Program-made: the position numbers and the translations under genes | The notes under the pieces: generated by a model | Database searches by the model: none | Told to the model about the DNA's origin: nothing | The model's input: only the letters and a program-made list of their open reading frames with translations | Shown: one piece after another, positions 1 to 64,000 of the stretch | Numbering within the stretch: position 1 is the first letter of the stretch | How the letters are laid out: each line of letters opens with the position of its first letter | NCBI RefSeq assembly: GCF_016428855.1 | Contig: NZ_JAELTN010000003.1 | Location: 1-64,000, forward strand | Length of the DNA: 64,000 bases | DNA from: Pedobacter sp. ASV28 | GTDB taxonomy: Bacteria > Bacteroidota > Bacteroidia > Sphingobacteriales > Sphingobacteriaceae | Direction: 5' to 3'

Positions 1-83
1 CCCCCCCCCTTTTTTCAAGCATAAGACGGAATACGAGATGGTAACGCAGGTCTCGTGGGCTCGGAGATGTGTATAAGAGACAG
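1..83. other. Sequencing adapter read-through (Illumina P7/Nextera), not genomic
   Basis: Bases 1-15 are a C then T homopolymer run. Bases 16-39 match the Illumina P7 flow-cell primer with two mismatches, 40-49 fit a 10-base index, 50-64 match the Nextera read-2 stub GTCTCGTGGGCTCGG, and 65-83 are the Tn5 mosaic end AGATGTGTATAAGAGACAG. The order is that of a tagmentation library molecule, so this is untrimmed adapter at a contig end. Genomic sequence starts at 84 and the left end of the contig is artificial. Confidence 0.97.
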
Positions 84-502
84 TGTTCATCCAGTTCGGT
101 ATGAGACCCTTCTTCCGCACGTATTACACCTGAAAAATATCTAAAGTGGTCTACGCTTAAGGGTAAGTCGGCATTTAATGTTTCTCTAATGGCTTTTCCG
201 TTATCTATGGTCTCAACTGTAGCAAGGTACTCTAGGTTATCTTCCATGCGTTGGGCAATTTTATGGAGAATAATGCTCCTCTCAGTAGCGGAAGTCTTGC
301 TCCATGTCTTAAATGCTTCTGCTGCGGCATTAACTGCGAGCTCCAGATCCTCTTTTGAGGAATGGGCTACTTTTGTAAAGACCTTGCCGTCAATAGGGGA
401 AATATTGTCAAAATATTTTCCGTTTATCGGAGCTACAAATTGACCGTTGATATAATTGTCATATTGGGATTTGAATTCAGGTTTTTTTACGATTTGTTCC
501 AT
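84..502 (-). CDS. Aldehyde dehydrogenase, N-terminal fragment (AldB/ExaC-like)
   Basis: Partial gene cut by the contig end: about 139 N-terminal residues of a ~500-residue NAD(P)-dependent aldehyde dehydrogenase that would oxidise acetaldehyde-type aldehydes to acids in the cytosol. The translation starts MEQIVKKPEFKSQYDNYING and continues with ETIDNGKAIRET and SVDHFRYFSG, words typical of the E. coli AldB / ExaC branch. The catalytic Cys and Glu lie in the missing part. It is divergent from the AraC-family gene at 674, a common pairing for an inducible aldehyde dehydrogenase. The start codon is at 502-500, with a -7-like TAGGTTTG about 30 bases upstream. The branch assignment rests on resemblance only. 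Confidence 0.85.
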
Positions 503-516
503 GATTTTACGATTTG
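485..516. repeat. 12-bp direct repeat across the aldehyde dehydrogenase start codon
   Basis: TTTTACGATTTG occurs at 485-496 and again at 505-516, two copies on the same face of the helix (20-bp period) flanking the ATG at 500-502. Tandem half-sites about two turns apart are the usual form of AraC-family operators, and an AraC regulator is the divergent neighbour. Binding is inferred; the repeat itself is exact. Confidence 0.45.
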
Positions 517-533
517 GTTAATACAAACCTAGT

Positions 534-541
534 TAACATCG
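534..541 (-). promoter_or_regulatory. Putative -7 element of the aldehyde dehydrogenase gene
   Basis: On the minus strand this reads TAGGTTTG, an exact match to the Bacteroidota -7 consensus TAnnTTTG, 31 bases before the start codon. No clear -33 TTG is seen at the usual spacing, as expected for an activator-dependent promoter. Confidence 0.45.
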
Positions 542-581
542 AACCTTTTGGATAGTAAAATCGTTTCAACCGATAGCATTA

Positions 582-607
582 TTGTTTCATGAAATGTAAT
601 AGATTTG
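582..607 (+). promoter_or_regulatory. Putative promoter of the AraC-family gene
   Basis: TTG at 582-584 and TAGATTTG at 600-607 match the -33 and -7 elements, with a slightly short 15-bp spacer. A 10-bp palindrome TTTCATGAAA (585-594) sits in the spacer. The start codon is 66 bases downstream. Confidence 0.4.
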
Positions 608-673
608 AAATAATCCTATCTTTATCCTAACAGTGAATGAATTAATACGTTATCTAGATCAAAGCATTTTGAT

Positions 674-1597
674 ATGAACCATAAACTTGATTTGGTAAAG
701 CTAAGCAGCGAATCGAAGTTGCAGACTTTAGTAGAGAACAGGACCTCTTACAGTTTAGAAAGATGCGAGCTAAATATATTTGAAACCTACACCCAATCTT
801 ACAAGGTACCTTTAACATTTAATGATTTTGTGATTACCAGTATGCTACGTGGTAAAAAGGTAATGCATTTGAATGAAAAAAAAGAGTTTGAGTATTTGCC
901 AGGCGAAACGGTGATTGTGCCGCCTGCTGAAACCATGCGGATTGATTTTCCAGAAGCTACAGACCTAAATCCTACGCAGTGTATTGCACTGGCCATTGAT
1001 AATGGGCAGATCAGGCAGACCATTAGGTATTTAAATGAATATTTCCCAAAAGAAAGCAGTGATGAAGAATGGAAATTAAACTATGACGAATACCATTTTT
1101 ATAACAACGAGGAGATCGCTTATTTAATTAATAAGGTAATTAAGGTTTGCTCAGATACTTCTAGAGAGAAGGACGTGTTGGCAGATCTGACTTTAAAAGA
1201 ATTGTTGGTGAGAATAATGCAGACCCAAAACTTGAACATGTTGCAGGGAGAAATGATGGACCACAATCCATTGGCCCATGTTATTGGTTATATTAAGTCA
1301 AATCTTAACGAAAAGATCAGCATAGAAAGCCTAAGTAACAAAGCATGCATGAGCAAGGCCACTTTTTACAGATTGTTTAAACGTGAACTTGGCGTAAGCC
1401 CAAATGATTTTATTTTGGCCGAAAAAATGAAAAAAGCTAAAGAAATGCTGTTAAGACCAGGCACTAAAATTGCGGTCATCAGCTATGAACTAGGTTTTAG
1501 CGATTCTAACTATTTCATTAGGGCATTTAAAAAGATAGTAGGCATCACTCCAGGTGCTTTTCAGTCGCAAAGTATGATATCGAGATTGAGTTTTTAA
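674..1597 (+). CDS. AraC family transcriptional regulator
   Basis: A 307-residue cytosolic DNA-binding regulator. The N-terminal ~190 residues form a cupin-like sensor domain of the type seen in AraC_N regulators, with a stretch rich in beta-prone residues around GETVIVPPAETMRI. The C-terminal ~100 residues carry two helix-turn-helix units: one around SIESLSNKACMSKATFYRLF, and the second in the IAVISYELGFSDSNYFIRAF region, followed by the conserved KKIVGITPGAF end. It lies divergent from an aldehyde dehydrogenase, so it probably activates that gene in response to an aldehyde or alcohol. The inducer is unknown. The family is certain; the target is inferred from position. Confidence 0.92.
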   Translation: MNHKLDLVKLSSESKLQTLVENRTSYSLERCELNIFETYTQSYKVPLTFNDFVITSMLRGKKVMHLNEKKEFEYLPGETVIVPPAETMRIDFPEATDLNPTQCIALAIDNGQIRQTIRYLNEYFPKESSDEEWKLNYDEYHFYNNEEIAYLINKVIKVCSDTSREKDVLADLTLKELLVRIMQTQNLNMLQGEMMDHNPLAHVIGYIKSNLNEKISIESLSNKACMSKATFYRLFKRELGVSPNDFILAEKMKKAKEMLLRPGTKIAVISYELGFSDSNYFIRAFKKIVGITPGAFQSQSMISRLSF

Positions 1598-1598
1598 T

Positions 1599-1626
1599 AA
1601 AAAAGCATAACAGTTACTGTTACGCT
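1599..1626 (-). terminator. Intrinsic terminator of the sigma factor operon
   Basis: On the minus strand, a 10-bp stem (1626-1617 with 1613-1604, one G-U pair) closes a 3-base loop and is followed directly by TTTTTT. It lies 25 bases after the stop of the 61-residue gene and ends against the stop codon of the convergent AraC gene. Confidence 0.8.
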
Positions 1627-1650
1627 CCACACAAATCGTTTAGTTAGTTA

Positions 1651-1836
1651 CTAAAATTCTTTTTCTTTCTTCAATTTTTCTTCGTCTCTGTAGTAATCAT
1701 AAAGACTCCAAATTAATAAAACTACTCCTAAAGCTAACAATGGAAATTTTACCCAGTTGGCTCCATCGTTGAAGCAAATTACAGTAATGAACAAGGCTAC
1801 TACGCTCAGTCTTTCTTTATTTTCTATCGTTGTCAT
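1651..1836 (-). CDS. Small membrane protein, paralogue of the protein at 2987-3178
   Basis: A 61-residue protein of unknown function. It has a short charged N-terminus (MTTIENKERL), two closely spaced hydrophobic segments (about residues 10-22 and 31-46) and a strongly charged tail rich in Lys and Glu. It resembles the 63-residue protein at the other end of the cluster: both start M-x-T-x-E-x-K and share K-[YF]-P-[ML]-L-A between the hydrophobic segments. It sits 70 bases downstream of the 198-residue membrane protein and has its own promoter-like motif matching the one upstream of its paralogue. A role with the sigma factor is inferred from position only. Confidence 0.65.
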   Translation of the reverse strand: MTTIENKERLSVVALFITVICFNDGANWVKFPLLALGVVLLIWSLYDYYRDEEKLKKEKEF

Positions 1837-1865
1837 AATGTTTTTGTTTTAAAGTTTATACCCTA

Positions 1866-1893
1866 TTAGTATAAGGAAACAGAAAACGTTACA
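1866..1893 (-). promoter_or_regulatory. Putative ECF-sigma promoter, copy 2
   Basis: On the minus strand: TGTAA (1893-1889), 18 bases, ACTAA (1870-1866), then GTATAA five bases further on. The start codon is 29 bases after ACTAA. The same arrangement (TGTAA, 19 bases, ACTAA, then GTATAA) occurs upstream of the paralogous small gene at 3178. This suggests recognition by the ECF sigma factor encoded between them. Confidence 0.5.
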
Positions 1894-1906
1894 ACATTTT
1901 ATTTTT

Positions 1907-2503
1907 TTAAGAAAGCTCCTCTATTTTCATTTTTAAATCCGCTACCGGTTTTTTAAAAATGCTCCTGTTCATTACTCTTCCTAAAAGGATAATTAAAATG
2001 CCTATTGGAATGAGGATGTAAACTTGGGTAAGGAAATTAGATTGGGTTGTTATGTTGTCAAAAGTTTTGTGAACAGTAAGTTGGTAGCACAATAGCCCAA
2101 TAGGGGCGGCAATTGGTGCGACAACATAGCCCCATAAATTCTCTATCGCTAATATTTTGGTAATGGCCTTTAAATTACCTTCCAGTACTTGTTTGGTGCT
2201 CGATGAATAGTCGATACTTGTTTTGATTTTCCGAAAATGGAGTACGGCGAACAATCTGAAAACCTCATATAAGACAAAGATACCTATCAATACCATCTTT
2301 AAATCTCTTTCGGCAAAAAGTGCTAAAGCCAAAATCGGTAAGTCAATGATTCTAATCCATCTTAACTTCCATTTGAGTTTAAAAGCTAAATCCTGTAAAA
2401 GACTTTTCGACTGATTGTCTAAGGTGAATTTCGAAACCAATTCATTCTGTTTTGCCTTCAGTATTTCAGCCGACATTTGTTGCCATTCTTGTTGTAAATC
2501 CAT
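1907..2503 (-). CDS. Multi-pass membrane protein cotranscribed with ECF sigma factor
   Basis: A 198-residue protein with no recognised domain. The N-terminal ~45 residues are a soluble helical stretch (MDLQQEWQQMSAEILKAKQN...). Hydrophobic segments follow at about residues 50-67, 70-88, 120-140 and 160-178, ending in a cytosolic helical tail. Its start codon lies one base after the sigma factor stop, so the two are almost certainly translated together. Position and architecture (a soluble N-terminal helix ahead of membrane helices) fit an anti-sigma factor or signal-receiving partner. No known anti-sigma domain or zinc motif is visible, so the function is inferred. Confidence 0.75.
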   Translation of the reverse strand: MDLQQEWQQMSAEILKAKQNELVSKFTLDNQSKSLLQDLAFKLKWKLRWIRIIDLPILALALFAERDLKMVLIGIFVLYEVFRLFAVLHFRKIKTSIDYSSSTKQVLEGNLKAITKILAIENLWGYVVAPIAAPIGLLCYQLTVHKTFDNITTQSNFLTQVYILIPIGILIILLGRVMNRSIFKKPVADLKMKIEELS

Positions 2504-2504
2504 T

Positions 2505-2987
2505 TTATTTTTGAGTTAAAATAGTGGTCAATTGTTGTTTGATGCGATGAAGTTTAACGGTGGCATTGCCTTTAGATAACCCCATCATTTCGCTGATTTC
2601 AGTATTGTCAAAGCCATCGAGATGTAGTATGATGATACTTCGGTCTATTTCTGCCAATTGTTTAATGGCACGATATAAAAAATCAGCTCTTTCCGACAGT
2701 TCCGCTGACTCAAAAGCAATATCCTCTTGTAAAGTGGTATTTTCTTTAATTTGATTAGCTTTTTTACGCTTGCTCAGAAAGGTGAGTGCTACATTTAAGC
2801 TAATTCGGTATAGCCAAGTCGAAAATTTAGCTTTGCCTTCAAATCTTGAATAAGCACTCCAGCTTTGCAGTACAACTTCCTGATAAAGGTCTTTACGGTC
2901 CTCAAAATCATCGGTGTATAAGTTGACCACCTTGAGGATAATTCCTTTATGTTCTTCAATTTTTTGGAGATAAGCTTTCTCGGTCAT
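2505..2987 (-). CDS. RNA polymerase sigma factor, ECF family
   Basis: A 160-residue sigma-70 family protein, the usual length for an ECF sigma factor. Region 2 is about residues 20-95, with the core-binding and -10 reading words DLYQEVVLQSW and FSTWLYRISLNVALTFL. Region 4 is about 105-155, with the helix-turn-helix FDNTEISEMMGLSKGNATVK. It redirects RNA polymerase to a special promoter set. Its start codon overlaps the stop of the upstream 63-residue gene (TAATG), and its stop is one base before the start of the 198-residue membrane protein, giving a tightly coupled operon. The shared motif before both flanking small genes suggests autoregulation. Confidence 0.93.
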   Translation of the reverse strand: MTEKAYLQKIEEHKGIILKVVNLYTDDFEDRKDLYQEVVLQSWSAYSRFEGKAKFSTWLYRISLNVALTFLSKRKKANQIKENTTLQEDIAFESAELSERADFLYRAIKQLAEIDRSIIILHLDGFDNTEISEMMGLSKGNATVKLHRIKQQLTTILTQK

Positions 2988-3178
2988 TATTTTTTAGCCT
3001 TTGAAATTCGATTGGCTTTAAATTCATGGTATAGCTGAACCGCTACAATGATAAAAGAAATAGTAGCGATTGCCAACATTGGATACTTCAATATTGGCGG
3101 CATTTCTGTAGTGGAAAGGATAAGGATAAGAAATGCTGTTAAAGCAATTCTGCTGGGTTTTTTCTCTGTTGTGCTCAT
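2987..3178 (-). CDS. Small membrane protein, first gene of the sigma operon
   Basis: A 63-residue protein with two hydrophobic segments (about residues 10-25 and 32-50) and a basic C-terminal tail. It is paralogous to the 61-residue protein at 1651-1836, and no known family is recognised. Its stop overlaps the sigma factor start by one base (TAATG), so translation is coupled. A hairpin-sized membrane protein leading a sigma operon could be a signal sensor or a co-anti-sigma protein. That is inference; only the paralogy, topology and coupling are seen. Confidence 0.65.
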   Translation of the reverse strand: MSTTEKKPSRIALTAFLILILSTTEMPPILKYPMLAIATISFIIVAVQLYHEFKANRISKAKK

Positions 3179-3202
3179 GTTGCAACTGTTTAATTTATAC
3201 AG

Positions 3203-3231
3203 TTAGTGAGCGAAGGGGCTAAAAAATTACA
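3203..3231 (-). promoter_or_regulatory. Putative ECF-sigma promoter, copy 1
   Basis: On the minus strand: TGTAA (3231-3227), 19 bases, ACTAA (3207-3203), GTATAA, then 16 bases to the first start codon of the sigma operon. It matches the motif at 1866-1893. Two copies at the two ends of one operon support autoregulation. Confidence 0.5.
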
Positions 3232-3274
3232 GAGAATGAAAAAAATATGCCACAAATACAAAGGGTATTGATTT

Positions 3275-3372
3275 TAAACCTTTGCGTCATTTCGCGAAAT
3301 CTTTCAAAACCTTTGCGGTTAAATTTATTTCTCGCAAAGAAAAAAAGAGTGACACTAAGAACGCAAAGATTT
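3275..3372. repeat. Intergenic CTTTGCG/CGCAAAG repeat block
   Basis: Between the sigma operon and the hexosaminidase lie CCTTTGCG words at about 3279 and 3310 and their inverse CGCAAAG at about 3334 and 3363, around an AT-rich core. The arrangement can fold into an imperfect hairpin and looks like the dispersed intergenic repeats common in Bacteroidota. Copy number elsewhere cannot be seen here. Confidence 0.4.
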
Positions 3373-3393
3373 TTTTTCAGCTATAGTAAGCAA

Positions 3394-5067
3394 TTAATTC
3401 GCAGCTGGACTAAGGTATCTTTGACTATAAGTAATCCCCATTAAATCATAGCGTTTAAACTGATTTTTTAGCCTATTTAAAAAGTCTGCATAATTCTTCT
3501 GCTCTTTTTGCGACCATTGTATTTCACTTAGTGCATCCATTCTTGGAAACAGCATATACTCAACTTTGGCAGGGTTGGCAATATACTCCGACCATAAATT
3601 ACCTTGGGCACCCCAAATGTATTTTGCCTGTTCTGCATTAAGCTCTGCTGGCACGGGCTCGTAGTTGTAAACGGTTTCAAGTGGTAAGAATTTATTTGCG
3701 GCTAAACTATCCTCTTTCATAAATTGCTTATGGTTGAGATATAGTTTTTCTTCGGGGCTCATGACGACCTTTTGTTTTACTTTTGCAGCAGCAATACCGC
3801 CCTTTTCGCCACGCCAGCTCATCACCACGGCATTTGGTGCCAGTCCGCCATCTAAAATTTCGTCCCAGCCAATAATGGTTTTGCCCTTGCTGTTCACAAA
3901 TTTTTCGATTCTGTGAATAAAATAGCTTTGGAGGGCAACTTCATCTTTAATGCCTTTTTCCTTCATGATTTTCTGCGTTTCTGCAGATTGTTTCCACCAC
4001 ACTTTGGAAGCCTCGTCGCCGCCAATGTGTACATATTTAGAAGGGAATAGGTCCATTACTTCAGTGAGTACATCTTCTAAGAAAGAGAAAGTTTTTTCGC
4101 TAGCTTGAAAAACGTTGTTGTATTTATTCATCATTCCCCAGGTTTCGGCTACTTGGTATTTTTTGTTGGGGTCTGTACCAAACTCTGGGTAGGCTGCCAA
4201 TGCAGCCATGCTGTGTGCAGGCATTTCAATTTCAGGGATAATGGTAATATACCTCTCAGCAGCATATTTGATCACGTCTTTAATTTCTTCTTGGGTATAA
4301 TAACCGCCATGACGAATGCCATCTGTTTTAATTACAGCATTTTCGGGCGTAATTTTAACGTCGTTTGTTAAAACCTGATATTTAATATTTTCATTTCCTT
4401 TTCCTGGCCAAAGCCCAATAATACTACCATTTCGCCAAGCACCTATTGCTGTAAGTTTCGGATATTTCTTTATCTCAATTCTCCATCCATGATCATCTGT
4501 TAAATGCCAATGGAAATAATTCATTTTATGTAAGGCTAAATAATCAATATATTTTTTTATAAAGGTCACCTCGAAAAAATGGCGACTTACATCAAGGTGC
4601 ATGCCTCGATAATCAAACCGAGGATAATCTATGATGTGAACAGCAGGTACAAGTAATGGGGCCGTTGTGGAAGTCGGTAATAATTGTATCAATGTTTGCA
4701 CGCCGTAAAAAATACCTGGTGCTGAAGTGCCGACAATAGAAACGTTGTTCTCCTGTGTCGACAATACATAGGCATTGTCAAATTTACTGACTTTTGCATT
4801 TAGCATTAGCTTTATAAAGTTTTTGCTAGGCGCAACGGTAGTGACATTTAGCTTTAAATTAAAATACTTTTGCAGATAGTCGTTAAGGAAATTAGCCGAA
4901 TTAATTAAAGAATCATTCTGGATGTAAATTTGTGTGTTTGCATTTATCGTAAATGACTTTTTTAGGTGCTCTACTTTTACGTCTACCGGCTGCGGAATAA
5001 GGCTAATTTGCGCATTAGCTGTATAGGTTATCGTAATAAGGAAGGTGATCAGGATAAGTTTCTTCAT
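3394..5067 (-). CDS. Beta-N-acetylhexosaminidase, GH20
   Basis: A 557-residue secreted or periplasmic enzyme that removes terminal beta-linked GlcNAc or GalNAc from glycans or chitin fragments. The start at 5067 (MKKLILITFL) gives a clean signal peptide ending near TANAQ; an upstream in-frame Met adds only five residues. Residues ~20-140 form the GH20b domain. The TIM barrel starts at DYPRFDYRGMHLDVSRHFF and carries HWHLTDDHGWR and the catalytic pair Asp351-Glu352 in HIGGDEA, as needed for substrate-assisted catalysis. The C-terminal part has WGAQGNLWSEYI and FPRMDALSEIQW, typical of the family. It stands alone, with no polysaccharide-utilisation neighbours. Confidence 0.95.
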   Translation of the reverse strand: MKKLILITFLITITYTANAQISLIPQPVDVKVEHLKKSFTINANTQIYIQNDSLINSANFLNDYLQKYFNLKLNVTTVAPSKNFIKLMLNAKVSKFDNAYVLSTQENNVSIVGTSAPGIFYGVQTLIQLLPTSTTAPLLVPAVHIIDYPRFDYRGMHLDVSRHFFEVTFIKKYIDYLALHKMNYFHWHLTDDHGWRIEIKKYPKLTAIGAWRNGSIIGLWPGKGNENIKYQVLTNDVKITPENAVIKTDGIRHGGYYTQEEIKDVIKYAAERYITIIPEIEMPAHSMAALAAYPEFGTDPNKKYQVAETWGMMNKYNNVFQASEKTFSFLEDVLTEVMDLFPSKYVHIGGDEASKVWWKQSAETQKIMKEKGIKDEVALQSYFIHRIEKFVNSKGKTIIGWDEILDGGLAPNAVVMSWRGEKGGIAAAKVKQKVVMSPEEKLYLNHKQFMKEDSLAANKFLPLETVYNYEPVPAELNAEQAKYIWGAQGNLWSEYIANPAKVEYMLFPRMDALSEIQWSQKEQKNYADFLNRLKNQFKRYDLMGITYSQRYLSPAAN

Positions 5068-5082
5068 ACTCAAAAATAGCAT

Positions 5083-5425
5083 TTATTTAGTTTGTTGCCA
5101 TTCTTTTTATGAGGTTTTTTGAGTTTTTATGCTGTTTTTTGCGGTAATTTTAAAAAATTAAACCTCGACTTTAAATTTTGATTTCATTTTAAGCTATTGC
5201 AGAGACTTGCAAACTTTATATTATGTATATTTTTAATAAGCTGCCAAATTATGCTCGTCACATGGGCTGGTCAGTCCGTAGGCGCGATGTAATGGCGCCA
5301 AAGCCATAAGTATAAGTAGGGGAGGAATAACCTATGAGCAACGGTATTGATGGGGTATCTGTAAATCTTAAATACCCTAGAAGATTGCTTTGCTTTACCT
5401 TCTACAAAACAACAATGAAGTATGG
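5083..5425. other. Gap without a confident gene
   Basis: Between the hexosaminidase start and the rpsA terminator there is no convincing gene. The only long frame (minus, 5271-5474) runs through the rpsA terminator hairpin and looks like chance. The stretch near 5270-5370 is richer in G than its surroundings and could be part of a dispersed repeat, but only one copy is seen here. Confidence 0.5.
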
Positions 5426-5428
5426 GAA

Positions 5429-5460
5429 ATAAAAAAAATCCCCAGCATTTGCTGGGGATT
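5429..5460 (-). terminator. rpsA intrinsic terminator
   Basis: A perfect 10-bp stem (5437-5446 with 5451-5460) around an ATTT loop, followed on the minus strand by a run of eight T. It lies 26 bases beyond the rpsA stop. Confidence 0.92.
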
Positions 5461-5485
5461 TCATATTTAAACAAGAGGGAGGAGA

Positions 5486-7417
5486 TTAGCCTTTAGCTTT
5501 TTTCTCTTCGCCTTCCATTTGTGATTTCAATTGAGCTAAAACGTCAAGATCTCCTAAAGTAGATTTCTCTACAGAATCTTTAACTTTTTTAACTGCTGAA
5601 TTAGCTGCTTTGGCATCTTTTTTCTTAGCTGCTTTTTCTTCAGCTACGGCTTCAGCTTTTGCTTCTTCCCAGATACGAGCATGTGAAACTACGATACGTT
5701 TAGCATCTTTATTGAATTCAATGATTTTGAATTCGTTAGTTTCGTCAGCTTTGATTACAGAACCATCTTCCTTAGCCATGTGCTTGGTAGGTACGAAACC
5801 TTCTACACCATAAGGTAAAGCAATAACAGCACCTTTGTCAGTCACTTTAACTACTGTACCTGTGTGGATTGAATCCAAGGTAAAGATCGTTTCGAAAGTA
5901 TCCCAAGGATTTTCTTCCAATTGTTTGTGACCTAGGCTTAGTTTGCGGTTATCTACGTCAAGCTCTAATACAACAACATCTAATGTATCGCCAACTTTGG
6001 TGAATTCGTTAGGGTGGTTGATTTTTTTGCTCCAAGAAAGATCAGAAATGTGGATTAAACCATCAATTCCTTCTTCAATCTCTACAAATACACCAAAGTT
6101 AGTCATGTTTTTAACTACCGCTTGGTGTTTGCTTCCAACTGGATATCTTTCAGCAACATTTTGCCAAGGATCTTGAGTTAATTGTTTAATACCCAAGCTC
6201 ATTTTGCGCTCATCACGGTCTAAAGTTAATACTTCAGCTTCGATTTCGTCACCAACTTTCAAGAACTCTTGTGGAGAACGTAAGTTTTGTGACCAGCTCA
6301 TTTCTGAAACGTGGATCAAACCTTCAACACCAGGGATGATTTCTAAGAAAGCACCGTAATCTGCTACAGTAACAATTTTACCTTTTACTTTAGAACCCAC
6401 TTGAATGGCAGTATCTAAATTCTCCCAAGGGTGAGCAGTTAATTGTTTTAAGCCTAAAGCGATACGTTTTTTCTCATCATCAAAGTCTAAAACAACCACG
6501 TTGATTTTTTGATCCAATGCCAATACTTCTTTTGGATGCTCTATACGGCCCCAAGAAATATCAGTGATGTGCAATAAACCATCTACGCCACCAAGATCGA
6601 TGAATACACCGAAGTCAGTGATATTTTTAACAGTACCTTCAAGTACTTGTCCCTTTTCTAATTTAGATACGATTTCAACTTTTTGGCTTTCTAAATCGTC
6701 TTCAATTAATACTTTATGTGATACAACAACATTTTTGAACTCATGGTTAATTTTAACCACTTTGAATTCCATGGTTTTGCCCACATAAATATCGTAATCG
6801 CGAATAGGTTTGATATCGATTTGAGAACCTGGCAAGAATGCCTCAACGCCCATGATATCAACAATAAGGCCACCTTTAGTACGGCTTTTAACAAAACCAT
6901 TGATGATCGTATCATTATCCAACGCTTCGTTGATGGTTTCCCAGCTGCGTTGTGTCTTAGCTCTTTTGCGAGATAAGATTAATTGGCCATTAGCGTCTTC
7001 TGGTGCTTCAACAAAAACATCCACTTTGTCGCCAATTTTCAAATCAGGAAGATCCCTAAACTCAGAGGTAGATACCAAACCGTCAGATTTAAAACCAACG
7101 TTCAATACCACGTCTTTGTTGTTGATCGATACTACTGTGCCAGCAATGATCTCTCCTTGAGTGATTTGGTTGAAAGTATCGGTGTACATTGCTTCAAACT
7201 TTTTACGGTCTTCGTCATTGTAGTTACCAAATACTTTATCGTCTGCGTCCCAATCAAAATCTTGATCTGGAGTAGCCAACGATGATTTAATTTGTTCAAT
7301 AGAAACCGAATCAGCTTCTGACTCGATAGTCTCTTTTTGGTTCAAACGGGCGTCTGCACCTTGTAGTTCGGCTGTTTTAGCCTCTAGTTCTTTTTCTGCT
7401 ACTTGTTTTTTAGCCAT
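5486..7417 (-). CDS. rpsA: Small subunit ribosomal protein S1
   Basis: A 643-residue RNA-binding protein of the 30S subunit that brings mRNA to the ribosome and unfolds it. After an acidic N-terminal extension of ~80 residues it carries about six S1/OB repeats. Four are easy to see by the repeated words GVFIDLGGVDGLLHITDISW, LEIIPGVEGLIHVSEMSW, FVEIEEGIDGLIHISDLSW and VIALPYGVEGFVPTKHMA. The C-terminus is a Lys/Ala/Glu-rich tail. The N-terminal extension and lysine-rich end are usual for Bacteroidota S1. Its mRNA leader contains a compact hairpin. It is monocistronic, with a strong terminator. Confidence 0.97.
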   Translation of the reverse strand: MAKKQVAEKELEAKTAELQGADARLNQKETIESEADSVSIEQIKSSLATPDQDFDWDADDKVFGNYNDEDRKKFEAMYTDTFNQITQGEIIAGTVVSINNKDVVLNVGFKSDGLVSTSEFRDLPDLKIGDKVDVFVEAPEDANGQLILSRKRAKTQRSWETINEALDNDTIINGFVKSRTKGGLIVDIMGVEAFLPGSQIDIKPIRDYDIYVGKTMEFKVVKINHEFKNVVVSHKVLIEDDLESQKVEIVSKLEKGQVLEGTVKNITDFGVFIDLGGVDGLLHITDISWGRIEHPKEVLALDQKINVVVLDFDDEKKRIALGLKQLTAHPWENLDTAIQVGSKVKGKIVTVADYGAFLEIIPGVEGLIHVSEMSWSQNLRSPQEFLKVGDEIEAEVLTLDRDERKMSLGIKQLTQDPWQNVAERYPVGSKHQAVVKNMTNFGVFVEIEEGIDGLIHISDLSWSKKINHPNEFTKVGDTLDVVVLELDVDNRKLSLGHKQLEENPWDTFETIFTLDSIHTGTVVKVTDKGAVIALPYGVEGFVPTKHMAKEDGSVIKADETNEFKIIEFNKDAKRIVVSHARIWEEAKAEAVAEEKAAKKKDAKAANSAVKKVKDSVEKSTLGDLDVLAQLKSQMEGEEKKAKG

Positions 7418-7427
7418 TAATTAATTA

Positions 7428-7462
7428 TCTCCTTTGTTCCCCATTTGGGGACTGCAAAGGTA
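7428..7462 (-). promoter_or_regulatory. rpsA promoter (-7) and leader hairpin
   Basis: TACCTTTG at 7462-7455 on the minus strand is an exact -7 element. Just downstream, the leader can fold: TCCCC and GGGGA close an AAAT loop, with a CTTTG/CAAAG outer stem across a small internal loop, then GGAG. The hairpin ends about 13 bases before the ATG and overlaps the promoter, so only its inner part would be in the transcript. It may affect initiation or autoregulation by S1; that is inferred. Confidence 0.55.
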
Positions 7463-7968
7463 GAAATTTATTTTTTAACAGAAAAGATTTTTTTAATAAA
7501 TGTTGCTGATATTTAATGGATTAAATTTTGGTTTGGTCATTTTTGTCCTTATCTCTATAGGTGTCATTTAGATGTAGGCCTAAATCTTTTCAATAACAGC
7601 TAGTGATGAACTAAAAATATATGTAATGTGTCTAGCGATCAAAAACTATATTAAAATGTTCTTTGGAAAACAAGGTTGCTGCAATAGGACAACTGTAGTC
7701 CCGCTATCCGTTCCAATCTTTTTGTGAAGGGGGAGCAAAACTTCGGAAGTTTAATTTTTACTTGTTCTTCACTGTTGGAAATAAGCGGTTTAAAAACTTA
7801 AGAAATTTAAAAACGGCGCATCAAAAAGCATTTCAACTTTTATCGGGTTTATGCGGCAAGTGTAGGTGAAAAAAACTCGTAGGTTTGGATACTTTCTATT
7901 TTTTTGTCATCCCGACCATAGGAGGGAGCTACTTTTGAGGTAAGCTACTGATTTTTAAATTTCCACAA
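7463..7968. other. 500-bp gap with possible decayed dispersed repeats
   Basis: No coding frame is convincing. Two parts stand out by composition: 7676-7735 (GC-rich for this genome, with AGGACAACTGTAGTCCCG) and 7904-7945 (GTCATCCCGACCATAGGAGG). An AAACTTC-G-GAAGTTT palindrome lies at about 7738-7752. They resemble intergenic repeat elements of Sphingobacteriaceae, but only single copies are present in the window. Confidence 0.35.
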
Positions 7969-8796
7969 TTATTCTTTTCTTAACTTTTCCAATACCTTCT
8001 CCAGTTTATTCTTGTCATTGGCATAAGGTTGCAAATCGAAAAGCTTAACCGTTCTAAACTCTATGGGATGGCTTTCACTCTGTAGGGAAATGTAACCTCC
8101 AGTAAGGGCCTTGCCGTCTTGTTTAATTTTAGGATCAAAATTGCTGACATTGCCACCGCCAATTTTAGGCTTGGTATAGGTTAAAACGGTATCGCCATTT
8201 ATAATGTGCTTAATGATCGAATCGCCAAGTACTAAAAACTCGGAAGTTACCCATTGATCTCCATGATAAGTTTTTGAGCTACTGTTTAGACAATGTGGAG
8301 TAAATAGACTGTCTTTAATTTCTATAGTGGTACCTGGAGTACATACATTGCCAGTAGGGCGCTCATCTTTTCCATTGCCTCCCAAAAGCTGGCCCTCTAT
8401 GGAGATGGGAAAGTCTTGGTCCTTGAGCATGGTGCTTGGATCTTGGCAGTGTAACATAGCGCCACTATTCCTATATGCCCAACCTTCACCGCCTTTGGCC
8501 TGCTCGCCTACAAAACGGTATTCTATTTTTAACAGGTAATAAGAGAAAGGTTTTTTATAGAAAATATGACCATATTGTTTATCAAAGTTTTCGTAGTTGT
8601 CATATTTCACTTTCATCAAGCCATCTTGTACATAAAAGGTGTTGCCAAAGTTTTCGTTGTATTGATGTTTAGAAATTTTAACGTTCCAATCTTTTAAATC
8701 TTTGCCATTAAAAAGGTTTATCCAACCCTTTTGGGCATAAGAGCTTAAACTGCTAAATAATGCTATAGAGGCAAGTAAGGTTTTATAGTTGCGCAT
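7969..8796 (-). CDS. DUF1080 (3-keto-disaccharide hydrolase-type) secreted protein
   Basis: A 275-residue exported protein with a signal peptide (MRNYKTLLASIALFSSLSSYAQ). The mature part starts GWINLFNGKDLKDW, the hallmark opening of the DUF1080 / 3-keto-disaccharide hydrolase family, which has a concanavalin-like beta-sandwich. Further family features are NSGAMLHCQDPSTM and the C-terminal GYISLQSESHPIEFR. Members occur on the cell surface or in the periplasm of Bacteroidota and are linked to processing of 3-keto-sugars or other glycans. No sugar oxidoreductase is adjacent, so the substrate is open. The ATG at 8796 is preferred to the TTG six bases upstream. Confidence 0.88.
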   Translation of the reverse strand: MRNYKTLLASIALFSSLSSYAQKGWINLFNGKDLKDWNVKISKHQYNENFGNTFYVQDGLMKVKYDNYENFDKQYGHIFYKKPFSYYLLKIEYRFVGEQAKGGEGWAYRNSGAMLHCQDPSTMLKDQDFPISIEGQLLGGNGKDERPTGNVCTPGTTIEIKDSLFTPHCLNSSSKTYHGDQWVTSEFLVLGDSIIKHIINGDTVLTYTKPKIGGGNVSNFDPKIKQDGKALTGGYISLQSESHPIEFRTVKLFDLQPYANDKNKLEKVLEKLRKE

Positions 8797-9013
8797 TTTC
8801 AAAATAATTAACGGAATTGATATACCCGAAGATAAGATATAGACTTGTTAATTCCACTTGCTTTCAGATAAAATTCTATCTGGGTTGTTTATGAAAAATG
8901 TTTATACTAATTACTCAGGATTGTGAAATGCTATATCGCCTTGCTACTGTAAGAATGAGGAAACTTAAAGTTGCTACCGATAGGGTTTGGGTTTTAAGCA
9001 TCTTTGCTAAGTG

Positions 9014-9694
9014 TTAGGCAGGTAGAAATGGCCGGACTTTTTCTAGCGCAAAAGTCAATTGCTCTTCCTCTGTAAGCTCGGTATTGTCCAAAATAATTGC
9101 ATCTTCTGCACGTGTAAGCGGGCTTTCTTCCCTAGTGGTATCGGCATAATCACGATGCGCAAGGTTTTCGAAGACTTCTTCCAGTGTAATGTCAGTATCG
9201 CCTTTGGCCACCATTTCTTTGTATCTTCGTTCAGCTCTGATCTTTGGATCGGCAGTCATAAAGAACTTGACCTGGGCATCTGGAAATACTGCAGTACCAA
9301 TATCGCGACCGTCCATTACCATATTTTTTGATCTGCCCATTCGCTGTTGTTGTTTTACCATTTCCCTACGTACTTCCTTAATGGCCGAAACTGGACTCAC
9401 GGCTTCCGAAACAGGCATCTTTCTAATTTCTTCTGAAACTTCCTCGCCATTTAAGGTAATATGAGATTGGTAATCACGGGCATGGAAGTTTAGTTCGATG
9501 TGTTGTAGCGCATCTTTTACCACCTCATGATCATTCATGTCAATTTTATTGCGCAGAAAATAAAGAGTTACCGCTCGGTACATAGCACCACTATCAATGT
9601 AAATAAAGCCTAGTTTTTTAGCTAAAGCTTTTGCCAAAGTGCTTTTTCCACATGATGAATAGCCATCAATTGCCACGACCAAATTTTTTCTCAT
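9014..9694 (-). CDS. cmk: Cytidylate kinase
   Basis: A 226-residue cytosolic enzyme that phosphorylates CMP and dCMP using ATP. The P-loop GYSSCGKST lies near residue 10, followed by YIDSGAMYRAVTLYFL, the CMP-binding VMDGRDIGTAVFPDA segment and RRYKEM with the lid. The length is normal. The ATG at 9694 (MRKNLVVAIDG) is chosen over an upstream TTG because the TTG lies inside the -7 promoter element TAACTTTG (9708-9701). With that start the transcript would have almost no leader. Confidence 0.95.
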   Translation of the reverse strand: MRKNLVVAIDGYSSCGKSTLAKALAKKLGFIYIDSGAMYRAVTLYFLRNKIDMNDHEVVKDALQHIELNFHARDYQSHITLNGEEVSEEIRKMPVSEAVSPVSAIKEVRREMVKQQQRMGRSKNMVMDGRDIGTAVFPDAQVKFFMTADPKIRAERRYKEMVAKGDTDITLEEVFENLAHRDYADTTREESPLTRAEDAIILDNTELTEEEQLTFALEKVRPFLPA

Positions 9695-9700
9695 ATGCGG

Positions 9701-9708
9701 CAAAGTTA
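9701..9708 (-). promoter_or_regulatory. cmk -7 element; near-leaderless start
   Basis: On the minus strand this reads TAACTTTG, an exact TAnnTTTG match ending six bases before the cmk ATG. In Bacteroidota transcription begins a few bases after this element, so the mRNA would begin at or within a few bases of the start codon. Confidence 0.6.
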
Positions 9709-9769
9709 ATGTTTTGCATCAGTTTTATGGAAAGCTTTGCAATAGTTTTTAGCTAAAAAAGCAAAGTAT

Positions 9770-9777
9770 TACATTTG
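9770..9777 (+). promoter_or_regulatory. arfB -7 element; near-leaderless start
   Basis: TACATTTG is an exact -7 match ending four bases before the ATG at 9782. It faces away from the cmk element, 61 bases off. A leaderless or nearly leaderless arfB mRNA is implied. Confidence 0.6.
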
Positions 9778-9781
9778 TGCC

Positions 9782-10189
9782 ATGGTACTCGCAAAAGAAG
9801 AGCTAGCTAAGGAAGTAGTGGTCAAAACCTCCAGAAGTGGGGGCAAGGGAGGGCAAAACGTAAATAAGGTTTCTAGCAAGGTAGAATTGATTTTTAACAT
9901 TGCCAATAGCGCCTTTTTTAACGACGAGCAGAAAATTCTGCTCCAAGAACGCTTGGCATCGAGATTGGATACAGACGGCAACCTGCATATTGTATCGCAA
10001 GAGGAGCGTAGCCAATTGCTAAACAAACAGCGTGCGCTCCTAAAACTAAACAATCTATTGTCTAAATCTTTATGGGTACAGAAAAAACGTAAGCCAACAA
10101 AAATACCTAGGTCGGTTATTGAGAAAAGATTACAAAATAAATCTGCTAAGTCCGAAAAGAAGAAAAATAGAAAATCTCCTGATTTTTAA
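9782..10189 (+). CDS. arfB: Alternative ribosome-rescue factor ArfB (peptidyl-tRNA hydrolase, YaeJ)
   Basis: A 135-residue class-I release-factor-like protein that frees ribosomes stalled on truncated mRNA by hydrolysing peptidyl-tRNA. The catalytic GGQ motif is in SGGKGGQNVNKV (about residues 19-30). The C-terminal 40 residues form a basic tail (KKRKPTKIPRSVIEKRLQNK...KKKNRKSPDF) that threads into the empty mRNA channel. The length matches ArfB and excludes RF1/RF2, which also have domains absent here. The trans-translation partner gene smpB is at 38864-39313 of this window, so the cell has two rescue routes. It is divergent from cmk, with its start almost on the promoter. Confidence 0.93.
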   Translation: MVLAKEELAKEVVVKTSRSGGKGGQNVNKVSSKVELIFNIANSAFFNDEQKILLQERLASRLDTDGNLHIVSQEERSQLLNKQRALLKLNNLLSKSLWVQKKRKPTKIPRSVIEKRLQNKSAKSEKKKNRKSPDF

Positions 10190-10289
10190 TGGGTTAGTTG
10201 CTGACTTAGATTAAGCCCGGTCCTTGTGCCTTATGATCTGGTAGGATGTCTTTAAGGCGCTAAATTTTGATGTAAATGGCATTAAATTA

Positions 10290-11255
10290 TTAGGCGCCCG
10301 ATTTTCCAAAACGATAGTACATAGAAATGGTACCATATTGATGGGCCTTGGCAGTACTTTTGATCTCTTTTGATTTAAAGATCAAACTATAATCAAAGGT
10401 AAAACGAGGGCTGCTATAATTGAAGCCTATTTGCTGGGCAAATACAAAAGGCTTTGTGCCAAAGGTTACCGGGCTATCATTATTGAACAGACTCCCCTGT
10501 ACCGTTGCATCGTAGGCTACGAAATTAATTTGGGGCTTGGCATAGAAAAAGAATTCGTTTTTGGTCAGTTTTTGGGTTTTGCTATTATGGCTAATCACAG
10601 CATTGGTATAGGCCGAATTGAACAATTGGTTTATTTTTCCGGCCCTGAACAATATACCGGCACCAGCTCCGCTAAAAGTTGTTCCAACATTGGCATAGCC
10701 TTCCAACGAGAAATCGGTATGTTTGTCTTCTGCACGATGCAATAATTGAGTGTACTGTGTGGAAAGGTTAACAGCCATTTCATTTTTGATTTGGTATTGC
10801 CAACCATTTATTTCATAAAAACCTACGATCTTATGTAAGAGCTCTTGGGCATCTTTTCCCAAAGCATTGGGCCCAACCGTACCTACTTCGAGACCAACTT
10901 TTAGGATACGCTCATTCTTATAAAAGAAATTTACATTACCACCAGCATACAGGTATCCGGCAAAGGGACGATCTTGTGTAGCTGGATCAGGCCTGTAGCC
11001 CGATATCGGGTTATACATTTTTTGTCCGGCACTGATTTCGTAAGTCAGTTTTTCTAAGTTGCTGCTCAATTTTTTTTGGTCAATGGCCCTGCGGAAATAA
11101 ATGAACAAACCATTAGTATAATACCTATCTTGTCCGTAGAAAAGATAGGCATCGTTGTCGCTTTTGAACCCAAATTCATTTTTATAATCTTGCGAAAAAG
11201 AGCTGTGAGAAGAACAAACTATAGCTAAAAATAGCAGTGTGAGTTTTTTGAGCAT
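10290..11255 (-). CDS. LpxR-like outer membrane lipid A deacylase family (DUF2219)
   Basis: A 321-residue predicted outer-membrane beta-barrel with a signal peptide ending near SSFSQ. The mature N-terminus NEFGFKSDNDAYLFYGQDRYYTNG matches the conserved opening of the LpxR / DUF2219 family, with Asn/Asp residues of the metal-dependent active site. RPFAGYLYAGG follows. The C-terminus ends in aromatic beta-strands (GTISMYYRFGKSGA). LpxR removes the 3'-acyloxyacyl group from lipid A; many Bacteroidota homologues are untested. It begins one base after the lon stop and is probably cotranscribed with lon. Confidence 0.82.
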   Translation of the reverse strand: MLKKLTLLFLAIVCSSHSSFSQDYKNEFGFKSDNDAYLFYGQDRYYTNGLFIYFRRAIDQKKLSSNLEKLTYEISAGQKMYNPISGYRPDPATQDRPFAGYLYAGGNVNFFYKNERILKVGLEVGTVGPNALGKDAQELLHKIVGFYEINGWQYQIKNEMAVNLSTQYTQLLHRAEDKHTDFSLEGYANVGTTFSGAGAGILFRAGKINQLFNSAYTNAVISHNSKTQKLTKNEFFFYAKPQINFVAYDATVQGSLFNNDSPVTFGTKPFVFAQQIGFNYSSPRFTFDYSLIFKSKEIKSTAKAHQYGTISMYYRFGKSGA

Positions 11256-11256
11256 C

Positions 11257-13728
11257 TTAATCGGCTTTAGGTAGTGTTCTGGCCTTTAAATCAATGGCAT
11301 CTTTAACTTTGTCATGGGTGAGGGCCAGATCAATCACTTCTTTCATCTCTGTTACGTAATGAAATTTCAAGTCTTTGATGTAATCTTCCTTGATCTCCAA
11401 AATGTCTTTACGATTGGATTTACAAAGAATGATTTCCTTAATATTAGCTCGTTTTGCAGCCAAAATTTTCTCTTTAATTCCTCCAACGGGTAATACCTTT
11501 CCACGAAGCGTGATTTCGCCTGTCATGGCCAAATTGCGTTTCACCTTACGTTGGGTAAATGCCGAGGTTAATGCGGTAAGCATGGTAATTCCTGCAGATG
11601 GTCCATCTTTAGGGGTAGCGCCTGCTGGAACATGGATATGGATATCATAATTGTCAAATATGGTATCATTAATATTGAATAAGTTGGCATGAGCTCTTAT
11701 GTAGGCCAAGGCGATAACTGCAGATTCCTTCATCACATCACCTAAATTACCAGTTAGGGTCAACTTACCTTTGCCCGGGCTTAAGCTTGCTTCAATAAAT
11801 AGAATGTCGCCACCTACTTGTGTCCATGCCAGTCCAGTTACCACGCCGGCCACTTCATTACCTTCGTATGCATCTTTGTCATAAATGGGAGCACCTAAAA
11901 TTCTTTCTATATCATTCACGTCCAATACGGGCTCGTAAGGTTCTTCCATGGCAATTTTTGTAGCTACGCCGCGTACCAGTGAACCGATTTTTTTCTCTAG
12001 GCCACGTACACCACTCTCGCGGGTATAATCTTCAATTACCTTTTCGATCAGGTTACTTTTTAGGGAAATGTCTTTGTTTTGAAGGCCATGTACCTCTTTT
12101 TGCTTAGGTAGGAGGTATTTTTTGGCAATCTCTATTTTTTCTTCAATGGTATAACCATTTACCTCGATGATTTCCATACGATCTAGCAAAGCAGGCTGTA
12201 TAGTGCTCAAAGTATTAGCTGTTGCAATAAACAATACATTGGACAAATCGTATTCTGCTTCTACATAATGATCGTTAAAAGCATTATTTTGTTCAGGATC
12301 CAGAACTTCTAATAAAGCAGATGAAGGATCTCCTCTAAAATCAGAGCCTACCTTATCTATCTCATCTAAAACAAACACTGGATTTGACGCGCCCGCCTTT
12401 TTAATAGATTGTATAATACGGCCTGGCATAGCCCCGATATAAGTCTTACGGTGTCCACGAATTTCGGCTTCATCCCTTACGCCGCCCAAGGCCATTCTCA
12501 CGTATTTACGGTTTAAGGCCTTTGCAATTGATTTGCCTAAAGAAGTTTTTCCGACCCCCGGAGGGCCAACTAGACATAGGATAGGTGCCTTCATGTCTCT
12601 TTTTAGCTTTAATACAGCTAAATATTCGATAATGCGCTGCTTAACCTTTTCCAATCCAAAATGGTCCTTGTCCAAAATTCGCTGTGCCCTTTTAAGATCA
12701 AAATTGTCTTTTGTAAAGTCGTTCCATGGGAGGTCCAAGAGCAATTCCAGATAGTTCATTTGTATAGAATAATCTGGAGCCGCTGGATTCATTCTGCCCA
12801 GTTTTTCTAGCTCTTTATTGAAGTGTTCATCTACAGACTTGCTCCATTTTTTCTTTCTGCCCCTGGCTTGGAGAGCTTCAAATTCCAGGTCTGTAGAATT
12901 GCCGCCCAATTCTTCCTGTATGGTTTTCAGTTGTTGGTTTAGGAAGTAGTCCCTTTGTTGCTTGTCTAAATCAGTTCTAACTTTCGACTGGATCTGGTTT
13001 TTCAGTTCAAGCATCTGTAGTTCCAACATCAACAATTCCATGACCTTTTCTGCACGTTTTCGCAAATTGCTCATCTCTAGCATTTTCTGTTTCTCGGCTA
13101 CATCTGCATTCATATTTGAAGAGATGAAGTTGATAAGGAATGAAGTGCTCTCGATATTTTTAAGCGCTATACCCGCCTCACTTGGAATATTTGGAGATAA
13201 TTGGATGATCTGGCTAGACATTTCTTTGATGGAGGCCACCAAGGTCTTGAATTCCTTATCATCCTTATATTTTGATTCGGTAAACTTGGCCACAACTACC
13301 TTGATAAAAGGTTCAGACTGTACTTCCTGTACCAATTGAAAGCGCTGTTTGCCCTGTATGATCACCGTGGTGTTCCCATCGGGCATTTGCAGCATTTTGA
13401 TAATATGCGCAACGGTACCAACGCTATTAAGCTGTTCAAATGTAGGATCTTCAATGGACACATCTTTTTGCGAAACCACACCTATAATCCTGTCTCCTTT
13501 GTAGGCTTCTTTGATTAATTTTATAGATTTATCCCGACCTACGGTAATGGGAATAACTACACCAGGGAAAAGTACAGTGTTTCTCAGGGGAAGAATGGAA
13601 AGTATTTCTGGGGTTTCTTCATTGTTCATGTCATCCTCATCTTGCTGAGACATTAACGGAAAAAACTCGGTGTCTTCGTTTATGATAGGTAATGCGTTAC
13701 TAAAATCAAACGGATCTTGTTTGCTCAT
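11257..13728 (-). CDS. lon: ATP-dependent protease Lon
   Basis: An 823-residue cytosolic AAA+ protease for damaged and regulatory proteins. The N-terminal substrate-binding LAN domain (about 45-240) opens [19 protein letters not shown]. The AAA+ module (~350-600) has Walker [14 protein letters not shown] and Walker [11 protein letters not shown]. The C-terminal protease domain carries the catalytic Ser711 in DGPSAGITM and the Lys about 43 residues later in [16 protein letters not shown]. An acidic N-terminal extension of about 40 residues precedes the LAN domain. The LpxR-like gene follows after one base. No heat-shock promoter was recognised. Confidence 0.97.
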
Positions 13729-14011
13729 TAAGTTTTATTTAAATATTCTGTGAACGACAATATGACAGCATTGCCGTTTATATAATCTATTATCTGTAGT
13801 TGATGATATAATTTCAACTCCTGTGCCAAAAACAACAGTTTTTAATTTAGCTGTTAAAAAGTCAGTGTTAAAAATATTAAATAAGAATATCATATTTGAA
13901 ATAATTGCACGTTAAATGTTATAATTGTACATTCATGTTTAATACTAGACATGGGAGTTAATATACAGATTGTTTATGCTAGCCTACACTTATAACTAAA
14001 AAGAACGCTTA

Positions 14012-14638
14012 ATGAGATACTTAACCAAGTCATTTTTATTGTTAATTACTTTTTCCATTACTGCAAAGACTTATGCCCAAGGTAATTTTGAAAAATTAGG
14101 AACCCAGGCATGGATGAAAGGTGACTATAAAACTGCTGTAGTTCAGTTAGAAAAGGCGGATGACAAGGATCCTAATAATTCTAGCGTACTGAAAATGTTA
14201 GGCTACTCTTATTTCCAATGTGGAGATTTTGAGAATGCCATCGAAGTATATACCAGGCTAATCACTTTAAAACCTAATGATTATTCTGCCTTTTACTATA
14301 GGGGTAAAGCTAGGCTTAATGTTGCCAATACCCCGAAGGAGGCTTTGAATCAAATGCGTGAAAACTTTTATACTTCTGCCATTAAAGATTTTACAAAAGC
14401 CTTGGAGATTAATGGGGAAGAGGATATCCAAATTTTACAAAATAGGGGGGTAGCCTATAAGGATTATGGTATTTTCAAGTCTTATAAGATTAAGAAAAAC
14501 GTAGAAAAGAATGCTTGTGTAGCTGTTTTTAATAGCTCTATTGCTGATTTTCAAAAGATCTTGACCATGCAGCCTTTGAGAAAAGATATTATCTCTTTGA
14601 TTGAATATGTAAAGGCACAAATCACCAGCTTGAAATAA
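14012..14638 (+). CDS. Secreted TPR-repeat protein
   Basis: A 208-residue periplasmic protein with a signal peptide (MRYLTKSFLLLITFSITAKTYAQ) followed by about four TPR units: GTQAWMKGDYKTAVVQLEKA, MLGYSYFQCGDFENAIEVY, FYYRGKARLNVANTPKEALN and the repeat around IQILQNRGVAYKDYGIF. TPR arrays mediate protein-protein contacts. No enzymatic domain is present and no partner is evident; it stands between lon and a convergent lipoprotein gene. The function is unknown. Confidence 0.82.
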   Translation: MRYLTKSFLLLITFSITAKTYAQGNFEKLGTQAWMKGDYKTAVVQLEKADDKDPNNSSVLKMLGYSYFQCGDFENAIEVYTRLITLKPNDYSAFYYRGKARLNVANTPKEALNQMRENFYTSAIKDFTKALEINGEEDIQILQNRGVAYKDYGIFKSYKIKKNVEKNACVAVFNSSIADFQKILTMQPLRKDIISLIEYVKAQITSLK

Positions 14639-14646
14639 TTTGATGC

Positions 14647-15174
14647 TTATTTCAGGAATTTTCCGATTACCTGATATTCCTTTGCTTTAAGAAGCCTGAT
14701 TTTCTGGTAGCTTTTGATCAAGTAGAGACTGTCCGGATAATAGCACAAGGTATCAGTGGAGGAGTAAAGATAATTGTCACTTGATTTATAGATTTTGATG
14801 GCCAGAACTTTATTGTTTTCCTGAACAATGATCAGTTTTTTTATGGGTATTTTTTTATCGCTGCTAATGTAAGTAGTGGTGTTTTTGTTGGTGCTTTTGC
14901 TAAATAGGCCTCGCCAAGCCGCTTTGTTGATGTCGGCATTCGCAAAACTGCTGAGTTCTGTTTTCCAGTCGGTTATTTTTAATGATTTTTCTTCAGATCC
15001 GTTTTTTACCGATACTTTTTTAGCTATGGTAGGTTGTGTCCCATTCAATCGATCTACTTGTTTTGCAAAGTAGGCCTCCATATCAAAATAAGTTTTAATG
15101 CTTGTTTTTTCTTCCATTTTATGGCAGGAAACCAAGTAAAAGAACAGCATGAGCATGAGTAATTTTTTTATCAT
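14647..15174 (-). CDS. Lipoprotein of unknown function
   Basis: A 175-residue protein. The start at 15174 (MIKKLLMLMLFFYLVSC) gives a lipoprotein signal peptide with lipobox LVSC; the longer frame to 15246 would bury it. The mature part is mixed alpha/beta with DTLCYYPDSLYLIKSYQKIRL near the end and no recognised domain. It is convergent with the TPR gene, nine bases from its stop. Bacteroidota lipoproteins of this kind are often on the outer membrane; no function can be assigned. Confidence 0.75.
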   Translation of the reverse strand: MIKKLLMLMLFFYLVSCHKMEEKTSIKTYFDMEAYFAKQVDRLNGTQPTIAKKVSVKNGSEEKSLKITDWKTELSSFANADINKAAWRGLFSKSTNKNTTTYISSDKKIPIKKLIIVQENNKVLAIKIYKSSDNYLYSSTDTLCYYPDSLYLIKSYQKIRLLKAKEYQVIGKFLK

Positions 15175-15396
15175 TACAGATTTGTGTTTAAAGGTGATGG
15201 AGTTTGCATGGTTTAATTCATGTCTTTTTTTGAATGGGAAACTCATGCCACTTTCATTAGGATTTGATTGTCATTATCAGTAAGAATGGATATGATTTGT
15301 TATGGAAATGAAGCTAGGATATAACCAGTTCCTGTTTTAAAATAGGTGGAGATTTATCCCGGCTTCATTTAAAAATAAGTAGAAATAGATTAAATA

Positions 15397-16917
15397 TTAT
15401 ACCAGGCAGTTACCTGTCATAATTTCAGGTGCCGGTATACCCATAATTTTCAAAACGGTTGGTCCAATATCGCCTAATTTTCCATCTGCTATAGAAGTGT
15501 AGTCATTATCAATTAGAATGCAAGGGACCAAATTGGTAGTATGTGCTGTATTTACAGAGCCATCATCATTCAACATATACTCAGAATTGCCATGGTCTGC
15601 CAAGATGATAAATGAATATCCATTTGCTAATCCGGTTTCAACGACTATTTGTGTACAGGCATCGGCAGTCTCTACTGCTTTTACAACGGCTTCGAAAACA
15701 CCGGTATGGCCTACCATATCTGGATTGGCAAAATTGAGACAAACGAAATCTGGCCATCCCGAGGCAAGTTCTTTGGTAATGGCTTCGGTAATACCTGCGG
15801 CACTCATTTCAGGCTGTAGATCGTAAGTAGCCACTTTAGGAGATGGAATAAGTATTCTTTTCTCATTTTCAAATTCTTTTTCCCTACCTCCAGAAAAGAA
15901 GAAAGTAACGTGTGGATATTTTTCTGTTTCTGCAATGCGGATCTGGTTTTTATGATGGGCCGCCAATACTTCGCCCAAGGTATTGGTCAAATCATCTTTG
16001 ATAAATATAACATTCACCTGTTCAAAGCTTTCATCATAGGTCGTCATGGTGACGTAATAAAGCGATAATTTTTTAAGTGAATACTCGGGGAAATCTTTTT
16101 GGCACAGTGCTGTGGTAATTTCTCTGCCTCTATCTGTTCTATAATTAAAACAAATGACAACATCCCCATCCTTAATGGTGGCTGTAGGATTTCCATAGCC
16201 ATCGGTAATGACTATAGGTTTGGTAAACTCGTCGGTAATCCCTTCTGCGTAAGAATGCTGTATGGCTGTTTCGGCATCGGTAAATTTTGCTCCAATACCA
16301 TTCACCATTACATCATAGGCTAGTTTTACCCTTTCCCATCGGTTATCCCTATCCATGGCATAATATCTGCCAACTACACTTGCAATTTTACCGCAAGATG
16401 AGCTTAAATGTTTATCTAAATCCGTAACGAAACCCAATCCAGAATTGGGATCGGTGTCCCTTCCATCTAAAAAAGCGTGTATGAATACATCTTTCAGTCC
16501 ATTTTCATTAGCCGCATCACATAAGGCTTTTAAATGGTTAATATGTGCATGCACCCCACCATTAGATACAAGACCGATAAAATGTACAGCCTTATGGTTG
16601 GCTTTTGCGTAATCGAAGGCATCGACCAATGTTTTATTGTGGTGTAAAGTTCTATCTTCTATCGCTTTATTGATCCTGCCGAGTTCTTGATAAACTACCC
16701 TTCCTGCGCCTAAGTTCATATGGCCTACCTCAGAATTTCCCATTTGCCCCGCAGGTAAGCCTACAGCTTCTCCAGATGCTTCAAGTTTTGAATTAGGGTA
16801 TTTTTGTAACATTGAGTCGAAAAAAGGGGTATTGGCTGCATATGCCGCATCAGATTTGTCCTTTTTTCCGTAGCCCCAACCATCCAGAATTAATAGCACC
16901 AGTTTTTTAGCTTTCAT
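15397..16917 (-). CDS. gpmI: 2,3-bisphosphoglycerate-independent phosphoglycerate mutase
   Basis: A 506-residue glycolytic enzyme interconverting 3- and 2-phosphoglycerate with two Mn ions. The alkaline-phosphatase-like half starts LVLLILDGWGYGKK, with the phosphate-accepting Ser in QMGNSEVGHMNLGAGR. The inserted transferase domain includes VHFIGLVSNGGVHAH, FLDGRDTDPNSG and GRYYAMDRDNRWERV. The C-terminal metal site is NFANPDMVGHTG and ADHGNSEYM. Full length. A -7 element TATATTTG lies 36 bases upstream (16960-16953). Its Mn requirement is of interest given the mntR-mntH operon in this window. Confidence 0.97.
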   Translation of the reverse strand: MKAKKLVLLILDGWGYGKKDKSDAAYAANTPFFDSMLQKYPNSKLEASGEAVGLPAGQMGNSEVGHMNLGAGRVVYQELGRINKAIEDRTLHHNKTLVDAFDYAKANHKAVHFIGLVSNGGVHAHINHLKALCDAANENGLKDVFIHAFLDGRDTDPNSGLGFVTDLDKHLSSSCGKIASVVGRYYAMDRDNRWERVKLAYDVMVNGIGAKFTDAETAIQHSYAEGITDEFTKPIVITDGYGNPTATIKDGDVVICFNYRTDRGREITTALCQKDFPEYSLKKLSLYYVTMTTYDESFEQVNVIFIKDDLTNTLGEVLAAHHKNQIRIAETEKYPHVTFFFSGGREKEFENEKRILIPSPKVATYDLQPEMSAAGITEAITKELASGWPDFVCLNFANPDMVGHTGVFEAVVKAVETADACTQIVVETGLANGYSFIILADHGNSEYMLNDDGSVNTAHTTNLVPCILIDNDYTSIADGKLGDIGPTVLKIMGIPAPEIMTGNCLV

Positions 16918-16952
16918 TATTATATTAGTTTTTTGTTTCTACTTTAATATTA

Positions 16953-16960
16953 CAAATATA
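16953..16960 (-). promoter_or_regulatory. gpmI -7 element
   Basis: Minus-strand TATATTTG, an exact TAnnTTTG match, 36 bases upstream of the gpmI ATG. No good -33 TTG at normal spacing. Confidence 0.5.
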
Positions 16961-17014
16961 AGTTGAATCGTAGCTTAAATGAAAGATTTTGGCTTAATTT
17001 GAATATTAATGGCA

Positions 17015-17022
17015 TAGTTTTG
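17015..17022 (+). promoter_or_regulatory. -7 element of the DUF4783-nadC group
   Basis: TAGTTTTG is an exact TAnnTTTG match, 25 bases before the ATG at 17048. It is divergent from the gpmI element about 55 bases away. Confidence 0.5.
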
Positions 17023-17047
17023 GCGGCAGGTTAATTTTATTTACGAG

Positions 17048-17446
17048 ATGATGTTGAAATCTATACTTTCGCTCCTGGTTATATTTTTACATTTTCCACA
17101 GCATGAGACCATCCAGGCCGATATAGCAGATGATCTATCGAATAATTTTAGGATGGGGAATTCCAAGGAGATTGCGAAAAATTTTTCCGCTTCTGTAGAA
17201 TTAATTATCATTGATCAGGAAGATGTATACAATAGAGCACAGGCAGAACAAATTCTTAAAGATTTTTTTCTAAAAAATCCACCGAATAAATCAAACATTA
17301 TTCATAAGTTAAATAATAGCCCTAACTATAGGCTTACTATTTTGTCATTGGTTACAAAAAATGGTAAATTCAGAATTACCATTACCATGAAAAAAGTTTC
17401 TAATTTGTTTTTAATCAATGAGTTAAGGATAGAGCCAGAGAGATAA
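17048..17446 (+). CDS. DUF4783 family protein
   Basis: A 132-residue exported protein with an N-terminal signal peptide (MLKSILSLLVIFLHF) and a compact cystatin/NTF2-like fold suggested by ADIADDLSNNFRMGNSKEIAKNF, then VELIIIDQEDVYNRAQAEQILKDFF and a C-terminal strand pair. This matches DUF4783, found in Bacteroidota and usually located just before nadC, as here (50 bases apart). Its function is not known. Two start Met are adjacent (17048, 17051); either is possible. Confidence 0.8.
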   Translation: MMLKSILSLLVIFLHFPQHETIQADIADDLSNNFRMGNSKEIAKNFSASVELIIIDQEDVYNRAQAEQILKDFFLKNPPNKSNIIHKLNNSPNYRLTILSLVTKNGKFRITITMKKVSNLFLINELRIEPER

Positions 17447-17469
17447 TTCTATATTGATGAGCATTTTGT

Positions 17470-17477
17470 TATTTTTG
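17470..17477 (+). promoter_or_regulatory. nadC -7 element
   Basis: TATTTTTG exactly matches TAnnTTTG and lies 18 bases before the nadC start. It suggests nadC can be transcribed separately from the upstream gene. Confidence 0.5.
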
Positions 17478-17495
17478 TGACAAAATCATATCATT

Positions 17496-18338
17496 TTGGA
17501 TAAGAAATTAGTTGATCTTTTTATAAAAAATGCAATTGCCGAAGATGTAGGAGATGGAGATCATACTTCTTTATCTACCATACCATATGGTACACAGGGA
17601 AAGGCAAAGCTCTTGGTAAAAGAAGCAGGTATATTGGCGGGTGTAGAATTAGCCCTGGAGATATTTCACCAGATAGATGCTGCTCTAGCCATAAATGTCT
17701 TATTGACCGACGGTCAGGAAATTAAACCGGGAGATATTGCCTTTACGGTAAGTGGTAGCACTCATTCTATTTTAGTTGCCGAAAGATTAGTACTGAACTG
17801 TATGCAACGTATGAGTGGTATTGCCACCAAAACGCACCGTATAGTAAAACTTTTAGAAGGGTACAAAACCAAGGTACTTGATACGAGAAAAACAACGCCC
17901 GGATTAAGGTATTTGGAAAAATGGGCTGTTAAAATTGGTGGGGGTGTTAATCATCGCATTGGTTTATACGATATGATATTGATCAAGGATAATCATGTTG
18001 ATTATGCGGGCGGTATCAGCAATGCAATTCATGCTGCAAATGCTTATTTGAAAAGCACTGGTAAGCAATTGCAAATTGAAATTGAAGTAAGAAGCCTTAA
18101 TGAACTGAAAGAAGTTTTGGCGATGGGAAACATAGATCGGATCATGTTGGACAATTTCGAACTGTCAACATTAAAGGAAGCGATAGAACTGATAGATGGC
18201 AGGTTTTTAACCGAAGCTTCTGGAGGAATTGTAGAGGCTAACGTTCGTGATTATGCAGCGTGTGGAGTAGACTATATATCTATGGGGGAGTTAACCCATT
18301 CGGTAAAAAGCCTAGACCTTAGTTTAAAGGCTTATTAG
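17496..18338 (+). CDS. nadC: Nicotinate-nucleotide diphosphorylase (carboxylating)
   Basis: A 280-residue enzyme of NAD synthesis that converts quinolinate and PRPP to nicotinate mononucleotide, CO2 and PPi. Family words are AIAEDVGDGDHTS, LNCMQRMSGIATKT, LDTRKTTPGLRYLEKWAVKIGGG with the PRPP-binding Arg/Lys cluster, HRIGLYDMILIKDNH and the C-terminal barrel end EASGGI. The start is a TTG at 17496; no in-frame ATG exists in the 5' region before family similarity begins at DLFIKNAIAED. A near neighbour of plsY, a common Bacteroidota order. Confidence 0.96.
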   Translation: MDKKLVDLFIKNAIAEDVGDGDHTSLSTIPYGTQGKAKLLVKEAGILAGVELALEIFHQIDAALAINVLLTDGQEIKPGDIAFTVSGSTHSILVAERLVLNCMQRMSGIATKTHRIVKLLEGYKTKVLDTRKTTPGLRYLEKWAVKIGGGVNHRIGLYDMILIKDNHVDYAGGISNAIHAANAYLKSTGKQLQIEIEVRSLNELKEVLAMGNIDRIMLDNFELSTLKEAIELIDGRFLTEASGGIVEANVRDYAACGVDYISMGELTHSVKSLDLSLKAY

Positions 18339-18392
18339 CACGTGATAATTTCTGACCATTCAAAACCGATTTTTTTATTATCATTGTAGGAA

Positions 18393-19040
18393 ATGATTTC
18401 AATCTATTCTATTTCTGCGCTTATTGCTGCATACCTTCTTGGATCGATACCCACTGCTGTATGGCTTGGGCAGGCTTTCTATGGCATCGATGTAAGAGAG
18501 TATGGAAGTGGTAATGCAGGTGCAACCAATACTTTTAGGGTGTTGGGCAAAAAGCCAGGTATTGCAGTAATGGTTATTGATATCTTAAAAGGATATACAG
18601 CAACAAAACTGGCCTATTTAATAGGCCTTTCTGTAACTGGGCCAAAATACTCTGCACAGTTTGTAAACTATGAACTGGCCTTGGGGGTAATTGCGGTAAT
18701 GGGACATTTATTTCCAATTTTTGCCGGATTTAGAGGAGGAAAGGGCGTGGCAACCTTGTTTGGCATGGTGTTGGCCGTTAATCCTGCTGCGGCATTACTT
18801 TGTGTAAGTGTATTTATTATAGTATTGCTTGTATCTAAATACGTTTCACTGAGCTCTATTTGTGCCGGTTTTACTTTTCCTTTGGGCATAGTTTTTGTTT
18901 TTCAATCTTCCGTAAAATCTGAAGTATTGTATGGCATTTGTGTTTGCGTACTGATATTGGTTACCCATCAGAAAAATATTGAAAGACTTTTGAAAGGAAA
19001 AGAATCTAAGGTATATCTATTTAAGAAAAAAACTTCTTAG
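18393..19040 (+). CDS. plsY: Glycerol-3-phosphate acyltransferase PlsY
   Basis: A 215-residue inner-membrane enzyme that acylates glycerol-3-phosphate with acyl-phosphate, the first step of phospholipid synthesis. There are about five to six membrane segments. The three conserved PlsY motifs are GSIPTAVWLGQAFYGIDVREYGSGNAGATN (motif 1, long loop), GHLFPIFAGFRGGKGVATLFG (motif 2) and the HQKNIERLLKGKE end (motif 3). It lies 54 bases after nadC and before the M48 protease gene. Confidence 0.96.
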   Translation: MISIYSISALIAAYLLGSIPTAVWLGQAFYGIDVREYGSGNAGATNTFRVLGKKPGIAVMVIDILKGYTATKLAYLIGLSVTGPKYSAQFVNYELALGVIAVMGHLFPIFAGFRGGKGVATLFGMVLAVNPAAALLCVSVFIIVLLVSKYVSLSSICAGFTFPLGIVFVFQSSVKSEVLYGICVCVLILVTHQKNIERLLKGKESKVYLFKKKTS

Positions 19041-19081
19041 CAGATGCAATTGTTTAATCATCGAGTATTAAAATTAAGATC

Positions 19082-19888
19082 ATGAGAAAATTAATGATTT
19101 TTGGAGTGTCGACTGTCTTATTAGCGATTTCTTCTTGTTCAACTGTTCCCCTTACCGGACGAAGCAGGTTAAGTTTGGTAGATGAAAGTCAACTTCAGCA
19201 ACAAGCGGCTATTGGTTATTCGCAGCTGTTGAGCGATCCTCAAACAAAAGTAGTTTCCTCAAGTAATGCTAATGCCGCAATGGTGAAACGCGTTGGACAA
19301 AAGATAGCTGCGGCAGTTACTCAATACATGAACCAGAATGGCTATGGAGATCAGATCAAAGATTACAAATGGGAATATAATTTGATTGATAGCAAAGAAA
19401 TTAATGCTTGGTGTATGCCAGGTGGAAAAATTGCGGTTTATACAGGTATTTTGCCCGTAACTAAGGACGAAGCAGGGTTGGCAACTGTAATGGGACATGA
19501 GGTCGCTCATGCTATTGCACAACACTCTGCGGAAAGAGCATCGCAAATGACGGTTGCACAAGGTTTAGGTGCTGCGGTAGGCGTAGCGAGTAGTAACTCT
19601 AAATATGCGCAATATATTAATGCCGCTTATGGTATAGGTGGGCAGTTAACTATTTTAAGTTACGGAAGAAACCAAGAGCTAGAAGCTGATAAAATGGGTC
19701 TTTCTTTTATGGCAATGGCCGGATATAATCCTAGCAGTGCCGTAGGTTTTTGGCAAAGAATGGCACAAGCGAGTGCAGGTTCTCAAAAACCTCCAGCTTT
19801 TTTAAGTACGCACCCTACCGATCAAGCCCGTATTGCACAGATACAAAAAGATTTGCCAGAGGCAATGAAATACTATAAAGGGAAATAG
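19082..19888 (+). CDS. M48 family zinc metallopeptidase, lipoprotein
   Basis: A 268-residue envelope protease. The N-terminal lipoprotein signal MRKLMIFGVSTVLLAISSC ends at a lipobox Cys. The catalytic zinc site is HEVAH in ATVMGHEVAHAIAQHSAE, with the third ligand Glu in ELEADKMGLSFM. The C-terminal HPTDQARIAQIQKDLPE matches the LoiP / BepA-type M48 family, which handles misfolded outer-membrane proteins. TPR repeats of BepA are lacking, so it is closer to LoiP (YggG). It follows plsY by 41 bases on the same strand. Confidence 0.92.
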   Translation: MRKLMIFGVSTVLLAISSCSTVPLTGRSRLSLVDESQLQQQAAIGYSQLLSDPQTKVVSSSNANAAMVKRVGQKIAAAVTQYMNQNGYGDQIKDYKWEYNLIDSKEINAWCMPGGKIAVYTGILPVTKDEAGLATVMGHEVAHAIAQHSAERASQMTVAQGLGAAVGVASSNSKYAQYINAAYGIGGQLTILSYGRNQELEADKMGLSFMAMAGYNPSSAVGFWQRMAQASAGSQKPPAFLSTHPTDQARIAQIQKDLPEAMKYYKGK

Positions 19889-19967
19889 AAAATGGTGTAA
19901 GGTTTAAAGTATAGATAATTTATATTTCAGGCTTTTTAAAACCTTTTTTGTTTAGAAAAATTAATCC

Positions 19968-21221
19968 TTAACCCGTAGAAAGTACGCCCATAATGGCTGA
20001 TGCTTTCAATAAACATTCTTCATATTCTTGTTCAGGATCTGATTGGTAAGTAATGGCGCCGCCAACCTGGAAAGAAAGATATTTTGTGCTGCTATTGTAA
20101 AGTATGCTGCGAATAATGACATTAAAATCGAAGTCGCCATTAGGACTGATGTAGCCAAATGAACCTGAATAAACCCCTCTTTTGCTGTTTTCATAGGTGT
20201 CTATAAGCTGCATGGCTCTTAGTTTAGGCGCTCCTGTCATTGAGCCCATAGGAAAAGTATTTTTTATGGCATCCACAAAATGTATTTTGGGGTCTAATTC
20301 ACAACTTATGGTCGATATCATTTGATAAACCTGGGGGAAGCTATAAATGCCGAAAAGTTCATCTACCTTTACCGTTCCTTTTTTGGCGCTTTTTGTCAAA
20401 TCGTTCCTTACCAGATCAACAATCATCACATTTTCTGCCTGCTCTTTTTTGTTGGCCTTAAAATCCTGTTTGATGCTTAAATCCTGTTTTGTATCCGTGC
20501 TTCTTTTGGCAGTTCCTTTTATGGGCTGAGAGATAAGCTTATTGCCTCTTTTACAAAGAAACCGCTCCGGAGTAGCAGATAATATATATTTATCCTTTAT
20601 CTTAAAAAAGCCCGAGAATGGTGTAGGAGATATTTTCGATAATTCACTATAAACAACAACGGGGTTGATTTGAGCGTGTTGGGCAAAAAATTCTTGACAA
20701 AAATTTACTTCATAAATATCACCACGTTTAATATGTTGTTGTATTTTTTTTACCTGTTCCAGATAATTGTCCTTACTAAACCTACTTTCAATGGAGATCT
20801 TTTCAGAGCGTGATTCGATGAAAGAAAACTGTTCAATAGCCGAAATCATTGTTGGACTTCCTTTTAAGACTTCAATTTTTCCCTCTTTAATTCCAATTAT
20901 ATGCTGAGGAATAAAGAAATACAGGTCTGGAAAGTCAAGTTGATCGGTCTGTGTAGTAGAAAGGTCTTCCACTTCGTTTTTTAACTCGTAGCTTAAAAAG
21001 CCGAATAACCAATCTTTATATTGCTCATAAAAAGATTTTAGTGTGCTAAAGGCTTTCCCGGTTTGTGCATGAAGTTCATTTTCGTTTCCAAATGCAATAA
21101 TACATTCATACTGTCCATATCGGTCTGTATACTGATGGGAATTAAGAAAACAGCAGGTTTCAAAAGTTGCTGCGAAATGTAAGGCTTTCTGCTTGAAAAT
21201 ATGGTCTTTTGAATGGATCAT
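19968..21221 (-). CDS. Aminodeoxychorismate synthase component I (PabB-type)
   Basis: A 417-residue chorismate-utilising enzyme that would aminate chorismate to 4-amino-4-deoxychorismate for folate synthesis. The N-terminal half is the divergent anthranilate-synthase-I N domain. The C-terminal chorismate-binding half carries KRGDIYEVNFCQEFFA, SPTPFSGFF, SATPERFL, QPIKGTAKR, NVMIVDLVRNDL and the PMGSMTGAPK block, then GVYSGSFGYISPNGDFDFNVIIRS. The KGTAKR word and short N-domain fit PabB better than TrpE. It stands alone. A class IV aminotransferase that could be the lyase partner is at 36065-36901. Confidence 0.88.
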   Translation of the reverse strand: MIHSKDHIFKQKALHFAATFETCCFLNSHQYTDRYGQYECIIAFGNENELHAQTGKAFSTLKSFYEQYKDWLFGFLSYELKNEVEDLSTTQTDQLDFPDLYFFIPQHIIGIKEGKIEVLKGSPTMISAIEQFSFIESRSEKISIESRFSKDNYLEQVKKIQQHIKRGDIYEVNFCQEFFAQHAQINPVVVYSELSKISPTPFSGFFKIKDKYILSATPERFLCKRGNKLISQPIKGTAKRSTDTKQDLSIKQDFKANKKEQAENVMIVDLVRNDLTKSAKKGTVKVDELFGIYSFPQVYQMISTISCELDPKIHFVDAIKNTFPMGSMTGAPKLRAMQLIDTYENSKRGVYSGSFGYISPNGDFDFNVIIRSILYNSSTKYLSFQVGGAITYQSDPEQEYEECLLKASAIMGVLSTG

Positions 21222-21663
21222 TTTACTAGCGTAAAGGTAAAAAATGTAGGTAGTTCAAAGGCCTTAAATAAAATATTTTTTATGTTCATTGATAAATTAT
21301 TTAGTAAATGAATATGGCTATAGTTCGGGTTTCATGTAAATCTAAGTTGGTTTGGACTTGCTTATTTATTCACCAATGCATATAAAAGTTAGTTAAGGAT
21401 CCTCATATTGATTCTACATATAGAATTATGAAAGGTACAGAAAAGTTGATCGAGAAAACCAAGCTGTTATTTTTTTAGGAGCAAGCCTAGTTAAGAACTA
21501 ACAAGCAACTAATTTTTAACCTTGTATAAAAGTCCAAAGGAGCTAAAGCCTGTTGAAATACTTGATACCGAGCTCAAACCTTTATCAAAAAAATGTGTTA
21601 GCTTATTTGATGATGAGTATAATGCTTGTCGATAATTAATTTGATCTTTTAACAATACTTGGT
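21222..21663. other. 440-bp gap with no gene seen
   Basis: This AT-rich spacer between pabB and the glycosyltransferase contains no convincing open frame, tRNA-like arms or strong hairpin. It holds the divergent promoters of its neighbours at most. Confidence 0.6.
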
Positions 21664-22542
21664 ATGCGTGTAGCTCATATTATTTTGGTAAATGAAAATG
21701 CTGCGCAGATAGAAAGAATGATTAGGAAACTAGCCCATCCTGAATTTGATTTTTATATTCACCTTGACAGAAAGTTGGATGAGGAAGAGTTTATACACTT
21801 GGCCTGCTTGCCTAATACCTTTTTTATAGAGAATAGGATAGAGGTAATTAAGGGAGGTTATAGTCTGCTAAGGACAATATTGACAGCGACTTCATATGTG
21901 CTAAACGTTGGAAAGGACTACCATTATATTAATTTATTAAGAGGGCAAGATTATCCGATAAAAAGTGCAGCGTATATTTATGATTTTTTAAATGCTCATC
22001 AACGTTATTCTTTTGTATCCTATGACGAAGACCGCAGAACAAGTTGGTGGAAAGACTTTCCTCCTCTATATGAGTCCTATCATCTTACCGAGTTTAATTT
22101 TTGGGGTAAAAGTAAAATTCAGATGGTACTGAATGCAGTTCTGCCAAAAAGAAAATTTCCAATGAAGGTTAAATTATACGGTGGGAATAAAGGTGCATGG
22201 TGGACCTTGAGAAGTGATGTGGCAAAATATCTAGTGCATAAGGTGGAAAATAATTTGAAGCTTCAAAAATTCCTAAAATGGTGCAGGAGTGCTGATGAAT
22301 TTGTAGTGCCTACATTGTTAATGAATTCCTCTTTTAAATCTTCAATAGTAAATAATAATTTTCGATATATCGATTGGACTAAAGGAAGGTCAGATCTTGA
22401 AAATTTATTGTTGACAGATTTAGATGAATTCAGACAGGCGGAAATATGGTTTGCCGGAAAATTCGATAGCAGGGTAGACGAAGTAATACTAACGGCCATT
22501 GACCATATGAATATTCATGAAAAAAGGCTTTCTGTATTATAG
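21664..22542 (+). CDS. Glycosyltransferase family 14, core-2/I-branching type
   Basis: A 292-residue transferase resembling beta-1,6-N-acetylglucosaminyltransferases (GT14). It starts MRVAHIILVNENAAQIERMI, has DFYIHLDRKLDEEEF and the donor-site region HYINLLRGQDYPIKS, then GGNKGAWWTLRSDVAKYLV and CRSADEFVVPTLLMNS, all characteristic of bacterial GT14 proteins. No membrane segment is seen; it probably acts at the inner face of the cytoplasmic membrane on a glycolipid or capsule precursor. No other glycan-synthesis gene is nearby, so the acceptor is unknown. The stop codon lies in the loop of the downstream terminator. Confidence 0.88.
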   Translation: MRVAHIILVNENAAQIERMIRKLAHPEFDFYIHLDRKLDEEEFIHLACLPNTFFIENRIEVIKGGYSLLRTILTATSYVLNVGKDYHYINLLRGQDYPIKSAAYIYDFLNAHQRYSFVSYDEDRRTSWWKDFPPLYESYHLTEFNFWGKSKIQMVLNAVLPKRKFPMKVKLYGGNKGAWWTLRSDVAKYLVHKVENNLKLQKFLKWCRSADEFVVPTLLMNSSFKSSIVNNNFRYIDWTKGRSDLENLLLTDLDEFRQAEIWFAGKFDSRVDEVILTAIDHMNIHEKRLSVL

Positions 22543-22556
22543 AAAGCCTTTTTAGT
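22521..22556. terminator. Bidirectional terminator between GT14 gene and purA
   Basis: A perfect 13-bp stem (22521-22533 with 22541-22553) around a 7-base loop, with A-rich left and T-rich right flanks, serves both converging genes. The GT14 stop codon (22540-22542) overlaps the loop. Confidence 0.9.
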
Positions 22557-22576
22557 TTTAATATAGAATGGGAACG

Positions 22577-23863
<1,287 letters not shown>

Positions 23864-23888
23864 TTAAAGATAGATTTGGTTATGTAAA

Positions 23889-24380
23889 TTAATTAGTTGC
23901 TTTTTTATTTGCGGATGCGGTCTTGATGGCTGCAGCTGCACTGCAATCAAAGCATATCCCGTAGAGATTTAAAGAATGGTGTTTGATGTCGAATTTGAGC
24001 AAGTCGCCTACCATACTTTGGATTTGGTGGATGCGTGGATCACAGAATTCCACTACTTTGCCACAATCTATACAAATGACGTGATCATGTTGATGATAGC
24101 CATAAGATTTTTCAAATTGAGCCATGTTTTTGCCAAACTGGTGTTTGGTGACCAGATCGCAAGATACCAATAGCTCTAAAGTGTTGTACACAGTAGCCCT
24201 ACTTACACGATATTTTTGGTTTTTCATGTGTATGTAAAGAGTCTCTACATCAAAGTGATCATCTCTAGAGTAGATTTCTTCTAAAATAGCAAAACGCTCG
24301 GGGGTTTTTCTTAAGTTTTTATTTTCGAGATAGGCTTCAAATATCTTTCTAACCAACTCGCTTGTGTTCTGTTCAGACAT
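23889..24380 (-). CDS. Fur family metal-responsive regulator
   Basis: A 163-residue regulator. The N-terminal winged helix covers RKTPERFAILEEIYSRDDHFDVETLY and VSRATVYNTLELLVSCDLV. The dimerisation part has the metal-site word YGYHQHDHVICIDCGKVVEFCDPRIH and two CxxC pairs (CIDC and CFDC) for structural zinc. Whether it senses iron, zinc or peroxide cannot be read from this. The ATG at 24380 (MSEQNTSEL) is chosen because the longer frame starts with a GTG beside the -7 element TACCTTTG (24404-24397). It lies between rel and purA. Confidence 0.93.
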   Translation of the reverse strand: MSEQNTSELVRKIFEAYLENKNLRKTPERFAILEEIYSRDDHFDVETLYIHMKNQKYRVSRATVYNTLELLVSCDLVTKHQFGKNMAQFEKSYGYHQHDHVICIDCGKVVEFCDPRIHQIQSMVGDLLKFDIKHHSLNLYGICFDCSAAAAIKTASANKKATN

Positions 24381-24396
24381 AGTTTTAAACTCCACT

Positions 24397-24404
24397 CAAA
24401 GGTA
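24397..24404 (-). promoter_or_regulatory. fur -7 element
   Basis: Minus-strand TACCTTTG, an exact match to TAnnTTTG, 16 bases upstream of the fur ATG at 24380. It supports that start and a short leader. Confidence 0.6.
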
Positions 24405-24485
24405 GTTAAATTGTTTGATTGTTTGATGGTGCTAAGGTCGAATTCTTGTAAAGTTTCTATCCACATTAAGATAGTTTGTAAACAT

Positions 24486-26696
24486 TTAGGTATCGAATCT
24501 GGTCACCCCGGTTACTCCTTTTACTTCCAACAGATTTTTGATCAGATGGTCTAAATGTTCTCTGTCATTCACAAAAATTTTAATCGATCCATCAAATATG
24601 CCATCATTGGTATCTACGGTAATGGAACGCATGTTCACCTTAAAATCGTTTGATATGACCTTGGTGATATTATTGATAAGTCCAACATCATCTATGCCTA
24701 CAATGTGTAGCCCCGTTAAGAAGGTAAGTTCCTGTTGCCTGTTCCATTTGGCTTTAACCACACGGTAACCATAGTTGGCCATTAGCTGTGCAGCATTTGG
24801 ACAATTGGTTCGGTGTATTTTTATGCCTTCGTTCACTGTAACAAAGCCAAATACATCATCTCCTGGAATAGGATTACAGCAGGCTGCCAAGGTATAATCT
24901 ATCTTTTGTAAATCTTCACCAATTAACAATACATCAGACTCTGGGCCTTTTACCTTGTTGAGCAAGGCATCTATGCGTTCGTTATCTGCAGTTCTTTCGT
25001 TGCCTCTGTTTTCGATTTCCTTTTCGCTGGCAAGATACTCCTTCAGGTCTTTAAGCTCTATTTTACCCTTTGCAACGTTGATAAACAGGTCTTGGGTAGA
25101 TTGGAGCTTGAAGAAATAAGTGAGCTTATTTAGGTTGTCGGTGTTATAAGTGATCTTAAGAGATTTTAGTTTGCGTTCCAGCAATTCTTTTCCATCTTCT
25201 GCAATTCTTCTTTTTTCTTCTTTTAAAGAAGATTTGATTTTAGATTTTGCCTTGGCAGTGACCACAATGCTTAACCAATCTTCCTTGGGTGTTTGCTTGC
25301 TAGAGGTAATAATTTCTACCTGATCGCCATTTTGGAGCTTATAGGAAAGGGGAACAAGTTTGTGATTTACTTTTGCCCCAATACATTTTGCGCCGACATC
25401 TGTATGTATCTCGAAGGCAAAATCTAAGGCCGTAGCACCTAATGGAAGTTGTAAAAGTGCTCCTTTTGGAGTGAAAATAAATATTTCATCAGAAAATAGG
25501 TTCATTTTAAAGTCATCCAAGAAATCTAGGGCATTGGATTCGGGATTGCTGAGCATTTCACGTACCTTTTGTATCCATTGATCTAGGCCATTATCATTGC
25601 TGGATTCTTTATATTTCCAATGTGCGGCAAAACCTTTTTCCGCAATTTCATTCATGCGTTGGGTACGTATTTGCACTTCTACCCATTGGCCTTTGGGCCC
25701 CATTACGGTAGTGTGTAACGATTCATAACCATTTCCTTTAGGGGAAGATACCCAGTCGCGCAAACGATCAGGGTTGGGGCGGTATAAATCGGTTACAATA
25801 GAATAAGCCTTCCAACAATCAGCCTTTTCACTTTCTGGTGAGCTATCTAAAATAATCCTAATGGCAAAAAGATCGTATACTTCCTCAAAAGGGATGTTCT
25901 TTTTCTTCATCTTATTCCAGATGGAATGTATGGATTTTGGACGTCCGTAAACATTGGCAATTAATCCTTGTTCGGCCAGAATTTCATTGATAGGTTCTAC
26001 AAAGGCCTTTATAAAGGCATTTCGTTCGGCTTTTTTCTCATTTAACTGTGTAGCAATAAATTTATAGGTATCTGGCTCTAGGTACTTCATTGACAAGTCT
26101 TCGAGTTCCGATTTTATAGCATATAAACCTAAACGATGTGCCAACGGTGCATATAGGTAAATGGTTTCCGAGGCAATTTTAAGTTGCTTCTGTCTCGGCA
26201 TAAAGTCCATGGTACGCATGTTGTGCAACCTATCGGCAAGTTTGATAAGAATTACCCTTACATCGTCTGCAAGGGTGAGCAGCATCTTTCTGAAGTTTTC
26301 AGCCTGTAGAGAGCTATTATAATCAAAAACACCAGATATTTTGGTAAGTCCGTCTATAATTTTAGCGGTCTTCTTGCCAAATTCACGTTCAATATCTTCT
26401 AAAGTAATATCCGTATCTTCCACTACATCGTGAAGCAGGGCACATACAATAGAGGTGGTACCCAATCCAATTTCTTCTGCTGCAATTTGGGCAACGGCAA
26501 TGGGGTGATAAATATAAGGCTCGCCCGATTTGCGACGCATATCTTTATGACTTTCCAAAGCCATATCGAAAGCCTTACGTATTTCTTTTTTATCTCCTTT
26601 TTGTAGCGTTGATTTACAGGCACGTAGCAATGCCCTGTACCTTTTTAAGATTTCTTTTTTTTCAGCTTCAATATCTATTACCAAAGTGTTCTTCAT
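24486..26696 (-). CDS. Bifunctional (p)ppGpp synthetase/hydrolase, Rel/SpoT family
   Basis: A 736-residue cytosolic alarmone enzyme governing the stringent response. The N-terminal HD hydrolase domain is intact (ALLHDVVEDTDITLEDIE; metal-binding HD). The synthetase domain follows, with YGRPKSIHSIWNKM, VYDLFAIRII and WVSSPKGNGYESLHTTV. Next come a TGS domain (FIFTPKGALLQLPLGATALD), the zinc-finger-like CCNPIPGDDVFGFVT region and a C-terminal ACT domain. Both catalytic halves look complete, so it should make and degrade (p)ppGpp. It starts a minus-strand group with fur and purA, though fur has its own promoter. Confidence 0.96.
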   Translation of the reverse strand: MKNTLVIDIEAEKKEILKRYRALLRACKSTLQKGDKKEIRKAFDMALESHKDMRRKSGEPYIYHPIAVAQIAAEEIGLGTTSIVCALLHDVVEDTDITLEDIEREFGKKTAKIIDGLTKISGVFDYNSSLQAENFRKMLLTLADDVRVILIKLADRLHNMRTMDFMPRQKQLKIASETIYLYAPLAHRLGLYAIKSELEDLSMKYLEPDTYKFIATQLNEKKAERNAFIKAFVEPINEILAEQGLIANVYGRPKSIHSIWNKMKKKNIPFEEVYDLFAIRIILDSSPESEKADCWKAYSIVTDLYRPNPDRLRDWVSSPKGNGYESLHTTVMGPKGQWVEVQIRTQRMNEIAEKGFAAHWKYKESSNDNGLDQWIQKVREMLSNPESNALDFLDDFKMNLFSDEIFIFTPKGALLQLPLGATALDFAFEIHTDVGAKCIGAKVNHKLVPLSYKLQNGDQVEIITSSKQTPKEDWLSIVVTAKAKSKIKSSLKEEKRRIAEDGKELLERKLKSLKITYNTDNLNKLTYFFKLQSTQDLFINVAKGKIELKDLKEYLASEKEIENRGNERTADNERIDALLNKVKGPESDVLLIGEDLQKIDYTLAACCNPIPGDDVFGFVTVNEGIKIHRTNCPNAAQLMANYGYRVVKAKWNRQQELTFLTGLHIVGIDDVGLINNITKVISNDFKVNMRSITVDTNDGIFDGSIKIFVNDREHLDHLIKNLLEVKGVTGVTRFDT

Positions 26697-26782
26697 TTGT
26701 GTTTTCTAGGTAAAATTATAGTAAGTTATACTATAAAGTGCTATATTAGATTGTAGTTAAAACGAATATATAAAAATAGCTT

Positions 26783-26790
26783 TAACTTTG
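26783..26790 (+). promoter_or_regulatory. -7 element of the DUF4294 gene
   Basis: TAACTTTG exactly matches the -7 consensus and ends 15 bases before the ATG at 26806. It shows that the TTG at 26788 cannot be the true start. Confidence 0.6.
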
Positions 26791-26805
26791 TATAGGCATA
26801 AATTT

Positions 26806-27423
26806 ATGAAATATTATCGTTTTTTTGCGCTGTTTATTGTCATGTTTGGTGCTTTTCAGGCCAAATCGCAAGATAGTACCGCCGCGGCTATCTATCCTAA
26901 GTTAGGCAAAAATGATACCATTCGTGTAGCAGCTACCAATGATAACGGTTATATGATTCCATGGATTGGCTTGAGGGAAGTGATCATCTACGGGCAGCGG
27001 ATATGGAAATCACCACAAGATCAGGCAGCTTATAATAGGCTGAGGTATAATGTGCTTAAGGTAATGCCCTACGCTCTGTTTGCCAAACGTAGGTATGAGA
27101 AGCTGGAAAGAGATTTGGCAACAGTAGCGGATAAAAAAGAACAAAAAAGACTGGTGAAAGAGTGTGATGCAGAGATCAAGAAAATGTTTAATACCGAGAT
27201 CAAGGAATTGACAATTACCCAGGGACAAATATTAACTAAACTAATTGATAGGGAAGTGGGAAGAACCACATATGATGTAGTTAAGCAAACAAAAGGGAAG
27301 TTCGCAGCGTTTTCTTACCAACTGGTGGCAAGGGTTGTGGGACATAATCTAAAAAGTACCTACGATGCCAAAGAGGATAGGGATATCGAATCTATTATCG
27401 TCAATTCCGGTTACTATCAGTAG
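26806..27423 (+). CDS. DUF4294 family secreted protein
   Basis: A 205-residue exported protein. The ATG at 26806 gives the signal peptide MKYYRFFALFIVMFGAFQAKS. The mature part is mostly helical and very basic, with IGLREVIIYGQRIWKSPQDQ, the helix RLRYNVLKVMPYALFAKRRYEKLERDL and a C-terminal conserved FAAFSYQLVARVVGHNLKSTYD. This matches DUF4294, conserved in Bacteroidota and of unknown role. The glutathione peroxidase gene begins nine bases after its stop. Confidence 0.85.
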   Translation: MKYYRFFALFIVMFGAFQAKSQDSTAAAIYPKLGKNDTIRVAATNDNGYMIPWIGLREVIIYGQRIWKSPQDQAAYNRLRYNVLKVMPYALFAKRRYEKLERDLATVADKKEQKRLVKECDAEIKKMFNTEIKELTITQGQILTKLIDREVGRTTYDVVKQTKGKFAAFSYQLVARVVGHNLKSTYDAKEDRDIESIIVNSGYYQ

Positions 27424-27432
27424 ATTTGAAAC

Positions 27433-27939
27433 ATGAATTTAGACACAACAGTGTATCCGTTTAAAGCTAAATTGATTAACGGAACAGAAAAAAACTTGGC
27501 CGATTATAAAGGCAAAGTATTGTTGATTGTAAATACAGCCTCAGGTTGTGGTTTTACACCTCAGTTAAAAGAACTTCAAGAAATAAGAGCAGAATTTTCG
27601 GCTAAAGGTTTTGAGGTTCTTGGCTTTCCCTCTAATGATTTCGGAAAGCAGGAGCCTTTGAATGGTAAGGAAATTAACGAGTTTTGCGAGGTTAATTATG
27701 GGGTCAAATTTCCTATTTTTGATAAGATCATGATCAGGGGAAAGGAAGCCCATCCATTGTTTAAATTTTTGGCCGATAAAAAGTTGAATGGTCATCTGAG
27801 TTCTACACCACGTTGGAACTTCCATAAATACCTGATCAATAGGAACGGAGAGGTTGTAGAATATTTTTATCCCTTTACCAAACCGACCTCATCAAAAGTA
27901 AAGAAGAAGATACAACGTCTTTTAAACGAGACCATTTAA
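27433..27939 (+). CDS. Glutathione peroxidase family thiol peroxidase
   Basis: A 168-residue peroxidase reducing hydroperoxides, probably with thioredoxin in bacteria. The active-site tetrad is visible: Cys in NTASGCGFTPQLKEL, Gln in DFGKQEP, and Trp-Asn in TPRWNFHKYLI. The usual FPCNQF word reads FPSNDF, so that Cys is absent. Another Cys occurs in NEFCEVNYGVKFPIFDKI. The length is normal. It has its own perfect -7 word TAGATTTG (27421-27428) overlapping the stop codon of the preceding gene. It stands before bshB1 of bacillithiol synthesis, making a small redox group. Confidence 0.93.
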   Translation: MNLDTTVYPFKAKLINGTEKNLADYKGKVLLIVNTASGCGFTPQLKELQEIRAEFSAKGFEVLGFPSNDFGKQEPLNGKEINEFCEVNYGVKFPIFDKIMIRGKEAHPLFKFLADKKLNGHLSSTPRWNFHKYLINRNGEVVEYFYPFTKPTSSKVKKKIQRLLNETI

Positions 27940-28018
27940 TAGCCATTTCAATTTTATCATCGTTGCCATACTGAATTTATTTCAATATTGGATTTAAACA
28001 ACATAATTACATATTATA

Positions 28019-28735
28019 ATGAAATTAGATTTATTGGTTTTAGCTGTTCATCCTGATGATGCAGAATTGGGATGCTCGGGTACCATTATCAAACATATTG
28101 CTCAAGGTAAAAAAGTAGGGATTGTAGATTTTACCAGGGGCGAACTGGGAACAAGGGGGACTACTGAGACCCGAGCGGAAGAATCAAGAAATGCCTCAAA
28201 AATTATGGGCATCCATACAAGAGAAAATATTGGAATAAGAGATGGTTTCTTTAAAAATGATGAAGCTCATCAGTTGGAAGTAGTGAAAATGATTCGCAAA
28301 TATCAACCAGAAATTGTGTTAACCAATGCGCTATATGATCGTCATCCCGATCATGGCAGGGCTTCCGAACTGGCAAATGATGCCATTTTCCTTTCAGGAT
28401 TGAGGAAAGTGGAAACGCTTTCAGAGGGCGTTTCTCAGCAACCTTGGAGACCTCGCTTGGTGCTGCAGTATATTCAAGACACCTATATTAAACCAGACAT
28501 CATTGTGGATATATCTGAGCAAATGGATCAGAAAATAGAAGCGATTAGGGCATTTAAAACCCAGTTTGATAGCCCTGATGAAAATGAACCCCAAACTTAT
28601 ATCTCTACACCGGCCTTCCTGCAATCGGTTATTGCAAGGGCAAGAGAAATGGGTAAAAATATTGGCGCAACATATGGCGAAGGTTTCACTTCTAGAAAAT
28701 TATTAGGCGTAGAGAGTTTATTTGATTTGAGATAG
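28019..28735 (+). CDS. bshB1: Bacillithiol biosynthesis deacetylase BshB1
   Basis: A 238-residue zinc enzyme of the LmbE/PIG-L family that deacetylates GlcNAc-malate, the second step of bacillithiol synthesis. The metal site is in LAVHPDDAELGCSGT near the N-terminus, with TRGELGTRGTTETRAEES and DRHPDHGRASELANDAIFLSGLRK. The C-terminal KIEAIRAFKTQFDSP and GEGFTSRKLLGVESLFDLR are typical of BshB1. BshA and BshC are not in the window. Its position next to a glutathione-peroxidase family gene suggests a shared redox role. Confidence 0.95.
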   Translation: MKLDLLVLAVHPDDAELGCSGTIIKHIAQGKKVGIVDFTRGELGTRGTTETRAEESRNASKIMGIHTRENIGIRDGFFKNDEAHQLEVVKMIRKYQPEIVLTNALYDRHPDHGRASELANDAIFLSGLRKVETLSEGVSQQPWRPRLVLQYIQDTYIKPDIIVDISEQMDQKIEAIRAFKTQFDSPDENEPQTYISTPAFLQSVIARAREMGKNIGATYGEGFTSRKLLGVESLFDLR

Positions 28736-28837
28736 AAAAACCTATTGCCAACAATTTTGACCATTTATTGTTGTTTTAAGTATTCAGGAACAAAAGCTAT
28801 TTATCTGTTCTTGAATTTTAACTTTTTACTTAAATCT

Positions 28838-30199
28838 ATGGCCAGTATATTTTCGTCTTTAAAAAATGCATACCAACTTTTTAAGAATGTAGATTTCGAG
28901 AAACTAGATCAGCTCTCTAAAAAAATTGATCTTCCCAAAATGGTAGAAACCATTTCGAACTTAGATGATAAGCAGCTTCAGGGGATGATGAAAATGATGG
29001 GTGGAGCTGGAAGAAAAAAAGAAATCCCCGCTATAGAAGGAGATTTTTATCAATTGGGAGAGGAAGCGCTTAATGATGAAGATAGGGCATTGCAGCTCAA
29101 GGTTAGGGCTTTCTTGGAAAAGGAAGTAAAGCCGATCGTAAACGAGTATTGGCTTAAGGCTGAATTTCCTCATGAACTTATTCCTAAAATTGCCGAATTG
29201 AATATCTGTGGCTTAACCTATAGTGGTTATGGCTGTGCTGGAAAATCTAATTTAATGGAAGGTATCCTTGCCATGGAAATGGCTAGGATAGATACTTCTA
29301 TATCCACTTTTTTTGGGGTACAAAGTGGATTGGCCATGGGTTCTATTTATCTGTTGGGTTCGGAGGAACAAAAACAAACATGGTTGCCAGCCATGCAGCA
29401 GCTTAAAATAATAGGAGCATTTGGATTAACAGAGCCGGAAGTAGGCTCTGGTGTGGCAGGAGGTTTAAATACAACGGTAAAGAAACAGGGGAACAAATGG
29501 ATAATTAATGGACAAAAAAAGTGGATAGGGAATGCTCCATTTGCAGATGTTACCATCATCTGGGCCAGAGATGTAGATGATAATCAAGTGAAAGGTTTTC
29601 TGGTAAGGAAAGGAACTCCAGGGTTTTCAGTAGAAAAAATGCATGATAAAATGGCCCTTCGTATTGTGCAAAATGGTTTAATTACGTTAACAGACTGTGA
29701 AGTAGAGGAGGTGGACAGATTGGAGCATGCCAATTCATTCAAAGATACCGCAAAAGTGTTGCAGATGACAAGGGCTGGTGTAGCCTGGCAGGCAGTAGGC
29801 TGTGCCAGGGGAGCCTATGAGGCTGCTTTAGCCTATACGCAAAAACGTAAGCAATTTGGTCGGCCTATCGCTTCCTTTCAGTTGATACAGAATCATTTGG
29901 TGGAAATGTTATCTAACCTAACCGCCATGCAAACCTTATGTTTTCGTTTATCACAGCTGCAGGATCAGGGTTTGCTTACAGATGAACACGCTTCATTGGC
30001 TAAAGTATTTTGTTCTATGCGCACTAGGGATGTAGTAAGTAGGGCAAGGGAAGTAATGGGGGGAAATGGTATTTTGTTAGAATATGATGTGGCACGTTTT
30101 GTGGCCGATGCGGAAGCCATTTATTCTTATGAAGGCACAAAGGAAATTAACACCCTTATTGTAGGAAGGGCCATTACAGGTTATTCCGCCTTTGTTTAG
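28838..30199 (+). CDS. Acyl-CoA dehydrogenase (glutaryl-CoA dehydrogenase-like)
   Basis: A 453-residue FAD flavoenzyme that introduces a trans-2 double bond into acyl-CoA. After a 60-residue N-terminal extension (with a Met/Gly-rich MKMMGGAGRKK), the N-terminal helical, beta and C-terminal helical domains follow: GAFGLTEPEVGSG (substrate and FAD site), GQKKWIGNAPFADVTIIWAR, RKQFGRPIASFQLIQNHL, AREVMGGNGI. The catalytic Glu is in YSYEGTKEINTLIVGRAITG. That ending resembles glutaryl-CoA and plant ACX4-type enzymes; the chain length is not predictable. The start at 28838 (MASIFSSLKNAYQ) is chosen because the 31 codons upstream are AT-rich non-family sequence containing the promoter-like TAACTTTT. 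Confidence 0.9.
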   Translation: MASIFSSLKNAYQLFKNVDFEKLDQLSKKIDLPKMVETISNLDDKQLQGMMKMMGGAGRKKEIPAIEGDFYQLGEEALNDEDRALQLKVRAFLEKEVKPIVNEYWLKAEFPHELIPKIAELNICGLTYSGYGCAGKSNLMEGILAMEMARIDTSISTFFGVQSGLAMGSIYLLGSEEQKQTWLPAMQQLKIIGAFGLTEPEVGSGVAGGLNTTVKKQGNKWIINGQKKWIGNAPFADVTIIWARDVDDNQVKGFLVRKGTPGFSVEKMHDKMALRIVQNGLITLTDCEVEEVDRLEHANSFKDTAKVLQMTRAGVAWQAVGCARGAYEAALAYTQKRKQFGRPIASFQLIQNHLVEMLSNLTAMQTLCFRLSQLQDQGLLTDEHASLAKVFCSMRTRDVVSRAREVMGGNGILLEYDVARFVADAEAIYSYEGTKEINTLIVGRAITGYSAFV

Positions 30200-30213
30200 T
30201 ACGAAGTGCATAT

Positions 30214-30303
30214 CCTCCTCTTTGAGGCGGAAGGGGGAGGAATTTAATAGAGATTGCTTCGTCGTGTCTCTCCGAAAAATCGGAGTAAACTCTCGCAATG
30301 ACA
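30214..30303. repeat. REP-like intergenic element (partial)
   Basis: After the acyl-CoA dehydrogenase gene come an imperfect TCCTCC...GGAGGA hairpin (about 30214-30241) and then GATTGCTTCGTCGTG (30251-30265), followed by CTCTCGCAATGAC. The GATTGCTTCGT/CTCGCAATGAC pair recurs, in inverse orientation, in the element at 52739-52853, which has CGAAGCCATCTT and GTCATTGCGAG. Two related copies in one window mark a dispersed palindromic family. Confidence 0.55.
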
Positions 30304-30329
30304 TGAGGTTAGCCCAAAATAATCGTTAA

Positions 30330-30722
30330 CTATTTAAACGGCCATTTGACCAATCCTACATTGCCCATCGCACTTTTCTCATACAGGGCAAAGCAGTTTT
30401 CATTAAATTGAGAATCGAAATTGATATCGCCAGGAGACAAATTGGAGGGTGCTTTTTTACCTTCTAGAAAATAATAAATTTTGGTATTCCCATATTTGGT
30501 GTGTGGCATCAAATCTCCATACGCTTGCAATTGAGCATGGGTAGTATCTTTAACTATTACTGCATAGATGCGCTGTATTGGACCCGTATTGTTGTCATTT
30601 CTATAGCTAGCAACTTCTTTAAAGCCTCCTTTTAAATCTTCAATACCCGATTGTGTGAAAGTGTCTTTTAACATCCAGCCGATAAGTGCTAAAGCAAGTA
30701 GTGCAATCCCGAGTTTTTTCAT
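30330..30722 (-). CDS. Hypothetical protein with N-terminal membrane anchor
   Basis: A 130-residue protein with no recognised family. The N-terminus (MKKLGIALLALALIGWML) is a signal anchor or uncleaved signal peptide. The rest is soluble with IQRIYAVIVKDTTHAQLQAY and KIYYFLEGKKAPSNLSPGD, a pattern seen in a small group of Sphingobacteriaceae proteins. It sits alone between two repeat elements, convergent with the acyl-CoA dehydrogenase gene. Function unknown. Confidence 0.7.
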   Translation of the reverse strand: MKKLGIALLALALIGWMLKDTFTQSGIEDLKGGFKEVASYRNDNNTGPIQRIYAVIVKDTTHAQLQAYGDLMPHTKYGNTKIYYFLEGKKAPSNLSPGDINFDSQFNENCFALYEKSAMGNVGLVKWPFK

Positions 30723-30918
30723 CTGTATAAAATTGTTTTTTCATTAGTTCCCATTGTTTTTCAAAGGTATTCAAGCTGCATTTGGTGATTGAATTGTGAT
30801 GAAGTTATTATTATTTAAGCCAAACTGCTGGTGAAATAAATCCTGATGGTCTCATACATCGAATTTAGGCGATATGGCTTTTGGGTTTGTTGTATGGAAG
30901 TCATGAAATGATAAATTG

Positions 30919-31017
30919 CATCGTCATTTGGAACGGAAGGTAGAGAAGCCTAGCTTTTAAAGGATTAAATTTGATGAATTGCTAGATTTTTCCACATTCT
31001 TTATCAAAATGACGATG
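30919..31017. repeat. REP/MITE-like palindromic element
   Basis: A 99-bp block bounded by an 11-bp terminal inverted repeat, CATCGTCATTT (30919-30929) and AAATGACGATG (31007-31017). Inner arms CTAGC (30950-30954) and GCTAG (30981-30985) allow it to fold into one long imperfect hairpin. It lies in the gap between the 130-residue protein gene and lat and carries no coding frame. The form is that of non-autonomous repeats of Bacteroidota. Confidence 0.6.
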
Positions 31018-31037
31018 ACCTATCTTCTGGTAGTTAA

Positions 31038-32369
31038 CTATAGTTGTGGTAATATTTTATGCATTACCTCAATTCCTTCGTCAATATGTTTTTTCTCGAT
31101 ACACAGTGCTGGTCTAAAACGAATGGTTTGATGGCCACAGCCTAGGAACATCACATTATTGGCCATTCCTTTTTCAATGAATTTGTTTCTCATTTCCTTA
31201 TCAGGAAAATCAAAAGAGCATAACAAGCCTCTGCCACGTACATTACTCATTTTATCATATTTGTTGGCCAGTTCATGTAATCGTTTCTTGAGATATTCTC
31301 CTACTGTGGTGGCATTTTCACAGAGTTGGTCTTCTTCCACTATACTTAAAATTTGCGTTGAACGTATCATATCTACCAAACTACCACCCCAGGTTGAATT
31401 GATGCGGGAAGGGACCTTGAATACATTAGTGCTTACTTCATCTACTTTATGGCCTACCAAAATGCCACATACTTGCATTTTTTTACCAAAAGCAACAATG
31501 TCAGGTCTTGCTTTCTCGCTAAAATGTTGGTGGCACCAAAACTTGCCCGTTAAGCCTACTCCAGTCTGTACCTCATCATAAATTAAAAAAGCTTCGTTTT
31601 CATCAGCCAATTGTCGTAACTGAATAAGGAATTCTTCTCTAAGATGATTATCGCCCCCTTCAGATTGAATAGGCTCAATAATGATGGCACAGATCTCATC
31701 CTTATTGTTGGCAAAGACTTTCTTTACCTGTTCAATAGATATCGCCTCAGTTTCTTCCGCTATTTTTAGATTTTCTTCGTTTAGGGGGAATTTAACTTGT
31801 GGGGTACTGACTCTCGGCCAATCAAATTTGGCAAACCATTTGGTCTTGTCGGGTAAAGTGTTGGTTAAACTCAAAGTGTAACCACTTCTGCCATGGAATG
31901 CCTTTTCAAAATGGATTACCTTAAAACCCTTTTCTTCTTTGTATCCTTTAGCAAAATTCTTTTGTACTTTCCAGTCCATCGCTACCTTTAATGCATTTTC
32001 GATAGCTAATGCTCCTCCGCTAATGAAGAAAGCATGTGGTAGATATGAAGGGATGCCAACCCTGGAAAAGGTATTTACAAATTGTGCATATTGTTGAGTG
32101 TACACATCGGAATTGGACGGATTGGCTATTGCAGCGAGTAATAAATTGTGCTTAAAAGCTTCATCATTTGCCATTTTTGGATGGTTGTAACCTAAGGGTA
32201 CCGATGCAAAACAGGTAAAGAAATCTAAAAGTTTGCGATTGTATTTAGAGTCGTAAATGTAAGCGCCATTACTTTTTTCCATGTCGTAAGTAAGGTCGTA
32301 ACCATCAGCCAGGATATGCTTCTTTAATACTTCGTTAACTTGATCTGCAGGAATGCTTAATTGGTACAT
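31038..32369 (-). CDS. lat: L-lysine 6-transaminase
   Basis: A 443-residue class III PLP aminotransferase that moves the epsilon-amino group of lysine to 2-oxoglutarate, giving aminoadipate semialdehyde (piperideine-6-carboxylate). Family words are GYNHPKMANDE, NPSNSDVYTQQYAQF, FFISGGALAIENALKVAMDWK, HGRSGYTLSLTNT, IIEPIQSEGGDNHLR and YDEVQTGVGLTGKFW. The PLP Lys is in VAFGKKMQVCGI. C-terminal GHQTIRFRPALCI fits Lat rather than ornithine or GABA transaminases. It is monocistronic here; the downstream dehydrogenase is not adjacent. Confidence 0.94.
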   Translation of the reverse strand: MYQLSIPADQVNEVLKKHILADGYDLTYDMEKSNGAYIYDSKYNRKLLDFFTCFASVPLGYNHPKMANDEAFKHNLLLAAIANPSNSDVYTQQYAQFVNTFSRVGIPSYLPHAFFISGGALAIENALKVAMDWKVQKNFAKGYKEEKGFKVIHFEKAFHGRSGYTLSLTNTLPDKTKWFAKFDWPRVSTPQVKFPLNEENLKIAEETEAISIEQVKKVFANNKDEICAIIIEPIQSEGGDNHLREEFLIQLRQLADENEAFLIYDEVQTGVGLTGKFWCHQHFSEKARPDIVAFGKKMQVCGILVGHKVDEVSTNVFKVPSRINSTWGGSLVDMIRSTQILSIVEEDQLCENATTVGEYLKKRLHELANKYDKMSNVRGRGLLCSFDFPDKEMRNKFIEKGMANNVMFLGCGHQTIRFRPALCIEKKHIDEGIEVMHKILPQL

Positions 32370-32690
32370 ATAGTTGAGTTTTGATGTTACTCAAATTTAA
32401 AGAAATGTGCCAAATTAACAAATTTGGGCACTATTTAGAGCTTTAGTGCAAAAACTAGGTTTAAACTGTTTAAAGTTGGTTTTGTGGTAAAATTATTTGG
32501 TTTGCCAGAAATGTGGAAAAATAAAAAAAGTAAAAAATGGGAAATTTCTGCTTTTTGATGGTTTAATTTCTAATTTATTTCAAGAGCTCTAATATAAATT
32601 AGGAAACCAGATTTCTAGTGTTTTTTGCTGTTTATTGAGGTGCTGAAATAAAGATAAAAGCATTTAAAATATAATGCTTACCTTACGATC
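32370..32690. other. 320-bp AT-rich gap
   Basis: Between the divergent lat and the small cold-shock-like gene, no frame, hairpin or repeat stands out. It must hold both promoters, but no exact TAnnTTTG in suitable position was found. Confidence 0.55.
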
Positions 32691-32882
32691 ATGAGATACG
32701 GAGTAGTAATAAGTTTTAATTCCATAAAAGGAATAGGTAATATTAAAGATAATACCACCAATATCACCTATAGTTTTACAAAGGCCGATTGTCCTCATGA
32801 AGTGGAAATTTTAGATGAGGTGGCGTTTGAGGTAATGACTGAAAAACATAAAATGCGGGCTATAAAAGTAAAGCTTTCCTAA
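32691..32882 (+). CDS. Small degenerate cold-shock-domain-like protein
   Basis: A 63-residue protein whose pattern follows a cold-shock domain: GVVISFNSIKGIGNIKD resembles the strand 1-2 word G-x-V-x-x-F-x-x-x-K-G-F-G-F-I, then NITYSFTKAD in place of the second RNA-binding motif, and a closing strand EVAFEVMTEKHKMRAIKVKL. The aromatic residues that contact RNA are mostly replaced, so RNA binding is doubtful or altered. Its TAA stop overlaps the TAG stop of the convergent gene at 32879. Fold assignment is by pattern only. Confidence 0.62.
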   Translation: MRYGVVISFNSIKGIGNIKDNTTNITYSFTKADCPHEVEILDEVAFEVMTEKHKMRAIKVKLS

Positions 32883-33754
32883 AGTTCATTTAGCTTTTGT
32901 TTCATGCCCAATAGACCTAATAATCCGCCGGTATGAATGGCCAAGATTTTCGATTCCTTTTCTAATTTGTCTTTTTGTAACAGGTCATATATGGCATAGA
33001 ACATTTTGGCCGTATATACGGGATCTGTTAAAATTCCTGTTGAACTGGCAAATGATTTGATGAAATGAAGTAGTGCTGGAGTGGTCTTGGCATATCCGCC
33101 AAAATGATATTGGGTATGCATATTCACCTGATCGAGGTTGCTTTCATATTTGCCCATTTCGTTGGCAATAAACTCGCCTCCTTTTAAAACTGGAATGACA
33201 TGTAGCTGGGTTTGTAGTTCATGTTGATGGATGCCCCTTAATAGGCCAGCTGCGGTAGTACCCGTACCTGCGGCGCAAAAAATGTAATCGAACTGTTCTT
33301 CATGGAGCTCATCTATGATTTCGCTGCACCCTCTTGTGGCTTCTTCACTCGCTCCGCCCTCATCTACAAAGTAAGTTTGTTCATCGTTTGAAAAATATTG
33401 ATGATAAAGAGATTGCTTATTTTTATAAATTTCCCGGTCAACAAATATAAGCCTCATCCCATACAAGTTACAGAGCAATAAGGTTTCATTGCTTACTTGC
33501 TCCCCTCTTACAAAAGCACTGGCTTTTAGGCCAAACCTAGCTGTAGCAGCTGCTGTTGCCAACAAATGATTAGAGTAGGCTCCACCAAAAGTGACCACAT
33601 GCGTCTTCCCTTTCAATTGCATGTCGTGTAAAATCCATTTTAGTTTTCTCCATTTGTTGCCAGAGATATAGGGATCGATCAAATCATCTCTTTTGACCCA
33701 GATGGATGGATAAGCTTGATAAGATATTTTTTGTAGAGGACTGAATATTTCCAT
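32879..33754 (-). CDS. PLP-dependent ACC deaminase / D-cysteine desulfhydrase family protein
   Basis: A 291-residue fold-type II PLP enzyme. It begins LQKISYQAYPSIWVKRDDLIDPYISGNKWRKLKW, with the PLP Lys in SGNKWRKL. The cofactor-phosphate and substrate region is TFGGAYSNHLLATAAAT, then CAAGTGTTAAGLLRGI and the end AIHTGGLLGLLG. This fits the 1-aminocyclopropane-1-carboxylate deaminase / D-cysteine desulfhydrase group; which reaction it performs is not decidable. The start at 33754 is chosen because the seven codons before it are the descending arm and T-run of the upstream terminator. Confidence 0.88.
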   Translation of the reverse strand: MEIFSPLQKISYQAYPSIWVKRDDLIDPYISGNKWRKLKWILHDMQLKGKTHVVTFGGAYSNHLLATAAATARFGLKASAFVRGEQVSNETLLLCNLYGMRLIFVDREIYKNKQSLYHQYFSNDEQTYFVDEGGASEEATRGCSEIIDELHEEQFDYIFCAAGTGTTAAGLLRGIHQHELQTQLHVIPVLKGGEFIANEMGKYESNLDQVNMHTQYHFGGYAKTTPALLHFIKSFASSTGILTDPVYTAKMFYAIYDLLQKDKLEKESKILAIHTGGLLGLLGMKQKLNEL

Positions 33755-33755
33755 A

Positions 33756-33788
33756 AAAACAAAAAGCTTCCCCAAAGAGAAGCTTTTT
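33756..33788 (-). terminator. Terminator abutting the next start codon
   Basis: A perfect 10-bp stem (33761-33770 with 33779-33788), loop of eight, then TTTTT on the minus strand. It ends the DUF6588 gene 18 bases after its stop. The ATG of the downstream PLP gene follows within seven bases of the hairpin, so that gene is expressed either by readthrough or from a promoter inside the hairpin. Confidence 0.85.
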
Positions 33789-33805
33789 AAGTGTAATATA
33801 TAATT

Positions 33806-34843
33806 TTATTTGCCCATGCCAAAGCCAATACCCGCATTTACATACCCGTATTTAGCTTGCGAATAAGAGCCATATAACCTAAAAAAGCCTAAATGCAATT
33901 GGAAACCTAACGATGCACGTAGACCATTAACATCTGTTTGATCGAAAGTAAAGGGATCTGTATACGTTTGTTTGCCAGTAGGGGTTGAAGGGGTTACAGG
34001 AACATCAAATTCATAAGTTCCTAATGCCCTAAGGTTGGTTTTTGATTTTTGGTATCCTAAGCTAAAGAATGGGGTAAATATTGCAATAGTTTTAGAAATA
34101 ATGGCATCAGCACTTAAGCCTTTAACCTTAGCAGATATAGCTTGATTAGCGTTGGGGTTGTTGCCAACGTCTAAAGGCAGGCTATAGTTTAATCGAGTAA
34201 AGCCCACCGCTACCGCTACATCTAGTGGAATTAATTTTTCTGTTTTTCCCAAAATAAGTGGTAGAACTTCAACTTTAGCACCAGCGCCAAACAGATCAAC
34301 TTTTCCATAATCTTTCATGTCTATTTTTGGGATGTACCTTAATGAAACATCGATGTTTTTTGGAAGTCCAACTGTAAGTTGTATTTGTGGCGAAGGAACT
34401 ATATTTATCCCTTCACCTTTGGGTAGGTTAAAATCACTAGAGGCATTGGGTACACCATTAAGGCGCATAAGTGTACCTTGGGTTTTACTTCCTGAAAATG
34501 TTGGGGATATTGGATTTGCTCCGCTTGCTGGTGCCATACTGGTTAAGCCTAGTTGGTTAACATCAAAACTTTTGTCATTGTTAGGGACAAAAGCTATGGT
34601 ACCTGTAATCCTCAGGTCAAAACGTAAGGTGCTCTTTGCTTTTGCAGAAGTGTACCAACCAGAGTTTAGCCCCACGCCAAAACCTTTAAAAAGTGGAGAA
34701 AGATATGCCTGGGTTAATTTTGAGGCATCTTCTGGAGCACCTTTAAATGCTGCACCAATTTGATCTTGAGCTATTAAATTTAACGGCAACAAAAAAGCGC
34801 TAAATAAGGTGATATATTTTAGCGCTCGTAAATTCTTTTCCAT
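33806..34843 (-). CDS. DUF6588 family predicted beta-barrel protein
   Basis: A 345-residue exported protein with signal peptide ending near LNLIAQ. The mature N-terminus AFKGAPEDASKLTQAYLSPLFKGFGVGLNSGWY is the opening of DUF6588 proteins. Alternating strands with glycine and aromatic residues (IDVSLRYIPKID, LDVAVAVGFTRLNYS, FGASLGFQLHLGFFRLYGSY-like) and the ending KYGYVNAGIGFGMGK suggest an outer-membrane barrel. No transport or enzymatic role is established for the family. Confidence 0.82.
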   Translation of the reverse strand: MEKNLRALKYITLFSAFLLPLNLIAQDQIGAAFKGAPEDASKLTQAYLSPLFKGFGVGLNSGWYTSAKAKSTLRFDLRITGTIAFVPNNDKSFDVNQLGLTSMAPASGANPISPTFSGSKTQGTLMRLNGVPNASSDFNLPKGEGINIVPSPQIQLTVGLPKNIDVSLRYIPKIDMKDYGKVDLFGAGAKVEVLPLILGKTEKLIPLDVAVAVGFTRLNYSLPLDVGNNPNANQAISAKVKGLSADAIISKTIAIFTPFFSLGYQKSKTNLRALGTYEFDVPVTPSTPTGKQTYTDPFTFDQTDVNGLRASLGFQLHLGFFRLYGSYSQAKYGYVNAGIGFGMGK

Positions 34844-35018
34844 GTCTTATTTGTTTGATTTTCAACTACGAAAATAGATTTTTCTAATCAAATAAGGAAA
34901 AAAGTTCATTACTATTTTAAGGTTTTGAGTAAAGTTTTTCATAATTAGAGCAATTTATTAACATACACACTACAATAAATAAGCCAATCTGTTTTAAAAA
35001 AATATCAAATTGATAATT

Positions 35019-35026
35019 TACTTTTG
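35019..35026 (+). promoter_or_regulatory. rluD -7 element; near-leaderless start
   Basis: TACTTTTG exactly matches TAnnTTTG and ends four bases before the ATG at 35031. The longer frame from 35010 would start inside the promoter, so it is rejected. Confidence 0.65.
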
Positions 35027-35030
35027 CATC

Positions 35031-36065
35031 ATGGAAAATATCGCAATAGAACAAGAAGAAGGGGAACAGGATTTATTCGAACATTTCAATATTGTTGTAG
35101 ATAAAGGACAGTCTCTATTACGAATTGACAAGTTTTTGATGCATCGTATAGTAAATGCTTCAAGAAATAGGATACAAAATGCTATTGATGCCGGAAATGT
35201 ATTGGTGAATAAGCAGTTGGTTAAAGCTAGTTACAAAGTGAAGCCCTTAGATGAAATATCTATCGTATTTGCCCATCCACCAAGAGATACAGAGGTTTAT
35301 CCCGAAAATATTCCGATAGATATTGTTTATGAGGATGATGATCTGCTGGTGGTAAATAAACCAGCGGGTATGGTGGTACATCCGGGATTTAATAATTATA
35401 CAGGTACATTGGTCAACGCATTGGCCTATCATTTCGAGAAACTGCCCACTTTGCCTGGTAATGATGGGAGGCCAGGCTTGGTACATCGAATTGATAAAGA
35501 TACTTCAGGACTTTTGCTCATCAGTAAGAATGAAATGACGATGACCAAGTTGGCCAAACAGTTTTTTGATCATAGCATTACCAGAAAGTATTTGGCTTTG
35601 GCCTGGGGAGATATTGAAAAAGAGGGTAGGATAGAGGGATATATTGGCCGTAGCCTTAAAAATAGAATAGTGCAGGATGTTTATGAGGATGAAGAAAAGG
35701 GAAAATGGTCAGTAACCAACTATAAGGTTGTAGAAAGATTGCATTATGTAACCTTGATCTGTTGCCAGCTAGAGACAGGCCGTACCCATCAGATCAGGGC
35801 TCATATGAAGCATATTGGACATCCGCTTTTTAGCGATGCCAATTATGGTGGGGATAAGATTTTAAAGGGAACAACGTTTACAAAATATAAACAATTTGTA
35901 GCAAACTGTTTTGAACTCATGCCAAGACAAGCTTTGCATGCACAAACCTTGGGATTTGTTCACCCAACAACAAAACAATATATGGAATTTGAAGCACCAT
36001 TGCCTGCCGATTTCGAATCGGTTTTGGTGAAATGGCGTAACTATGCTTCACAACCACAATCATAA
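35031..36065 (+). CDS. Pseudouridine synthase RluD family
   Basis: A 344-residue enzyme that isomerises uridine in 23S rRNA (RluD modifies three positions near helix 69). The N-terminal S4 RNA-binding domain covers LLRIDKFLMHRIVNASRNRIQNAIDAGNVLVN. The catalytic domain carries VVNKPAGMVVHPG and the nucleophile Asp155 in HRIDKDTSGLLLI, followed by LETGRTHQIRAHMKHIGHPLF. Among the RluA family the S4 domain and HPG word favour RluD over RluA or TruC. Its stop overlaps the start of the aminotransferase gene (TAATG). Confidence 0.93.
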   Translation: MENIAIEQEEGEQDLFEHFNIVVDKGQSLLRIDKFLMHRIVNASRNRIQNAIDAGNVLVNKQLVKASYKVKPLDEISIVFAHPPRDTEVYPENIPIDIVYEDDDLLVVNKPAGMVVHPGFNNYTGTLVNALAYHFEKLPTLPGNDGRPGLVHRIDKDTSGLLLISKNEMTMTKLAKQFFDHSITRKYLALAWGDIEKEGRIEGYIGRSLKNRIVQDVYEDEEKGKWSVTNYKVVERLHYVTLICCQLETGRTHQIRAHMKHIGHPLFSDANYGGDKILKGTTFTKYKQFVANCFELMPRQALHAQTLGFVHPTTKQYMEFEAPLPADFESVLVKWRNYASQPQS

Positions 36066-36901
36066 TGGCACAATATATCTTATTTAACGATGAGTTTTTT
36101 TTGGATGATAGTGCCATCATCAAATCTAGCAATAGAGGGTTCAAATTTGGAGATGCCCTGTTCGAATCAATGTGTTCAAGCAATGGTAAACTACAATTTG
36201 CAGAACTGCATGCAGATCGGTTAACAGCGGGAATGAAAGCACTTAAAATGGAAGGTTATAACCTTTTGGATGAGTATTTTCTGAAACAAAAAACCGCTGA
36301 GCTAACAAAGAAGAATAAATGGACTGGAAATGTACGTTTTAGACTTAGCATTTATCGAGATGGAGAAGGCCTATATATTCCGGAAACCAATAAGGTAGGT
36401 TACCTTTTGGAAGCAAAACCTCTTGAAAAACTAATGTACGAGCTGAATAAAAAAGGTCTGATCATTGATGTATATGATGAAATTACTAAACCAATCAATA
36501 AACTTTCCAATTATAAAACAACCAATGCCCTGCCTTTCGTGATGGCGGGAATTTATCAAAAGCAACACCGACTGGATGAAACTTTTTTGTTGAACCAAAA
36601 TGGGTTTTTATGTGAAAGCACCAGTTCTAATATATTTGTAGGTTATCAGAATAGCCTCTACACCCCAGCATTGTCTGAAGGTTGTGTAGCTGGTGTAATG
36701 CGGAATGTAGTGATGCAATTGGCCAAACAAAATCAATTGCCCCTAGTAGAAGCGCAGATTAATCCCGAAATATTAAAAGAAGCAGATGAGGTATTTGTTA
36801 CCAATGCTGTTAATGGTATTCGTTGGGTAATGGGTTATGGGCGCAAAAGATATTTTAACGAAATGGCTAAGCTATTAAGTGCCAAATTAAGTGTTTTGTA
36901 A
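36065..36901 (+). CDS. Class IV aminotransferase (branched-chain aminotransferase / aminodeoxychorismate lyase type)
   Basis: A 278-residue fold-type IV PLP enzyme. Features include RGFKFGDALFESMCSSNGKLQFAELHADRL, VRFRLSIYRDGEG, and the PLP Lys in SNYKTTNALPFVMAG. CESTSSNIFVGYQ and SEGCVAGVMRNVV form the conserved C-terminal region. At 278 residues it is shorter than a classical BCAT and close to PabC, the lyase that releases 4-aminobenzoate. A PabB-type gene occurs 15 kb away without a lyase, so PabC is a reasonable guess but unproven. Translation is coupled to rluD by a one-base overlap. Confidence 0.87.
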   Translation: MAQYILFNDEFFLDDSAIIKSSNRGFKFGDALFESMCSSNGKLQFAELHADRLTAGMKALKMEGYNLLDEYFLKQKTAELTKKNKWTGNVRFRLSIYRDGEGLYIPETNKVGYLLEAKPLEKLMYELNKKGLIIDVYDEITKPINKLSNYKTTNALPFVMAGIYQKQHRLDETFLLNQNGFLCESTSSNIFVGYQNSLYTPALSEGCVAGVMRNVVMQLAKQNQLPLVEAQINPEILKEADEVFVTNAVNGIRWVMGYGRKRYFNEMAKLLSAKLSVL

Positions 36902-37040
36902 ATAGGTTGTTTTTTCTGATCGCTAGTGATGGCTTTGGTGTACCATGAGATGAAAATGATCTTCATGTATTTTATTGCTTACAGAAGAATTTTCGGTTTG
37001 AATTTTGTGTATTATTGGGTACACACAAATTTAAACCGAT

Positions 37041-37790
37041 ATGAAAAAATTACTCATTGTCGTCATGGCTTGCTATGCCCTGAACGCTCGTTCGCAAGTG
37101 AACGAAACCCAAAATTTTCTTTACCTCTATTCGGATTCTGTAATCCATGCGCAAAATATCAGATTGCGTCCCGATTTTTCAGGCGCTTGGATACTTAGGG
37201 CCGACTCTCGGCGGGTACCCATAGGAGGGGTTAAATTCTTTAGTAATGAAGATGGTTTTTTTGCCAATACTAGAAGGCTGAATTATTTTGGCGAAGTATC
37301 ATTCTCAGAAAGGACTATAGAAGGAAAGATTAATCTTTATCAACAGATAATTTATGATCCTATTCTTTTTGAAGTCGATTATTACAGGTTTAGGAATACG
37401 AGGAGGCAAACTGTAGATACGCGAATGTTCTATAACAAGGGATTTTCCGATCTGAAAAAGGTAAATTATGCTAACCTGAGTAAAGATATGGCAGATCATC
37501 CAAAAAGCTTGGATTTCTTAAAGAGTTACAGGAAAAGTAGGAGAGTTGGTACGGCCATGTATGTGGCCGCTGGAGCAGCCATTATTGCCAGTGCGGTGAC
37601 CTTTCTTTCTGGTACAGGTATGAAACAAGATGGTACTACTTTTGGGAATATGCCAAACTATAAATTCAAGGACGATACTGGAAGTTTTGTGTTGATGGGA
37701 CTTGGTGCAGGCTTGGGTATAGGTGGATATTTTATCCAAGCATCTGGTTCAAGAAATATAGGAAGAGCTATTGATGCTTATAACCAATAA
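37041..37790 (+). CDS. Secreted or membrane protein of unknown function
   Basis: A 249-residue protein with signal peptide MKKLLIVVMACYALNARSQ. The middle is beta-rich (VGGVKFFSNEDGFFANT-like, RFRNTRRQTVDTRMFYNKGFSDLKK). The C-terminal part contains two Gly/Ala-rich hydrophobic segments (about residues 172-190 and 213-232) that could insert as a glycine-zipper hairpin. No family recognised. An imperfect inverted repeat, AATTTTGTGTA (37001-37011) with TACACACAAATT (37020-37031), lies just upstream and may be an operator. A terminator follows the gene. Confidence 0.75.
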   Translation: MKKLLIVVMACYALNARSQVNETQNFLYLYSDSVIHAQNIRLRPDFSGAWILRADSRRVPIGGVKFFSNEDGFFANTRRLNYFGEVSFSERTIEGKINLYQQIIYDPILFEVDYYRFRNTRRQTVDTRMFYNKGFSDLKKVNYANLSKDMADHPKSLDFLKSYRKSRRVGTAMYVAAGAAIIASAVTFLSGTGMKQDGTTFGNMPNYKFKDDTGSFVLMGLGAGLGIGGYFIQASGSRNIGRAIDAYNQ

Positions 37791-37808
37791 TCTCTGTAAA
37801 AGGATAGG

Positions 37809-37847
37809 TAACAGGCAGTGCTGTAATACGCCTGCCTGTTATTTTTT
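37809..37847 (+). terminator. Terminator of the 37041-37790 gene
   Basis: A perfect 10-bp stem TAACAGGCAG (37809-37818) with CTGCCTGTTA (37832-37841), 13-base loop, then TTTTTT. It lies just before the convergent fmt stop. Confidence 0.88.
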
Positions 37848-37851
37848 AAGT

Positions 37852-38760
37852 TTATAAGCGCATCCCTCTCAAAAATTCTTCAACAGACATGCGCTTTTTA
37901 CCTTCATACTGAAGGTCAATTAATTTTAAAAAACCATCTTTTGCGGCAAATTTCAGGTAAGTTTTACCATCGGTCAAAAAAGCCCCAACGGGAATGTCGG
38001 GTTTTTTAGTTTCTAATTCAGCTTTAAAGATTTTTAAGCCTTTATCATTTAAAGTACAAAAAGCTGTTGGATAAGGGCTGAGTCCGCGGATAAAGTTGTA
38101 TATAGTTTGACTGGGTTGGTTCCAGTCAATTTTGCAAAAGTCCTTAAATATTTTTGGTGCTTCCTTTAGCTCACCGCCCTGTGGTTGTGGCACCTCATTG
38201 TAAGTATTGGTTTCTATGGCCTTCACTGTTTTTACCAGTAAATCTGCACCAAGCACCATCAATTTATCATGAAGAGAACCAGCAGTTTCATCATCTGCAA
38301 TGGGAATGGAATCTGAAAAAATAATATCACCCGTATCAATTTCCTGTTTTAAGAAAAATGTAGTGACACCGGTTTCTTTTTCTCCATTGATGATGACATG
38401 GTTAATGGGGGCTGCACCGCGATATTGGGGAAGTAAAGAACCATGCAGATTAATTGTACCTTTTGTTGGCATATTCCATACTATTTCGGGCAACATCCTA
38501 AAAGCAACTACTATAAACAGATCGGCCCTTAACGATTTCAGGTCTTCTATGAACACTGGATCTTTTAGCTTTAAAGGTTGTAAAACTTTTAACCCATTTT
38601 CTACGGCATATTTTTTTACTGCACTCTCATTTAACTTTTGCCCACGTCCGGCAGGTTTATCGGCAGCAGTTACTACTCCTGCAATATCGAAGCCCGAATT
38701 TTTCAAGGCGCTTAATGAGGCGACTGCAAAATTTGGGGTGCCCATAAAAACTATTCTCAT
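37852..38760 (-). CDS. fmt: Methionyl-tRNA formyltransferase
   Basis: A 302-residue cytosolic enzyme that formylates initiator Met-tRNA from 10-formyl-THF. It starts MRIVFMGTPNFAVASLSAL and has PAGRGQKLNESAVKKYA. The catalytic core Asn-His-Asp is seen in GTINLHGSLLPQYRGAAPINHVIINGEKETGVTTF and EIDTGDII. The C-terminal OB-like domain contains IYNFIRGLSPYPTAFC and ends KKRMSVEEFLRGMRL. Full length. It is convergent with the preceding gene's terminator and ~100 bases from smpB on the same strand. Confidence 0.97.
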   Translation of the reverse strand: MRIVFMGTPNFAVASLSALKNSGFDIAGVVTAADKPAGRGQKLNESAVKKYAVENGLKVLQPLKLKDPVFIEDLKSLRADLFIVVAFRMLPEIVWNMPTKGTINLHGSLLPQYRGAAPINHVIINGEKETGVTTFFLKQEIDTGDIIFSDSIPIADDETAGSLHDKLMVLGADLLVKTVKAIETNTYNEVPQPQGGELKEAPKIFKDFCKIDWNQPSQTIYNFIRGLSPYPTAFCTLNDKGLKIFKAELETKKPDIPVGAFLTDGKTYLKFAAKDGFLKLIDLQYEGKKRMSVEEFLRGMRL

Positions 38761-38863
38761 CTTCTTTCTTTTACAATTTTAGATTTATGAATGACCGATT
38801 GAACAAGGTATACTAATGTTTTAAGTCTGGTTTCGGCCGAGGTATTTTTAATGAATTTGTGGA

Positions 38864-39313
38864 CTAAAACTTCATCGCTCTATCCAATTCTCTTTTGCTT
38901 TCTCTTTCTTTGATCGTGTCTCGTTTGTCAAATTCTTTTTTACCTTGGGCCAAGGCAATCTCAATTTTGGCAAAACCTCTTTCATTAATGAAAATTCTTA
39001 GTGGAACAATGGTGTATCCCTTTTCCTCCCCCTTGGTGCTCAGTTTTTTAAGTTCTTTTTTGTGAAGTAACAAGACCCTGTCTCTTTTAATATCATGGTG
39101 ATAGAAAGAGCTATGACTATATTCTGAAATGTGTAGGTTGCGGATATATAGATCGTTGTCAATAAACATACAGAAAGCATCCGTTAGATTTGCTTTCCCT
39201 TGTCTTATCGATTTAATCTCGGTACCAAGCAAAGCAATTCCCGCTACGTACTTATCTAAAATGTGGTAGTCGAAGAAGGCCCGCTTGTTTTTTATTTGTA
39301 TATCGTTAGGCAT
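38864..39313 (-). CDS. smpB: SsrA-binding protein SmpB
   Basis: A 149-residue partner of tmRNA in trans-translation. It has IKNKRAFFDYHILDKYVAGIALLGTEIKSIRQGKANLTDAF, YSHSSFYHHDIKRDRVLLLHKKEL and the C-terminal basic tail (GKKEFDKRDTIKERESKRELDRAMKF) that enters the decoding centre. The ATG at 39313 (MPNDIQIKNK) is chosen: the 26 codons upstream are not family-like. A near-consensus -7 word GATATTTG ends five bases before this ATG, again a near-leaderless start. The tmRNA gene itself is not in the window. Confidence 0.95.
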   Translation of the reverse strand: MPNDIQIKNKRAFFDYHILDKYVAGIALLGTEIKSIRQGKANLTDAFCMFIDNDLYIRNLHISEYSHSSFYHHDIKRDRVLLLHKKELKKLSTKGEEKGYTIVPLRIFINERGFAKIEIALAQGKKEFDKRDTIKERESKRELDRAMKF

Positions 39314-39483
39314 AGCACAAATATCAACAATTCTTGGAGATAAGTATAAAATTAATCCATAATAGATTACATAAATGCAATTAAGATGCATTTATGTCCA
39401 TGAATTTATATTTGCAACAAATTTGCATTAGTGGTAGTTTTTAGATTTGTAAAATTTAATTTTAAATTAACTTTAAATTATTT

Positions 39484-39499
39484 TTTAGATTAATCTAAA
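39484..39499. promoter_or_regulatory. MntR-type operator palindrome at the TonB receptor promoter
   Basis: TTTAGATTAATCTAAA is a perfect 16-bp palindrome of form TTTAGA-N4-TCTAAA. It lies four bases upstream of the -7 element TATTTTTG (39504-39511), in the -33/spacer region, well placed for repression. The same arms with spacing 4 recur at 45342-45357 on the mntR promoter. A shorter related word TTTAGATTTG occurs at 39440-39449. Confidence 0.72.
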
Positions 39500-39503
39500 T
39501 TTA

Positions 39504-39511
39504 TATTTTTG
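39504..39511 (+). promoter_or_regulatory. -7 element of the TonB receptor gene
   Basis: TATTTTTG, an exact TAnnTTTG match, 18 bases upstream of the ATG at 39530. Confidence 0.6.
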
Positions 39512-39529
39512 TGAAACTAATTTTTGAAC

Positions 39530-41815
39530 ATGAAAAGATATATACTATTGTTTCTGGCTTACTTCTTATCTGTATTTTATGTTAAGGCCCAAGATTTTGT
39601 AATAAAGGGAGTAGTAGAGAGTGGTGATGTTAAAGTACAAAAGGCTACACTTCGCTTAATAGAGCTGCAACGTTCTAGTCAAACTAATGAATATGGAGAA
39701 TTTGGTTTTGTAGCCATAAGCCCCGGTAAATACCAATTACGTATTAGTGCTTTGGGCTATAAAACTCAGTTAAATACCATTTATATAACTGGCGACACCA
39801 TTTTGAATTTTAATCTGGTTGAACAGAAAGAAGATCTTAGCGAAGTGGTCGTTACGGGCACTTATAAGGAAGTGAATAGGTTGGAGAGCCCGGTTCCGGT
39901 AGAAATTTATACGGCAAAGTTCTTCAGGAAAAATCCAACACCCAGTATTTTCGATGCGCTACAGAATGTAAATGGCGTAAGACCCCAGTTAAATTGTAAT
40001 ATATGTAATACGGGCGATATTCACATTAACGGTTTGGAAGGACCATATACCATGGTGTTGATTGATGGTATGCCGATTGTCAGCAGTTTATCTACTGTGT
40101 ATGGTTTATCGGGTATTCCTAACTCATTGGTAGAAAGAATAGAAATTGTCAAGGGACCCGCCTCTTCTTTGTACGGAAGTGAAGCAGTAGGTGGCCTGAT
40201 CAATATCATTACCAAAAATGTAAATCATGCACCCCGATTTAGTGCTGATGTGATGAGCACAAGTTACTTGGAAAACAACATAGATGTGGGATTCAAGACT
40301 AACTTTGGAAAGAAAAGCACAGTGCTAACAGGCCTGAATTACTTTAAATATGGCCATAAGGTAGATCATAATCATGATGGTTTTACAGATGTGACCTTGC
40401 AGGACCGCATTTCGGTTTTTCAAAAGTGGAACTTCGACAGAAAAGAAAATAGATTGTTTTCTTTAGTTGGCAGGTTCTTGTATGAAGATAGGTGGGGAGG
40501 CGAAATGGGATGGAACAAGCATTTTAGAGGTGGTGATGAGGTATATGGCGAGAGTATATACACTAAACGTTTTGAGCTGCTGGGTAATTACCAGTTGCCT
40601 ATCAAAGAAAAAATGTTCTTTTCTTTCTCTATGACAAACCATGACCAAGACAGTAGGTATGGTACGACCTCTTACATTGCGCAACAACAAATTGCTTTTT
40701 CTCAGCTTACTTGGGACAAAAAGATAGGGAGGCATGATCTCTTATTTGGTACGGCTTTTAGGTATACTTACTACGACGATAATACGCCTGCAACAGCGTC
40801 GGCCAATTTGCTAAATGAAGAGAATCAACCTGAACGCACCTATTTGCCTGGCATTTTTATACAAGATGAAATTAAACTTGCCTCCAAACATGCACTCCTG
40901 TTGGGGATGAGGTATGATTATAATTCTATTCATGGTCATATTTTTACTCCGCGTTTAGCATATAAATTCAATTTTGATGAGACAAGCATACTTAGGTTAA
41001 ATGCTGGAACTGGTTTTAGGGTGGTCAATATCTTTACGGAAGACCATGCCGCCTTAACTGGGGCAAGAGAAGTAGTTGTTGCAAATGAGCTGAAACCAGA
41101 AAGGACTTATAATGTGAATTTGAACTACCTGAAAAAACTTTTCTCTACAAATGGTTCCATATATACTTTCGATCTTTCTTCGTTTTATACGCATTTTAAG
41201 AATCGGATTGTAGGAGATTATGAAACCAATCCGAATGAAATAAGGTATGATAATCTAAAGGGTTATGCCGTAAGTAAAGGCATAACGGCCAATATAGATG
41301 TGGCTCTAAGGGCTGGGTTAAAAATTAACGCAGGCATTACTTATCAGGATGTTTCACTGATGGAAGATGGCGTGAAAACCCAACAAATATTAACAGAGAA
41401 ATTCATGGGGACCTGGGCGATTTCCTATCGTATTGAAAAGCTTAATCTTGGCATTGATTATACAGGAAATATTTATGGGCCCATGCGATTACCTTTAATT
41501 AGTGAATTAGATCCACGTAAGCCTTATTCGCCTGCTTGGAGTATTCAGAATATTCAGTTTGTATATAATGGCTTTAAGCATATAGAGCTTTATGCAGGGG
41601 TTAAAAATCTTTTGAATTTCACGCCAAATAAAGGTAATCCATTTATCATTGCCCGAGCCAACGATCCATTTGATAAACAAGTGCAGTTTGATGGCGAAGG
41701 AAAGGCAATGGTCACACCAAATAATCCGTATGGTTTAACCTTTGATCCGAGTTATGTATACGCCCCAAATCAGGGCATTAGGGGGTTCTTTGGGCTGAGA
41801 TTGACATTTAATTGA
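39530..41815 (+). CDS. TonB-dependent outer membrane receptor (predicted metal or chelate uptake)
   Basis: A 761-residue outer-membrane transporter. The ATG at 39530 (MKRYILLFLAYFLSVFYVKAQ) gives a signal peptide; the TTG two codons upstream is rejected. Residues ~22-100 are a carboxypeptidase-regulatory-like domain. The plug (~110-225) has LSEVVVTGTYKEVNR, LNCNICNTGDIHINGLEGPY and VERIEIVKGPASSLYGSEAVGGLINIITK. The rest is a 22-strand-type barrel ending in GIRGFFGLRLTFN. The Cys-x-x-Cys in the plug is unusual for siderophore receptors generally but occurs in a Bacteroidota branch. The MntR-like operator upstream suggests manganese uptake. A secreted thioredoxin-fold gene follows after 71 bases. 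Confidence 0.9.
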   Translation: MKRYILLFLAYFLSVFYVKAQDFVIKGVVESGDVKVQKATLRLIELQRSSQTNEYGEFGFVAISPGKYQLRISALGYKTQLNTIYITGDTILNFNLVEQKEDLSEVVVTGTYKEVNRLESPVPVEIYTAKFFRKNPTPSIFDALQNVNGVRPQLNCNICNTGDIHINGLEGPYTMVLIDGMPIVSSLSTVYGLSGIPNSLVERIEIVKGPASSLYGSEAVGGLINIITKNVNHAPRFSADVMSTSYLENNIDVGFKTNFGKKSTVLTGLNYFKYGHKVDHNHDGFTDVTLQDRISVFQKWNFDRKENRLFSLVGRFLYEDRWGGEMGWNKHFRGGDEVYGESIYTKRFELLGNYQLPIKEKMFFSFSMTNHDQDSRYGTTSYIAQQQIAFSQLTWDKKIGRHDLLFGTAFRYTYYDDNTPATASANLLNEENQPERTYLPGIFIQDEIKLASKHALLLGMRYDYNSIHGHIFTPRLAYKFNFDETSILRLNAGTGFRVVNIFTEDHAALTGAREVVVANELKPERTYNVNLNYLKKLFSTNGSIYTFDLSSFYTHFKNRIVGDYETNPNEIRYDNLKGYAVSKGITANIDVALRAGLKINAGITYQDVSLMEDGVKTQQILTEKFMGTWAISYRIEKLNLGIDYTGNIYGPMRLPLISELDPRKPYSPAWSIQNIQFVYNGFKHIELYAGVKNLLNFTPNKGNPFIIARANDPFDKQVQFDGEGKAMVTPNNPYGLTFDPSYVYAPNQGIRGFFGLRLTFN

Positions 41816-41886
41816 TGAGATAGGTTTAAGGTTTAATTGTTGAAAATATGGGCGGTTCTATATCGCCCATATCTATTTTTTTATTG

Positions 41887-42351
41887 ATGAAAAAGTTGCT
41901 TTTCTGTATCATGATGTTTTTTAACCTCTTGACATATGGTCAACAAATAAAGGAGCAGCTTAAAAGTTATAAAATTGATCAATTAGAGAAATTACAAAAA
42001 GTGGAACCAAGAAAGGTATTAATCTACGTTTATGCCAGTTGGTGTAGTTACTGCAAGGCTATGGATCAGGTAGTTTGGAGGGATACATCTATAATCAGGC
42101 TATTGAATCGGTCTGTATACTTTGTAAAATTCGACGTTGAACAACAAGATGTGGTTTTTTTCAATGGAGCAAAATATGATTTTAAGGCAAGCAAAGGTGT
42201 TCATGATTTCGTATTGGAAATTACCCGTAGTAAACATCAAATAGCCTATCCAATGTTGGTGCTTTGGAGCGAGGATTATAAACCACTTATTGAATATCAC
42301 AGTTTTCTTTCGGCTAAAGAACTTAAGGAAATATTACTAGCGTATTTATAG
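41887..42351 (+). CDS. Secreted thioredoxin-fold protein with CxxC
   Basis: A 154-residue periplasmic protein. The ATG at 41887 (MKKLLFCIMMFFNLLTYGQ) gives a signal peptide. The thioredoxin fold has VLIYVYASWCSYCKAMDQVVW with a WCSYC active site, and the cis-Pro region IAYPMLVLWSEDYK. It resembles the thioredoxin_7 / DUF255-like group rather than TlpA. It follows the TonB receptor on the same strand with no terminator between, so it is probably part of the MntR-controlled unit. A substrate could be the plug CxxC of the receptor; that is speculation. Confidence 0.87.
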   Translation: MKKLLFCIMMFFNLLTYGQQIKEQLKSYKIDQLEKLQKVEPRKVLIYVYASWCSYCKAMDQVVWRDTSIIRLLNRSVYFVKFDVEQQDVVFFNGAKYDFKASKGVHDFVLEITRSKHQIAYPMLVLWSEDYKPLIEYHSFLSAKELKEILLAYL

Positions 42352-42368
42352 GACGCTCATCTTTCTTA

Positions 42369-42777
42369 TTATATTGTGGCCTTAATTTTATAAATCGTTT
42401 TAGCTATTGATTTTGTGGGTTTATCCATATCATTTATGGTAAAATCAACAGCTGTTCTTATTAAAGTTTCCACTTTTGGATGGTTATAGTCGTTTTGTTC
42501 TTTTACATCGATATGTCTGACCAGGTTGCCTGTTCCTAGTAAGTAAATGATCGGGATCTTTTAGAAGGGGGGCTTTATTAAAGCGAGCTTTAGATGTTTA
42601 GTGTAGATGGGTAGCATGCAGAACGCATCAGATAGCTTCTCAGATATGAAAAACAACGGTCAGTGCATGGGTATGGTACGGCATCTGGGTAAATTTTTAA
42701 GATAGAGGAGCTTAAATCACAAAACAGTTCGATAACTTTTGCGGTTTCAATTTTAATAGCGCTTGAAAAGCTGCGTG
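42369..42777 (-). pseudogene. Frameshifted remnant of a DUF1801-like gene
   Basis: Minus-strand translation gives consecutive protein-like pieces in different frames: VIELFCDLSSSILKIYPDA, then KLSDAFCMLPIYTKHLKLA, then FNKAPLLKDPDHLL, then LGTGNLVRHIDVKEQ continuing to a TAA at 42371-42369. Joined, they read as one protein resembling the DUF1801 family (YPDAV, FC-L-Y-KH--L-F, LL-GTG---RHI). At least three frameshifts and no start codon make it a dead gene. It fills the gap between the receptor operon and mntH. The family name is from memory of conserved words. Confidence 0.7.
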
Positions 42778-42807
42778 TTTTTTAGATCGAGTTCAAATAG
42801 AGATTTT

Positions 42808-44667
42808 TTATCGGACAATTAATACCGGAATATCCACTTTGTGCCTTACCGAGTCTACGGTTGTGCCAAATATCAAATCTTTTAAGCCTTTATGGCCATG
42901 AGCACCCATTACCAATAGCTCTATATGGTTTTCCCTGCTAATTTCGGCTATAGCTTTTGAAGTACTTCCAAAACCAATATGCGGTGTAGCAGAATAGCCC
43001 AATTCTTTTAAGTTCTCTTGGTATTTCCTTAGATTATCTGCATCTGATTGTGTTTCGTGATCCAAAGCGGTTTCACCATGATAGCGTGCTGCTGCGGTCT
43101 CCACCACATGGATAAGATAATAATGGGCCGACTTTCCTCCTTGTATCAATGCATGGCGAATGGTATTTCTATCATTTTTAGAAAAATCGACAGTAATGCC
43201 AATCTTGCTGTAATTGATTTTTTCAATATTGGCTATGGCCAAAGCATTACCATGAGGGACATTGCCCAATCTTTTCTTTTTATTGATGAGGGGGTACATA
43301 AAGATATAGACCAGGAGTAGTCCAATAAGGATAGCCATAGGGACGACAAGGCCATAGATATACCAAGCGTTCGATTCAGATAGCCAACCGTTAATTTCCT
43401 CGATAACCAGTTTGATATTTAAGCTTACAATAACTAGGGCACTTAGCCAAGCTAAGATTTTAACCCAAGTTTTAATGGTAAACTCTTTCATTTCTTCCTT
43501 ATCTGAATTGAGATGGATAAGCGGTATGATAGCAAAGCCCAGCTGTAAGCTCAATACCACCTGACTTAAAATCAAAAGACCTCCCAAGGCCCTATCGCCA
43601 AAGTAAAGTATGGTAAAGAATGCGGGTATAATGGCCAGTAGTCTGGTAATTAAACGTCTCAGCCAAGGTTGTATCCTCAAATTTAAATGTCCTTCCATTA
43701 TAATTTGTCCGGCAAGTGTACCTGTAACCGTAGAACTTTGTCCGGCTGCGATTAGGGCAATAGCAAAAAGAGCTGGAGCCACATCGCCAAAAATATTGCT
43801 AAGCAGTTCGTGGGCATCTTGGATTTCGGCTACTTCATGAAAACCGTTTTTATAAAAAGCTGCAGCTGCTAAAATCAGTATAGCGGCATTCACAAAAAAT
43901 GCGAGGTTTAAAGCTACGGCAGTATCTATAAAATTGAACTTAATGGCCTCTTTAATCCCGGGCGAATCTCTTTCGAATTTACGGGTTTGCACAAGAGAAG
44001 AATGTAGATATAAGTTGTGGGGCATTACCGTGGCACCTATAATACCTATTGCAATATATAGCGCTTCTCCTCCCAACATAGAGGGTTCAAAACCTTTTAC
44101 AATTTCTTTTAGGGAAGGTTCCACAATAAACATTTCCACCAGAAAGGAAAGGCCCACAATAAACACCATGGAAACAATAAAAGCTTCCATTTTTCGCATG
44201 CCTTTGTTTAAGAGAAAAAGCAATAATACGGTATCGAATATGGTAATGGAAATGCCCCATATGAGCGGTAGGCCAAATAAAAGATTTAATCCGATGGCCA
44301 TTCCAATAATTTCAGCCAGATCGCAAGCTATAATGGCTGTTTGCGCCAGTATGAACAAAGGAAAATTTACCCATTTGGGATAAGTGTTTCTAGATGCCTG
44401 CGCTAAATCTAGTCCCCTTACAATACCCAGTCTGGCACTTAGCGACTGTAACAATAGGGCAATAAGGTTCGACATCAATAACACCCAAATCAATTGGTAG
44501 CCAAATTTACTGCCGCCTGCAATATCTGTCGCCCAATTACCAGGATCCATATAGCCAACGCTTACTAAGTAAGCAGGACCTAGAAATGCTAATATTCTTC
44601 TCCAGCCTTTACGTTTGTTGGTGGCTATACTCTGATGTACTTCGCTTAATGATTGTTTTTCGGTCAT
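42808..44667 (-). CDS. mntH: NRAMP manganese/metal transporter MntH with C-terminal UspA domain
   Basis: A 619-residue inner-membrane proton-coupled divalent metal importer fused to a universal-stress domain. Residues ~20-450 hold 11 membrane segments, with the metal-site words DPGNW (segment 1, in YMDPGNWATDI) and VMPHNLYLHSSLVQTR (segment 6, Ala/Met-Pro-His). Residues ~475-619 are a UspA domain starting KIGITVDFSKNDRNTI and ending with the nucleotide-binding VMGAHGHKGLKDLIFGTTVDSVRHKVDIPVLIVR. The start overlaps the mntR stop (TAATG), giving a two-gene operon. Usual MntH is about 410-450 residues; the extra 150 are the fused domain. Confidence 0.95.
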   Translation of the reverse strand: MTEKQSLSEVHQSIATNKRKGWRRILAFLGPAYLVSVGYMDPGNWATDIAGGSKFGYQLIWVLLMSNLIALLLQSLSARLGIVRGLDLAQASRNTYPKWVNFPLFILAQTAIIACDLAEIIGMAIGLNLLFGLPLIWGISITIFDTVLLLFLLNKGMRKMEAFIVSMVFIVGLSFLVEMFIVEPSLKEIVKGFEPSMLGGEALYIAIGIIGATVMPHNLYLHSSLVQTRKFERDSPGIKEAIKFNFIDTAVALNLAFFVNAAILILAAAAFYKNGFHEVAEIQDAHELLSNIFGDVAPALFAIALIAAGQSSTVTGTLAGQIIMEGHLNLRIQPWLRRLITRLLAIIPAFFTILYFGDRALGGLLILSQVVLSLQLGFAIIPLIHLNSDKEEMKEFTIKTWVKILAWLSALVIVSLNIKLVIEEINGWLSESNAWYIYGLVVPMAILIGLLLVYIFMYPLINKKKRLGNVPHGNALAIANIEKINYSKIGITVDFSKNDRNTIRHALIQGGKSAHYYLIHVVETAAARYHGETALDHETQSDADNLRKYQENLKELGYSATPHIGFGSTSKAIAEISRENHIELLVMGAHGHKGLKDLIFGTTVDSVRHKVDIPVLIVR

Positions 44668-45320
44668 TAGTACTTGCTGATTAGTATATGTTTGGCAACT
44701 TCCCTGCTGATATTGATTTTTTGCTGTTCTACATCCAATGCTACCGAGCCATCAAATTCGATCACTTCTAATACTTCTATCCGTTTGCCTAAAGTTAATC
44801 CTAGTTTTTCCAAATGCTTTAAAAAAGCAGAAGAATGCTCGCTTACTCCAGTGATGGTACCTTTTTCCGAAGGACTTAATTTACTTAATTTAACAAAAGC
44901 TAACTCCGCAAAATTACCATGTTGGTCGGGAATGGGGTCGCCATGGGGATCAACTTTGGGAAACTCTAAAAATTCATCCAATCTTTCGATCAATAAGGAA
45001 GATTGAATATGTTCCAGCTCTTCGGCAACTTCGTGCACTTCATCCCATTTGAAGTTAAGTTTGTCTACCAAAAAAACCTCCCATAAACGATGCTTTCTAA
45101 CAATATTGATGGCGGTAAGCTTTCCTTTTTCCGTTAAGGTTACCCCTTGGTATTTAACATAATTGACCAATTCTTTTTCCGAAAGCTTTTTGATCATATC
45201 AGTTACAGATGCTGCCTTGGTTTGAATACGCTCGGCTATAGCATTAGTTTGAACCGGATTGCTTATTTCTGATAAATGGTATATGACTTTTAGGTAGTTC
45301 TCTTCGGTATAAGATTGCAT
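44667..45320 (-). CDS. mntR: DtxR family manganese-responsive repressor MntR
   Basis: A 217-residue metal-dependent repressor with an N-terminal winged helix (NAIAERIQTKAASVTDMIKKL), a dimerisation/metal domain and a C-terminal SH3/FeoA-like domain (LTLGKRIEVLEVIEFDGSVAL). Relative to DtxR the ancillary ligands are kept (His in RKHRLWE, Glu, His in EVHEV). The position of DtxR Cys102 is Glu in AEELEH, and Glu105-His106 are conserved. Cys to Glu is the change that favours Mn over Fe in MntR. DtxR Met10 is Asn here (MntR has Asp). The ATG at 45320 is used; the longer frame starts inside the operator. Its operon with mntH supports the role. Confidence 0.92.
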   Translation of the reverse strand: MQSYTEENYLKVIYHLSEISNPVQTNAIAERIQTKAASVTDMIKKLSEKELVNYVKYQGVTLTEKGKLTAINIVRKHRLWEVFLVDKLNFKWDEVHEVAEELEHIQSSLLIERLDEFLEFPKVDPHGDPIPDQHGNFAELAFVKLSKLSPSEKGTITGVSEHSSAFLKHLEKLGLTLGKRIEVLEVIEFDGSVALDVEQQKINISREVAKHILISKY

Positions 45321-45341
45321 TTTGCTTGATCTAATTATTAT

Positions 45342-45357
45342 TTTAGACAAATCTAAA
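45342..45357. promoter_or_regulatory. MntR-type operator overlapping the mntR -7 element
   Basis: TTTAGACAAATCTAAA has perfect 6-bp arms TTTAGA and TCTAAA around four bases, as at 39484-39499. On the minus strand the site contains TAGATTTG (45355-45348), an exact -7 element, 28 bases before the mntR ATG. Repressor binding here would block RNA polymerase directly, giving metal-dependent autoregulation of mntR-mntH. Confidence 0.75.
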
Positions 45358-45410
45358 AATTTTAATATAAAATAAAAGCTAATTTTTTACATTATTTATA
45401 GAATAAAATT

Positions 45411-45440
45411 TTGTGAATAAGTGTTTCTGTTCTACCTTTG
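45411..45440 (+). promoter_or_regulatory. Promoter of the Lrp/AsnC regulator
   Basis: TTG (45411-45413), 19-base spacer, TACCTTTG (45433-45440): a full match to the Bacteroidota housekeeping promoter. The leader is about 20 bases to the ATG at 45463. Confidence 0.75.
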
Positions 45441-45462
45441 GGCATTGAATTATAAATAAGGT

Positions 45463-45933
45463 ATGGCGTTAGAACTAGATAAAATCGATTTCAAAATCTT
45501 AAAGTTGTTACAGGAAAATGGTAGAATAACCAATTTGCTCTTATCGCAGGAAATAGGCTTGTCTCCGGCTCCAACTTTAGAACGGGTGAGGAAATTGGAA
45601 ATGTCTGGGTATATTAAAAGTTATCATGCCCTGGTTGATGAAGAAAAATTAGGATTGGGCATTAAAACCTTTATCCAAATCCAATTGGATTTTCACAAGA
45701 ACAATACCATTCAGATTTTCTTAGATGAAGTGAACCAGATTAAAGAAGTGACCGAATGCCATCATGTTACTGGGCAGGCAGATTTCTTATTGAAAGTTTA
45801 TGTAAATGATATTAAATCATACGAGCGCTTGATCATGGATAAGATCAGCAAGATTTCGGTAGTGAAAACTTTTCAAACCATGATGATCATGTCTACCACC
45901 AAAAAAGAGCCGATTGTTCCATTGGAGTATTAA
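45463..45933 (+). CDS. Lrp/AsnC family transcriptional regulator
   Basis: A 156-residue DNA-binding regulator. The N-terminal helix-turn-helix is LDKIDFKILKLLQENGRITNLLLSQEIGLSPAPTLERVRKLE. The C-terminal RAM ligand-binding/oligomerisation domain follows, with IKTFIQIQLDFHKN, VTECHHVTGQADFLLKVYVND and VVKTFQTMMIMST. The closing KKEPIVPLEY is common in the leucine-responsive group of Bacteroidota. It is divergent from mntR but has a standard promoter outside the MntR site. Targets and ligand (probably an amino acid) are unknown. Confidence 0.92.
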   Translation: MALELDKIDFKILKLLQENGRITNLLLSQEIGLSPAPTLERVRKLEMSGYIKSYHALVDEEKLGLGIKTFIQIQLDFHKNNTIQIFLDEVNQIKEVTECHHVTGQADFLLKVYVNDIKSYERLIMDKISKISVVKTFQTMMIMSTTKKEPIVPLEY

Positions 45934-46147
45934 TATTTGCCTTTTTACTAGTAACTATATCTCCTCAAAATATTAGGAATTTTGGAAAACGCCTTGGATA
46001 ACTAAGGTGTTTAGAATGATAATTCCACCACCTGATAAACCCTAGAGCATCTAAGGCCATATCTGTAAATGGAATATTAGTTCTTGGGTGTCTAAGGTAA
46101 TGTATGCTGGATAGATATTTGAGGTGGTAACTGGCTATTTTTGATAA

Positions 46148-46825
46148 TTATGTGAGCTGCCAATTGATCGGTTCCTTTCCTTCTCGTATTAAAATCTCGT
46201 TCGTTTTTGAGAAAGGTTTGGAACCAAAAAAGCCATTATAGGCAGAGAAAGGAGAAGGGTGCGCAGATTTAATAATAAAGTGCTTATTCTCATCAATTAG
46301 GCTCTCTTTCTGTTTAGCATAATTTCCCCAGAGAATAAATACCAGCCCACTTTTTAGTTGTGAAAGCTTAGCTATAGCCTGGTCTGTAAATTGCTCCCAG
46401 CCTCTCTTCTGATGTGAGCCCGCTTGGTGTGCTCTTACGGTTAAAGTGGCATTAAGCAAAAGTACTCCTTGATCTGCCCATTGGGTCAGGTCTCCATGAT
46501 TGGGTATTTTAAAGCCGACTATCTCATCTTCAAGCTCCTTGTAAATATTTTTTAGGGAGGGAGGGGGTATAATACCTTTTTGAACAGAAAAAGAAAGTCC
46601 GTGGGCTTGTGCTACGCCATGATAGGGGTCTTGTCCTAAGATGACAACTTTAACCTTGTCAAAAGGGGTATGTTTAAAGGCATTGAATATATCAGTACCT
46701 TTTGGATAAACGGTAAAACCTTGTCGTTTTTCGTTCTGAAGAAATTCTTTTAAAGCTTTCATGTAGGGCTTTTCAAATTCGCTGCCCAGTACATTAAGCC
46801 AACCAGGTTCCAAGTCTACGGCCAT
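46148..46825 (-). CDS. ung: Uracil-DNA glycosylase
   Basis: A 225-residue base-excision repair enzyme that removes uracil from DNA. The water-activating motif is GQDPYHG, then AHGLSFSVQKGIIPPPSLKNIYKEL. GVLLLNATLTVR follows, then the catalytic His-Pro-Ser loop HPSPFSAYNGFFGSKPFS. Full-length family 1 UDG. It starts three bases after the stop of the thioredoxin-like gene and is probably cotranscribed with it. Confidence 0.97.
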   Translation of the reverse strand: MAVDLEPGWLNVLGSEFEKPYMKALKEFLQNEKRQGFTVYPKGTDIFNAFKHTPFDKVKVVILGQDPYHGVAQAHGLSFSVQKGIIPPPSLKNIYKELEDEIVGFKIPNHGDLTQWADQGVLLLNATLTVRAHQAGSHQKRGWEQFTDQAIAKLSQLKSGLVFILWGNYAKQKESLIDENKHFIIKSAHPSPFSAYNGFFGSKPFSKTNEILIREGKEPINWQLT

Positions 46826-46828
46826 AGG

Positions 46829-47347
46829 TTATTTTTTTGCAGTGAGCAGGTCAATCATATCCAATTCTAGGCTTTTCTTGGGGCTTTCTACAATTCTGCC
46901 TATTTCTTTTCCATTTTTATCTGTAAAGATAAAGGTAGGTACCCTTTCTATGTTAAGTCCATCAAGTAATCCATTTTCAGCTTGTTTTTTTCCGTCAACC
47001 GCAATAAAGGTGACATCACTCTCATGAACTTTAAGCGCGTCGATTATTTTCAGGAAATGGGGAACCTGAAATTTGCTATCTCCGCACCATGTTCCAAGTA
47101 CGACCCTGATCTTTTTGTTCTTTAACAATTTTTCCAGGGCATTAAAGGAGGTAGAATCTGGATTATATGCCGCATAGTTGGCATCATAGCTGTCCTTAAA
47201 TTCAGGGAAAGAAACCAATCCGTCTCTTGAACATTGATTTAACATGATCTGTTTATGTTTAATTTGATCTTCTAATTTTTTATTTAATTCTTGGGCATTT
47301 GCTGTAATGGCAAATAAAGCGGTGAGTAAGGTAAATAGGTATTTCAT
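46829..47347 (-). CDS. Secreted thioredoxin-like protein with CGDS motif
   Basis: A 172-residue exported protein with signal peptide MKYLFTLLTALFAITANAQ. The thioredoxin fold is seen in IRVVLGTWCGDSKFQVPHFLKIID and the cis-Pro word ERVPTFIFTDKNGKEIGRIVESP. The redox centre is CGDS, with only the first Cys, so it is not a normal dithiol oxidoreductase; it could act through one Cys or as a chaperone-like fold. Another Cys occurs in LNQCSRDG before the fold. It precedes ung by three bases. Confidence 0.87.
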   Translation of the reverse strand: MKYLFTLLTALFAITANAQELNKKLEDQIKHKQIMLNQCSRDGLVSFPEFKDSYDANYAAYNPDSTSFNALEKLLKNKKIRVVLGTWCGDSKFQVPHFLKIIDALKVHESDVTFIAVDGKKQAENGLLDGLNIERVPTFIFTDKNGKEIGRIVESPKKSLELDMIDLLTAKK

Positions 47348-47432
47348 ACGTATCTAATTTTTGATGAAATTATAAATTAAATCGCTATTTTCTGCTATAT
47401 AAAACCGATATTTGCAGAAATATTGAAAAACT

Positions 47433-47978
47433 ATGTCAAATTTAGTACGCTTAATTATAGGTTTTGCTTTAGTGGGTGCGGCGGTAGCACTATTTATTTT
47501 CGGTCATTGGGGATGGGGCATACTTACGATCCTGTTTAGTATATTTATCTTCATTACCTATTTCTATAATGAAAACATGCTGATCGCACAATGGTACCTG
47601 CGTAAGGACAATATGGAAAAAGCGGAGAGGTTTTTAGGTAGGATAACCAATTATGAGAAGCAATTGGCCCGTTTACAACATGGCTATTATAACCTTTTGT
47701 TGGGCTTAATGGAATCAAGAAGAGCCCCAATGAAATCAGAAAAATATTTCAAAACTGCTTTGAGCTTAGGCTTGCATATGGATCATAATATTGCATTGGC
47801 TAAATTAAGTTTGGCAGGCATTGCTATGGCAAAACGCAATAAACGTGAAGCAACCATGTATTTGGCAGAAGCTAAAAAAGCAGATAAGAATAAATTATTG
47901 GCAGATCAGATCAAGCAAATGAAAGATCAGATGGGGATGATGGATAAGCAACAGCAAGTACGCTATAGCCATAGGTAG
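47433..47978 (+). CDS. Membrane protein with TPR-like soluble domain
   Basis: A 181-residue protein. Two hydrophobic segments (residues ~5-22 and 26-45) form an N-terminal hairpin; the remaining ~135 residues are all-helical with a TPR-like pattern (AQWYLRKDNMEKAERFLGRI, RLQHGYYNLLLGLMESR, EKYFKTALSLGLHMDHNIALAKLSLAGIAMAK). The C-terminus is rich in Lys, Met and Gln. It is conserved-looking but unnamed. A strong terminator follows. Function unknown. Confidence 0.78.
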   Translation: MSNLVRLIIGFALVGAAVALFIFGHWGWGILTILFSIFIFITYFYNENMLIAQWYLRKDNMEKAERFLGRITNYEKQLARLQHGYYNLLLGLMESRRAPMKSEKYFKTALSLGLHMDHNIALAKLSLAGIAMAKRNKREATMYLAEAKKADKNKLLADQIKQMKDQMGMMDKQQQVRYSHR

Positions 47979-48000
47979 TCGCATTTTCATAAACATATTA

Positions 48001-48031
48001 AAACCTCGATATAGTATTATCGAGGTTTTTT
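48001..48031 (+). terminator. Terminator of the 47433-47978 gene
   Basis: A perfect 11-bp stem (48001-48011 with 48018-48028), 6-base loop, then TTTTTT, 22 bases after the stop codon. Confidence 0.9.
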
Positions 48032-48088
48032 GCTTTTTGCAAGCCTGCTTTTATAATATACCAATTAAAGTGCATGATGCGAACTCGA

Positions 48089-48301
48089 TCATTTGTCGCA
48101 TAGGCGATCAAAATTCTCATCAAAACTGGTTGTGTCATTTCTGCTGATGAGATCTTCTTCAATTTCATTTTTTCTGCTAAAGAAAAGTTCCTCGGCCTGT
48201 ATGCGCTTGATCAGCTGGCGAATCAATGATAAGTCAAAGGTGTCTTTGCTTAGTTTAATGCAATATTCGTTTTCCGTAATTTCAATACTTGAGCTATTCA
48301 T
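48089..48301 (-). CDS. Small hypothetical protein (antitoxin-like composition)
   Basis: A 70-residue acidic protein: MNSSSIEITENEYCIKLSKD, then FDLSLIRQLIKRIQAEELFF and an acidic disordered tail (EEDLISRNDTTSFDENFD). The pattern of a short beta strand, an amphipathic helix and an acidic tail resembles small antitoxin-like or accessory proteins of Bacteroidota, but no toxin gene is next to it. It could also be a spurious frame. The moderate confidence rests on its sensible composition and its lone position. Confidence 0.5.
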   Translation of the reverse strand: MNSSSIEITENEYCIKLSKDTFDLSLIRQLIKRIQAEELFFSRKNEIEEDLISRNDTTSFDENFDRLCDK

Positions 48302-48668
48302 AACATCAATGATTTAATACAAGTCTAAAATAGAAAAAGCTTATGATAACAAAATAGCGAATACTTTAACTTTTTGTTATGCTTTTGTTAAGGTAGTGGC
48401 ATTTGTTGGTCAGTTGCTTTCTAAGAAATCGCATAGATATCAATGAAAGAAAATACCCGGAGGGGTGGGGGACACTCGCCTAATACCTTTTGCTAGTGTT
48501 TGGTTTCTCCACTAAACTCCTCTGCCAAATATTTCAGTCATTTTTGGACAGTTTCTAAGAAAAATCCGCTATTAGAAGAAAGATTTCGTCATTCATTACA
48601 TTTTTATCGTACTGTTTCTTAATTTTAAGCATCTATTTGTTAAACTACCTATAAAAAACACATTCTTA
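48302..48668. other. 370-bp gap upstream of the GH31 gene
   Basis: No coding frame or clear hairpin. A G-rich stretch (GGAGGGGTGGGGGA, 48460-48473) stands out in otherwise AT-rich sequence. No exact TAnnTTTG is seen near the GH31 start. Confidence 0.5.
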
Positions 48669-51600
48669 ATGAAAAACGTACTTTGCTATGTGAAAAGGAA
48701 GACAGGTATTCTCCTGTCGTTTACTTTTCCTTTATTGTTTGCAGCCCTACCTGTGCAGGCGATCAACAAAAGAACTATCCACAAAAGATGGACAGTTCCA
48801 CTTCAAAACATTATTGGTGCCAAAAAAATAAATCCCACTACTATTGAAATCTTATTTTCCGACCAGCAGAGATTGACTTTAGATTTCTATGGGGAGAATA
48901 TATTCAGACTTTTTCAGGATAATGAAGGAGGCATGATCAGAGAGCCTCAGGCCAAGCCTTCTGCACAGATCTTGGTAAATAACCCAAGGAAAGCCCTAAG
49001 CAAATTAAGCTTAACGGAAGAAAATACACAATTCTCTATCGCTACGGGCAAGATCACCGTATTTATTGATAAGCAGACTGCAGTTATAAAAGTTGTTGAC
49101 CAAGCTACTCAAAAGGTGGTATTGGAATATGCTAAACCTGTCCAGTTTGAAAAAGATAAAGTAACTCTTTTGTTAAAGGGAGATGAACAAGAATATTTTT
49201 ATGGTGGAGGGGTACAGAATGGTAGATTCTCACATAAAGGTAAGGCGATAGCCATTGAAAATCAAAACAGCTGGACAGATGGGGGGGTAGCCTCTCCAAC
49301 TCCATATTACTGGTCTACTAAGGGCTATGGAATAATGTGGTATACCTTTAAAAAAGGAAGATATGATTTTGGTGCAACTGAAAAAGGATTGGTGAAATTG
49401 TCTCATGAAACCGCTTACTTGGATGTTTTTTTGATGGTCAATAATACACCATCGGCATTATTGAGTGATTTTTATCAATTAACGGGAAATCCAGTACTAC
49501 TGCCCAAGTTTGGTTTTTATCAAGGACATTTAAATGCCTATAATCGTGATTATTGGAAAGAAGACGATAAGGGCATATTGTTTGAAGATGGCAAGAGATA
49601 TAAAGAAAGCCAAAAAGATAACGTTGGAGTTAAGGAATCGCTGAATGGTGAAAAGAACAACTATCAATTTTCTGCCAGGGCTGTAATTGACCGTTATAAG
49701 AAGAATGATATGCCATTGGGTTGGGTATTGCCAAACGATGGATACGGAGCGGGTTATGGGCAAACTGAAACTTTGGATGGCAACATTCAGAATTTGAAGA
49801 ATTTTGGTGATTATGCCCGAAAAAATGGAGTAGAGATTGGTTTATGGACGCAATCTGATTTACAGCCTAAGGCAGGTGTTTCGGCTTTATTGCAGAGAGA
49901 CCTTGTCAAAGAAGTGAGAGATGCTGGAGTACGGGTGCTAAAAACCGACGTGGCATGGGTGGGTGCTGGCTATTCTTTCGGATTGAATGGTGTGGCGGGT
50001 GCAGGTGAAATTATGCCCTATTATGGAAATAATGGTAGACCATTTATCATCTCCCTTGATGGTTGGGCAGGTACCCAGCGTTATGCGGGTATTTGGTCTG
50101 GTGATCAAACAGGAGGAGCTTGGGAATACATTCGCTTTCATATTCCTACCTATTTGGGCGCAGGCTTGTCTGGGCAGCCTAACATCACTTCAGATATGGA
50201 TGGTATTTTTGGAGGCAAAAATGCGGTAGTAAACACTAGAGATTTCCAGTGGAAAACCTTTACGCCAATGCAATTGAATATGGATGGATGGGGCGCTAAT
50301 GAGAAATATCCCCATGCATTGGGCGAACCTGTTGCCTCCATCAATCGCAACTATTTAAAGTTAAAATCGGCATTGATGCCCTATGCATATAGCATCGCTA
50401 AAGAAGCTGTGAATGGATTGCCAATGATCAGGGCTATGTTTTTGGAATATCCCAATACCTATACTTATGGTACATCTACCCAATATCAGTTCCTGTATGG
50501 CCCGTCCTTCTTGGTTGCTCCAATTTACCAATCCACAAAAGCAGATGAAAAAGGGAATGATATACGCAATGGCATTTATTTGCCAGAAGGTACTTGGATA
50601 GATTATTTTTCGGGAGAGAAATATCAGGGTAATACGGTTATCAATTATTTTGATTCACCGATTTGGAAACTGCCAATTTTTGTAAAGGCGGGTGCTATTA
50701 TCCCCCTAAACAATCCAAATAATAATCCTTCGGAGGTAGATCAGAAGCTGCGCATTTTCGAAATCTATCCTGACGGCAACAGTAGCTTCACTTTGTATGA
50801 TGATGACGGTATGACCGAAGCTTATAAAGATAAAAGCGGTGCTAGTACTAACATAGAATCAATTGTGGAAGGTAATAACGTTGTGGTTAATGTGCAACGT
50901 ACACAAGGAAATTTTGATGGATTTGTAAAGGAAAAATATACCCAGTTTATTATTAATGTAACCGAAAGACCAAAAAGCTTGGTTGCTAAAATAGGAAGGC
51001 AAAAGATAAATTTGACCGAGGTCAATTCCTTAAAGGCATTTCTAAATAAAGAAAACGTTTTCTTTTATGATGCAAAACCAAATCTTAACCGATTTGCGAC
51101 CAAAGGAAGTGAATTTGAAAATTTAGTAATTGCTAAAAATCCGCAGGTGTTGGTAAGGTTGGCTGCTACTGATATTACCGAAAATGAGATGAGTTTAGGG
51201 GTGAAGGGCTTTAAGTTTGAGCCCACTAATAAATATTTGGTGTCTACAGGGAAATTAGGCGCTCCAAATCATGCTCAGGTATCAGCGGATAGGGCAGAAG
51301 CCTATGTGCTTAAGCCTACTTGGGACAAAGTAGAAAATGCAGATTATTACGAAATAGCATTTAATGATATGCTATACAGTACCATTAAAGAGAATACCTT
51401 AGAATTTGATGGCTTAATGCCCGAGACAGATTATCAATTTAAGGTAAGGGCAGTAAATAAAGAAGGCGCATCGAATTGGGCTATCTTTAGTGCAAGAACA
51501 AAAAATAACCCGTTGGAGTTTGCCATAAAAGGTATTGTAGCTGAAACTTCGGTGCAAAACCAGGGAGGAGAGGGTGTTAGCAAGTTGTTTGACTTCGATG

Positions 51601-52532
51601 AAGGAAACATATGGCATACCAAATGGGATAATAAAGCAGTCCCTTTTGATTTGATCATAGACCTGAAGTCATTTAATCAGTTAGATAAGTTTCAATACCT
51701 GCCTCGCTTAGGTGCTGGTAATGGCACTTTGTTGTCGGGTAGTATTTCCTATAGTACCGACAAACAGAATTGGACAGCTGCGGGTGAGGTGACCTGGCCA
51801 AAAAATGATAAGGTAAAAGAGTTTATTTTTGCCAGTCATCCTACTGCGCGTTATATTAAGATTGCAGTAACGAAAGGTGTAGGAGATTTTGGTTCAGGCA
51901 GAGAGCTGTATGTATTTAAAATGCCTGGAACGGAAAGCTACCTGCCGGGTGATATAAATAATGATAAACTCATAGATCGGAATGACCTTACGTCTTATAT
52001 GAACTATACGGGTTTGAGAAAGGGAGATTCTGATTTTGAAGGCTACATTAGCAATGGCGATATTAATAAGAACAACCTGATTGACGCGTACGATATTTCA
52101 GTAGTAGCTACTCAACTAGAGGGAGGGGTGAAGCTTGGTAAAGAAGATAAAGTATCTGGCCAACTAGACATTAGTACGGCGAAACAAATTTATCACAAAG
52201 ATGAAATCATTGAAGTGAAGGTGAAAGGTGTGAATTTAAAGGGCGTAAATGCTTTAAGTTTTGCGTTGCCTTATGATGCCCAAGATTACGAATTCGTTAG
52301 TGTACAGCCCGTTAATATAGGTGGAATGGAAAACTTAACCTATGATAGGTTGCATACAGATAGGACTAAAGCGCTGTACCCAACTTTTGTAAATGTAGGT
52401 AATAAAGATACGCTTCAGGGTAATCAAGAACTTTTTGTGATCAAGTTGAAAGCAAAACGTAGTGTGAAATTCAATTTGAAGGTTGCAGAAGGCTTATTGG
52501 TAGACAAAGCATTGAACGTTATAAAATTCTAA
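48669..52532 (+). CDS. Multidomain GH31 glycoside hydrolase with FN3, F5/8, dockerin and cohesin-like domains
   Basis: A 1287-residue secreted enzyme. Signal peptide to about residue 31, N-terminal GH31 beta-sandwich (~40-250), then the catalytic barrel with nucleophile Asp427 in VLKTDVAWVGAGYSF and acid/base Asp479 in WSGDQTGGAWEY. A DUF5110-like beta domain follows, then an FN3 domain (~870-950), an F5/8 (CBM32-like) domain (~955-1088), a two-repeat dockerin (~1093-1160; calcium loops DINNDKLIDRND and DINKNNLIDAYD) and a cohesin-like C-terminal domain. This architecture recalls GH31 alpha-N-acetylgalactosaminidases, so action on alpha-GalNAc or alpha-galactosides is likelier than alpha-glucosidase. 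The subfamily is inferred. Confidence 0.9.
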   Translation: MKNVLCYVKRKTGILLSFTFPLLFAALPVQAINKRTIHKRWTVPLQNIIGAKKINPTTIEILFSDQQRLTLDFYGENIFRLFQDNEGGMIREPQAKPSAQILVNNPRKALSKLSLTEENTQFSIATGKITVFIDKQTAVIKVVDQATQKVVLEYAKPVQFEKDKVTLLLKGDEQEYFYGGGVQNGRFSHKGKAIAIENQNSWTDGGVASPTPYYWSTKGYGIMWYTFKKGRYDFGATEKGLVKLSHETAYLDVFLMVNNTPSALLSDFYQLTGNPVLLPKFGFYQGHLNAYNRDYWKEDDKGILFEDGKRYKESQKDNVGVKESLNGEKNNYQFSARAVIDRYKKNDMPLGWVLPNDGYGAGYGQTETLDGNIQNLKNFGDYARKNGVEIGLWTQSDLQPKAGVSALLQRDLVKEVRDAGVRVLKTDVAWVGAGYSFGLNGVAGAGEIMPYYGNNGRPFIISLDGWAGTQRYAGIWSGDQTGGAWEYIRFHIPTYLGAGLSGQPNITSDMDGIFGGKNAVVNTRDFQWKTFTPMQLNMDGWGANEKYPHALGEPVASINRNYLKLKSALMPYAYSIAKEAVNGLPMIRAMFLEYPNTYTYGTSTQYQFLYGPSFLVAPIYQSTKADEKGNDIRNGIYLPEGTWIDYFSGEKYQGNTVINYFDSPIWKLPIFVKAGAIIPLNNPNNNPSEVDQKLRIFEIYPDGNSSFTLYDDDGMTEAYKDKSGASTNIESIVEGNNVVVNVQRTQGNFDGFVKEKYTQFIINVTERPKSLVAKIGRQKINLTEVNSLKAFLNKENVFFYDAKPNLNRFATKGSEFENLVIAKNPQVLVRLAATDITENEMSLGVKGFKFEPTNKYLVSTGKLGAPNHAQVSADRAEAYVLKPTWDKVENADYYEIAFNDMLYSTIKENTLEFDGLMPETDYQFKVRAVNKEGASNWAIFSARTKNNPLEFAIKGIVAETSVQNQGGEGVSKLFDFDEGNIWHTKWDNKAVPFDLIIDLKSFNQLDKFQYLPRLGAGNGTLLSGSISYSTDKQNWTAAGEVTWPKNDKVKEFIFASHPTARYIKIAVTKGVGDFGSGRELYVFKMPGTESYLPGDINNDKLIDRNDLTSYMNYTGLRKGDSDFEGYISNGDINKNNLIDAYDISVVATQLEGGVKLGKEDKVSGQLDISTAKQIYHKDEIIEVKVKGVNLKGVNALSFALPYDAQDYEFVSVQPVNIGGMENLTYDRLHTDRTKALYPTFVNVGNKDTLQGNQELFVIKLKAKRSVKFNLKVAEGLLVDKALNVIKF

Positions 52533-52554
52533 TATTTAGCTTAATTATTAACAG

Positions 52555-52588
52555 AAAGGCTCTGCACTTGGATAAGTGCAGAGCCTTT
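52555..52588 (+). terminator. Terminator of the GH31 gene
   Basis: A perfect 15-bp stem (52555-52569 with 52574-52588) with a 4-base loop, then TTTGCTTTTTT-type tract. It lies 23 bases after the stop. Confidence 0.93.
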
Positions 52589-52738
52589 TGCTTTTTTAGT
52601 TTTCTTTCATAGCTCGTTATGCTGCATGTATTTCAACATCTGTCATGATATTTTTTAATAAATACTGATCCGAAATAAATTCAGGATGACGATGAGCGCA
52701 TAAAAAATCCCCAGTTAAAAGCTTTGGATTTAAAGCTT

Positions 52739-52853
52739 TCGTCATTGCGAGTTTACGAAGCCATCTTAAAACGTTTTTGCTACTTAATAATCGTTTTAAG
52801 ATGGCTTTCCCAAATGGTCGGTACAGGCTGTACCTCTCAATAACGTGGCTAAC
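52739..52853. repeat. REP-like palindromic element next to lysS
   Basis: The element opens GTCATTGCGAG (52741-52751) and closes with its imperfect inverse CTCTCAATAAC near 52834-52844. Inside is a perfect 16-bp stem (52758-52773 with 52792-52807) around an 18-base loop. The words CGAAG..CATCTT and GTCATTGCGAG are the inverse of those in the element at 30251-30291, so both belong to one repeat family. It may also serve as a terminator for lysS. Confidence 0.6.
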
Positions 52854-54563
52854 TTATTTATGCTCCAAAAACAATCCCTCGTCGGTTTTGCTTACTTTAA
52901 GGATATTCTTTCCCGTCAATCCTTTAAGCGTAGTGTCCCATTTTTTGTTGCTCCAGTCTGCTAATTGTGCTTTAATATCACTTAATAAGCATTGCTCACC
53001 TTCCTTTACCAAAGCAAATAATTCAGTTTCTTCAGCGGTAAGCTCAATTTTCTTTTTCTCCGGGCGCATCTGCGGGAAAAATAATACTTCCTGGATGGTG
53101 CTTTGGTTAGTCATTAACATCACCAAACGGTCAATTCCAATTCCCAAGCCCGAAGTAGGGGGCATGCCATATTCTAGGGCACGCACAAAATCATCATCCA
53201 TCGCCATAGCTTCATCATCGCCTCTGGCAGCAAGCTTTAACTGATCTTCGAAACGTTCTTTTTGATCTATAGGATCATTTAGCTCAGAATAGGCATTGGC
53301 AATTTCTTTTCCATTCACAAACAATTCAAACCTTTCTACCAATCCTTCTTTGGTACGATGTTTTTTAGCCAAAGGTGTCATTTCAATAGGATAGTCGGTA
53401 ATGTAGGTAGGCTGTATTAGATTGGCCTCTACTTTTTCTCCAAAAATCTCATCAATTAGTTTGCCCCTACCCATGCTTTCGTCAATTTCTATGCCCAGAT
53501 CCTTACAAGTTTTGGCAATTTCAGTTTCGCTCATGGCCGATACATCTATACCTGTATATTTCTGTATCGATTCGTACATGGTTAGACGTTCATAAGGACC
53601 GGCAAAATCAATTTCATATTCACCAACCTTAACAGTAGACTTGCCATGTATAGCCACAGCTACCTTTTCTAAGCATTCTTCTACCATGGCCATCATCCAA
53701 ACGTAGTCTTTATAAGCCACGTAAATTTCCATAGAGGTAAACTCTGGGTTATGCGTACGGTCCATCCCCTCGTTACGGAACATTTTTCCAAACTCATATA
53801 CCCCATCAAAACCGGCTACAATTAATCTTTTTAAGTATAGTTCATTGGCTATGCGCAAAAACAAAGGCATATCCAGTGTATTGTGATGCGTAGCAAATGG
53901 ACGAGCAGCTGCACCGCCATGAACAGCTTGTAAGATTGGTGTTTCTACTTCCATCCAGCCTTGACTATCGAAATAATTACGCATGGTATTGATCACCTTA
54001 GAGCGGTTGATGAAAATCTGCTTATAATCGGGATTCACCGTTAAATCTACATAACGCATTCTGTAACGTAATTCGGGATTGGTAAAGCCATCGTATACAT
54101 TTCCAGCCTCGTCACGTTTTACAATAGGAAGAGGACGTAAAGATTTCGATAATACTGTTAATTTCTTAACATGCACAGAAATTTCGCCTGTTTGAGTGGT
54201 GAAGACATAACCCTCAATACCGATAAAGTCACCAATGTCCAATAACTTCTTGAAAACAGTATTGTATAAGGTCTTGTCTTCGTCAGGACAAAGCTCATCA
54301 CGCTTCAAATAGATCTGGATACGACCAGTAGAATCCTGAAGTTCGGCAAAGGAGGCGGCCCCCATAATATTACGGCTCATAATGCGGCCGGCAATGCTAA
54401 TGGTCTTATAGGCCGTTTTATCTTTTTCGTAGTTGGCTAATATGTCGGCTGCGTTGGCATTAATCTCGTAAGCTTCTGCAGGATAGGGGTTAATACCCAA
54501 TTCGCGAAGCTGCTTTAATGATTCGCGTCTTAAAATTTCCTGTTCTGATAGTCCTATACTCAT
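52854..54563 (-). CDS. lysS: Lysyl-tRNA synthetase, class II
   Basis: A 569-residue enzyme that charges tRNA-Lys. The N-terminal OB-fold anticodon-binding domain covers ISIAGRIMSRNIMGAASFAELQDSTGRIQIY. The class II catalytic motifs are RSKVINTMRNYFDSQGWMEVETPIL (motif 1), FRNEGMDRTHNPEFTSMEIYVAY (motif 2) and GLGIGIDRLVMLMT (motif 3). A C-terminal extension of about 70 residues after motif 3 (ELTAEETELFALVKEGEQC... to EHK) is longer than in E. coli but common in Bacteroidota. The -7 element TATTTTTG lies 15 bases upstream. Confidence 0.97.
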   Translation of the reverse strand: MSIGLSEQEILRRESLKQLRELGINPYPAEAYEINANAADILANYEKDKTAYKTISIAGRIMSRNIMGAASFAELQDSTGRIQIYLKRDELCPDEDKTLYNTVFKKLLDIGDFIGIEGYVFTTQTGEISVHVKKLTVLSKSLRPLPIVKRDEAGNVYDGFTNPELRYRMRYVDLTVNPDYKQIFINRSKVINTMRNYFDSQGWMEVETPILQAVHGGAAARPFATHHNTLDMPLFLRIANELYLKRLIVAGFDGVYEFGKMFRNEGMDRTHNPEFTSMEIYVAYKDYVWMMAMVEECLEKVAVAIHGKSTVKVGEYEIDFAGPYERLTMYESIQKYTGIDVSAMSETEIAKTCKDLGIEIDESMGRGKLIDEIFGEKVEANLIQPTYITDYPIEMTPLAKKHRTKEGLVERFELFVNGKEIANAYSELNDPIDQKERFEDQLKLAARGDDEAMAMDDDFVRALEYGMPPTSGLGIGIDRLVMLMTNQSTIQEVLFFPQMRPEKKKIELTAEETELFALVKEGEQCLLSDIKAQLADWSNKKWDTTLKGLTGKNILKVSKTDEGLFLEHK

Positions 54564-54578
54564 TTATAGTATTTTTTG

Positions 54579-54586
54579 CAAAAATA
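54579..54586 (-). promoter_or_regulatory. lysS -7 element
   Basis: Minus-strand TATTTTTG, an exact TAnnTTTG match, ending 15 bases before the lysS ATG; a short leader. Confidence 0.6.
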
Positions 54587-54948
54587 GTAATTTTTTTGAG
54601 GAGTAAGGAGTGGGGATATAGGGTTTTAAGCTTTAAACGCTAAGCTATTATGAGCTATGCGAAACAATTTAATAACGGAGTGCTAAGAAATTTTTAGGAA
54701 AGCAAATGGCGGGTGCTATTAAAGTTAGCCAGGCTATACGCTGCTCCCTATGAAAAATCGGGATTCGCTGCTATCCCATTTATGTTAACTTCTTTATTGC
54801 GCAACATTCATTTTCCCTTGGAATAGGGTCAAATCCTGTTAAATAAGGTCATTATATAGGTACTTCAATTATTTAATTGATTATTGTTCATTCTCTTGGG
54901 CACATCTGTTCTTAATGTAATAAAAGGGCTATTGGTGTTTTTGGATTT
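54587..54948. other. 360-bp gap upstream of lysS
   Basis: No gene is apparent. The part near 54705-54785 (GGCGGGTGC... and GCTGCTCCC...GGGATTCGCTGC) is more GC-rich than the rest and may be a decayed intergenic repeat. Nothing in it can be assigned. Confidence 0.45.
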
Positions 54949-55146
54949 TTATTTTGACTTCATCGCTTTGATTAACTCTTCATTGCGTTTATCAGCTCTT
55001 GCATTTTGCAAAGAGATGACTGCCCAAACGGCGGCGGGAATCCAGCCAATTAAAGTTATTTGTAGCAGGAGACAAATAATTCCGGTGATAATTCTTCCCC
55101 GAAGCAAAAAAGAAAGAAATGGAATAAAGATGGCAATTAATGTCAT
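54949..55146 (-). CDS. YqaE/Pmp3 family small membrane protein
   Basis: A 65-residue inner-membrane protein with two hydrophobic helices. It starts MTLIAIFIPFLSFLLRGRII and continues GIICLLLQITLIGWIPAAVWAV, matching the Pmp3/YqaE pattern, with a charged C-terminal tail (NARADKRNEELIKAMKSK). Relatives are linked to membrane potential and stress in yeast and plants; the bacterial role is unsettled. It lies 42 bases after the fatty-acyl-CoA ligase stop on the same strand. Confidence 0.87.
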   Translation of the reverse strand: MTLIAIFIPFLSFLLRGRIITGIICLLLQITLIGWIPAAVWAVISLQNARADKRNEELIKAMKSK

Positions 55147-55188
55147 GCGTTTTTTGAGGTGAAGGATTTAACTTTTTTGGGTCGCGAA

Positions 55189-57096
55189 TTAATCTGCTTC
55201 CACTTCCTTGGTATACATCTCTGCAATTGCCGGTGCATATTTCTTCTCTACCACACGGCGTTTTACTTTTAAGGTAGGTGTAATCTCACCTTCGTCAATG
55301 CTAAACGGATTTCTTTTGATTTTGAAGTGTTTAATCCTTTCGAACTTCGCCAATTCATTGCTGATTTTTTTGATGTCCTTCTCCATCCAATCATAAATTT
55401 CTTTATCTTCTATAAAGTCACCTTCTTTTTGAAAGAAATCATCCTTTAGGTTGAAAGTTTCCTGTAGTGTTTCCCTGTTTGGAATAATAATGGCCGTAAT
55501 GTACTCGCGCTTATCGCCAATAAGGAAAAGCTGATCTATTTTAGGGCTTTTCAGATAGATATTCTCTACTGGTGTTGGGTACACATTTTTGCCGTAGGCA
55601 TTGACAATCATGTTTTTCAATCTATCGGTAATCTGTAAATTACCTTTGTAAAAACGACCTATGTCTCCAGTATGAAACCAATTGTCCTTATCTATGGCTT
55701 CGGCAGTTTCCGCTGGTTTATTGAAATAACCTTTCATTACGCAATGGCCTCGAACAATAATCTCTCCTTCCTCGCATTCGAAATTTTCATTAAAAGTATC
55801 ATGTGTCTGAATATTGATGATTTTTTTGGTGTCCACATTTTGGATGCCTATTTCGATTCCTGGTATTACACGGCCTACAGTGCCATAAACCTGACGATGA
55901 TATTCGGTTACCGACATTACGGGCGACGTTTCGGTCAGGCCAAAACCTTCCAGTATTTTAATACCCAGATCACCGAAGAATTCTCCTACATTTTTAGGAA
56001 GTGCAGCACCGCCAGAAATCATAAACTTTAATCGTCCACCGGTCTTCTCTTTAATCTTGCTAAAGACCAGTTTTTCGGCAATACCTTTTTGAGCGGCTAA
56101 AATAATTCCGGGATTTTTGCCTGCTTCTTTTGTTACCCTGTACTTATTACCTATCTCAAGTGCCCAAGTGAAGATTTTGGCTTTTAGCCCTCCCGCTGCA
56201 GTGCCAGATTTGATGGCCTTATCGTGAATTCGTTCTAATAATCGGGGTACACAGGACATGACCGTAGGTCTCACTTCACCCATATTCTTGGCCAGGAGCT
56301 CCAAACTTTGTGCAAAAGCTATTTTACATCCCTGTGCACAACACACATGATAAGTTGCCGTACGTTCAAATACGTGGGAAAGTGGGAGGAAAGAGAGGAA
56401 AGTCTCTGTTTCGTCAATTACGGGAATTTGTTGTAGGCATACCTTCACGTTTTCTACAAAATTATAATGGGTAAGCATTACCCCTTTGGGGGTGCCAGTA
56501 GTACCTGAAGTATAAATAAGCGAAGATACGTCCTGTGGGAGCACTTCGGTTCTTCTTTTATCTATTTCGGCTAGTTCTTCACTGGAAACGAGCCTATTTA
56601 AAACATGGTTATAATCTATAATTTCTATGTTCAATCCTTCCGGAATGGCCACTTTTTCAAAATCTGAGAAGGCAGGAATGATGTATTTGAGTTCCTTACA
56701 GTTCTCCGCTACTTTTAGAATTTTTCTAAACAGAAATGGATTGCCTACCAGTATAGCTTTTATGCCAGAATCATTAATAATGTACGCTACTTCGTGCTCG
56801 GCCAGGGTAGGATAAATGGATACATTAATGACACCGATCTGCTGTATACCTTGATCATAATAAACATATTCAGGAGAATTTTCGATCATTAAGCCTAACC
56901 TATCCCCTTTGGCAATGCCTTTTTCCAAGAAAAAAGCAGAAACAGCATCCGCTCTCGATAAGGTAGTCTGAAAGGAAATTTCTTCCCAGTCTGTCCCCTT
57001 TTTATGGATTAAAAAAGTTTCCGTAGGTTGATGAATATTTTTTACAACGTTACGCAATAGCGTTGGCACTGTAGAAAATTCGCTGAATGATACCAT
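55189..57096 (-). CDS. Long-chain fatty acid-CoA ligase (AMP-forming)
   Basis: A 635-residue membrane-associated enzyme that activates fatty acids to acyl-CoA with ATP. The AMP-binding motif is SSLIYTSGTTGTPKGVMLTH, with FLSFLPLSHVFERTATYHV, GGAALPKNVGEFFGDLGI, ILEGFGLTETSPVMSV, the VRGHCVMKGYFNKP and GWFHTGDIG-like word NWFHTGDIGRFYKG, and the C-terminal Lys region LKVKRRVVEKKYA. The length and words fit the FadD15 (long-chain) group common in Bacteroidota. It could supply the acyl-CoA dehydrogenase at 28838. Confidence 0.94.
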   Translation of the reverse strand: MVSFSEFSTVPTLLRNVVKNIHQPTETFLIHKKGTDWEEISFQTTLSRADAVSAFFLEKGIAKGDRLGLMIENSPEYVYYDQGIQQIGVINVSIYPTLAEHEVAYIINDSGIKAILVGNPFLFRKILKVAENCKELKYIIPAFSDFEKVAIPEGLNIEIIDYNHVLNRLVSSEELAEIDKRRTEVLPQDVSSLIYTSGTTGTPKGVMLTHYNFVENVKVCLQQIPVIDETETFLSFLPLSHVFERTATYHVCCAQGCKIAFAQSLELLAKNMGEVRPTVMSCVPRLLERIHDKAIKSGTAAGGLKAKIFTWALEIGNKYRVTKEAGKNPGIILAAQKGIAEKLVFSKIKEKTGGRLKFMISGGAALPKNVGEFFGDLGIKILEGFGLTETSPVMSVTEYHRQVYGTVGRVIPGIEIGIQNVDTKKIINIQTHDTFNENFECEEGEIIVRGHCVMKGYFNKPAETAEAIDKDNWFHTGDIGRFYKGNLQITDRLKNMIVNAYGKNVYPTPVENIYLKSPKIDQLFLIGDKREYITAIIIPNRETLQETFNLKDDFFQKEGDFIEDKEIYDWMEKDIKKISNELAKFERIKHFKIKRNPFSIDEGEITPTLKVKRRVVEKKYAPAIAEMYTKEVEAD

Positions 57097-57180
57097 GTTT
57101 TATTAATATTTGGATTGCTTTAAACCGACAATGATAAACTATTGCGCTTAATAATACAAAATGAAAGGAGGATTGTTGGG

Positions 57181-57244
57181 AAAAAAATGCATTATGGGGT
57201 GCCCAATAATGCAGAAGGCACCGATTTTTATCGGTGCCTTCTGC
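57181..57244 (-). terminator. Tandem terminator hairpins after the isc operon
   Basis: First hairpin: perfect 15-bp stem 57211-57225 with 57230-57244, 4-base loop, but no T-run. Second hairpin abuts it: 57191-57210, imperfect 9-bp stem, followed on the minus strand by GCATTTTTTT. Together they form a strong double terminator 17 bases beyond iscA. Confidence 0.85.
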
Positions 57245-57260
57245 TTATATTTTTAAATGA

Positions 57261-57587
57261 TTATACTGAAAAGCTTTCACCACAGCCACAAGAACGGCTT
57301 GCATTAGGGTTATTAAAAGCAAATCCTTTTCCGTTCAGGCCGTCTGAAAAGTCAAGCTCTGTACCTGCGAGATAGAGGAAAGACTTCATATCTAAGGCGA
57401 TCTTAATTCCACGATCTTCAAAAAATTGATCTCCTGTTTTCGTTTCGTTATCGAAGTCTAAGTTATAGGAAAGTCCAGAACAGCCACCTCCTTTAACAGA
57501 GACACGGAGAAAATAGTCGGATCCTAATTCAGAATCCTGCATTAAGTGCTCTATTTTATCTTTTGCTTTATCGGTTATAGTAATCAT
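57261..57587 (-). CDS. iscA: Iron-sulfur cluster carrier, IscA/SufA (HesB) type
   Basis: A 108-residue A-type carrier that receives Fe-S clusters from IscU and hands them to target proteins. The three conserved Cys are present: one in VKGGGCSGLSYNLDF and the C-terminal pair in SRSCGCGESF. MITITDKAKDKI starts the protein as usual. It is the last gene of iscS-iscU-iscA and ends at a tandem terminator. hscBA, fdx and iscR are not in this cluster. Confidence 0.95.
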   Translation of the reverse strand: MITITDKAKDKIEHLMQDSELGSDYFLRVSVKGGGCSGLSYNLDFDNETKTGDQFFEDRGIKIALDMKSFLYLAGTELDFSDGLNGKGFAFNNPNASRSCGCGESFSV

Positions 57588-57638
57588 GATATTTACGACT
57601 TTAGATTTATATCCGCTATTATAAATTCTGTTTGTTAA

Positions 57639-57675
57639 AGATTTGACAAATCGTCAATCGTAATTCGTCAAATCT
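57639..57675. repeat. Inverted repeat in the iscU-iscA spacer
   Basis: A 9-bp inverted repeat AGATTTGAC (57639-57647) with GTCAAATCT (57667-57675) lies between iscU and iscA and would form a hairpin in the operon mRNA. It shares words (AATCGT, AGATTT) with the iscS-iscU spacer. Confidence 0.6.
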
Positions 57676-57683
57676 AAAATTTC

Positions 57684-58097
57684 CTAGTGGTGTGATTTTG
57701 GCAGTTCTAATGCTTCTAATCCATTTTTAACACGGTAATCGTTAATGGCAGATTTAATAGCATCTTCTGCCAAAACTGAACAGTGAATTTTCACTGGAGG
57801 CAAAGCAAGTTCTTCTACGATATCCATATTGTCAATGGCTAAAGCCTCATCAATAGATTTGCCTTTTAACCATTCTGTAGCTAAAGAAGAAGAAGCAATG
57901 GCAGAACCACAGCCAAAAGTCTTGAACTTGGCGTCGGTAATTACATTGTTATCGTCAACTTCAATTTGTAAACGCATTACGTCACCACATTCTGGTGCAC
58001 CTACTAAACCTGTACCTACAGATTTACTGTCTTTATTTAAAGTACCAACGTTGCGGGGGTTGGTATAATGATCAATTACTTTTTCTGAATATGCCAT
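57684..58097 (-). CDS. iscU: Fe-S cluster scaffold IscU
   Basis: A 137-residue scaffold on which [2Fe-2S] clusters are built from IscS sulfur. The ligands are Cys in GAPECGDVMRLQI, Asp/Cys in KFKTFGCGSAIASSSLATEW and Cys in KIHCSVLAEDAIKSAI. The LPPVK sequence recognised by HscA is present (LALPPVKIHC). The first residues AYSEKVIDHYTNPRNVG are typical. It lies between iscS and iscA, all on the minus strand. Confidence 0.97.
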   Translation of the reverse strand: MAYSEKVIDHYTNPRNVGTLNKDSKSVGTGLVGAPECGDVMRLQIEVDDNNVITDAKFKTFGCGSAIASSSLATEWLKGKSIDEALAIDNMDIVEELALPPVKIHCSVLAEDAIKSAINDYRVKNGLEALELPKSHH

Positions 58098-58106
58098 TTT
58101 ATTTTA

Positions 58107-58202
58107 GATTGTAGATTTTAGATTTACGATCTTCCAAAATCAATGTTCTATTAATATTTTAAAATTGTAGAATGCTAAATCGTACTTCGTCAATCTACAA
58201 TC
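58107..58202. repeat. Long-range inverted repeat in the iscS-iscU spacer
   Basis: A 9-bp inverted repeat GATTGTAGA (58107-58115) with TCTACAATC (58194-58202) spans most of the 115-base spacer between iscS and iscU. The same low-complexity words (AGATTT, ATCGTA, AATCTA) recur in the next spacer. Confidence 0.55.
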
Positions 58203-58212
58203 GTAATTTTGC

Positions 58213-59424
58213 TTAGTGTTCAGCCCACTCAATTTTACTTAAGTCAACACCTTCTTTGAACATTTCCCAAAGTGGAGAAAGATCCCTTAAGTGGTTAACT
58301 GCTTTTTTCGTATTTTCTATTGCATAATCCACCTCTTCTTCTGTGGTAAACCTACCAAGTCCAAAACGTATCGAAGAGTGTGCAAGGTCATCGGAAAGAC
58401 CTAATGCTTTCAATACATATGAAGGTTCTAAAGAAGCCGAGGTACAGGCAGAACCTGAAGAAACAGCCAAATCTTTCATGGCCATCATTAAACCTTCACC
58501 TTCCACATATTTAAAGGATATATTAGCTACATGAGGCAAACGGTGATTTACGTTTCCATTTACATAGCTTTCTTCCAAAGTAGTTAAAGCGCTTTCCAAT
58601 TTATCGCGTAAGCCAGATAAACGTTTGGCCTCCTCATCCATTTCTAAACGACAAAGTTCACAAGCTTTACCTAAACCTACAATGCCAGGTACATTTAAAG
58701 TGCCAGAACGCATACCACGCTCATGACCTCCGCCATCCATTTGTGCAGTTACTTTTACCCTTGGTCCTTTTCGTCGTACGTATAAAGCACCAACTCCTTT
58801 CGGGCCATACATTTTATGGGCACTAAATGCCATTAAGTCAATGCCGTCTTCGTTTACATTCACAGGGATCTTACCCACTGCTTGTGTAGCATCGGTCATA
58901 AATAAAGCACCATGTTTGTGGGCAATGGCAGATATTTCTTTAATGGGTTGTATTACACCAATTTCATTGTTTCCATACATGATGGTTACCAAAATGGTTT
59001 CTGGTGTCATTGCGGCTTCAAGTTCAGCTAGATCAATTAATCCATCTTCTTTTACTTGTAGATAGGTAACTTTTGCACCTTGTTTCTCTAAATGCTTGCA
59101 GGTATCCAAAACCGCTTTATGTTCTGTAGTAGCGGTAATAATATGATTACCTTTGTCAGCGTACATTTCAAAAACACCTTTAATAGCCAAGTTATCAGCT
59201 TCTGTGGCACCAGAGGTGAAAATGATTTCTTTTTCCGTACAACCAATTAATTTCGAAACCTGCTCACGGGCATAATCAACACCTTCTTCTGCTACCCAGC
59301 CAAAAGCGTGGTTACGGCTAGCAGCATTACCAAATTTATTGGTGAAATAGGGCAACATAGCTTCTAATACTCTAGGGTCTAGAGGAGTAGTAGCATTATT
59401 ATCTAAGTAAATTGGAAGTTCCAT
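58213..59424 (-). CDS. iscS: Cysteine desulfurase IscS
   Basis: A 403-residue PLP enzyme that removes sulfur from cysteine for Fe-S clusters and tRNA thiolation. It opens [22 protein letters not shown], has [18 protein letters not shown] and the PLP Lys in [19 protein letters not shown]. The persulfide Cys is in [29 protein letters not shown] closes the fold. First gene of the isc operon, with a ~110-base leader carrying inverted repeats. Confidence 0.97.
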
Positions 59425-59454
59425 CTAATGTTTATATTTTAAAAAATTGAGCTT

Positions 59455-59509
59455 AAAGTTTAAGATCCAAAGCTAAAAGCATTATTGATCTAAACTTTGC
59501 TTTTAGCTT
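59455..59509 (-). promoter_or_regulatory. isc operon leader: two overlapping inverted repeats
   Basis: A perfect 11-bp stem AAGCTAAAAGC (59470-59480) with GCTTTTAGCTT (59499-59509), and a second 8-bp pair AAAGTTTA (59455-59462) with TAAACTTT (59491-59498) whose right arm fills the loop of the first. The two helices interlock like a pseudoknot or would compete. They lie 31-85 bases before the iscS ATG in the transcribed leader. An RNA control element is possible; it may instead be low-complexity sequence. Confidence 0.45.
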
Positions 59510-59540
59510 CAAGCTTTCGCCTTTATGCTTTATCATAGTA

Positions 59541-59568
59541 CAAAGATACGAAAAAAGTTTCCGAACAA
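59541..59568 (-). promoter_or_regulatory. isc operon promoter
   Basis: Minus strand: TTG (59568-59566), 17-base spacer, TATCTTTG (59548-59541). Both elements match the Bacteroidota consensus. The predicted start is near 59536, leaving a leader of about 110 bases. Confidence 0.75.
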
Positions 59569-59704
59569 TTATAAATAATAGCTATGAAGCTATAGTTAAA
59601 ACCTGCATTTTTACATTCTGATAACGAGATGTGAGCATTATGGGCTGTGAGTACGAGTTATACGTTTAGACCTGTAACTGATTAACCTCATCCAATTAGA
59701 AAAG

Positions 59705-60106
59705 ATGAACAAGATAGAACATATTGGTATTGCCGTGGCAGATCTAGAAAAAGCCTCGAGCCTTTACGAACAATTGCTGGGGGTTACCTGCTATAAAACC
59801 GAGTTGGTGGATACAGAAAATGTAAATACTGCATTTTTTAAATTAGGTGAAAGTAAGATAGAGCTCTTGGCCAGCACTGCTGATGATAGTGCCATTGCTA
59901 AGTTTATCGCCAAAAAGGGAGAAGGCATACATCATATTGCTTTTGAGGTAGATGATATTTATGCCGAAATGGAAAGGTTAGCAGGTAAAGGTTTTGTGTT
60001 GTTGAACGAGCAGCCCAAAAAAGGAGCCGATAATAAACTGATCTGTTTTGTACATCCTAAATCTACAAATGGTGTTTTGATTGAACTTTGTCAGGAAATC
60101 AGATGA
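59705..60106 (+). CDS. mce: Methylmalonyl-CoA epimerase
   Basis: A 133-residue VOC-fold metalloenzyme that interconverts (2R)- and (2S)-methylmalonyl-CoA. It begins MNKIEHIGIAVADLEKASSLYEQLLG, with metal-binding His in EHIGIAV and Glu in SKIELLAS. GEGIHHIAFEVDDI holds another metal His, and GVLIELCQ ends with the metal Glu. The length is normal. The stop overlaps the start of the racemase-type gene (ATGA). Methylmalonyl-CoA mutase is not in the window. Confidence 0.95.
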   Translation: MNKIEHIGIAVADLEKASSLYEQLLGVTCYKTELVDTENVNTAFFKLGESKIELLASTADDSAIAKFIAKKGEGIHHIAFEVDDIYAEMERLAGKGFVLLNEQPKKGADNKLICFVHPKSTNGVLIELCQEIR

Positions 60107-60798
60107 AAAAGATTGGGCTATTGGGGGGAATGAGCTGGGTTTCTACCATAGATTACTACAGGTTAATTAATGAAGGTATAAATGAGAAATTAGGTGGTTT
60201 ACAATTCGCAGAGTGTATCATCTATTCGTTAAATTTTGCTGATATACATCAAAATGGGTGGGAGCACTCCTTTGAACTGTTAAAAAGAGGTTGTGAAAAG
60301 CTGAAGTTGGGTGGTGCTGAAGCCATTGTACTTTGTGCGAATACGGCTCATCTCTATGCTGATAAACTGCAAAATGAAATCAAATTGCCCATCATTCATA
60401 TTGTTTCTTCAACTGCTGAAGAAATCCTTAAATATGGGCTTAAAAAGGTTGCTTTGCTGGGTACGAAATATACAATGGAAATGGGCTTTTATCAGCAAAA
60501 ACTTCAGGAATATGGAATAGATGTAATAGTTCCCGCAAGTATGGACGAAAGAGCGTTTATTCAGCAGACCTTACGTGATGAATTGGGTAAGGGTATTGTG
60601 AAGCAAGAAACCAAGAAAAAATATATTTCAATGATAACAAGGTTGCTTAGGGAGGGTGCACAGGGAATTGTGTTAGGTTGTACAGAAATCCCATTATTAA
60701 TGAACCAGGAAGATTTTTCAGTTCCTGTTTTTGATACCACGTCCATTCATGCCAACGCCATAGTCAAATTTGCATTATCATCATATGAAGGAATCTAA
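60103..60798 (+). CDS. Aspartate/glutamate racemase family protein
   Basis: A 231-residue PLP-independent racemase. It begins MKKIGLLGGMSWVSTIDYYR, with the first catalytic Cys in AIVLCANTAHLYAD and the second in GIVLGCTEIPLLMNQEDF. This matches the amino-acid racemase YgeA / aspartate racemase group with broad specificity. The ATG at 60103 overlaps the mce stop by four bases; a TTG at 60088 is less likely. The functional link to mce is not obvious. The next gene begins inside its 3' end. Confidence 0.93.
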   Translation: MKKIGLLGGMSWVSTIDYYRLINEGINEKLGGLQFAECIIYSLNFADIHQNGWEHSFELLKRGCEKLKLGGAEAIVLCANTAHLYADKLQNEIKLPIIHIVSSTAEEILKYGLKKVALLGTKYTMEMGFYQQKLQEYGIDVIVPASMDERAFIQQTLRDELGKGIVKQETKKKYISMITRLLREGAQGIVLGCTEIPLLMNQEDFSVPVFDTTSIHANAIVKFALSSYEGI

Positions 60799-61078
60799 TC
60801 AGGTATTAATTAAAATGATCAGCAAGGATTTCGATATAGCGGACAATCTTTCGGAAGATCAGTTGAGGGAAGTGTTGGTTAAGGCATTTGAATACTTAGT
60901 AGCAGATGATTTCTCTAAGTTATTGCAAATACTGTACAGGGCTGACGTGGACCAATATAAACTAAAAGAGTTATTGGAGCATACAGAAGGCGCTAGTTCA
61001 GGTGCGGTTATTGCCGATGCTTATATGGCCAGGCAAAAGGCGAAGCTGGAAACCTGGAAAAAGTACAGTAAGTCTTAA
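60785..61078 (+). CDS. Small hypothetical protein overlapping the racemase gene
   Basis: A 97-residue helical protein, MKESNQVLIKMISKDFDIAD, then LREVLVKAFEYLVADDFSKLLQILYRADVDQYKLKELLE and a basic end. The ATG at 60785 lies inside the racemase gene (14-base overlap); a start at 60815 would avoid overlap and is also possible. Third gene of an mce-racemase unit. No family recognised beyond a likeness to small helical proteins conserved in Bacteroidota. Confidence 0.72.
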   Translation: MKESNQVLIKMISKDFDIADNLSEDQLREVLVKAFEYLVADDFSKLLQILYRADVDQYKLKELLEHTEGASSGAVIADAYMARQKAKLETWKKYSKS

Positions 61079-61225
61079 TAACACACACACACAAATACCT
61101 ATTTTTTATTACTCGACCACCAATTTAGTGCATTAACTATTTTGTCATGCGATGGTCTCATAAATTCGTATCTCCATAGTTATCAGATGACGCTTTTTTG
61201 TCATTTGTAGGACGAAGCGCCTTAA

Positions 61226-61258
61226 AGCCTTACGAAGTTTTTAAAACTTCGTAAGGCT
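61226..61258. repeat. 33-bp near-perfect palindrome between convergent genes
   Basis: AGCCTTACGAAGTTTT (61226-61241), a single T, and the exact inverse AAAACTTCGTAAGGCT (61243-61258). It lies between the 97-residue gene and nhaP, which converge, and could stop transcription both ways, though it lacks a flanking T-run. It has the look of a dispersed REP element; a degenerate AAACTTC-GAAGTTT palindrome also occurs near 7740. Confidence 0.8.
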
Positions 61259-61285
61259 AGAGGCTTATTTATTCGTAAAATTATT

Positions 61286-62533
61286 CTAGTCTTCTTCTTT
61301 AGAAAGCGCCCTTTTGGCTACTTTTCCAACTGTTAAACCTTGTACAATAATAGAGAATACCACTACAAAATAAGTTACAGCTATAATTAAGGGTTTGTTT
61401 GGTCCTTCGTCAATAGAAAGTGCCAAGGCAATGGAAACGCCACCCCTTAGGCCGCCCCACACCAGTACCTTGATCGTTCCTTTGCTAAATTTGTTTTTAA
61501 AAGGGATAATCAGTACGGGGATGTAGATAGAGGCGAATCTGGCCAATAACACAATGAAAATAGTGGCCAAACCTACCAGCCAATAAGAGGTGATGTTCTG
61601 GATAATGAGCAGTTCAAAGCCTATGAATAAGAAAAGGATGGCATTTAGGATTTCGTCAATAAGCTCCCAGAATTTATTTAGATAATCCTTGGTCGTGGCA
61701 GACATTGCCGTTCTTTGTCCATAATTGCCGATCACTATCCCTGCTGCCACCATGGTCAGTGGTCCGGAAATGTGCATGGCATGTGCAATAAGGTAACCGC
61801 CCATCACTACAGAAAGGGTGATGAGTACCGATACCTTATAATCATCTATTTTGCGAATGGCATTTGAAGCACCAAGGCCTAATAATGTGCCTAAAATGAA
61901 CCCACCAGCCGCTTCTTTTATTAATAGCCACGAGATATTGCCCAATGAAATGTCCATTGAACTTGATCGGGTCAGTTGTAAGATTACCGCAAAAACAACT
62001 ACCGCTACGCCGTCATTAAATAAAGATTCCCCAGCAACCTTGGTTTCCAGCGATTTTTTTACCTTGGCTTGCTTTAAAACACCCATTACGGCAATGGGGT
62101 CGGTAGGGGAGATTAGAGCGCCAAAAAGCAGACAGTAGATAAAAGGAATGTGGAGGCCAAATAATGGTACGATATAATAAAAGAGACCACCTACTGCAAA
62201 GGTGGAAATGATTACACTTACGGTAGAGAAAATGATAATTGGCCCACGTTGTTCCTTAAGGTCTTTTAGGTTGATATGGATGGCCCCTGCAAATAGAAGG
62301 AAGTTTAACATGGCCCCCATAAGTACTTCAGTAAAATCTACATCTTTTAGAAGTTGTGAGAAATGGGTGAAGGTTTTAGGGAAAATATGACCTGTAACTA
62401 CCAATAATATAGAAGAGATCATGGCAATGATCATAATTCCTATGGTGGAGGGTAATTTAAGGTAGCGTAGGTTAAGGTAGGCAAAAAAAGAGGCGAGGAC
62501 AATAAGGACAGAAAACGAATAGTATAGCTCCAT
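61286..62533 (-). CDS. Na+/H+ antiporter, CPA1/NhaP type
   Basis: A 415-residue inner-membrane exchanger with about 11-12 membrane segments. Conserved words: SPTDPIAVMGVLKQ, GESLFNDGVAVVVFAVI (the Asn-Asp pair of electroneutral CPA1 antiporters), AAGIVIGNYGQRTAMS, FWELIDEILNAILFLFIGFELL and VLVWGGLRGGVSIALALS. No large C-terminal cytosolic domain follows (ends AKRALSKEED). It exports Na+ (or K+) for protons in pH and salt control. Monocistronic. Confidence 0.94.
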   Translation of the reverse strand: MELYYSFSVLIVLASFFAYLNLRYLKLPSTIGIMIIAMISSILLVVTGHIFPKTFTHFSQLLKDVDFTEVLMGAMLNFLLFAGAIHINLKDLKEQRGPIIIFSTVSVIISTFAVGGLFYYIVPLFGLHIPFIYCLLFGALISPTDPIAVMGVLKQAKVKKSLETKVAGESLFNDGVAVVVFAVILQLTRSSSMDISLGNISWLLIKEAAGGFILGTLLGLGASNAIRKIDDYKVSVLITLSVVMGGYLIAHAMHISGPLTMVAAGIVIGNYGQRTAMSATTKDYLNKFWELIDEILNAILFLFIGFELLIIQNITSYWLVGLATIFIVLLARFASIYIPVLIIPFKNKFSKGTIKVLVWGGLRGGVSIALALSIDEGPNKPLIIAVTYFVVVFSIIVQGLTVGKVAKRALSKEED

Positions 62534-62805
62534 GGATAATATTTAAAAAGTTTTAATATGCGGTGTAAATTCGCAATATATAAAAAAATGCTTTTTTGAT
62601 CAAGTAAACCTAGGGCGATGACGTGATGGAGAAAGTAGGTGGTAGGTATTCATTTTGGACCGTAACCTAAGTAATGGATTTAAAATCCTTGTCTTTCTAG
62701 CTAGTTTAGAAGTGATGAGCCTATCATCTCGAGATTAAATGAAATCGATCTTTAACAGGCTTTGGGTGATATGTTTATTTGATTTAGAAAATATTTCTTT
62801 ACTGC

Positions 62806-62836
62806 TTGTATTATAAAAATAAAATTAGGATATTTG
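62806..62836 (+). promoter_or_regulatory. rpmE promoter with long leader
   Basis: TTG (62806-62808), 20-base spacer, GATATTTG (62829-62836; one mismatch to TAnnTTTG). The predicted start near 62841 leaves a ~113-base leader before the rpmE ATG, long for this genome, where many leaders are under 20 bases. It could host ribosomal-protein autoregulation. Confidence 0.5.
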
Positions 62837-62953
62837 CATCCTCTAAAATAGAGATAGAAAAGACAATAAGGAATACCATAGGCGTAGTTGCCAGCAAATT
62901 GCAAAATATGTTCTTGGTGTTTCTATTTAAATAAAACTTAAATAACATTCCAA

Positions 62954-63202
62954 ATGAAAAAAGATTTGCATCCATCAAGCTACAGATTTGTAGTATTTAA
63001 AGATATGTCTAACGACTATGCTTTTTTAACAAAATCTTGCGTTGATACTAAAGAGACTATCAAATGGGAAGATGGAAATGAGTATCCATTGTACAAGTTA
63101 GAGATTTCTCATACTTCGCACCCTTTTTATACTGGTAAAATGAAATTGGTAGATACAGCAGGTCGTATCGATAAGTTCAAAAACCGTTACGCTAAAAAAT
63201 AA
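62954..63202 (+). CDS. rpmE2: 50S ribosomal protein L31, type B
   Basis: An 82-residue large-subunit protein forming a bridge to the small subunit. It starts [20 protein letters not shown] and includes the type B words [37 protein letters not shown] and the end [12 protein letters not shown]. The zinc-binding CxxC of the usual L31 is absent (only one Cys), which marks the zinc-independent form. In other bacteria such a form replaces zinc L31 in zinc shortage; Bacteroidota often have it as the main L31. A terminator follows. Confidence 0.96.
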
Positions 63203-63227
63203 TTTTAGTTTAAATAACATATTTTTT

Positions 63228-63260
63228 AAAGTCCCGAAGCTTTTGCTCGGGACTTTTTTT
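63228..63260 (+). terminator. rpmE terminator overlapping the next promoter
   Basis: Stem AAAGTCCCG (63228-63236) with CGGGACTTT (63248-63256), extended by AGC/GCT past a one-base bulge, and followed by TTTT. The T-run merges with the -7 element of the next gene (63260-63267). Confidence 0.9.
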
Positions 63261-63267
63261 ATTTTTG
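63260..63267 (+). promoter_or_regulatory. -7 element of the GlmU-like gene; near-leaderless start
   Basis: TATTTTTG exactly matches the -7 consensus, directly after the rpmE terminator, and ends six bases before the ATG at 63274. Confidence 0.6.
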
Positions 63268-63273
63268 TTGCTT

Positions 63274-64000
63274 ATGACAATCAATCTATTTGATGATAAG
63301 TCTTGGTTCTCGCTACGGCCTTTGACCCTTACCCGCCCTACAGCCAATTTAAGGATCGGTATATTAACCATTGCTGAAAAATGGGCTAAATATTTGAAAG
63401 CAGACTTTGGTTTTGTTACCCAAGATTATTTGCAACATAAATATGCTTCAATAAGCTCCGCCTTATTTATCAATGGGGCAATATGTCCTGATGAAGCTTT
63501 GCTTGAAGCTATTGTAGCCCTAAAAGAAGGAGAGGTTTTGGTAAAGAAAGAGTTAGTCATTGCCTATCACTCTAGCCAAAAAATGACTTATCAGCAAGCT
63601 AAATCAATTTTAAAGCCGATCGGTTTTGGCAAAGCGTTCCACCATATCGTTTATCCTGAACATATTTTTGGTTATAATGCTGAAGAAATCAAAAAAGATT
63701 TTGCGCTAATTACAAAAGGCAGATCTTCAGGTAAAATAAGCAGTACGAACACCCTATTAGGAGACCATGTATTTTTTGAAGAAGGTGCCAATGCAGAATG
63801 TGCCAACCTAAACAGTTTACAAGGCCCTATCTATTTGGCCAAAAATGCTGAGATTTGGGAAGGCAGTAGTATTCGTGGGGCTTTTGCACTTGGAGAGAAT
63901 TCTTCTACTAAAATGGGGACTAAGATTTACGCTGGTACGTCTATTGGGCATAACTGTAGGGTAGGTGGAGAGATCAACAACATTGTGATTTGGGGCAATT
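63274..64000 (+). CDS. GlmU-family sugar nucleotidyltransferase/acyltransferase (truncated by window end)
   Basis: About 242 N-terminal residues of a longer protein, running off the right edge. It begins MTINLFDDKSWFSLRPLTLT, with RPTANLRIGILTIAEKWAKYL, then a divergent nucleotidyltransferase-like domain. After ~185 residues a hexapeptide left-handed beta-helix starts (IYLAKNAEIWEGSSIRGAFA, TKIYAGTSIGHNCRVGGEIN). This fits the Bacteroidota putative sugar nucleotidyl transferase related to GlmU, which is distinct from true GlmU: the N-terminal G-x-G-T-R-M signature is missing. Substrate unknown. Confidence 0.88.
   Translation, partial: MTINLFDDKSWFSLRPLTLTRPTANLRIGILTIAEKWAKYLKADFGFVTQDYLQHKYASISSALFINGAICPDEALLEAIVALKEGEVLVKKELVIAYHSSQKMTYQQAKSILKPIGFGKAFHHIVYPEHIFGYNAEEIKKDFALITKGRSSGKISSTNTLLGDHVFFEEGANAECANLNSLQGPIYLAKNAEIWEGSSIRGAFALGENSSTKMGTKIYAGTSIGHNCRVGGEINNIVIWGN

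Follow-up and report, generated by a model that had tools for sequence, protein, structure and literature searches.

In B. subtilis, two membrane proteins, YhdL and YhdK, jointly restrain an ECF sigma factor; YhdL is the main anti-sigma factor encoded in the sigM-yhdL-yhdK operon and the only one of the two known to bind directly (PMC6827917). Class I anti-sigma factors (ASDI), represented by RseA, RsiW and RskA, are characterized by a four-helix domain, and ASDIs adjoin only 6% of Bacteroidetes ECFs (PMC7406223). In Bacteroides, the Dma proteins of ECF21 sigma factors combine a single TM helix with a long disordered tether and, at the C-terminus, a beta-barrel, and Dma2 regulates mainly its own operon (PMC13088901). 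A literature search for work on Pedobacter ECF or anti-sigma factors, or on the promoter reported below, returned no paper, most subscription journals being outside its scope.

The locus reported here lies in the window, i.e. the whole 64-kb stretch of DNA that was analysed, from a genome of the soil bacterium Pedobacter close to P. chitinilyticus. Its features are the following:

3394..5082, minus strand: GH20 hexosaminidase gene (Glyco_hydro_20, 1.7e-115), a syntenic anchor outside the module.
3200..3231, minus strand: P1, ECF-type promoter of small1-sigma-4TM, TGTAATTTTTTAGCCCCTTCGCTCACTAACTG (TGTAA, 19-base spacer, ACTAACTG).
2987..3178, minus strand: small1, a 63-aa two-helix membrane protein that opens the operon (ORF call).
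2505..2987, minus strand: ECF sigma factor (sigma), 160 aa, only regions 2 and 4 (Pfam and NCBIfam).
1907..2503, minus strand: 4-TM membrane protein (4TM), 198 aa, a probable membrane anti-sigma factor.
1865..1893, minus strand: P2, promoter of small2, TGTAACGTTTTCTGTTTCCTTATACTAAT, 18-base spacer, of the class of the paralogous sigmaB operon.
1651..1836, minus strand: small2, a 61-aa paralogue of small1.
674..1597, plus strand: AraC-type regulator (HTH_18 2.9e-23, AraC_N 1.7e-22), a syntenic anchor.

In the direction of transcription the order is P1, small1, sigma, 4TM, P2 and small2, with the GH20 gene upstream and the AraC-type regulator downstream. An earlier sequence-only reading of this DNA had described four ORFs, a sigma factor and a multi-pass membrane protein between two small proteins, and all four were found as claimed, on the minus strand. 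The sigma gene encodes an ECF sigma70 factor (Sigma70_r2 6.5e-13 and Sigma70_r4_2 3.6e-10 in Pfam; TIGR02937 1.2e-20, above cut-off, in NCBIfam), and its 160 residues comprise Sigma70 regions 2 and 4 alone, as in ECF (group 4) proteins. For small1, small2 and 4TM, no meaningful family match was obtained in Pfam or NCBIfam. In the window, small1 and sigma share one base while sigma and 4TM are separated by one base, which agrees with the translational coupling proposed for the first three genes. The intergenic region upstream of P1 also contains a direct repeat, AAACCTTTGCG, in two copies 31 bases apart (window 3276-3317), which resembles a dispersed intergenic repeat.

The conservation of this arrangement was followed in 145 Pedobacter genomes, 24 of which carry the 4TM gene. 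In 24/24 carriers, 4TM comes directly after an orthologous sigma gene, and the linkage is tight in every locus (a gap of +1 or 0, or an overlap of up to 11 bases). The small1 gene precedes sigma in 20 of the 24; G020 has a diverged small ORF at the small1 position, and sigma and 4TM are found without small1 in G018, G004 and G089. These last three carriers point to sigma and 4TM as the core of the operon. The one-base overlap of small1 and sigma holds for the window but not as a general feature, since it was found in 7 of the 20 loci, the others having a gap of 1-12 bases. The small1-sigma-4TM arrangement, together with P1, is also present in two genomes of a sister genus of the same family; among 399 sampled family members outside Pedobacter and those two genomes, weak or partial matches only were detected. 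In addition, the sigma orthologues form a clade apart from that of a paralogous sigma factor, sigmaB (support 100/100), and the region-4 recognition helix differs between the two.

The P1 promoter is conserved along with the genes. Its -35 element, TGTAATTTT, is invariant across 19 aligned orthologous upstream regions, in which the TACTAACTGT block reaches 84-100% identity per column, against 32-53% in the middle of the spacer. The spacer measures 19 bases in 25 of 26 sigma-bearing loci, including those devoid of small1 and counting one ATTAA -10. When up to one mismatch was allowed, the P1 pattern was detected in 11 of 12 tested carriers and in 0 of 8 non-carriers, with one additional match inside a gene. 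This strong conservation, and the presence of P1 being tied to that of sigma, are consistent with the autoregulation expected of an ECF operon. Extra P1-like sites (1-2 mismatches) were mostly intragenic and about as frequent as matches to the reversed pattern, and for this reason no wider P1 regulon is claimed. The GTATAA that had been taken for a shared promoter element is not conserved, TGTACAAA, TGTTCAAA or TGAACATA occurring there in the orthologous promoters; as a separate conserved element it was rejected. Judged from sequence, small1, sigma and 4TM form an operon that has been conserved across Pedobacter under a single, strongly conserved promoter, and this conservation of operon and P1 supports the proposed module, in which a putatively autoregulated ECF sigma is accompanied by a membrane regulator and by a tiny membrane protein.

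By analogy, the nearest functional counterpart of this operon would be sigM-yhdL-yhdK, an autoregulated ECF sigma operon with two membrane proteins (PMC6827917). YhdK comes after sigma and YhdL (PMC6827917), whereas small1 opens its operon and some carriers lack it. With respect to a requirement for a second protein of the YhdK type, the three carriers devoid of small1 indicate that it is not obligatory there. It could nevertheless be supposed that small1 alone acts as an accessory, YhdK-like co-anti-sigma factor of the local 4TM, and that small2 was recruited as an accessory of sigmaB and its own 4TM partner. The translational link of small1 with sigma, which it nearly always adjoins, and the sigmaB-class promoter of small2 described below argue for this explanation, which we consider rather unlikely in view of the sigma-4TM operons that exist without small1. 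Furthermore, the neighbourhood of sigmaB yielded no small2-like gene, and G140 possesses sigmaB and its promoter and has no small2 match.

The 64-kb window contains exactly two copies of the pattern TGTAA-N18/19-ACTAA, one ahead of each small gene as the sequence-only reading had it, for a chance expectation of 0.02; TGTAA-NN-TTT-N13/14-ACTAA is likewise restricted to those two window sites (expected 0.02). The two promoters had been described as matching, but they turned out to be different motifs, with TGTAATTTT (P1) or TGTAACGTTTT (P2) as -35 context, a spacer of 19 or 18 bases, and ACTAACTG or ACTAAT as -10 continuation, respectively. P2, which reads TGTAACGTTTT-N12-ACTAAT with an 18-base spacer, is a perfect match to the sigmaB autopromoters and scores +31.8 bits on the sigmaB matrix and -19.3 on the P1 matrix. 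The promoters of five out of six small2 genes behave in the same way (+27 to +35 on the sigmaB matrix, -19 to -27 on that of P1), the exception being a frameshifted copy in G065 whose P2 spacer is 19.

A search of 12 genomes with the P2 pattern, at no more than one mismatch, returned 15 matches: nine upstream of a sigmaB operon or of its TraB gene, five upstream of small2-type genes and one left unassigned; the reversed pattern, used as a control, gave one match. Four genomes in which small2 lies beside the locus, or beside a deletion scar of the locus (G000, G011, G102 and G050), contain exactly two P2-class sites each, at the sigmaB operon and at small2. At this level of analysis, the correspondence between promoter classes and sigma operons is an association rather than proof of recognition.

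The distribution of small2 differs from that of the operon. It adjoins the operon in only 3 of the 24 carriers (G000, G011 and G102), and it is found without the operon in G050 and G084. Thus, the bracket formed by two small proteins exists in the window but is not a conserved unit, small2 also occurring without sigma and 4TM, and the expectation that the small proteins are kept beside sigma elsewhere was borne out across genomes for small1 (20/24) but not for small2 (3/24). In G050, small1, sigma and 4TM have been removed by a deletion of some 1.3 kb that begins shortly downstream of P1 and ends shortly upstream of P2; small2 is 97% identical, P2 is intact, and the leftover P1 has a spacer of 18. 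In G084 (C193; L053/L058), a small2-like gene with a P2-class promoter stands alone at the site. Neither G050 nor G084 yielded an orthologue of the local sigma (the assembly of the latter being 82% complete), and the closest sigma match of G050 is sigmaB, 40% identical. The GH20 gene also flanks the small2 or small2-like genes of G050, G084 and G065. The lone small2-like gene of G065 (C59:304272; L059), a genome without sigma, is frameshifted and has a P2 spacer of 19.

Because P2 belongs to the class of the sigmaB autopromoter and small2 persists where the local sigma is gone, small2 is probably controlled by sigmaB, and these observations fit a protein that serves the paralogous circuit as an output or as a connector. 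Since TGTAA and ACTAA are common to P1 and P2, transcription from P2 may be initiated by the local sigma as well.

The same data bear on the proposal of a self-contained module with one shared promoter, in which the local sigma would drive both P1 and P2 and the small proteins would be sensors or anti-sigma subunits acting with 4TM in a YhdK-like manner. A precedent does exist for very small membrane proteins encoded alongside an ECF sigma and a larger regulator in the membrane (PMC6827917), small1 lies beside sigma in 20/24 carriers of the genus, and the TGTAA and ACTAA shared by the two promoters would suit a single sigma factor. However, P2 is scored at +32 by the sigmaB matrix and at -19 by that of P1, small2 and P2 have been kept in G050 and G084, and small1 is missing from three carriers. 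Such a module is therefore improbable in our opinion, and a single promoter shared by both small genes is not supported.

Two further loci show altered sigma and 4TM genes. In G126 (C1:2534770; L155) the pair is broken, and in G135 (C1:4827642; L157) an in-frame deletion joins the N-terminus of sigma to the C-terminus of 4TM, a P1-like promoter remaining. The two genes seem to disappear as a pair, and their joint loss, in G050 and in the G135 fusion, is what a restraint of sigma by 4TM would predict.

The sigmaB operon often has the order TraB/GumN-sigma-4TM, its TraB/GumN first gene belonging to PF01963; in the genome of the window it is apparently split over contigs C70 and C142. Such operons resemble the local one in their sigma/4TM core, their overlapping genes and their TGTAA...ACTAA autopromoter, and differ from it in the first gene, in the separate sigma clade and in the TGTAACGTTTT promoter class with a spacer of 18. 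At 16 of 16 paralogous sigma loci examined, the sigma gene is closely followed by one for a membrane protein, some 180-209 aa long and in almost every case with four predicted TM segments. The first gene in these operons is small1, TraB/GumN, a small lipoprotein-like ORF, or none, and this variation suggests that the first-position genes are outputs of circuits of which sigma-4TM is the core.

Small lipoprotein-like ORFs of 70 and 64 aa were noticed upstream of another sigma/4TM pair at L070 and L071 (G011:C8 and G140:C6, respectively); the one at L070 has a P1-like promoter in front of it and runs into the start of sigma. Each paralogous sigma operon of L064-L079 has its own promoter variant, for example TGTAACATTTT...GTTCTAATAGACATAC at L074. 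These variants suggest that the circuits form an ECF family whose members have separable specificities.

The 4TM protein contains four hydrophobic segments, and its N-terminus, middle loop and C-terminus are rich in K/R, which by charge predicts an N-in, C-in orientation; in this sequence-derived topology there is no periplasmic domain. The AF2 model is all-helical (pLDDT 77), with a low-confidence N-terminus, and a fold search with it gave generic helical-bundle matches only, none with E <= 0.001. No recognised anti-sigma domain was detected in Pfam or NCBIfam. Alignment with the sigmaB partner by hhalign (probability 72%) indicated a weak but full-length kinship.

Like ASDI proteins, 4TM is a membrane protein encoded directly after an ECF sigma (PMC7406223). 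Unlike them, it has no anti-sigma family match and a cytoplasmic stretch of only about 45 residues ahead of TM1, and the four-helix N-terminal domain of that class was not found with Pfam or NCBIfam. Its operon recalls those of the Dma proteins in being a putative sigma/anti-sigma operon specific to Bacteroidota (PMC13088901), but its 198 residues, four hydrophobic segments and all-helical model set 4TM apart from them. From gene coupling and joint loss, 4TM is likely a membrane anti-sigma factor. A bolder proposal, unlikely though conceivable, is that the 4-TM proteins of about 200 aa whose genes directly follow these Bacteroidota ECF sigma genes constitute an undescribed class of membrane-embedded anti-sigma factors without periplasmic sensor, the small proteins being diffusible membrane connectors by which one sigma circuit would tune another, paralogous one.

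The paralogy of small1 and small2 had been asserted on their likeness, which indeed exceeds chance: their local score is 55, for a shuffle mean of 20.4 (SD 3.6), and was reached in 0 of 5000 shuffles. A recent tandem duplication of small1 was ruled out, as the two proteins are about 30% identical while small1 orthologues of near relatives share 75-97% identity. Modelling of the small1/small2 alignment with AF2 yielded two helices, 10-23 and 28-62 (pLDDT 73).

Purifying selection was observed on all four genes in most close pairs (dN/dS of about 0.03-0.28). For small1 the ratio was mostly 0.04-0.28, being higher in a single pair with very few synonymous changes, and for the four closest copies of small2 it was 0.04-0.10. 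Together with the invariant P1 -35 next to a variable spacer in 19 loci, these low ratios make it very improbable that the small genes are non-functional duplication relics whose promoters were kept by recent common descent alone, even if small2 is limited to a few related genomes and frameshifted in G065. Rather than obligatory sensors, the small proteins resemble regulated outputs or accessories. They might act as sensors or anti-sigma subunits, but this is not the favoured view, since three carriers do without small1 and small2 outlives the local sigma.

The explanation that we favour, and hold to be fairly probable, is that this locus is a meeting point of two related ECF circuits, small2 being driven mainly by sigmaB and the small proteins being outputs or accessories. 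The genes, their conservation, the operon layout, the two promoter classes with their partner operons, and the loss of sigma with retention of small2 were read from the DNA; from these we infer sigma-promoter recognition, the anti-sigma role of 4TM, the signal and the function of the small proteins. Without signal, 4TM, an inner-membrane protein with short cytoplasmic parts only, would hold sigma at the membrane. Upon a membrane or envelope signal, 4TM would release sigma, and the freed sigma would transcribe its own operon from P1, giving more sigma, more of its brake and more small1. The diverged paralogue small2 would be transcribed from P2 mainly by sigmaB, which is encoded elsewhere with its own 4-TM partner. 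The two-helix small proteins would serve as membrane outputs or accessory modulators of the circuits rather than as obligatory anti-sigma factors.

As a whole, the locus appears to be a variant of the already known autoregulated operon of an ECF sigma and a membrane anti-sigma factor, of which the putatively cross-wired small2 is the unusual part. It provides a natural experiment on promoter assignment: adjacent promoters that look alike belong to separable classes, and one species has lost one sigma and kept the target of the other. Sigma specificity and the cross-wiring of paralogous circuits thereby become directly testable at this locus. Finally, because class I domains adjoin just 6% of Bacteroidetes ECF sigma factors (PMC7406223), the 4TM proteins are worth testing: the membrane protein without family encoded at the paralogous sigma loci is a concrete candidate for the missing Bacteroidetes brake.

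Follow-up and report, generated by a model that had tools for sequence, protein, structure and literature searches.

Is a TonB-dependent receptor of Pedobacter, encoded beside mntR and mntH, a member of the MntR regulon, and which metal does it carry? Bacteroidota, found in the gut, soil, and sea, possess many TonB receptors without a known ligand. Outer-membrane manganese uptake is, to our knowledge, known in very few bacteria. A literature search with most subscription journals outside its scope found no report of a manganese TonB receptor in Bacteroidota. A tight regulon gives this receptor family a testable substrate. The evidence below suggests that Bacteroidota probably use an energised receptor to bring a scarce metal, most likely manganese, across the outer membrane.

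Genes and promoters of the locus

The window is the whole 64-kb stretch of Pedobacter DNA that was analysed, and its relevant features are listed in Table 1. Pfam and NCBIfam matches uphold the gene assignments of the original prediction: TonB receptor, thioredoxin-like protein, NRAMP transporter, and DtxR-family regulator. The regulator is composed of the Pfam domains PF01325, PF02742, and PF04023, and has a single match in its own genome (E <= 1e-20). The thioredoxin-fold gene is found 3' of the receptor gene in 49 of 113 orthologous loci. The MntH of the window is an NRAMP domain fused to a C-terminal universal stress protein (Usp) domain.

TTTAGA-N4-TCTAAA was originally predicted to occur twice in the window, just 5' of the receptor -7 box and over the -7 box of mntR-mntH. 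A pattern search of the full 64 kb returned exactly these two matches, and 100 dinucleotide shuffles of the window returned none. Both boxes are perfect copies of TAnnTTTG, the sigma-A -7 consensus in Flavobacterium (PMC9723704). As read from the sequence, operator 2 starts 37 bp ahead of the mntR ATG.

Table 1. Features of the receptor and mntR-mntH locus in the window.
Feature	Position	Strand	Evidence and remarks
Operator 1, TTTAGATTAATCTAAA	39484..39499	+	5' of the receptor gene; exact palindrome; kept in 98 of 113 orthologues
Receptor-promoter -7 box, TATTTTTG	39504..39511	+	Perfect TAnnTTTG; 4 bases past operator 1
TonB-dependent receptor, 761 aa	39530..41815	+	Signal peptide, CarboxypepD_reg, plug with C156-N-I-C159, beta-barrel; from Pfam/NCBIfam, invariant residues, and fold
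Thioredoxin-fold protein, WCSYC motif, probable signal peptide	41887..42351	+	Pfam Thioredoxin_7; probable operon partner of the receptor
mntH, NRAMP Mn2+ importer with C-terminal Usp domain	42808..44667	-	NCBIfam MntH at 579 bits (cutoff 430); Pfam matches to Nramp and Usp
mntR, DtxR/MntR-family regulator, 217 aa	44667..45320	-	HTH, metal/dimer, and FeoA/SH3 domains; presumed reader of both operators
Operator 2, TTTAGACAAATCTAAA on the plus strand, TTTAGATTTGTCTAAA on the minus strand	45342..45357	-	Overlaps the mntR-mntH -7 box; from sequence; kept at mntR promoters of relatives
mntR-mntH -7 box, TAGATTTG	45348-45355	-	Perfect TAnnTTTG, inside operator 2

Conservation of the operator

Receptor orthologues were taken from 38 of 101 family genomes and from 80 named loci, mostly Bacteroidota (including Pedobacter, Daejeonella, Kaistella, Chryseobacterium, Flavobacterium, Galbibacter, Niastella, and Crocinitomicaceae), giving 113 distinct receptors. 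NTTAG-N6-CTAAN is present between -250 and +90 of the receptor start in 98 of them, whereas five letter-permuted control palindromes match the same 113 receptors 0, 1, 1, 1, and 2 times. Within 2.03 Mb of loci the motif occurs 176 times, and 102 of these occurrences sit in the 38 kb of receptor-upstream DNA. The start codon was mis-set in five of 15 receptors initially lacking a site (L106, L109, L117, L126, and L129), and the site is present further upstream. In L053 the site is 559 bp away and was left uncounted, and L115 carries a degenerate site. About ten of the 113 receptors, mainly from genus g4, have no operator near the start. Receptors of this genus (L053, L056, L058-L060, and L062) possess the plug CxxC and no operator near the predicted start, and a PAT-type regulator is encoded elsewhere in the genome where this was checked.

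When the promoters are aligned on the operator, information peaks on the arms, is lower in the spacer, drifts in the flanks, and rises again at the -7 box. On the 3' side of the operator, 67 of the 98 orthologues carry an exact TAnnTTTG (56 at one of two adjacent spacings), compared with 3 of 98 for shuffled flanks. The operator and the box are 4-5 bp apart. Many Pedobacter receptor promoters (L074, L075, L079, L082, and others) carry an extra CTAAA or TCTAAA half-site ~12 bp 5' of the operator, which is perhaps a second, overlapping binding site.

The arrangement extends beyond the family. A phylum sample of 296 genomes gave a receptor match in 70. TTTAG-N6-CTAAA and the plug CxxC are kept in many receptors of other families with 36-41% identity, and a DtxR-family gene is often found within ~3 kb of these distant receptors. 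An mntH gene that lacks a fused upstream mntR carries an operator of its own (nine of nine loci), which ties the receptor to mntH itself.

Genome-wide counts and the possibility of chance

The sites could be chance A+T-rich palindromes, with the receptor outside MntR control. Genome-wide specificity was assessed by pattern searches. The complete genome of the window's own strain contains six exact TTTAGA-N4-TCTAAA places, against four for the reversed control pattern, so the genome count alone is near background and proves nothing; the evidence is position and conservation. The four additional places fall on a terminator hairpin, on the corA start codon, inside a long open reading frame, and near the start of a short one.

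Other genomes separate the two sites. G007, a single contig of 4.3 Mb, has no exact sites other than one at the receptor and one at mntR, with 378 kb between them. The two promoters also account for both exact sites in G021 and in G086. In G029, 905 kb separate the receptor and mntR sites, and the further matches are two terminator hairpins; in G071 the distance is 600 kb, and the further matches are three intragenic places. Phylum-wide positional conservation, these unlinked two-site genomes, and the covariation with the regulator described below speak against chance. This origin of the sites was rejected on conservation, and we regard it as scarcely credible.

Across 11 genomes there are 39 exact sites, and 19 of them lie at promoters of receptor or DtxR-family genes. 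The other 20 are composed of eight terminator hairpins, ten sites inside open reading frames of 90 codons or more, one close to a short-frame start, and the non-conserved one overlapping corA. A wider regulon was rejected, as the remaining exact sites in these genomes are terminator hairpins (of the AAAAGGCTTTTAGANNNNTCTAAAAGCCTTTT type), coding sequence, and the corA start codon. All 14 corA homologues lack an exact site, and corA was therefore left out of the regulon.

The probable reader of the operator

The operators form two classes, TTTAG..CTAAA, to which the window belongs, and GTTAG..CTAAC. The first is paired with an A[AS]SV[TS]D recognition helix in 40 of 40 receptor genomes, and the second with PAT/MPT-type helices in 37 of 37. 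The outer base, T or G, and the helix type are concordant in all 77 genomes, including those where the genes are unlinked. On the receptor tree, the operator class switches six times, and all five supported independent pairs are concordant, a number of pairs for which the best p that a sign test can reach is 0.06. Because the operator base tracks the recognition-helix type, a DtxR/MntR-family protein very probably reads the receptor operator, as judged from the sequences.

Pedobacter cryophilus (L037/L084) encodes a regulator of either type, and each is accompanied by the corresponding operator. In L037, GTTAG..CTAAC is located at the receptor and TTTAG..CTAAA at mntR-mntH. Receptor and mntH are thus under different regulator classes in some lineages, which was counted against the preferred explanation, a two-promoter regulon under MntR. 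In the window's own genome, GTTAG-N6-CTAAC occurs in three places, fewer than its control, and none was at a metal gene as far as inspected. The switch of the outer base, with its matching helix change, is a natural set for decoding DNA specificity in the DtxR family. The swap of one base pair per arm provides a ready-made test of MntR-DNA specificity.

The original prediction had grouped the receptor, thioredoxin-fold protein, NRAMP importer, and sensor into one regulon. Footprinting, unlinked genomes, separate mntH operators, and operator-regulator covariation all agree with this grouping, and the motif is neither scattered at random nor lacking upstream of receptor orthologues. We consider it nearly certain that the receptor, thioredoxin-fold protein, MntH, and MntR share one regulon.

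Manganese or iron

Residues H77, E81, H96, E100, E103, and H104 are invariant in an alignment of 92 MntR homologues. Position 100 is E, not the iron-type Cys, in all 92. Asn occupies position 8 in 87 of these homologues and Asp in four; BsMntR, whose ligands are D8, E99, E102, and H103, has D there and DtxR has M, with ligand identities and roles taken from PMC4805248. Among solved structures, 5zr4 (a metal-dependent regulator, presumably the Deinococcus protein DR2539), SloR, and ScaR come closest to the window MntR, and IdeR and DtxR rank behind them.

Manganese or a manganese complex is favoured as the receptor ligand, with moderate confidence, because mntH shares the operator, E stands at the iron-sensor Cys position, the E103/H104 pair is present, and the nearest solved regulators are those named. 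The choice is uncertain because of N at position 8, the dual response of a Deinococcus relative, FeoB-like and ZIP-like neighbours, and the invariant plug cysteines. Cys is a poor, non-classical ligand of Mn(II).

The same regulon could instead serve iron. The regulator would sense iron, or iron and manganese, the receptor would import an iron complex, and MntH would be a general divalent Mn/Fe importer. The regulator belongs to the DtxR family, whose sensors can respond to iron too. DR2539 of Deinococcus is a DtxR-family repressor of mntH that answers to both Mn and Fe (PMC3327659). By inspection, a FeoB-like gene adjoins 13 receptor loci and a ZIP-like gene 11. The receptor fold comes closest to those solved for Cir, BtuB, and FepA, and a related locus in Stenotrophomonas answers to combined Mn and Fe limitation (PMC13217887). 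Opposed to this are the E found in place of the iron-marking Cys in 92 of 92 regulators and the identity of the importer that repeatedly shares the operator, mntH. In addition, the MntR of Porphyromonas gingivalis binds the promoter of FB2, the only known Mn transporter of that species (PMC4805248). We judge the iron reading unlikely, though a serious contender. Some Flavobacteriaceae loci (e.g., L146 and L149) have FeoB-like and ZIP-like genes near a divergent MntR-family gene.

Structure of the receptor and candidate metal sites

The receptor has a plug and a 22-strand barrel, as seen from the Pfam Plug and barrel matches and from a model resembling Cir. The model (pLDDT 84.1, pTM 0.78) has the standard TonB receptor fold. 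In a structural search, Cir (Z 34.0, 576 aligned residues, rmsd 2.8) and BtuB were closest. The search identified the general TonB receptor fold alone, and the likeness to Cir and BtuB does not name a ligand.

The plug CxxC is invariant in the family as C[NSGA][IV]C. In the window receptor it is CNIC, with C156 and C159 located in a plug loop between model strands 150-154 and 162-166. An alignment of 44 receptors has three further invariant stretches, D279-x-N281-x-D283-x3-D287, H371-x-Q373, and E504-x-H506. The D279-D287 stretch is between two barrel strands and is probably extracellular loop 2.

These residues raise the possibility of a copper or zinc receptor in the same regulon, with the metal bound by the plug cysteines and the receptor derepressed in general metal starvation. 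We know of no MntR control of OprC, the comparator here. OprC is a TonB receptor for ionic copper in which a plug cysteine and a barrel HxM bind the bare metal (PMC8610252). C156-x-x-C159 and H371-x-Q373 of the window receptor recall the plug CxxxM and barrel HxM copper site of OprC (PMC8610252), and the two sites differ as CxxC plus HxQ and CxxxM-HxM. The structural search matched OprC (Z 28.1, rmsd 3.0 over 538 residues, with 15% identity in the alignment) along with most TonB receptors. The recurrent neighbourhood contains no recognised Cu- or Zn-specific gene except the ZIP-like gene at some loci. Its repeated partners are MntR and MntH, and the ligand set of the regulator is MntR-like, all of which make a copper or zinc receptor quite improbable.

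Hypothetically, the plug CxxC contacts the metal directly. By analogy with OprC, it is possible that a plug cysteine and the barrel HxQ both bind it, and the downstream thioredoxin-fold protein may keep the plug cysteine pair reduced. A fuller version is offered tentatively, and we doubt it more than we believe it. The phylum-wide receptor would bind bare Mn2+ or Mn2+/Fe2+ between the plug CxxC and H371-x-Q373/E504-x-H506, with the DxNxDxFxD loop outside and the thioredoxin-fold protein gating loading or release via CxxC reduction. If true, this would be siderophore-free, redox-gated outer-membrane metal import under MntR.

Proposed mechanism

The explanation that we prefer, and hold with good confidence, is a two-promoter metal-uptake regulon under MntR. 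With ample cytoplasmic metal (most likely Mn2+, possibly Fe2+ too), metal-loaded MntR would bind the 16-bp palindrome at both promoters. Bound over or just 5' of the -7 box, it would block sigma-A polymerase. When the metal is scarce, MntR would leave the DNA, and the TonB receptor, its periplasmic thioredoxin-fold partner, MntH, and MntR would be made. The receptor would then move the metal or a metal chelate through the outer membrane on TonB energy, and MntH would carry the metal across the inner membrane. We infer MntR binding and repression at both promoters from sequence, and the redox action of the thioredoxin-fold protein on the receptor CxxC is likewise presumed.

Relation to known systems

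The closest known system is an MntR-controlled module of a CQNC-type TonB receptor and a periplasmic thioredoxin-fold protein (pTFP) in Stenotrophomonas maltophilia, described by Argueta-Zepeda and others in May 2026 (PMC13217887). A TonB receptor with CQNC in its plug is followed by the thioredoxin-fold gene and adjoins mntR and mntH. An mntR mutation derepresses the module, and limiting Mn and Fe together induces it. It is sparse, with synteny conserved in Lysobacterales, Sphingomonadales, and Opitutales (PMC13217887). Compared by description, the Pedobacter locus has the same parts: a receptor with a plug CxxC, a thioredoxin-fold gene, mntR, mntH, and, as in Stenotrophomonas, promoters of receptor and mntH that each carry an MntR box, here a candidate one. 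This neighbourhood is recurrent. The plug motif differs, since the window receptor has CNIC and its family C[NSGA][IV]C rather than CQNC, a separation that is also by description. A plasmid search with the receptor gave distant matches only (about 22-31% identity) and no CQNC comparator. The Stenotrophomonas MntR box is 25 bp and is also found at mntP, whereas the operator here is the 16-bp TTTAGA-N4-TCTAAA at Bacteroidota-type -7 boxes. The Stenotrophomonas module is narrow in distribution, and the Bacteroidota version recurs across many families.

MnoT is similar to the window receptor in being a TonB-dependent receptor tied to manganese limitation, and differs in regulation. We take it to be present in Bradyrhizobium as well. 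In Burkholderia thailandensis this manganese receptor works with TseM, a secreted Mn-binding protein, as mentioned in PMC13217887. Among regulators, PgMntR of P. gingivalis is, like the window MntR, a Bacteroidota DtxR/MntR-family protein with a C-terminal FeoA domain, and it binds a Mn-transporter promoter. Unlike the window MntR, it has two FeoA domains, the ligands Asp19 and Cys108, and FB2 as its target (PMC4805248). The word TonB is absent from the main text of that paper (PMC4805248).

The original prediction proposed TonB-driven, MntR-controlled manganese uptake that would be new in Bacteroidota. The shared regulon is strongly supported, and manganese as the cargo is still an inference. 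The novelty holds for Bacteroidota, and the idea has its precedent in Stenotrophomonas (PMC13217887). On computational evidence the regulon is real, new as a phylum-wide variant and not wholly new as an idea. In gene order, the window locus matches the Stenotrophomonas module; it belongs to another phylum, has CNIC in the plug and an operator of a different kind, and is distributed far more widely. What was described in 2026 from a few lineages is thereby extended to a system that is likely widespread among Gram-negative bacteria.

A second DtxR-family gene

G004 encodes a second DtxR-family gene (L207, G004:C34, 2071) that has its own exact TTTAGACGTATCTAAA promoter site and is divergent from the gene of a 399-aa probable lipoprotein. 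This gene is possibly a further branch of the regulon.
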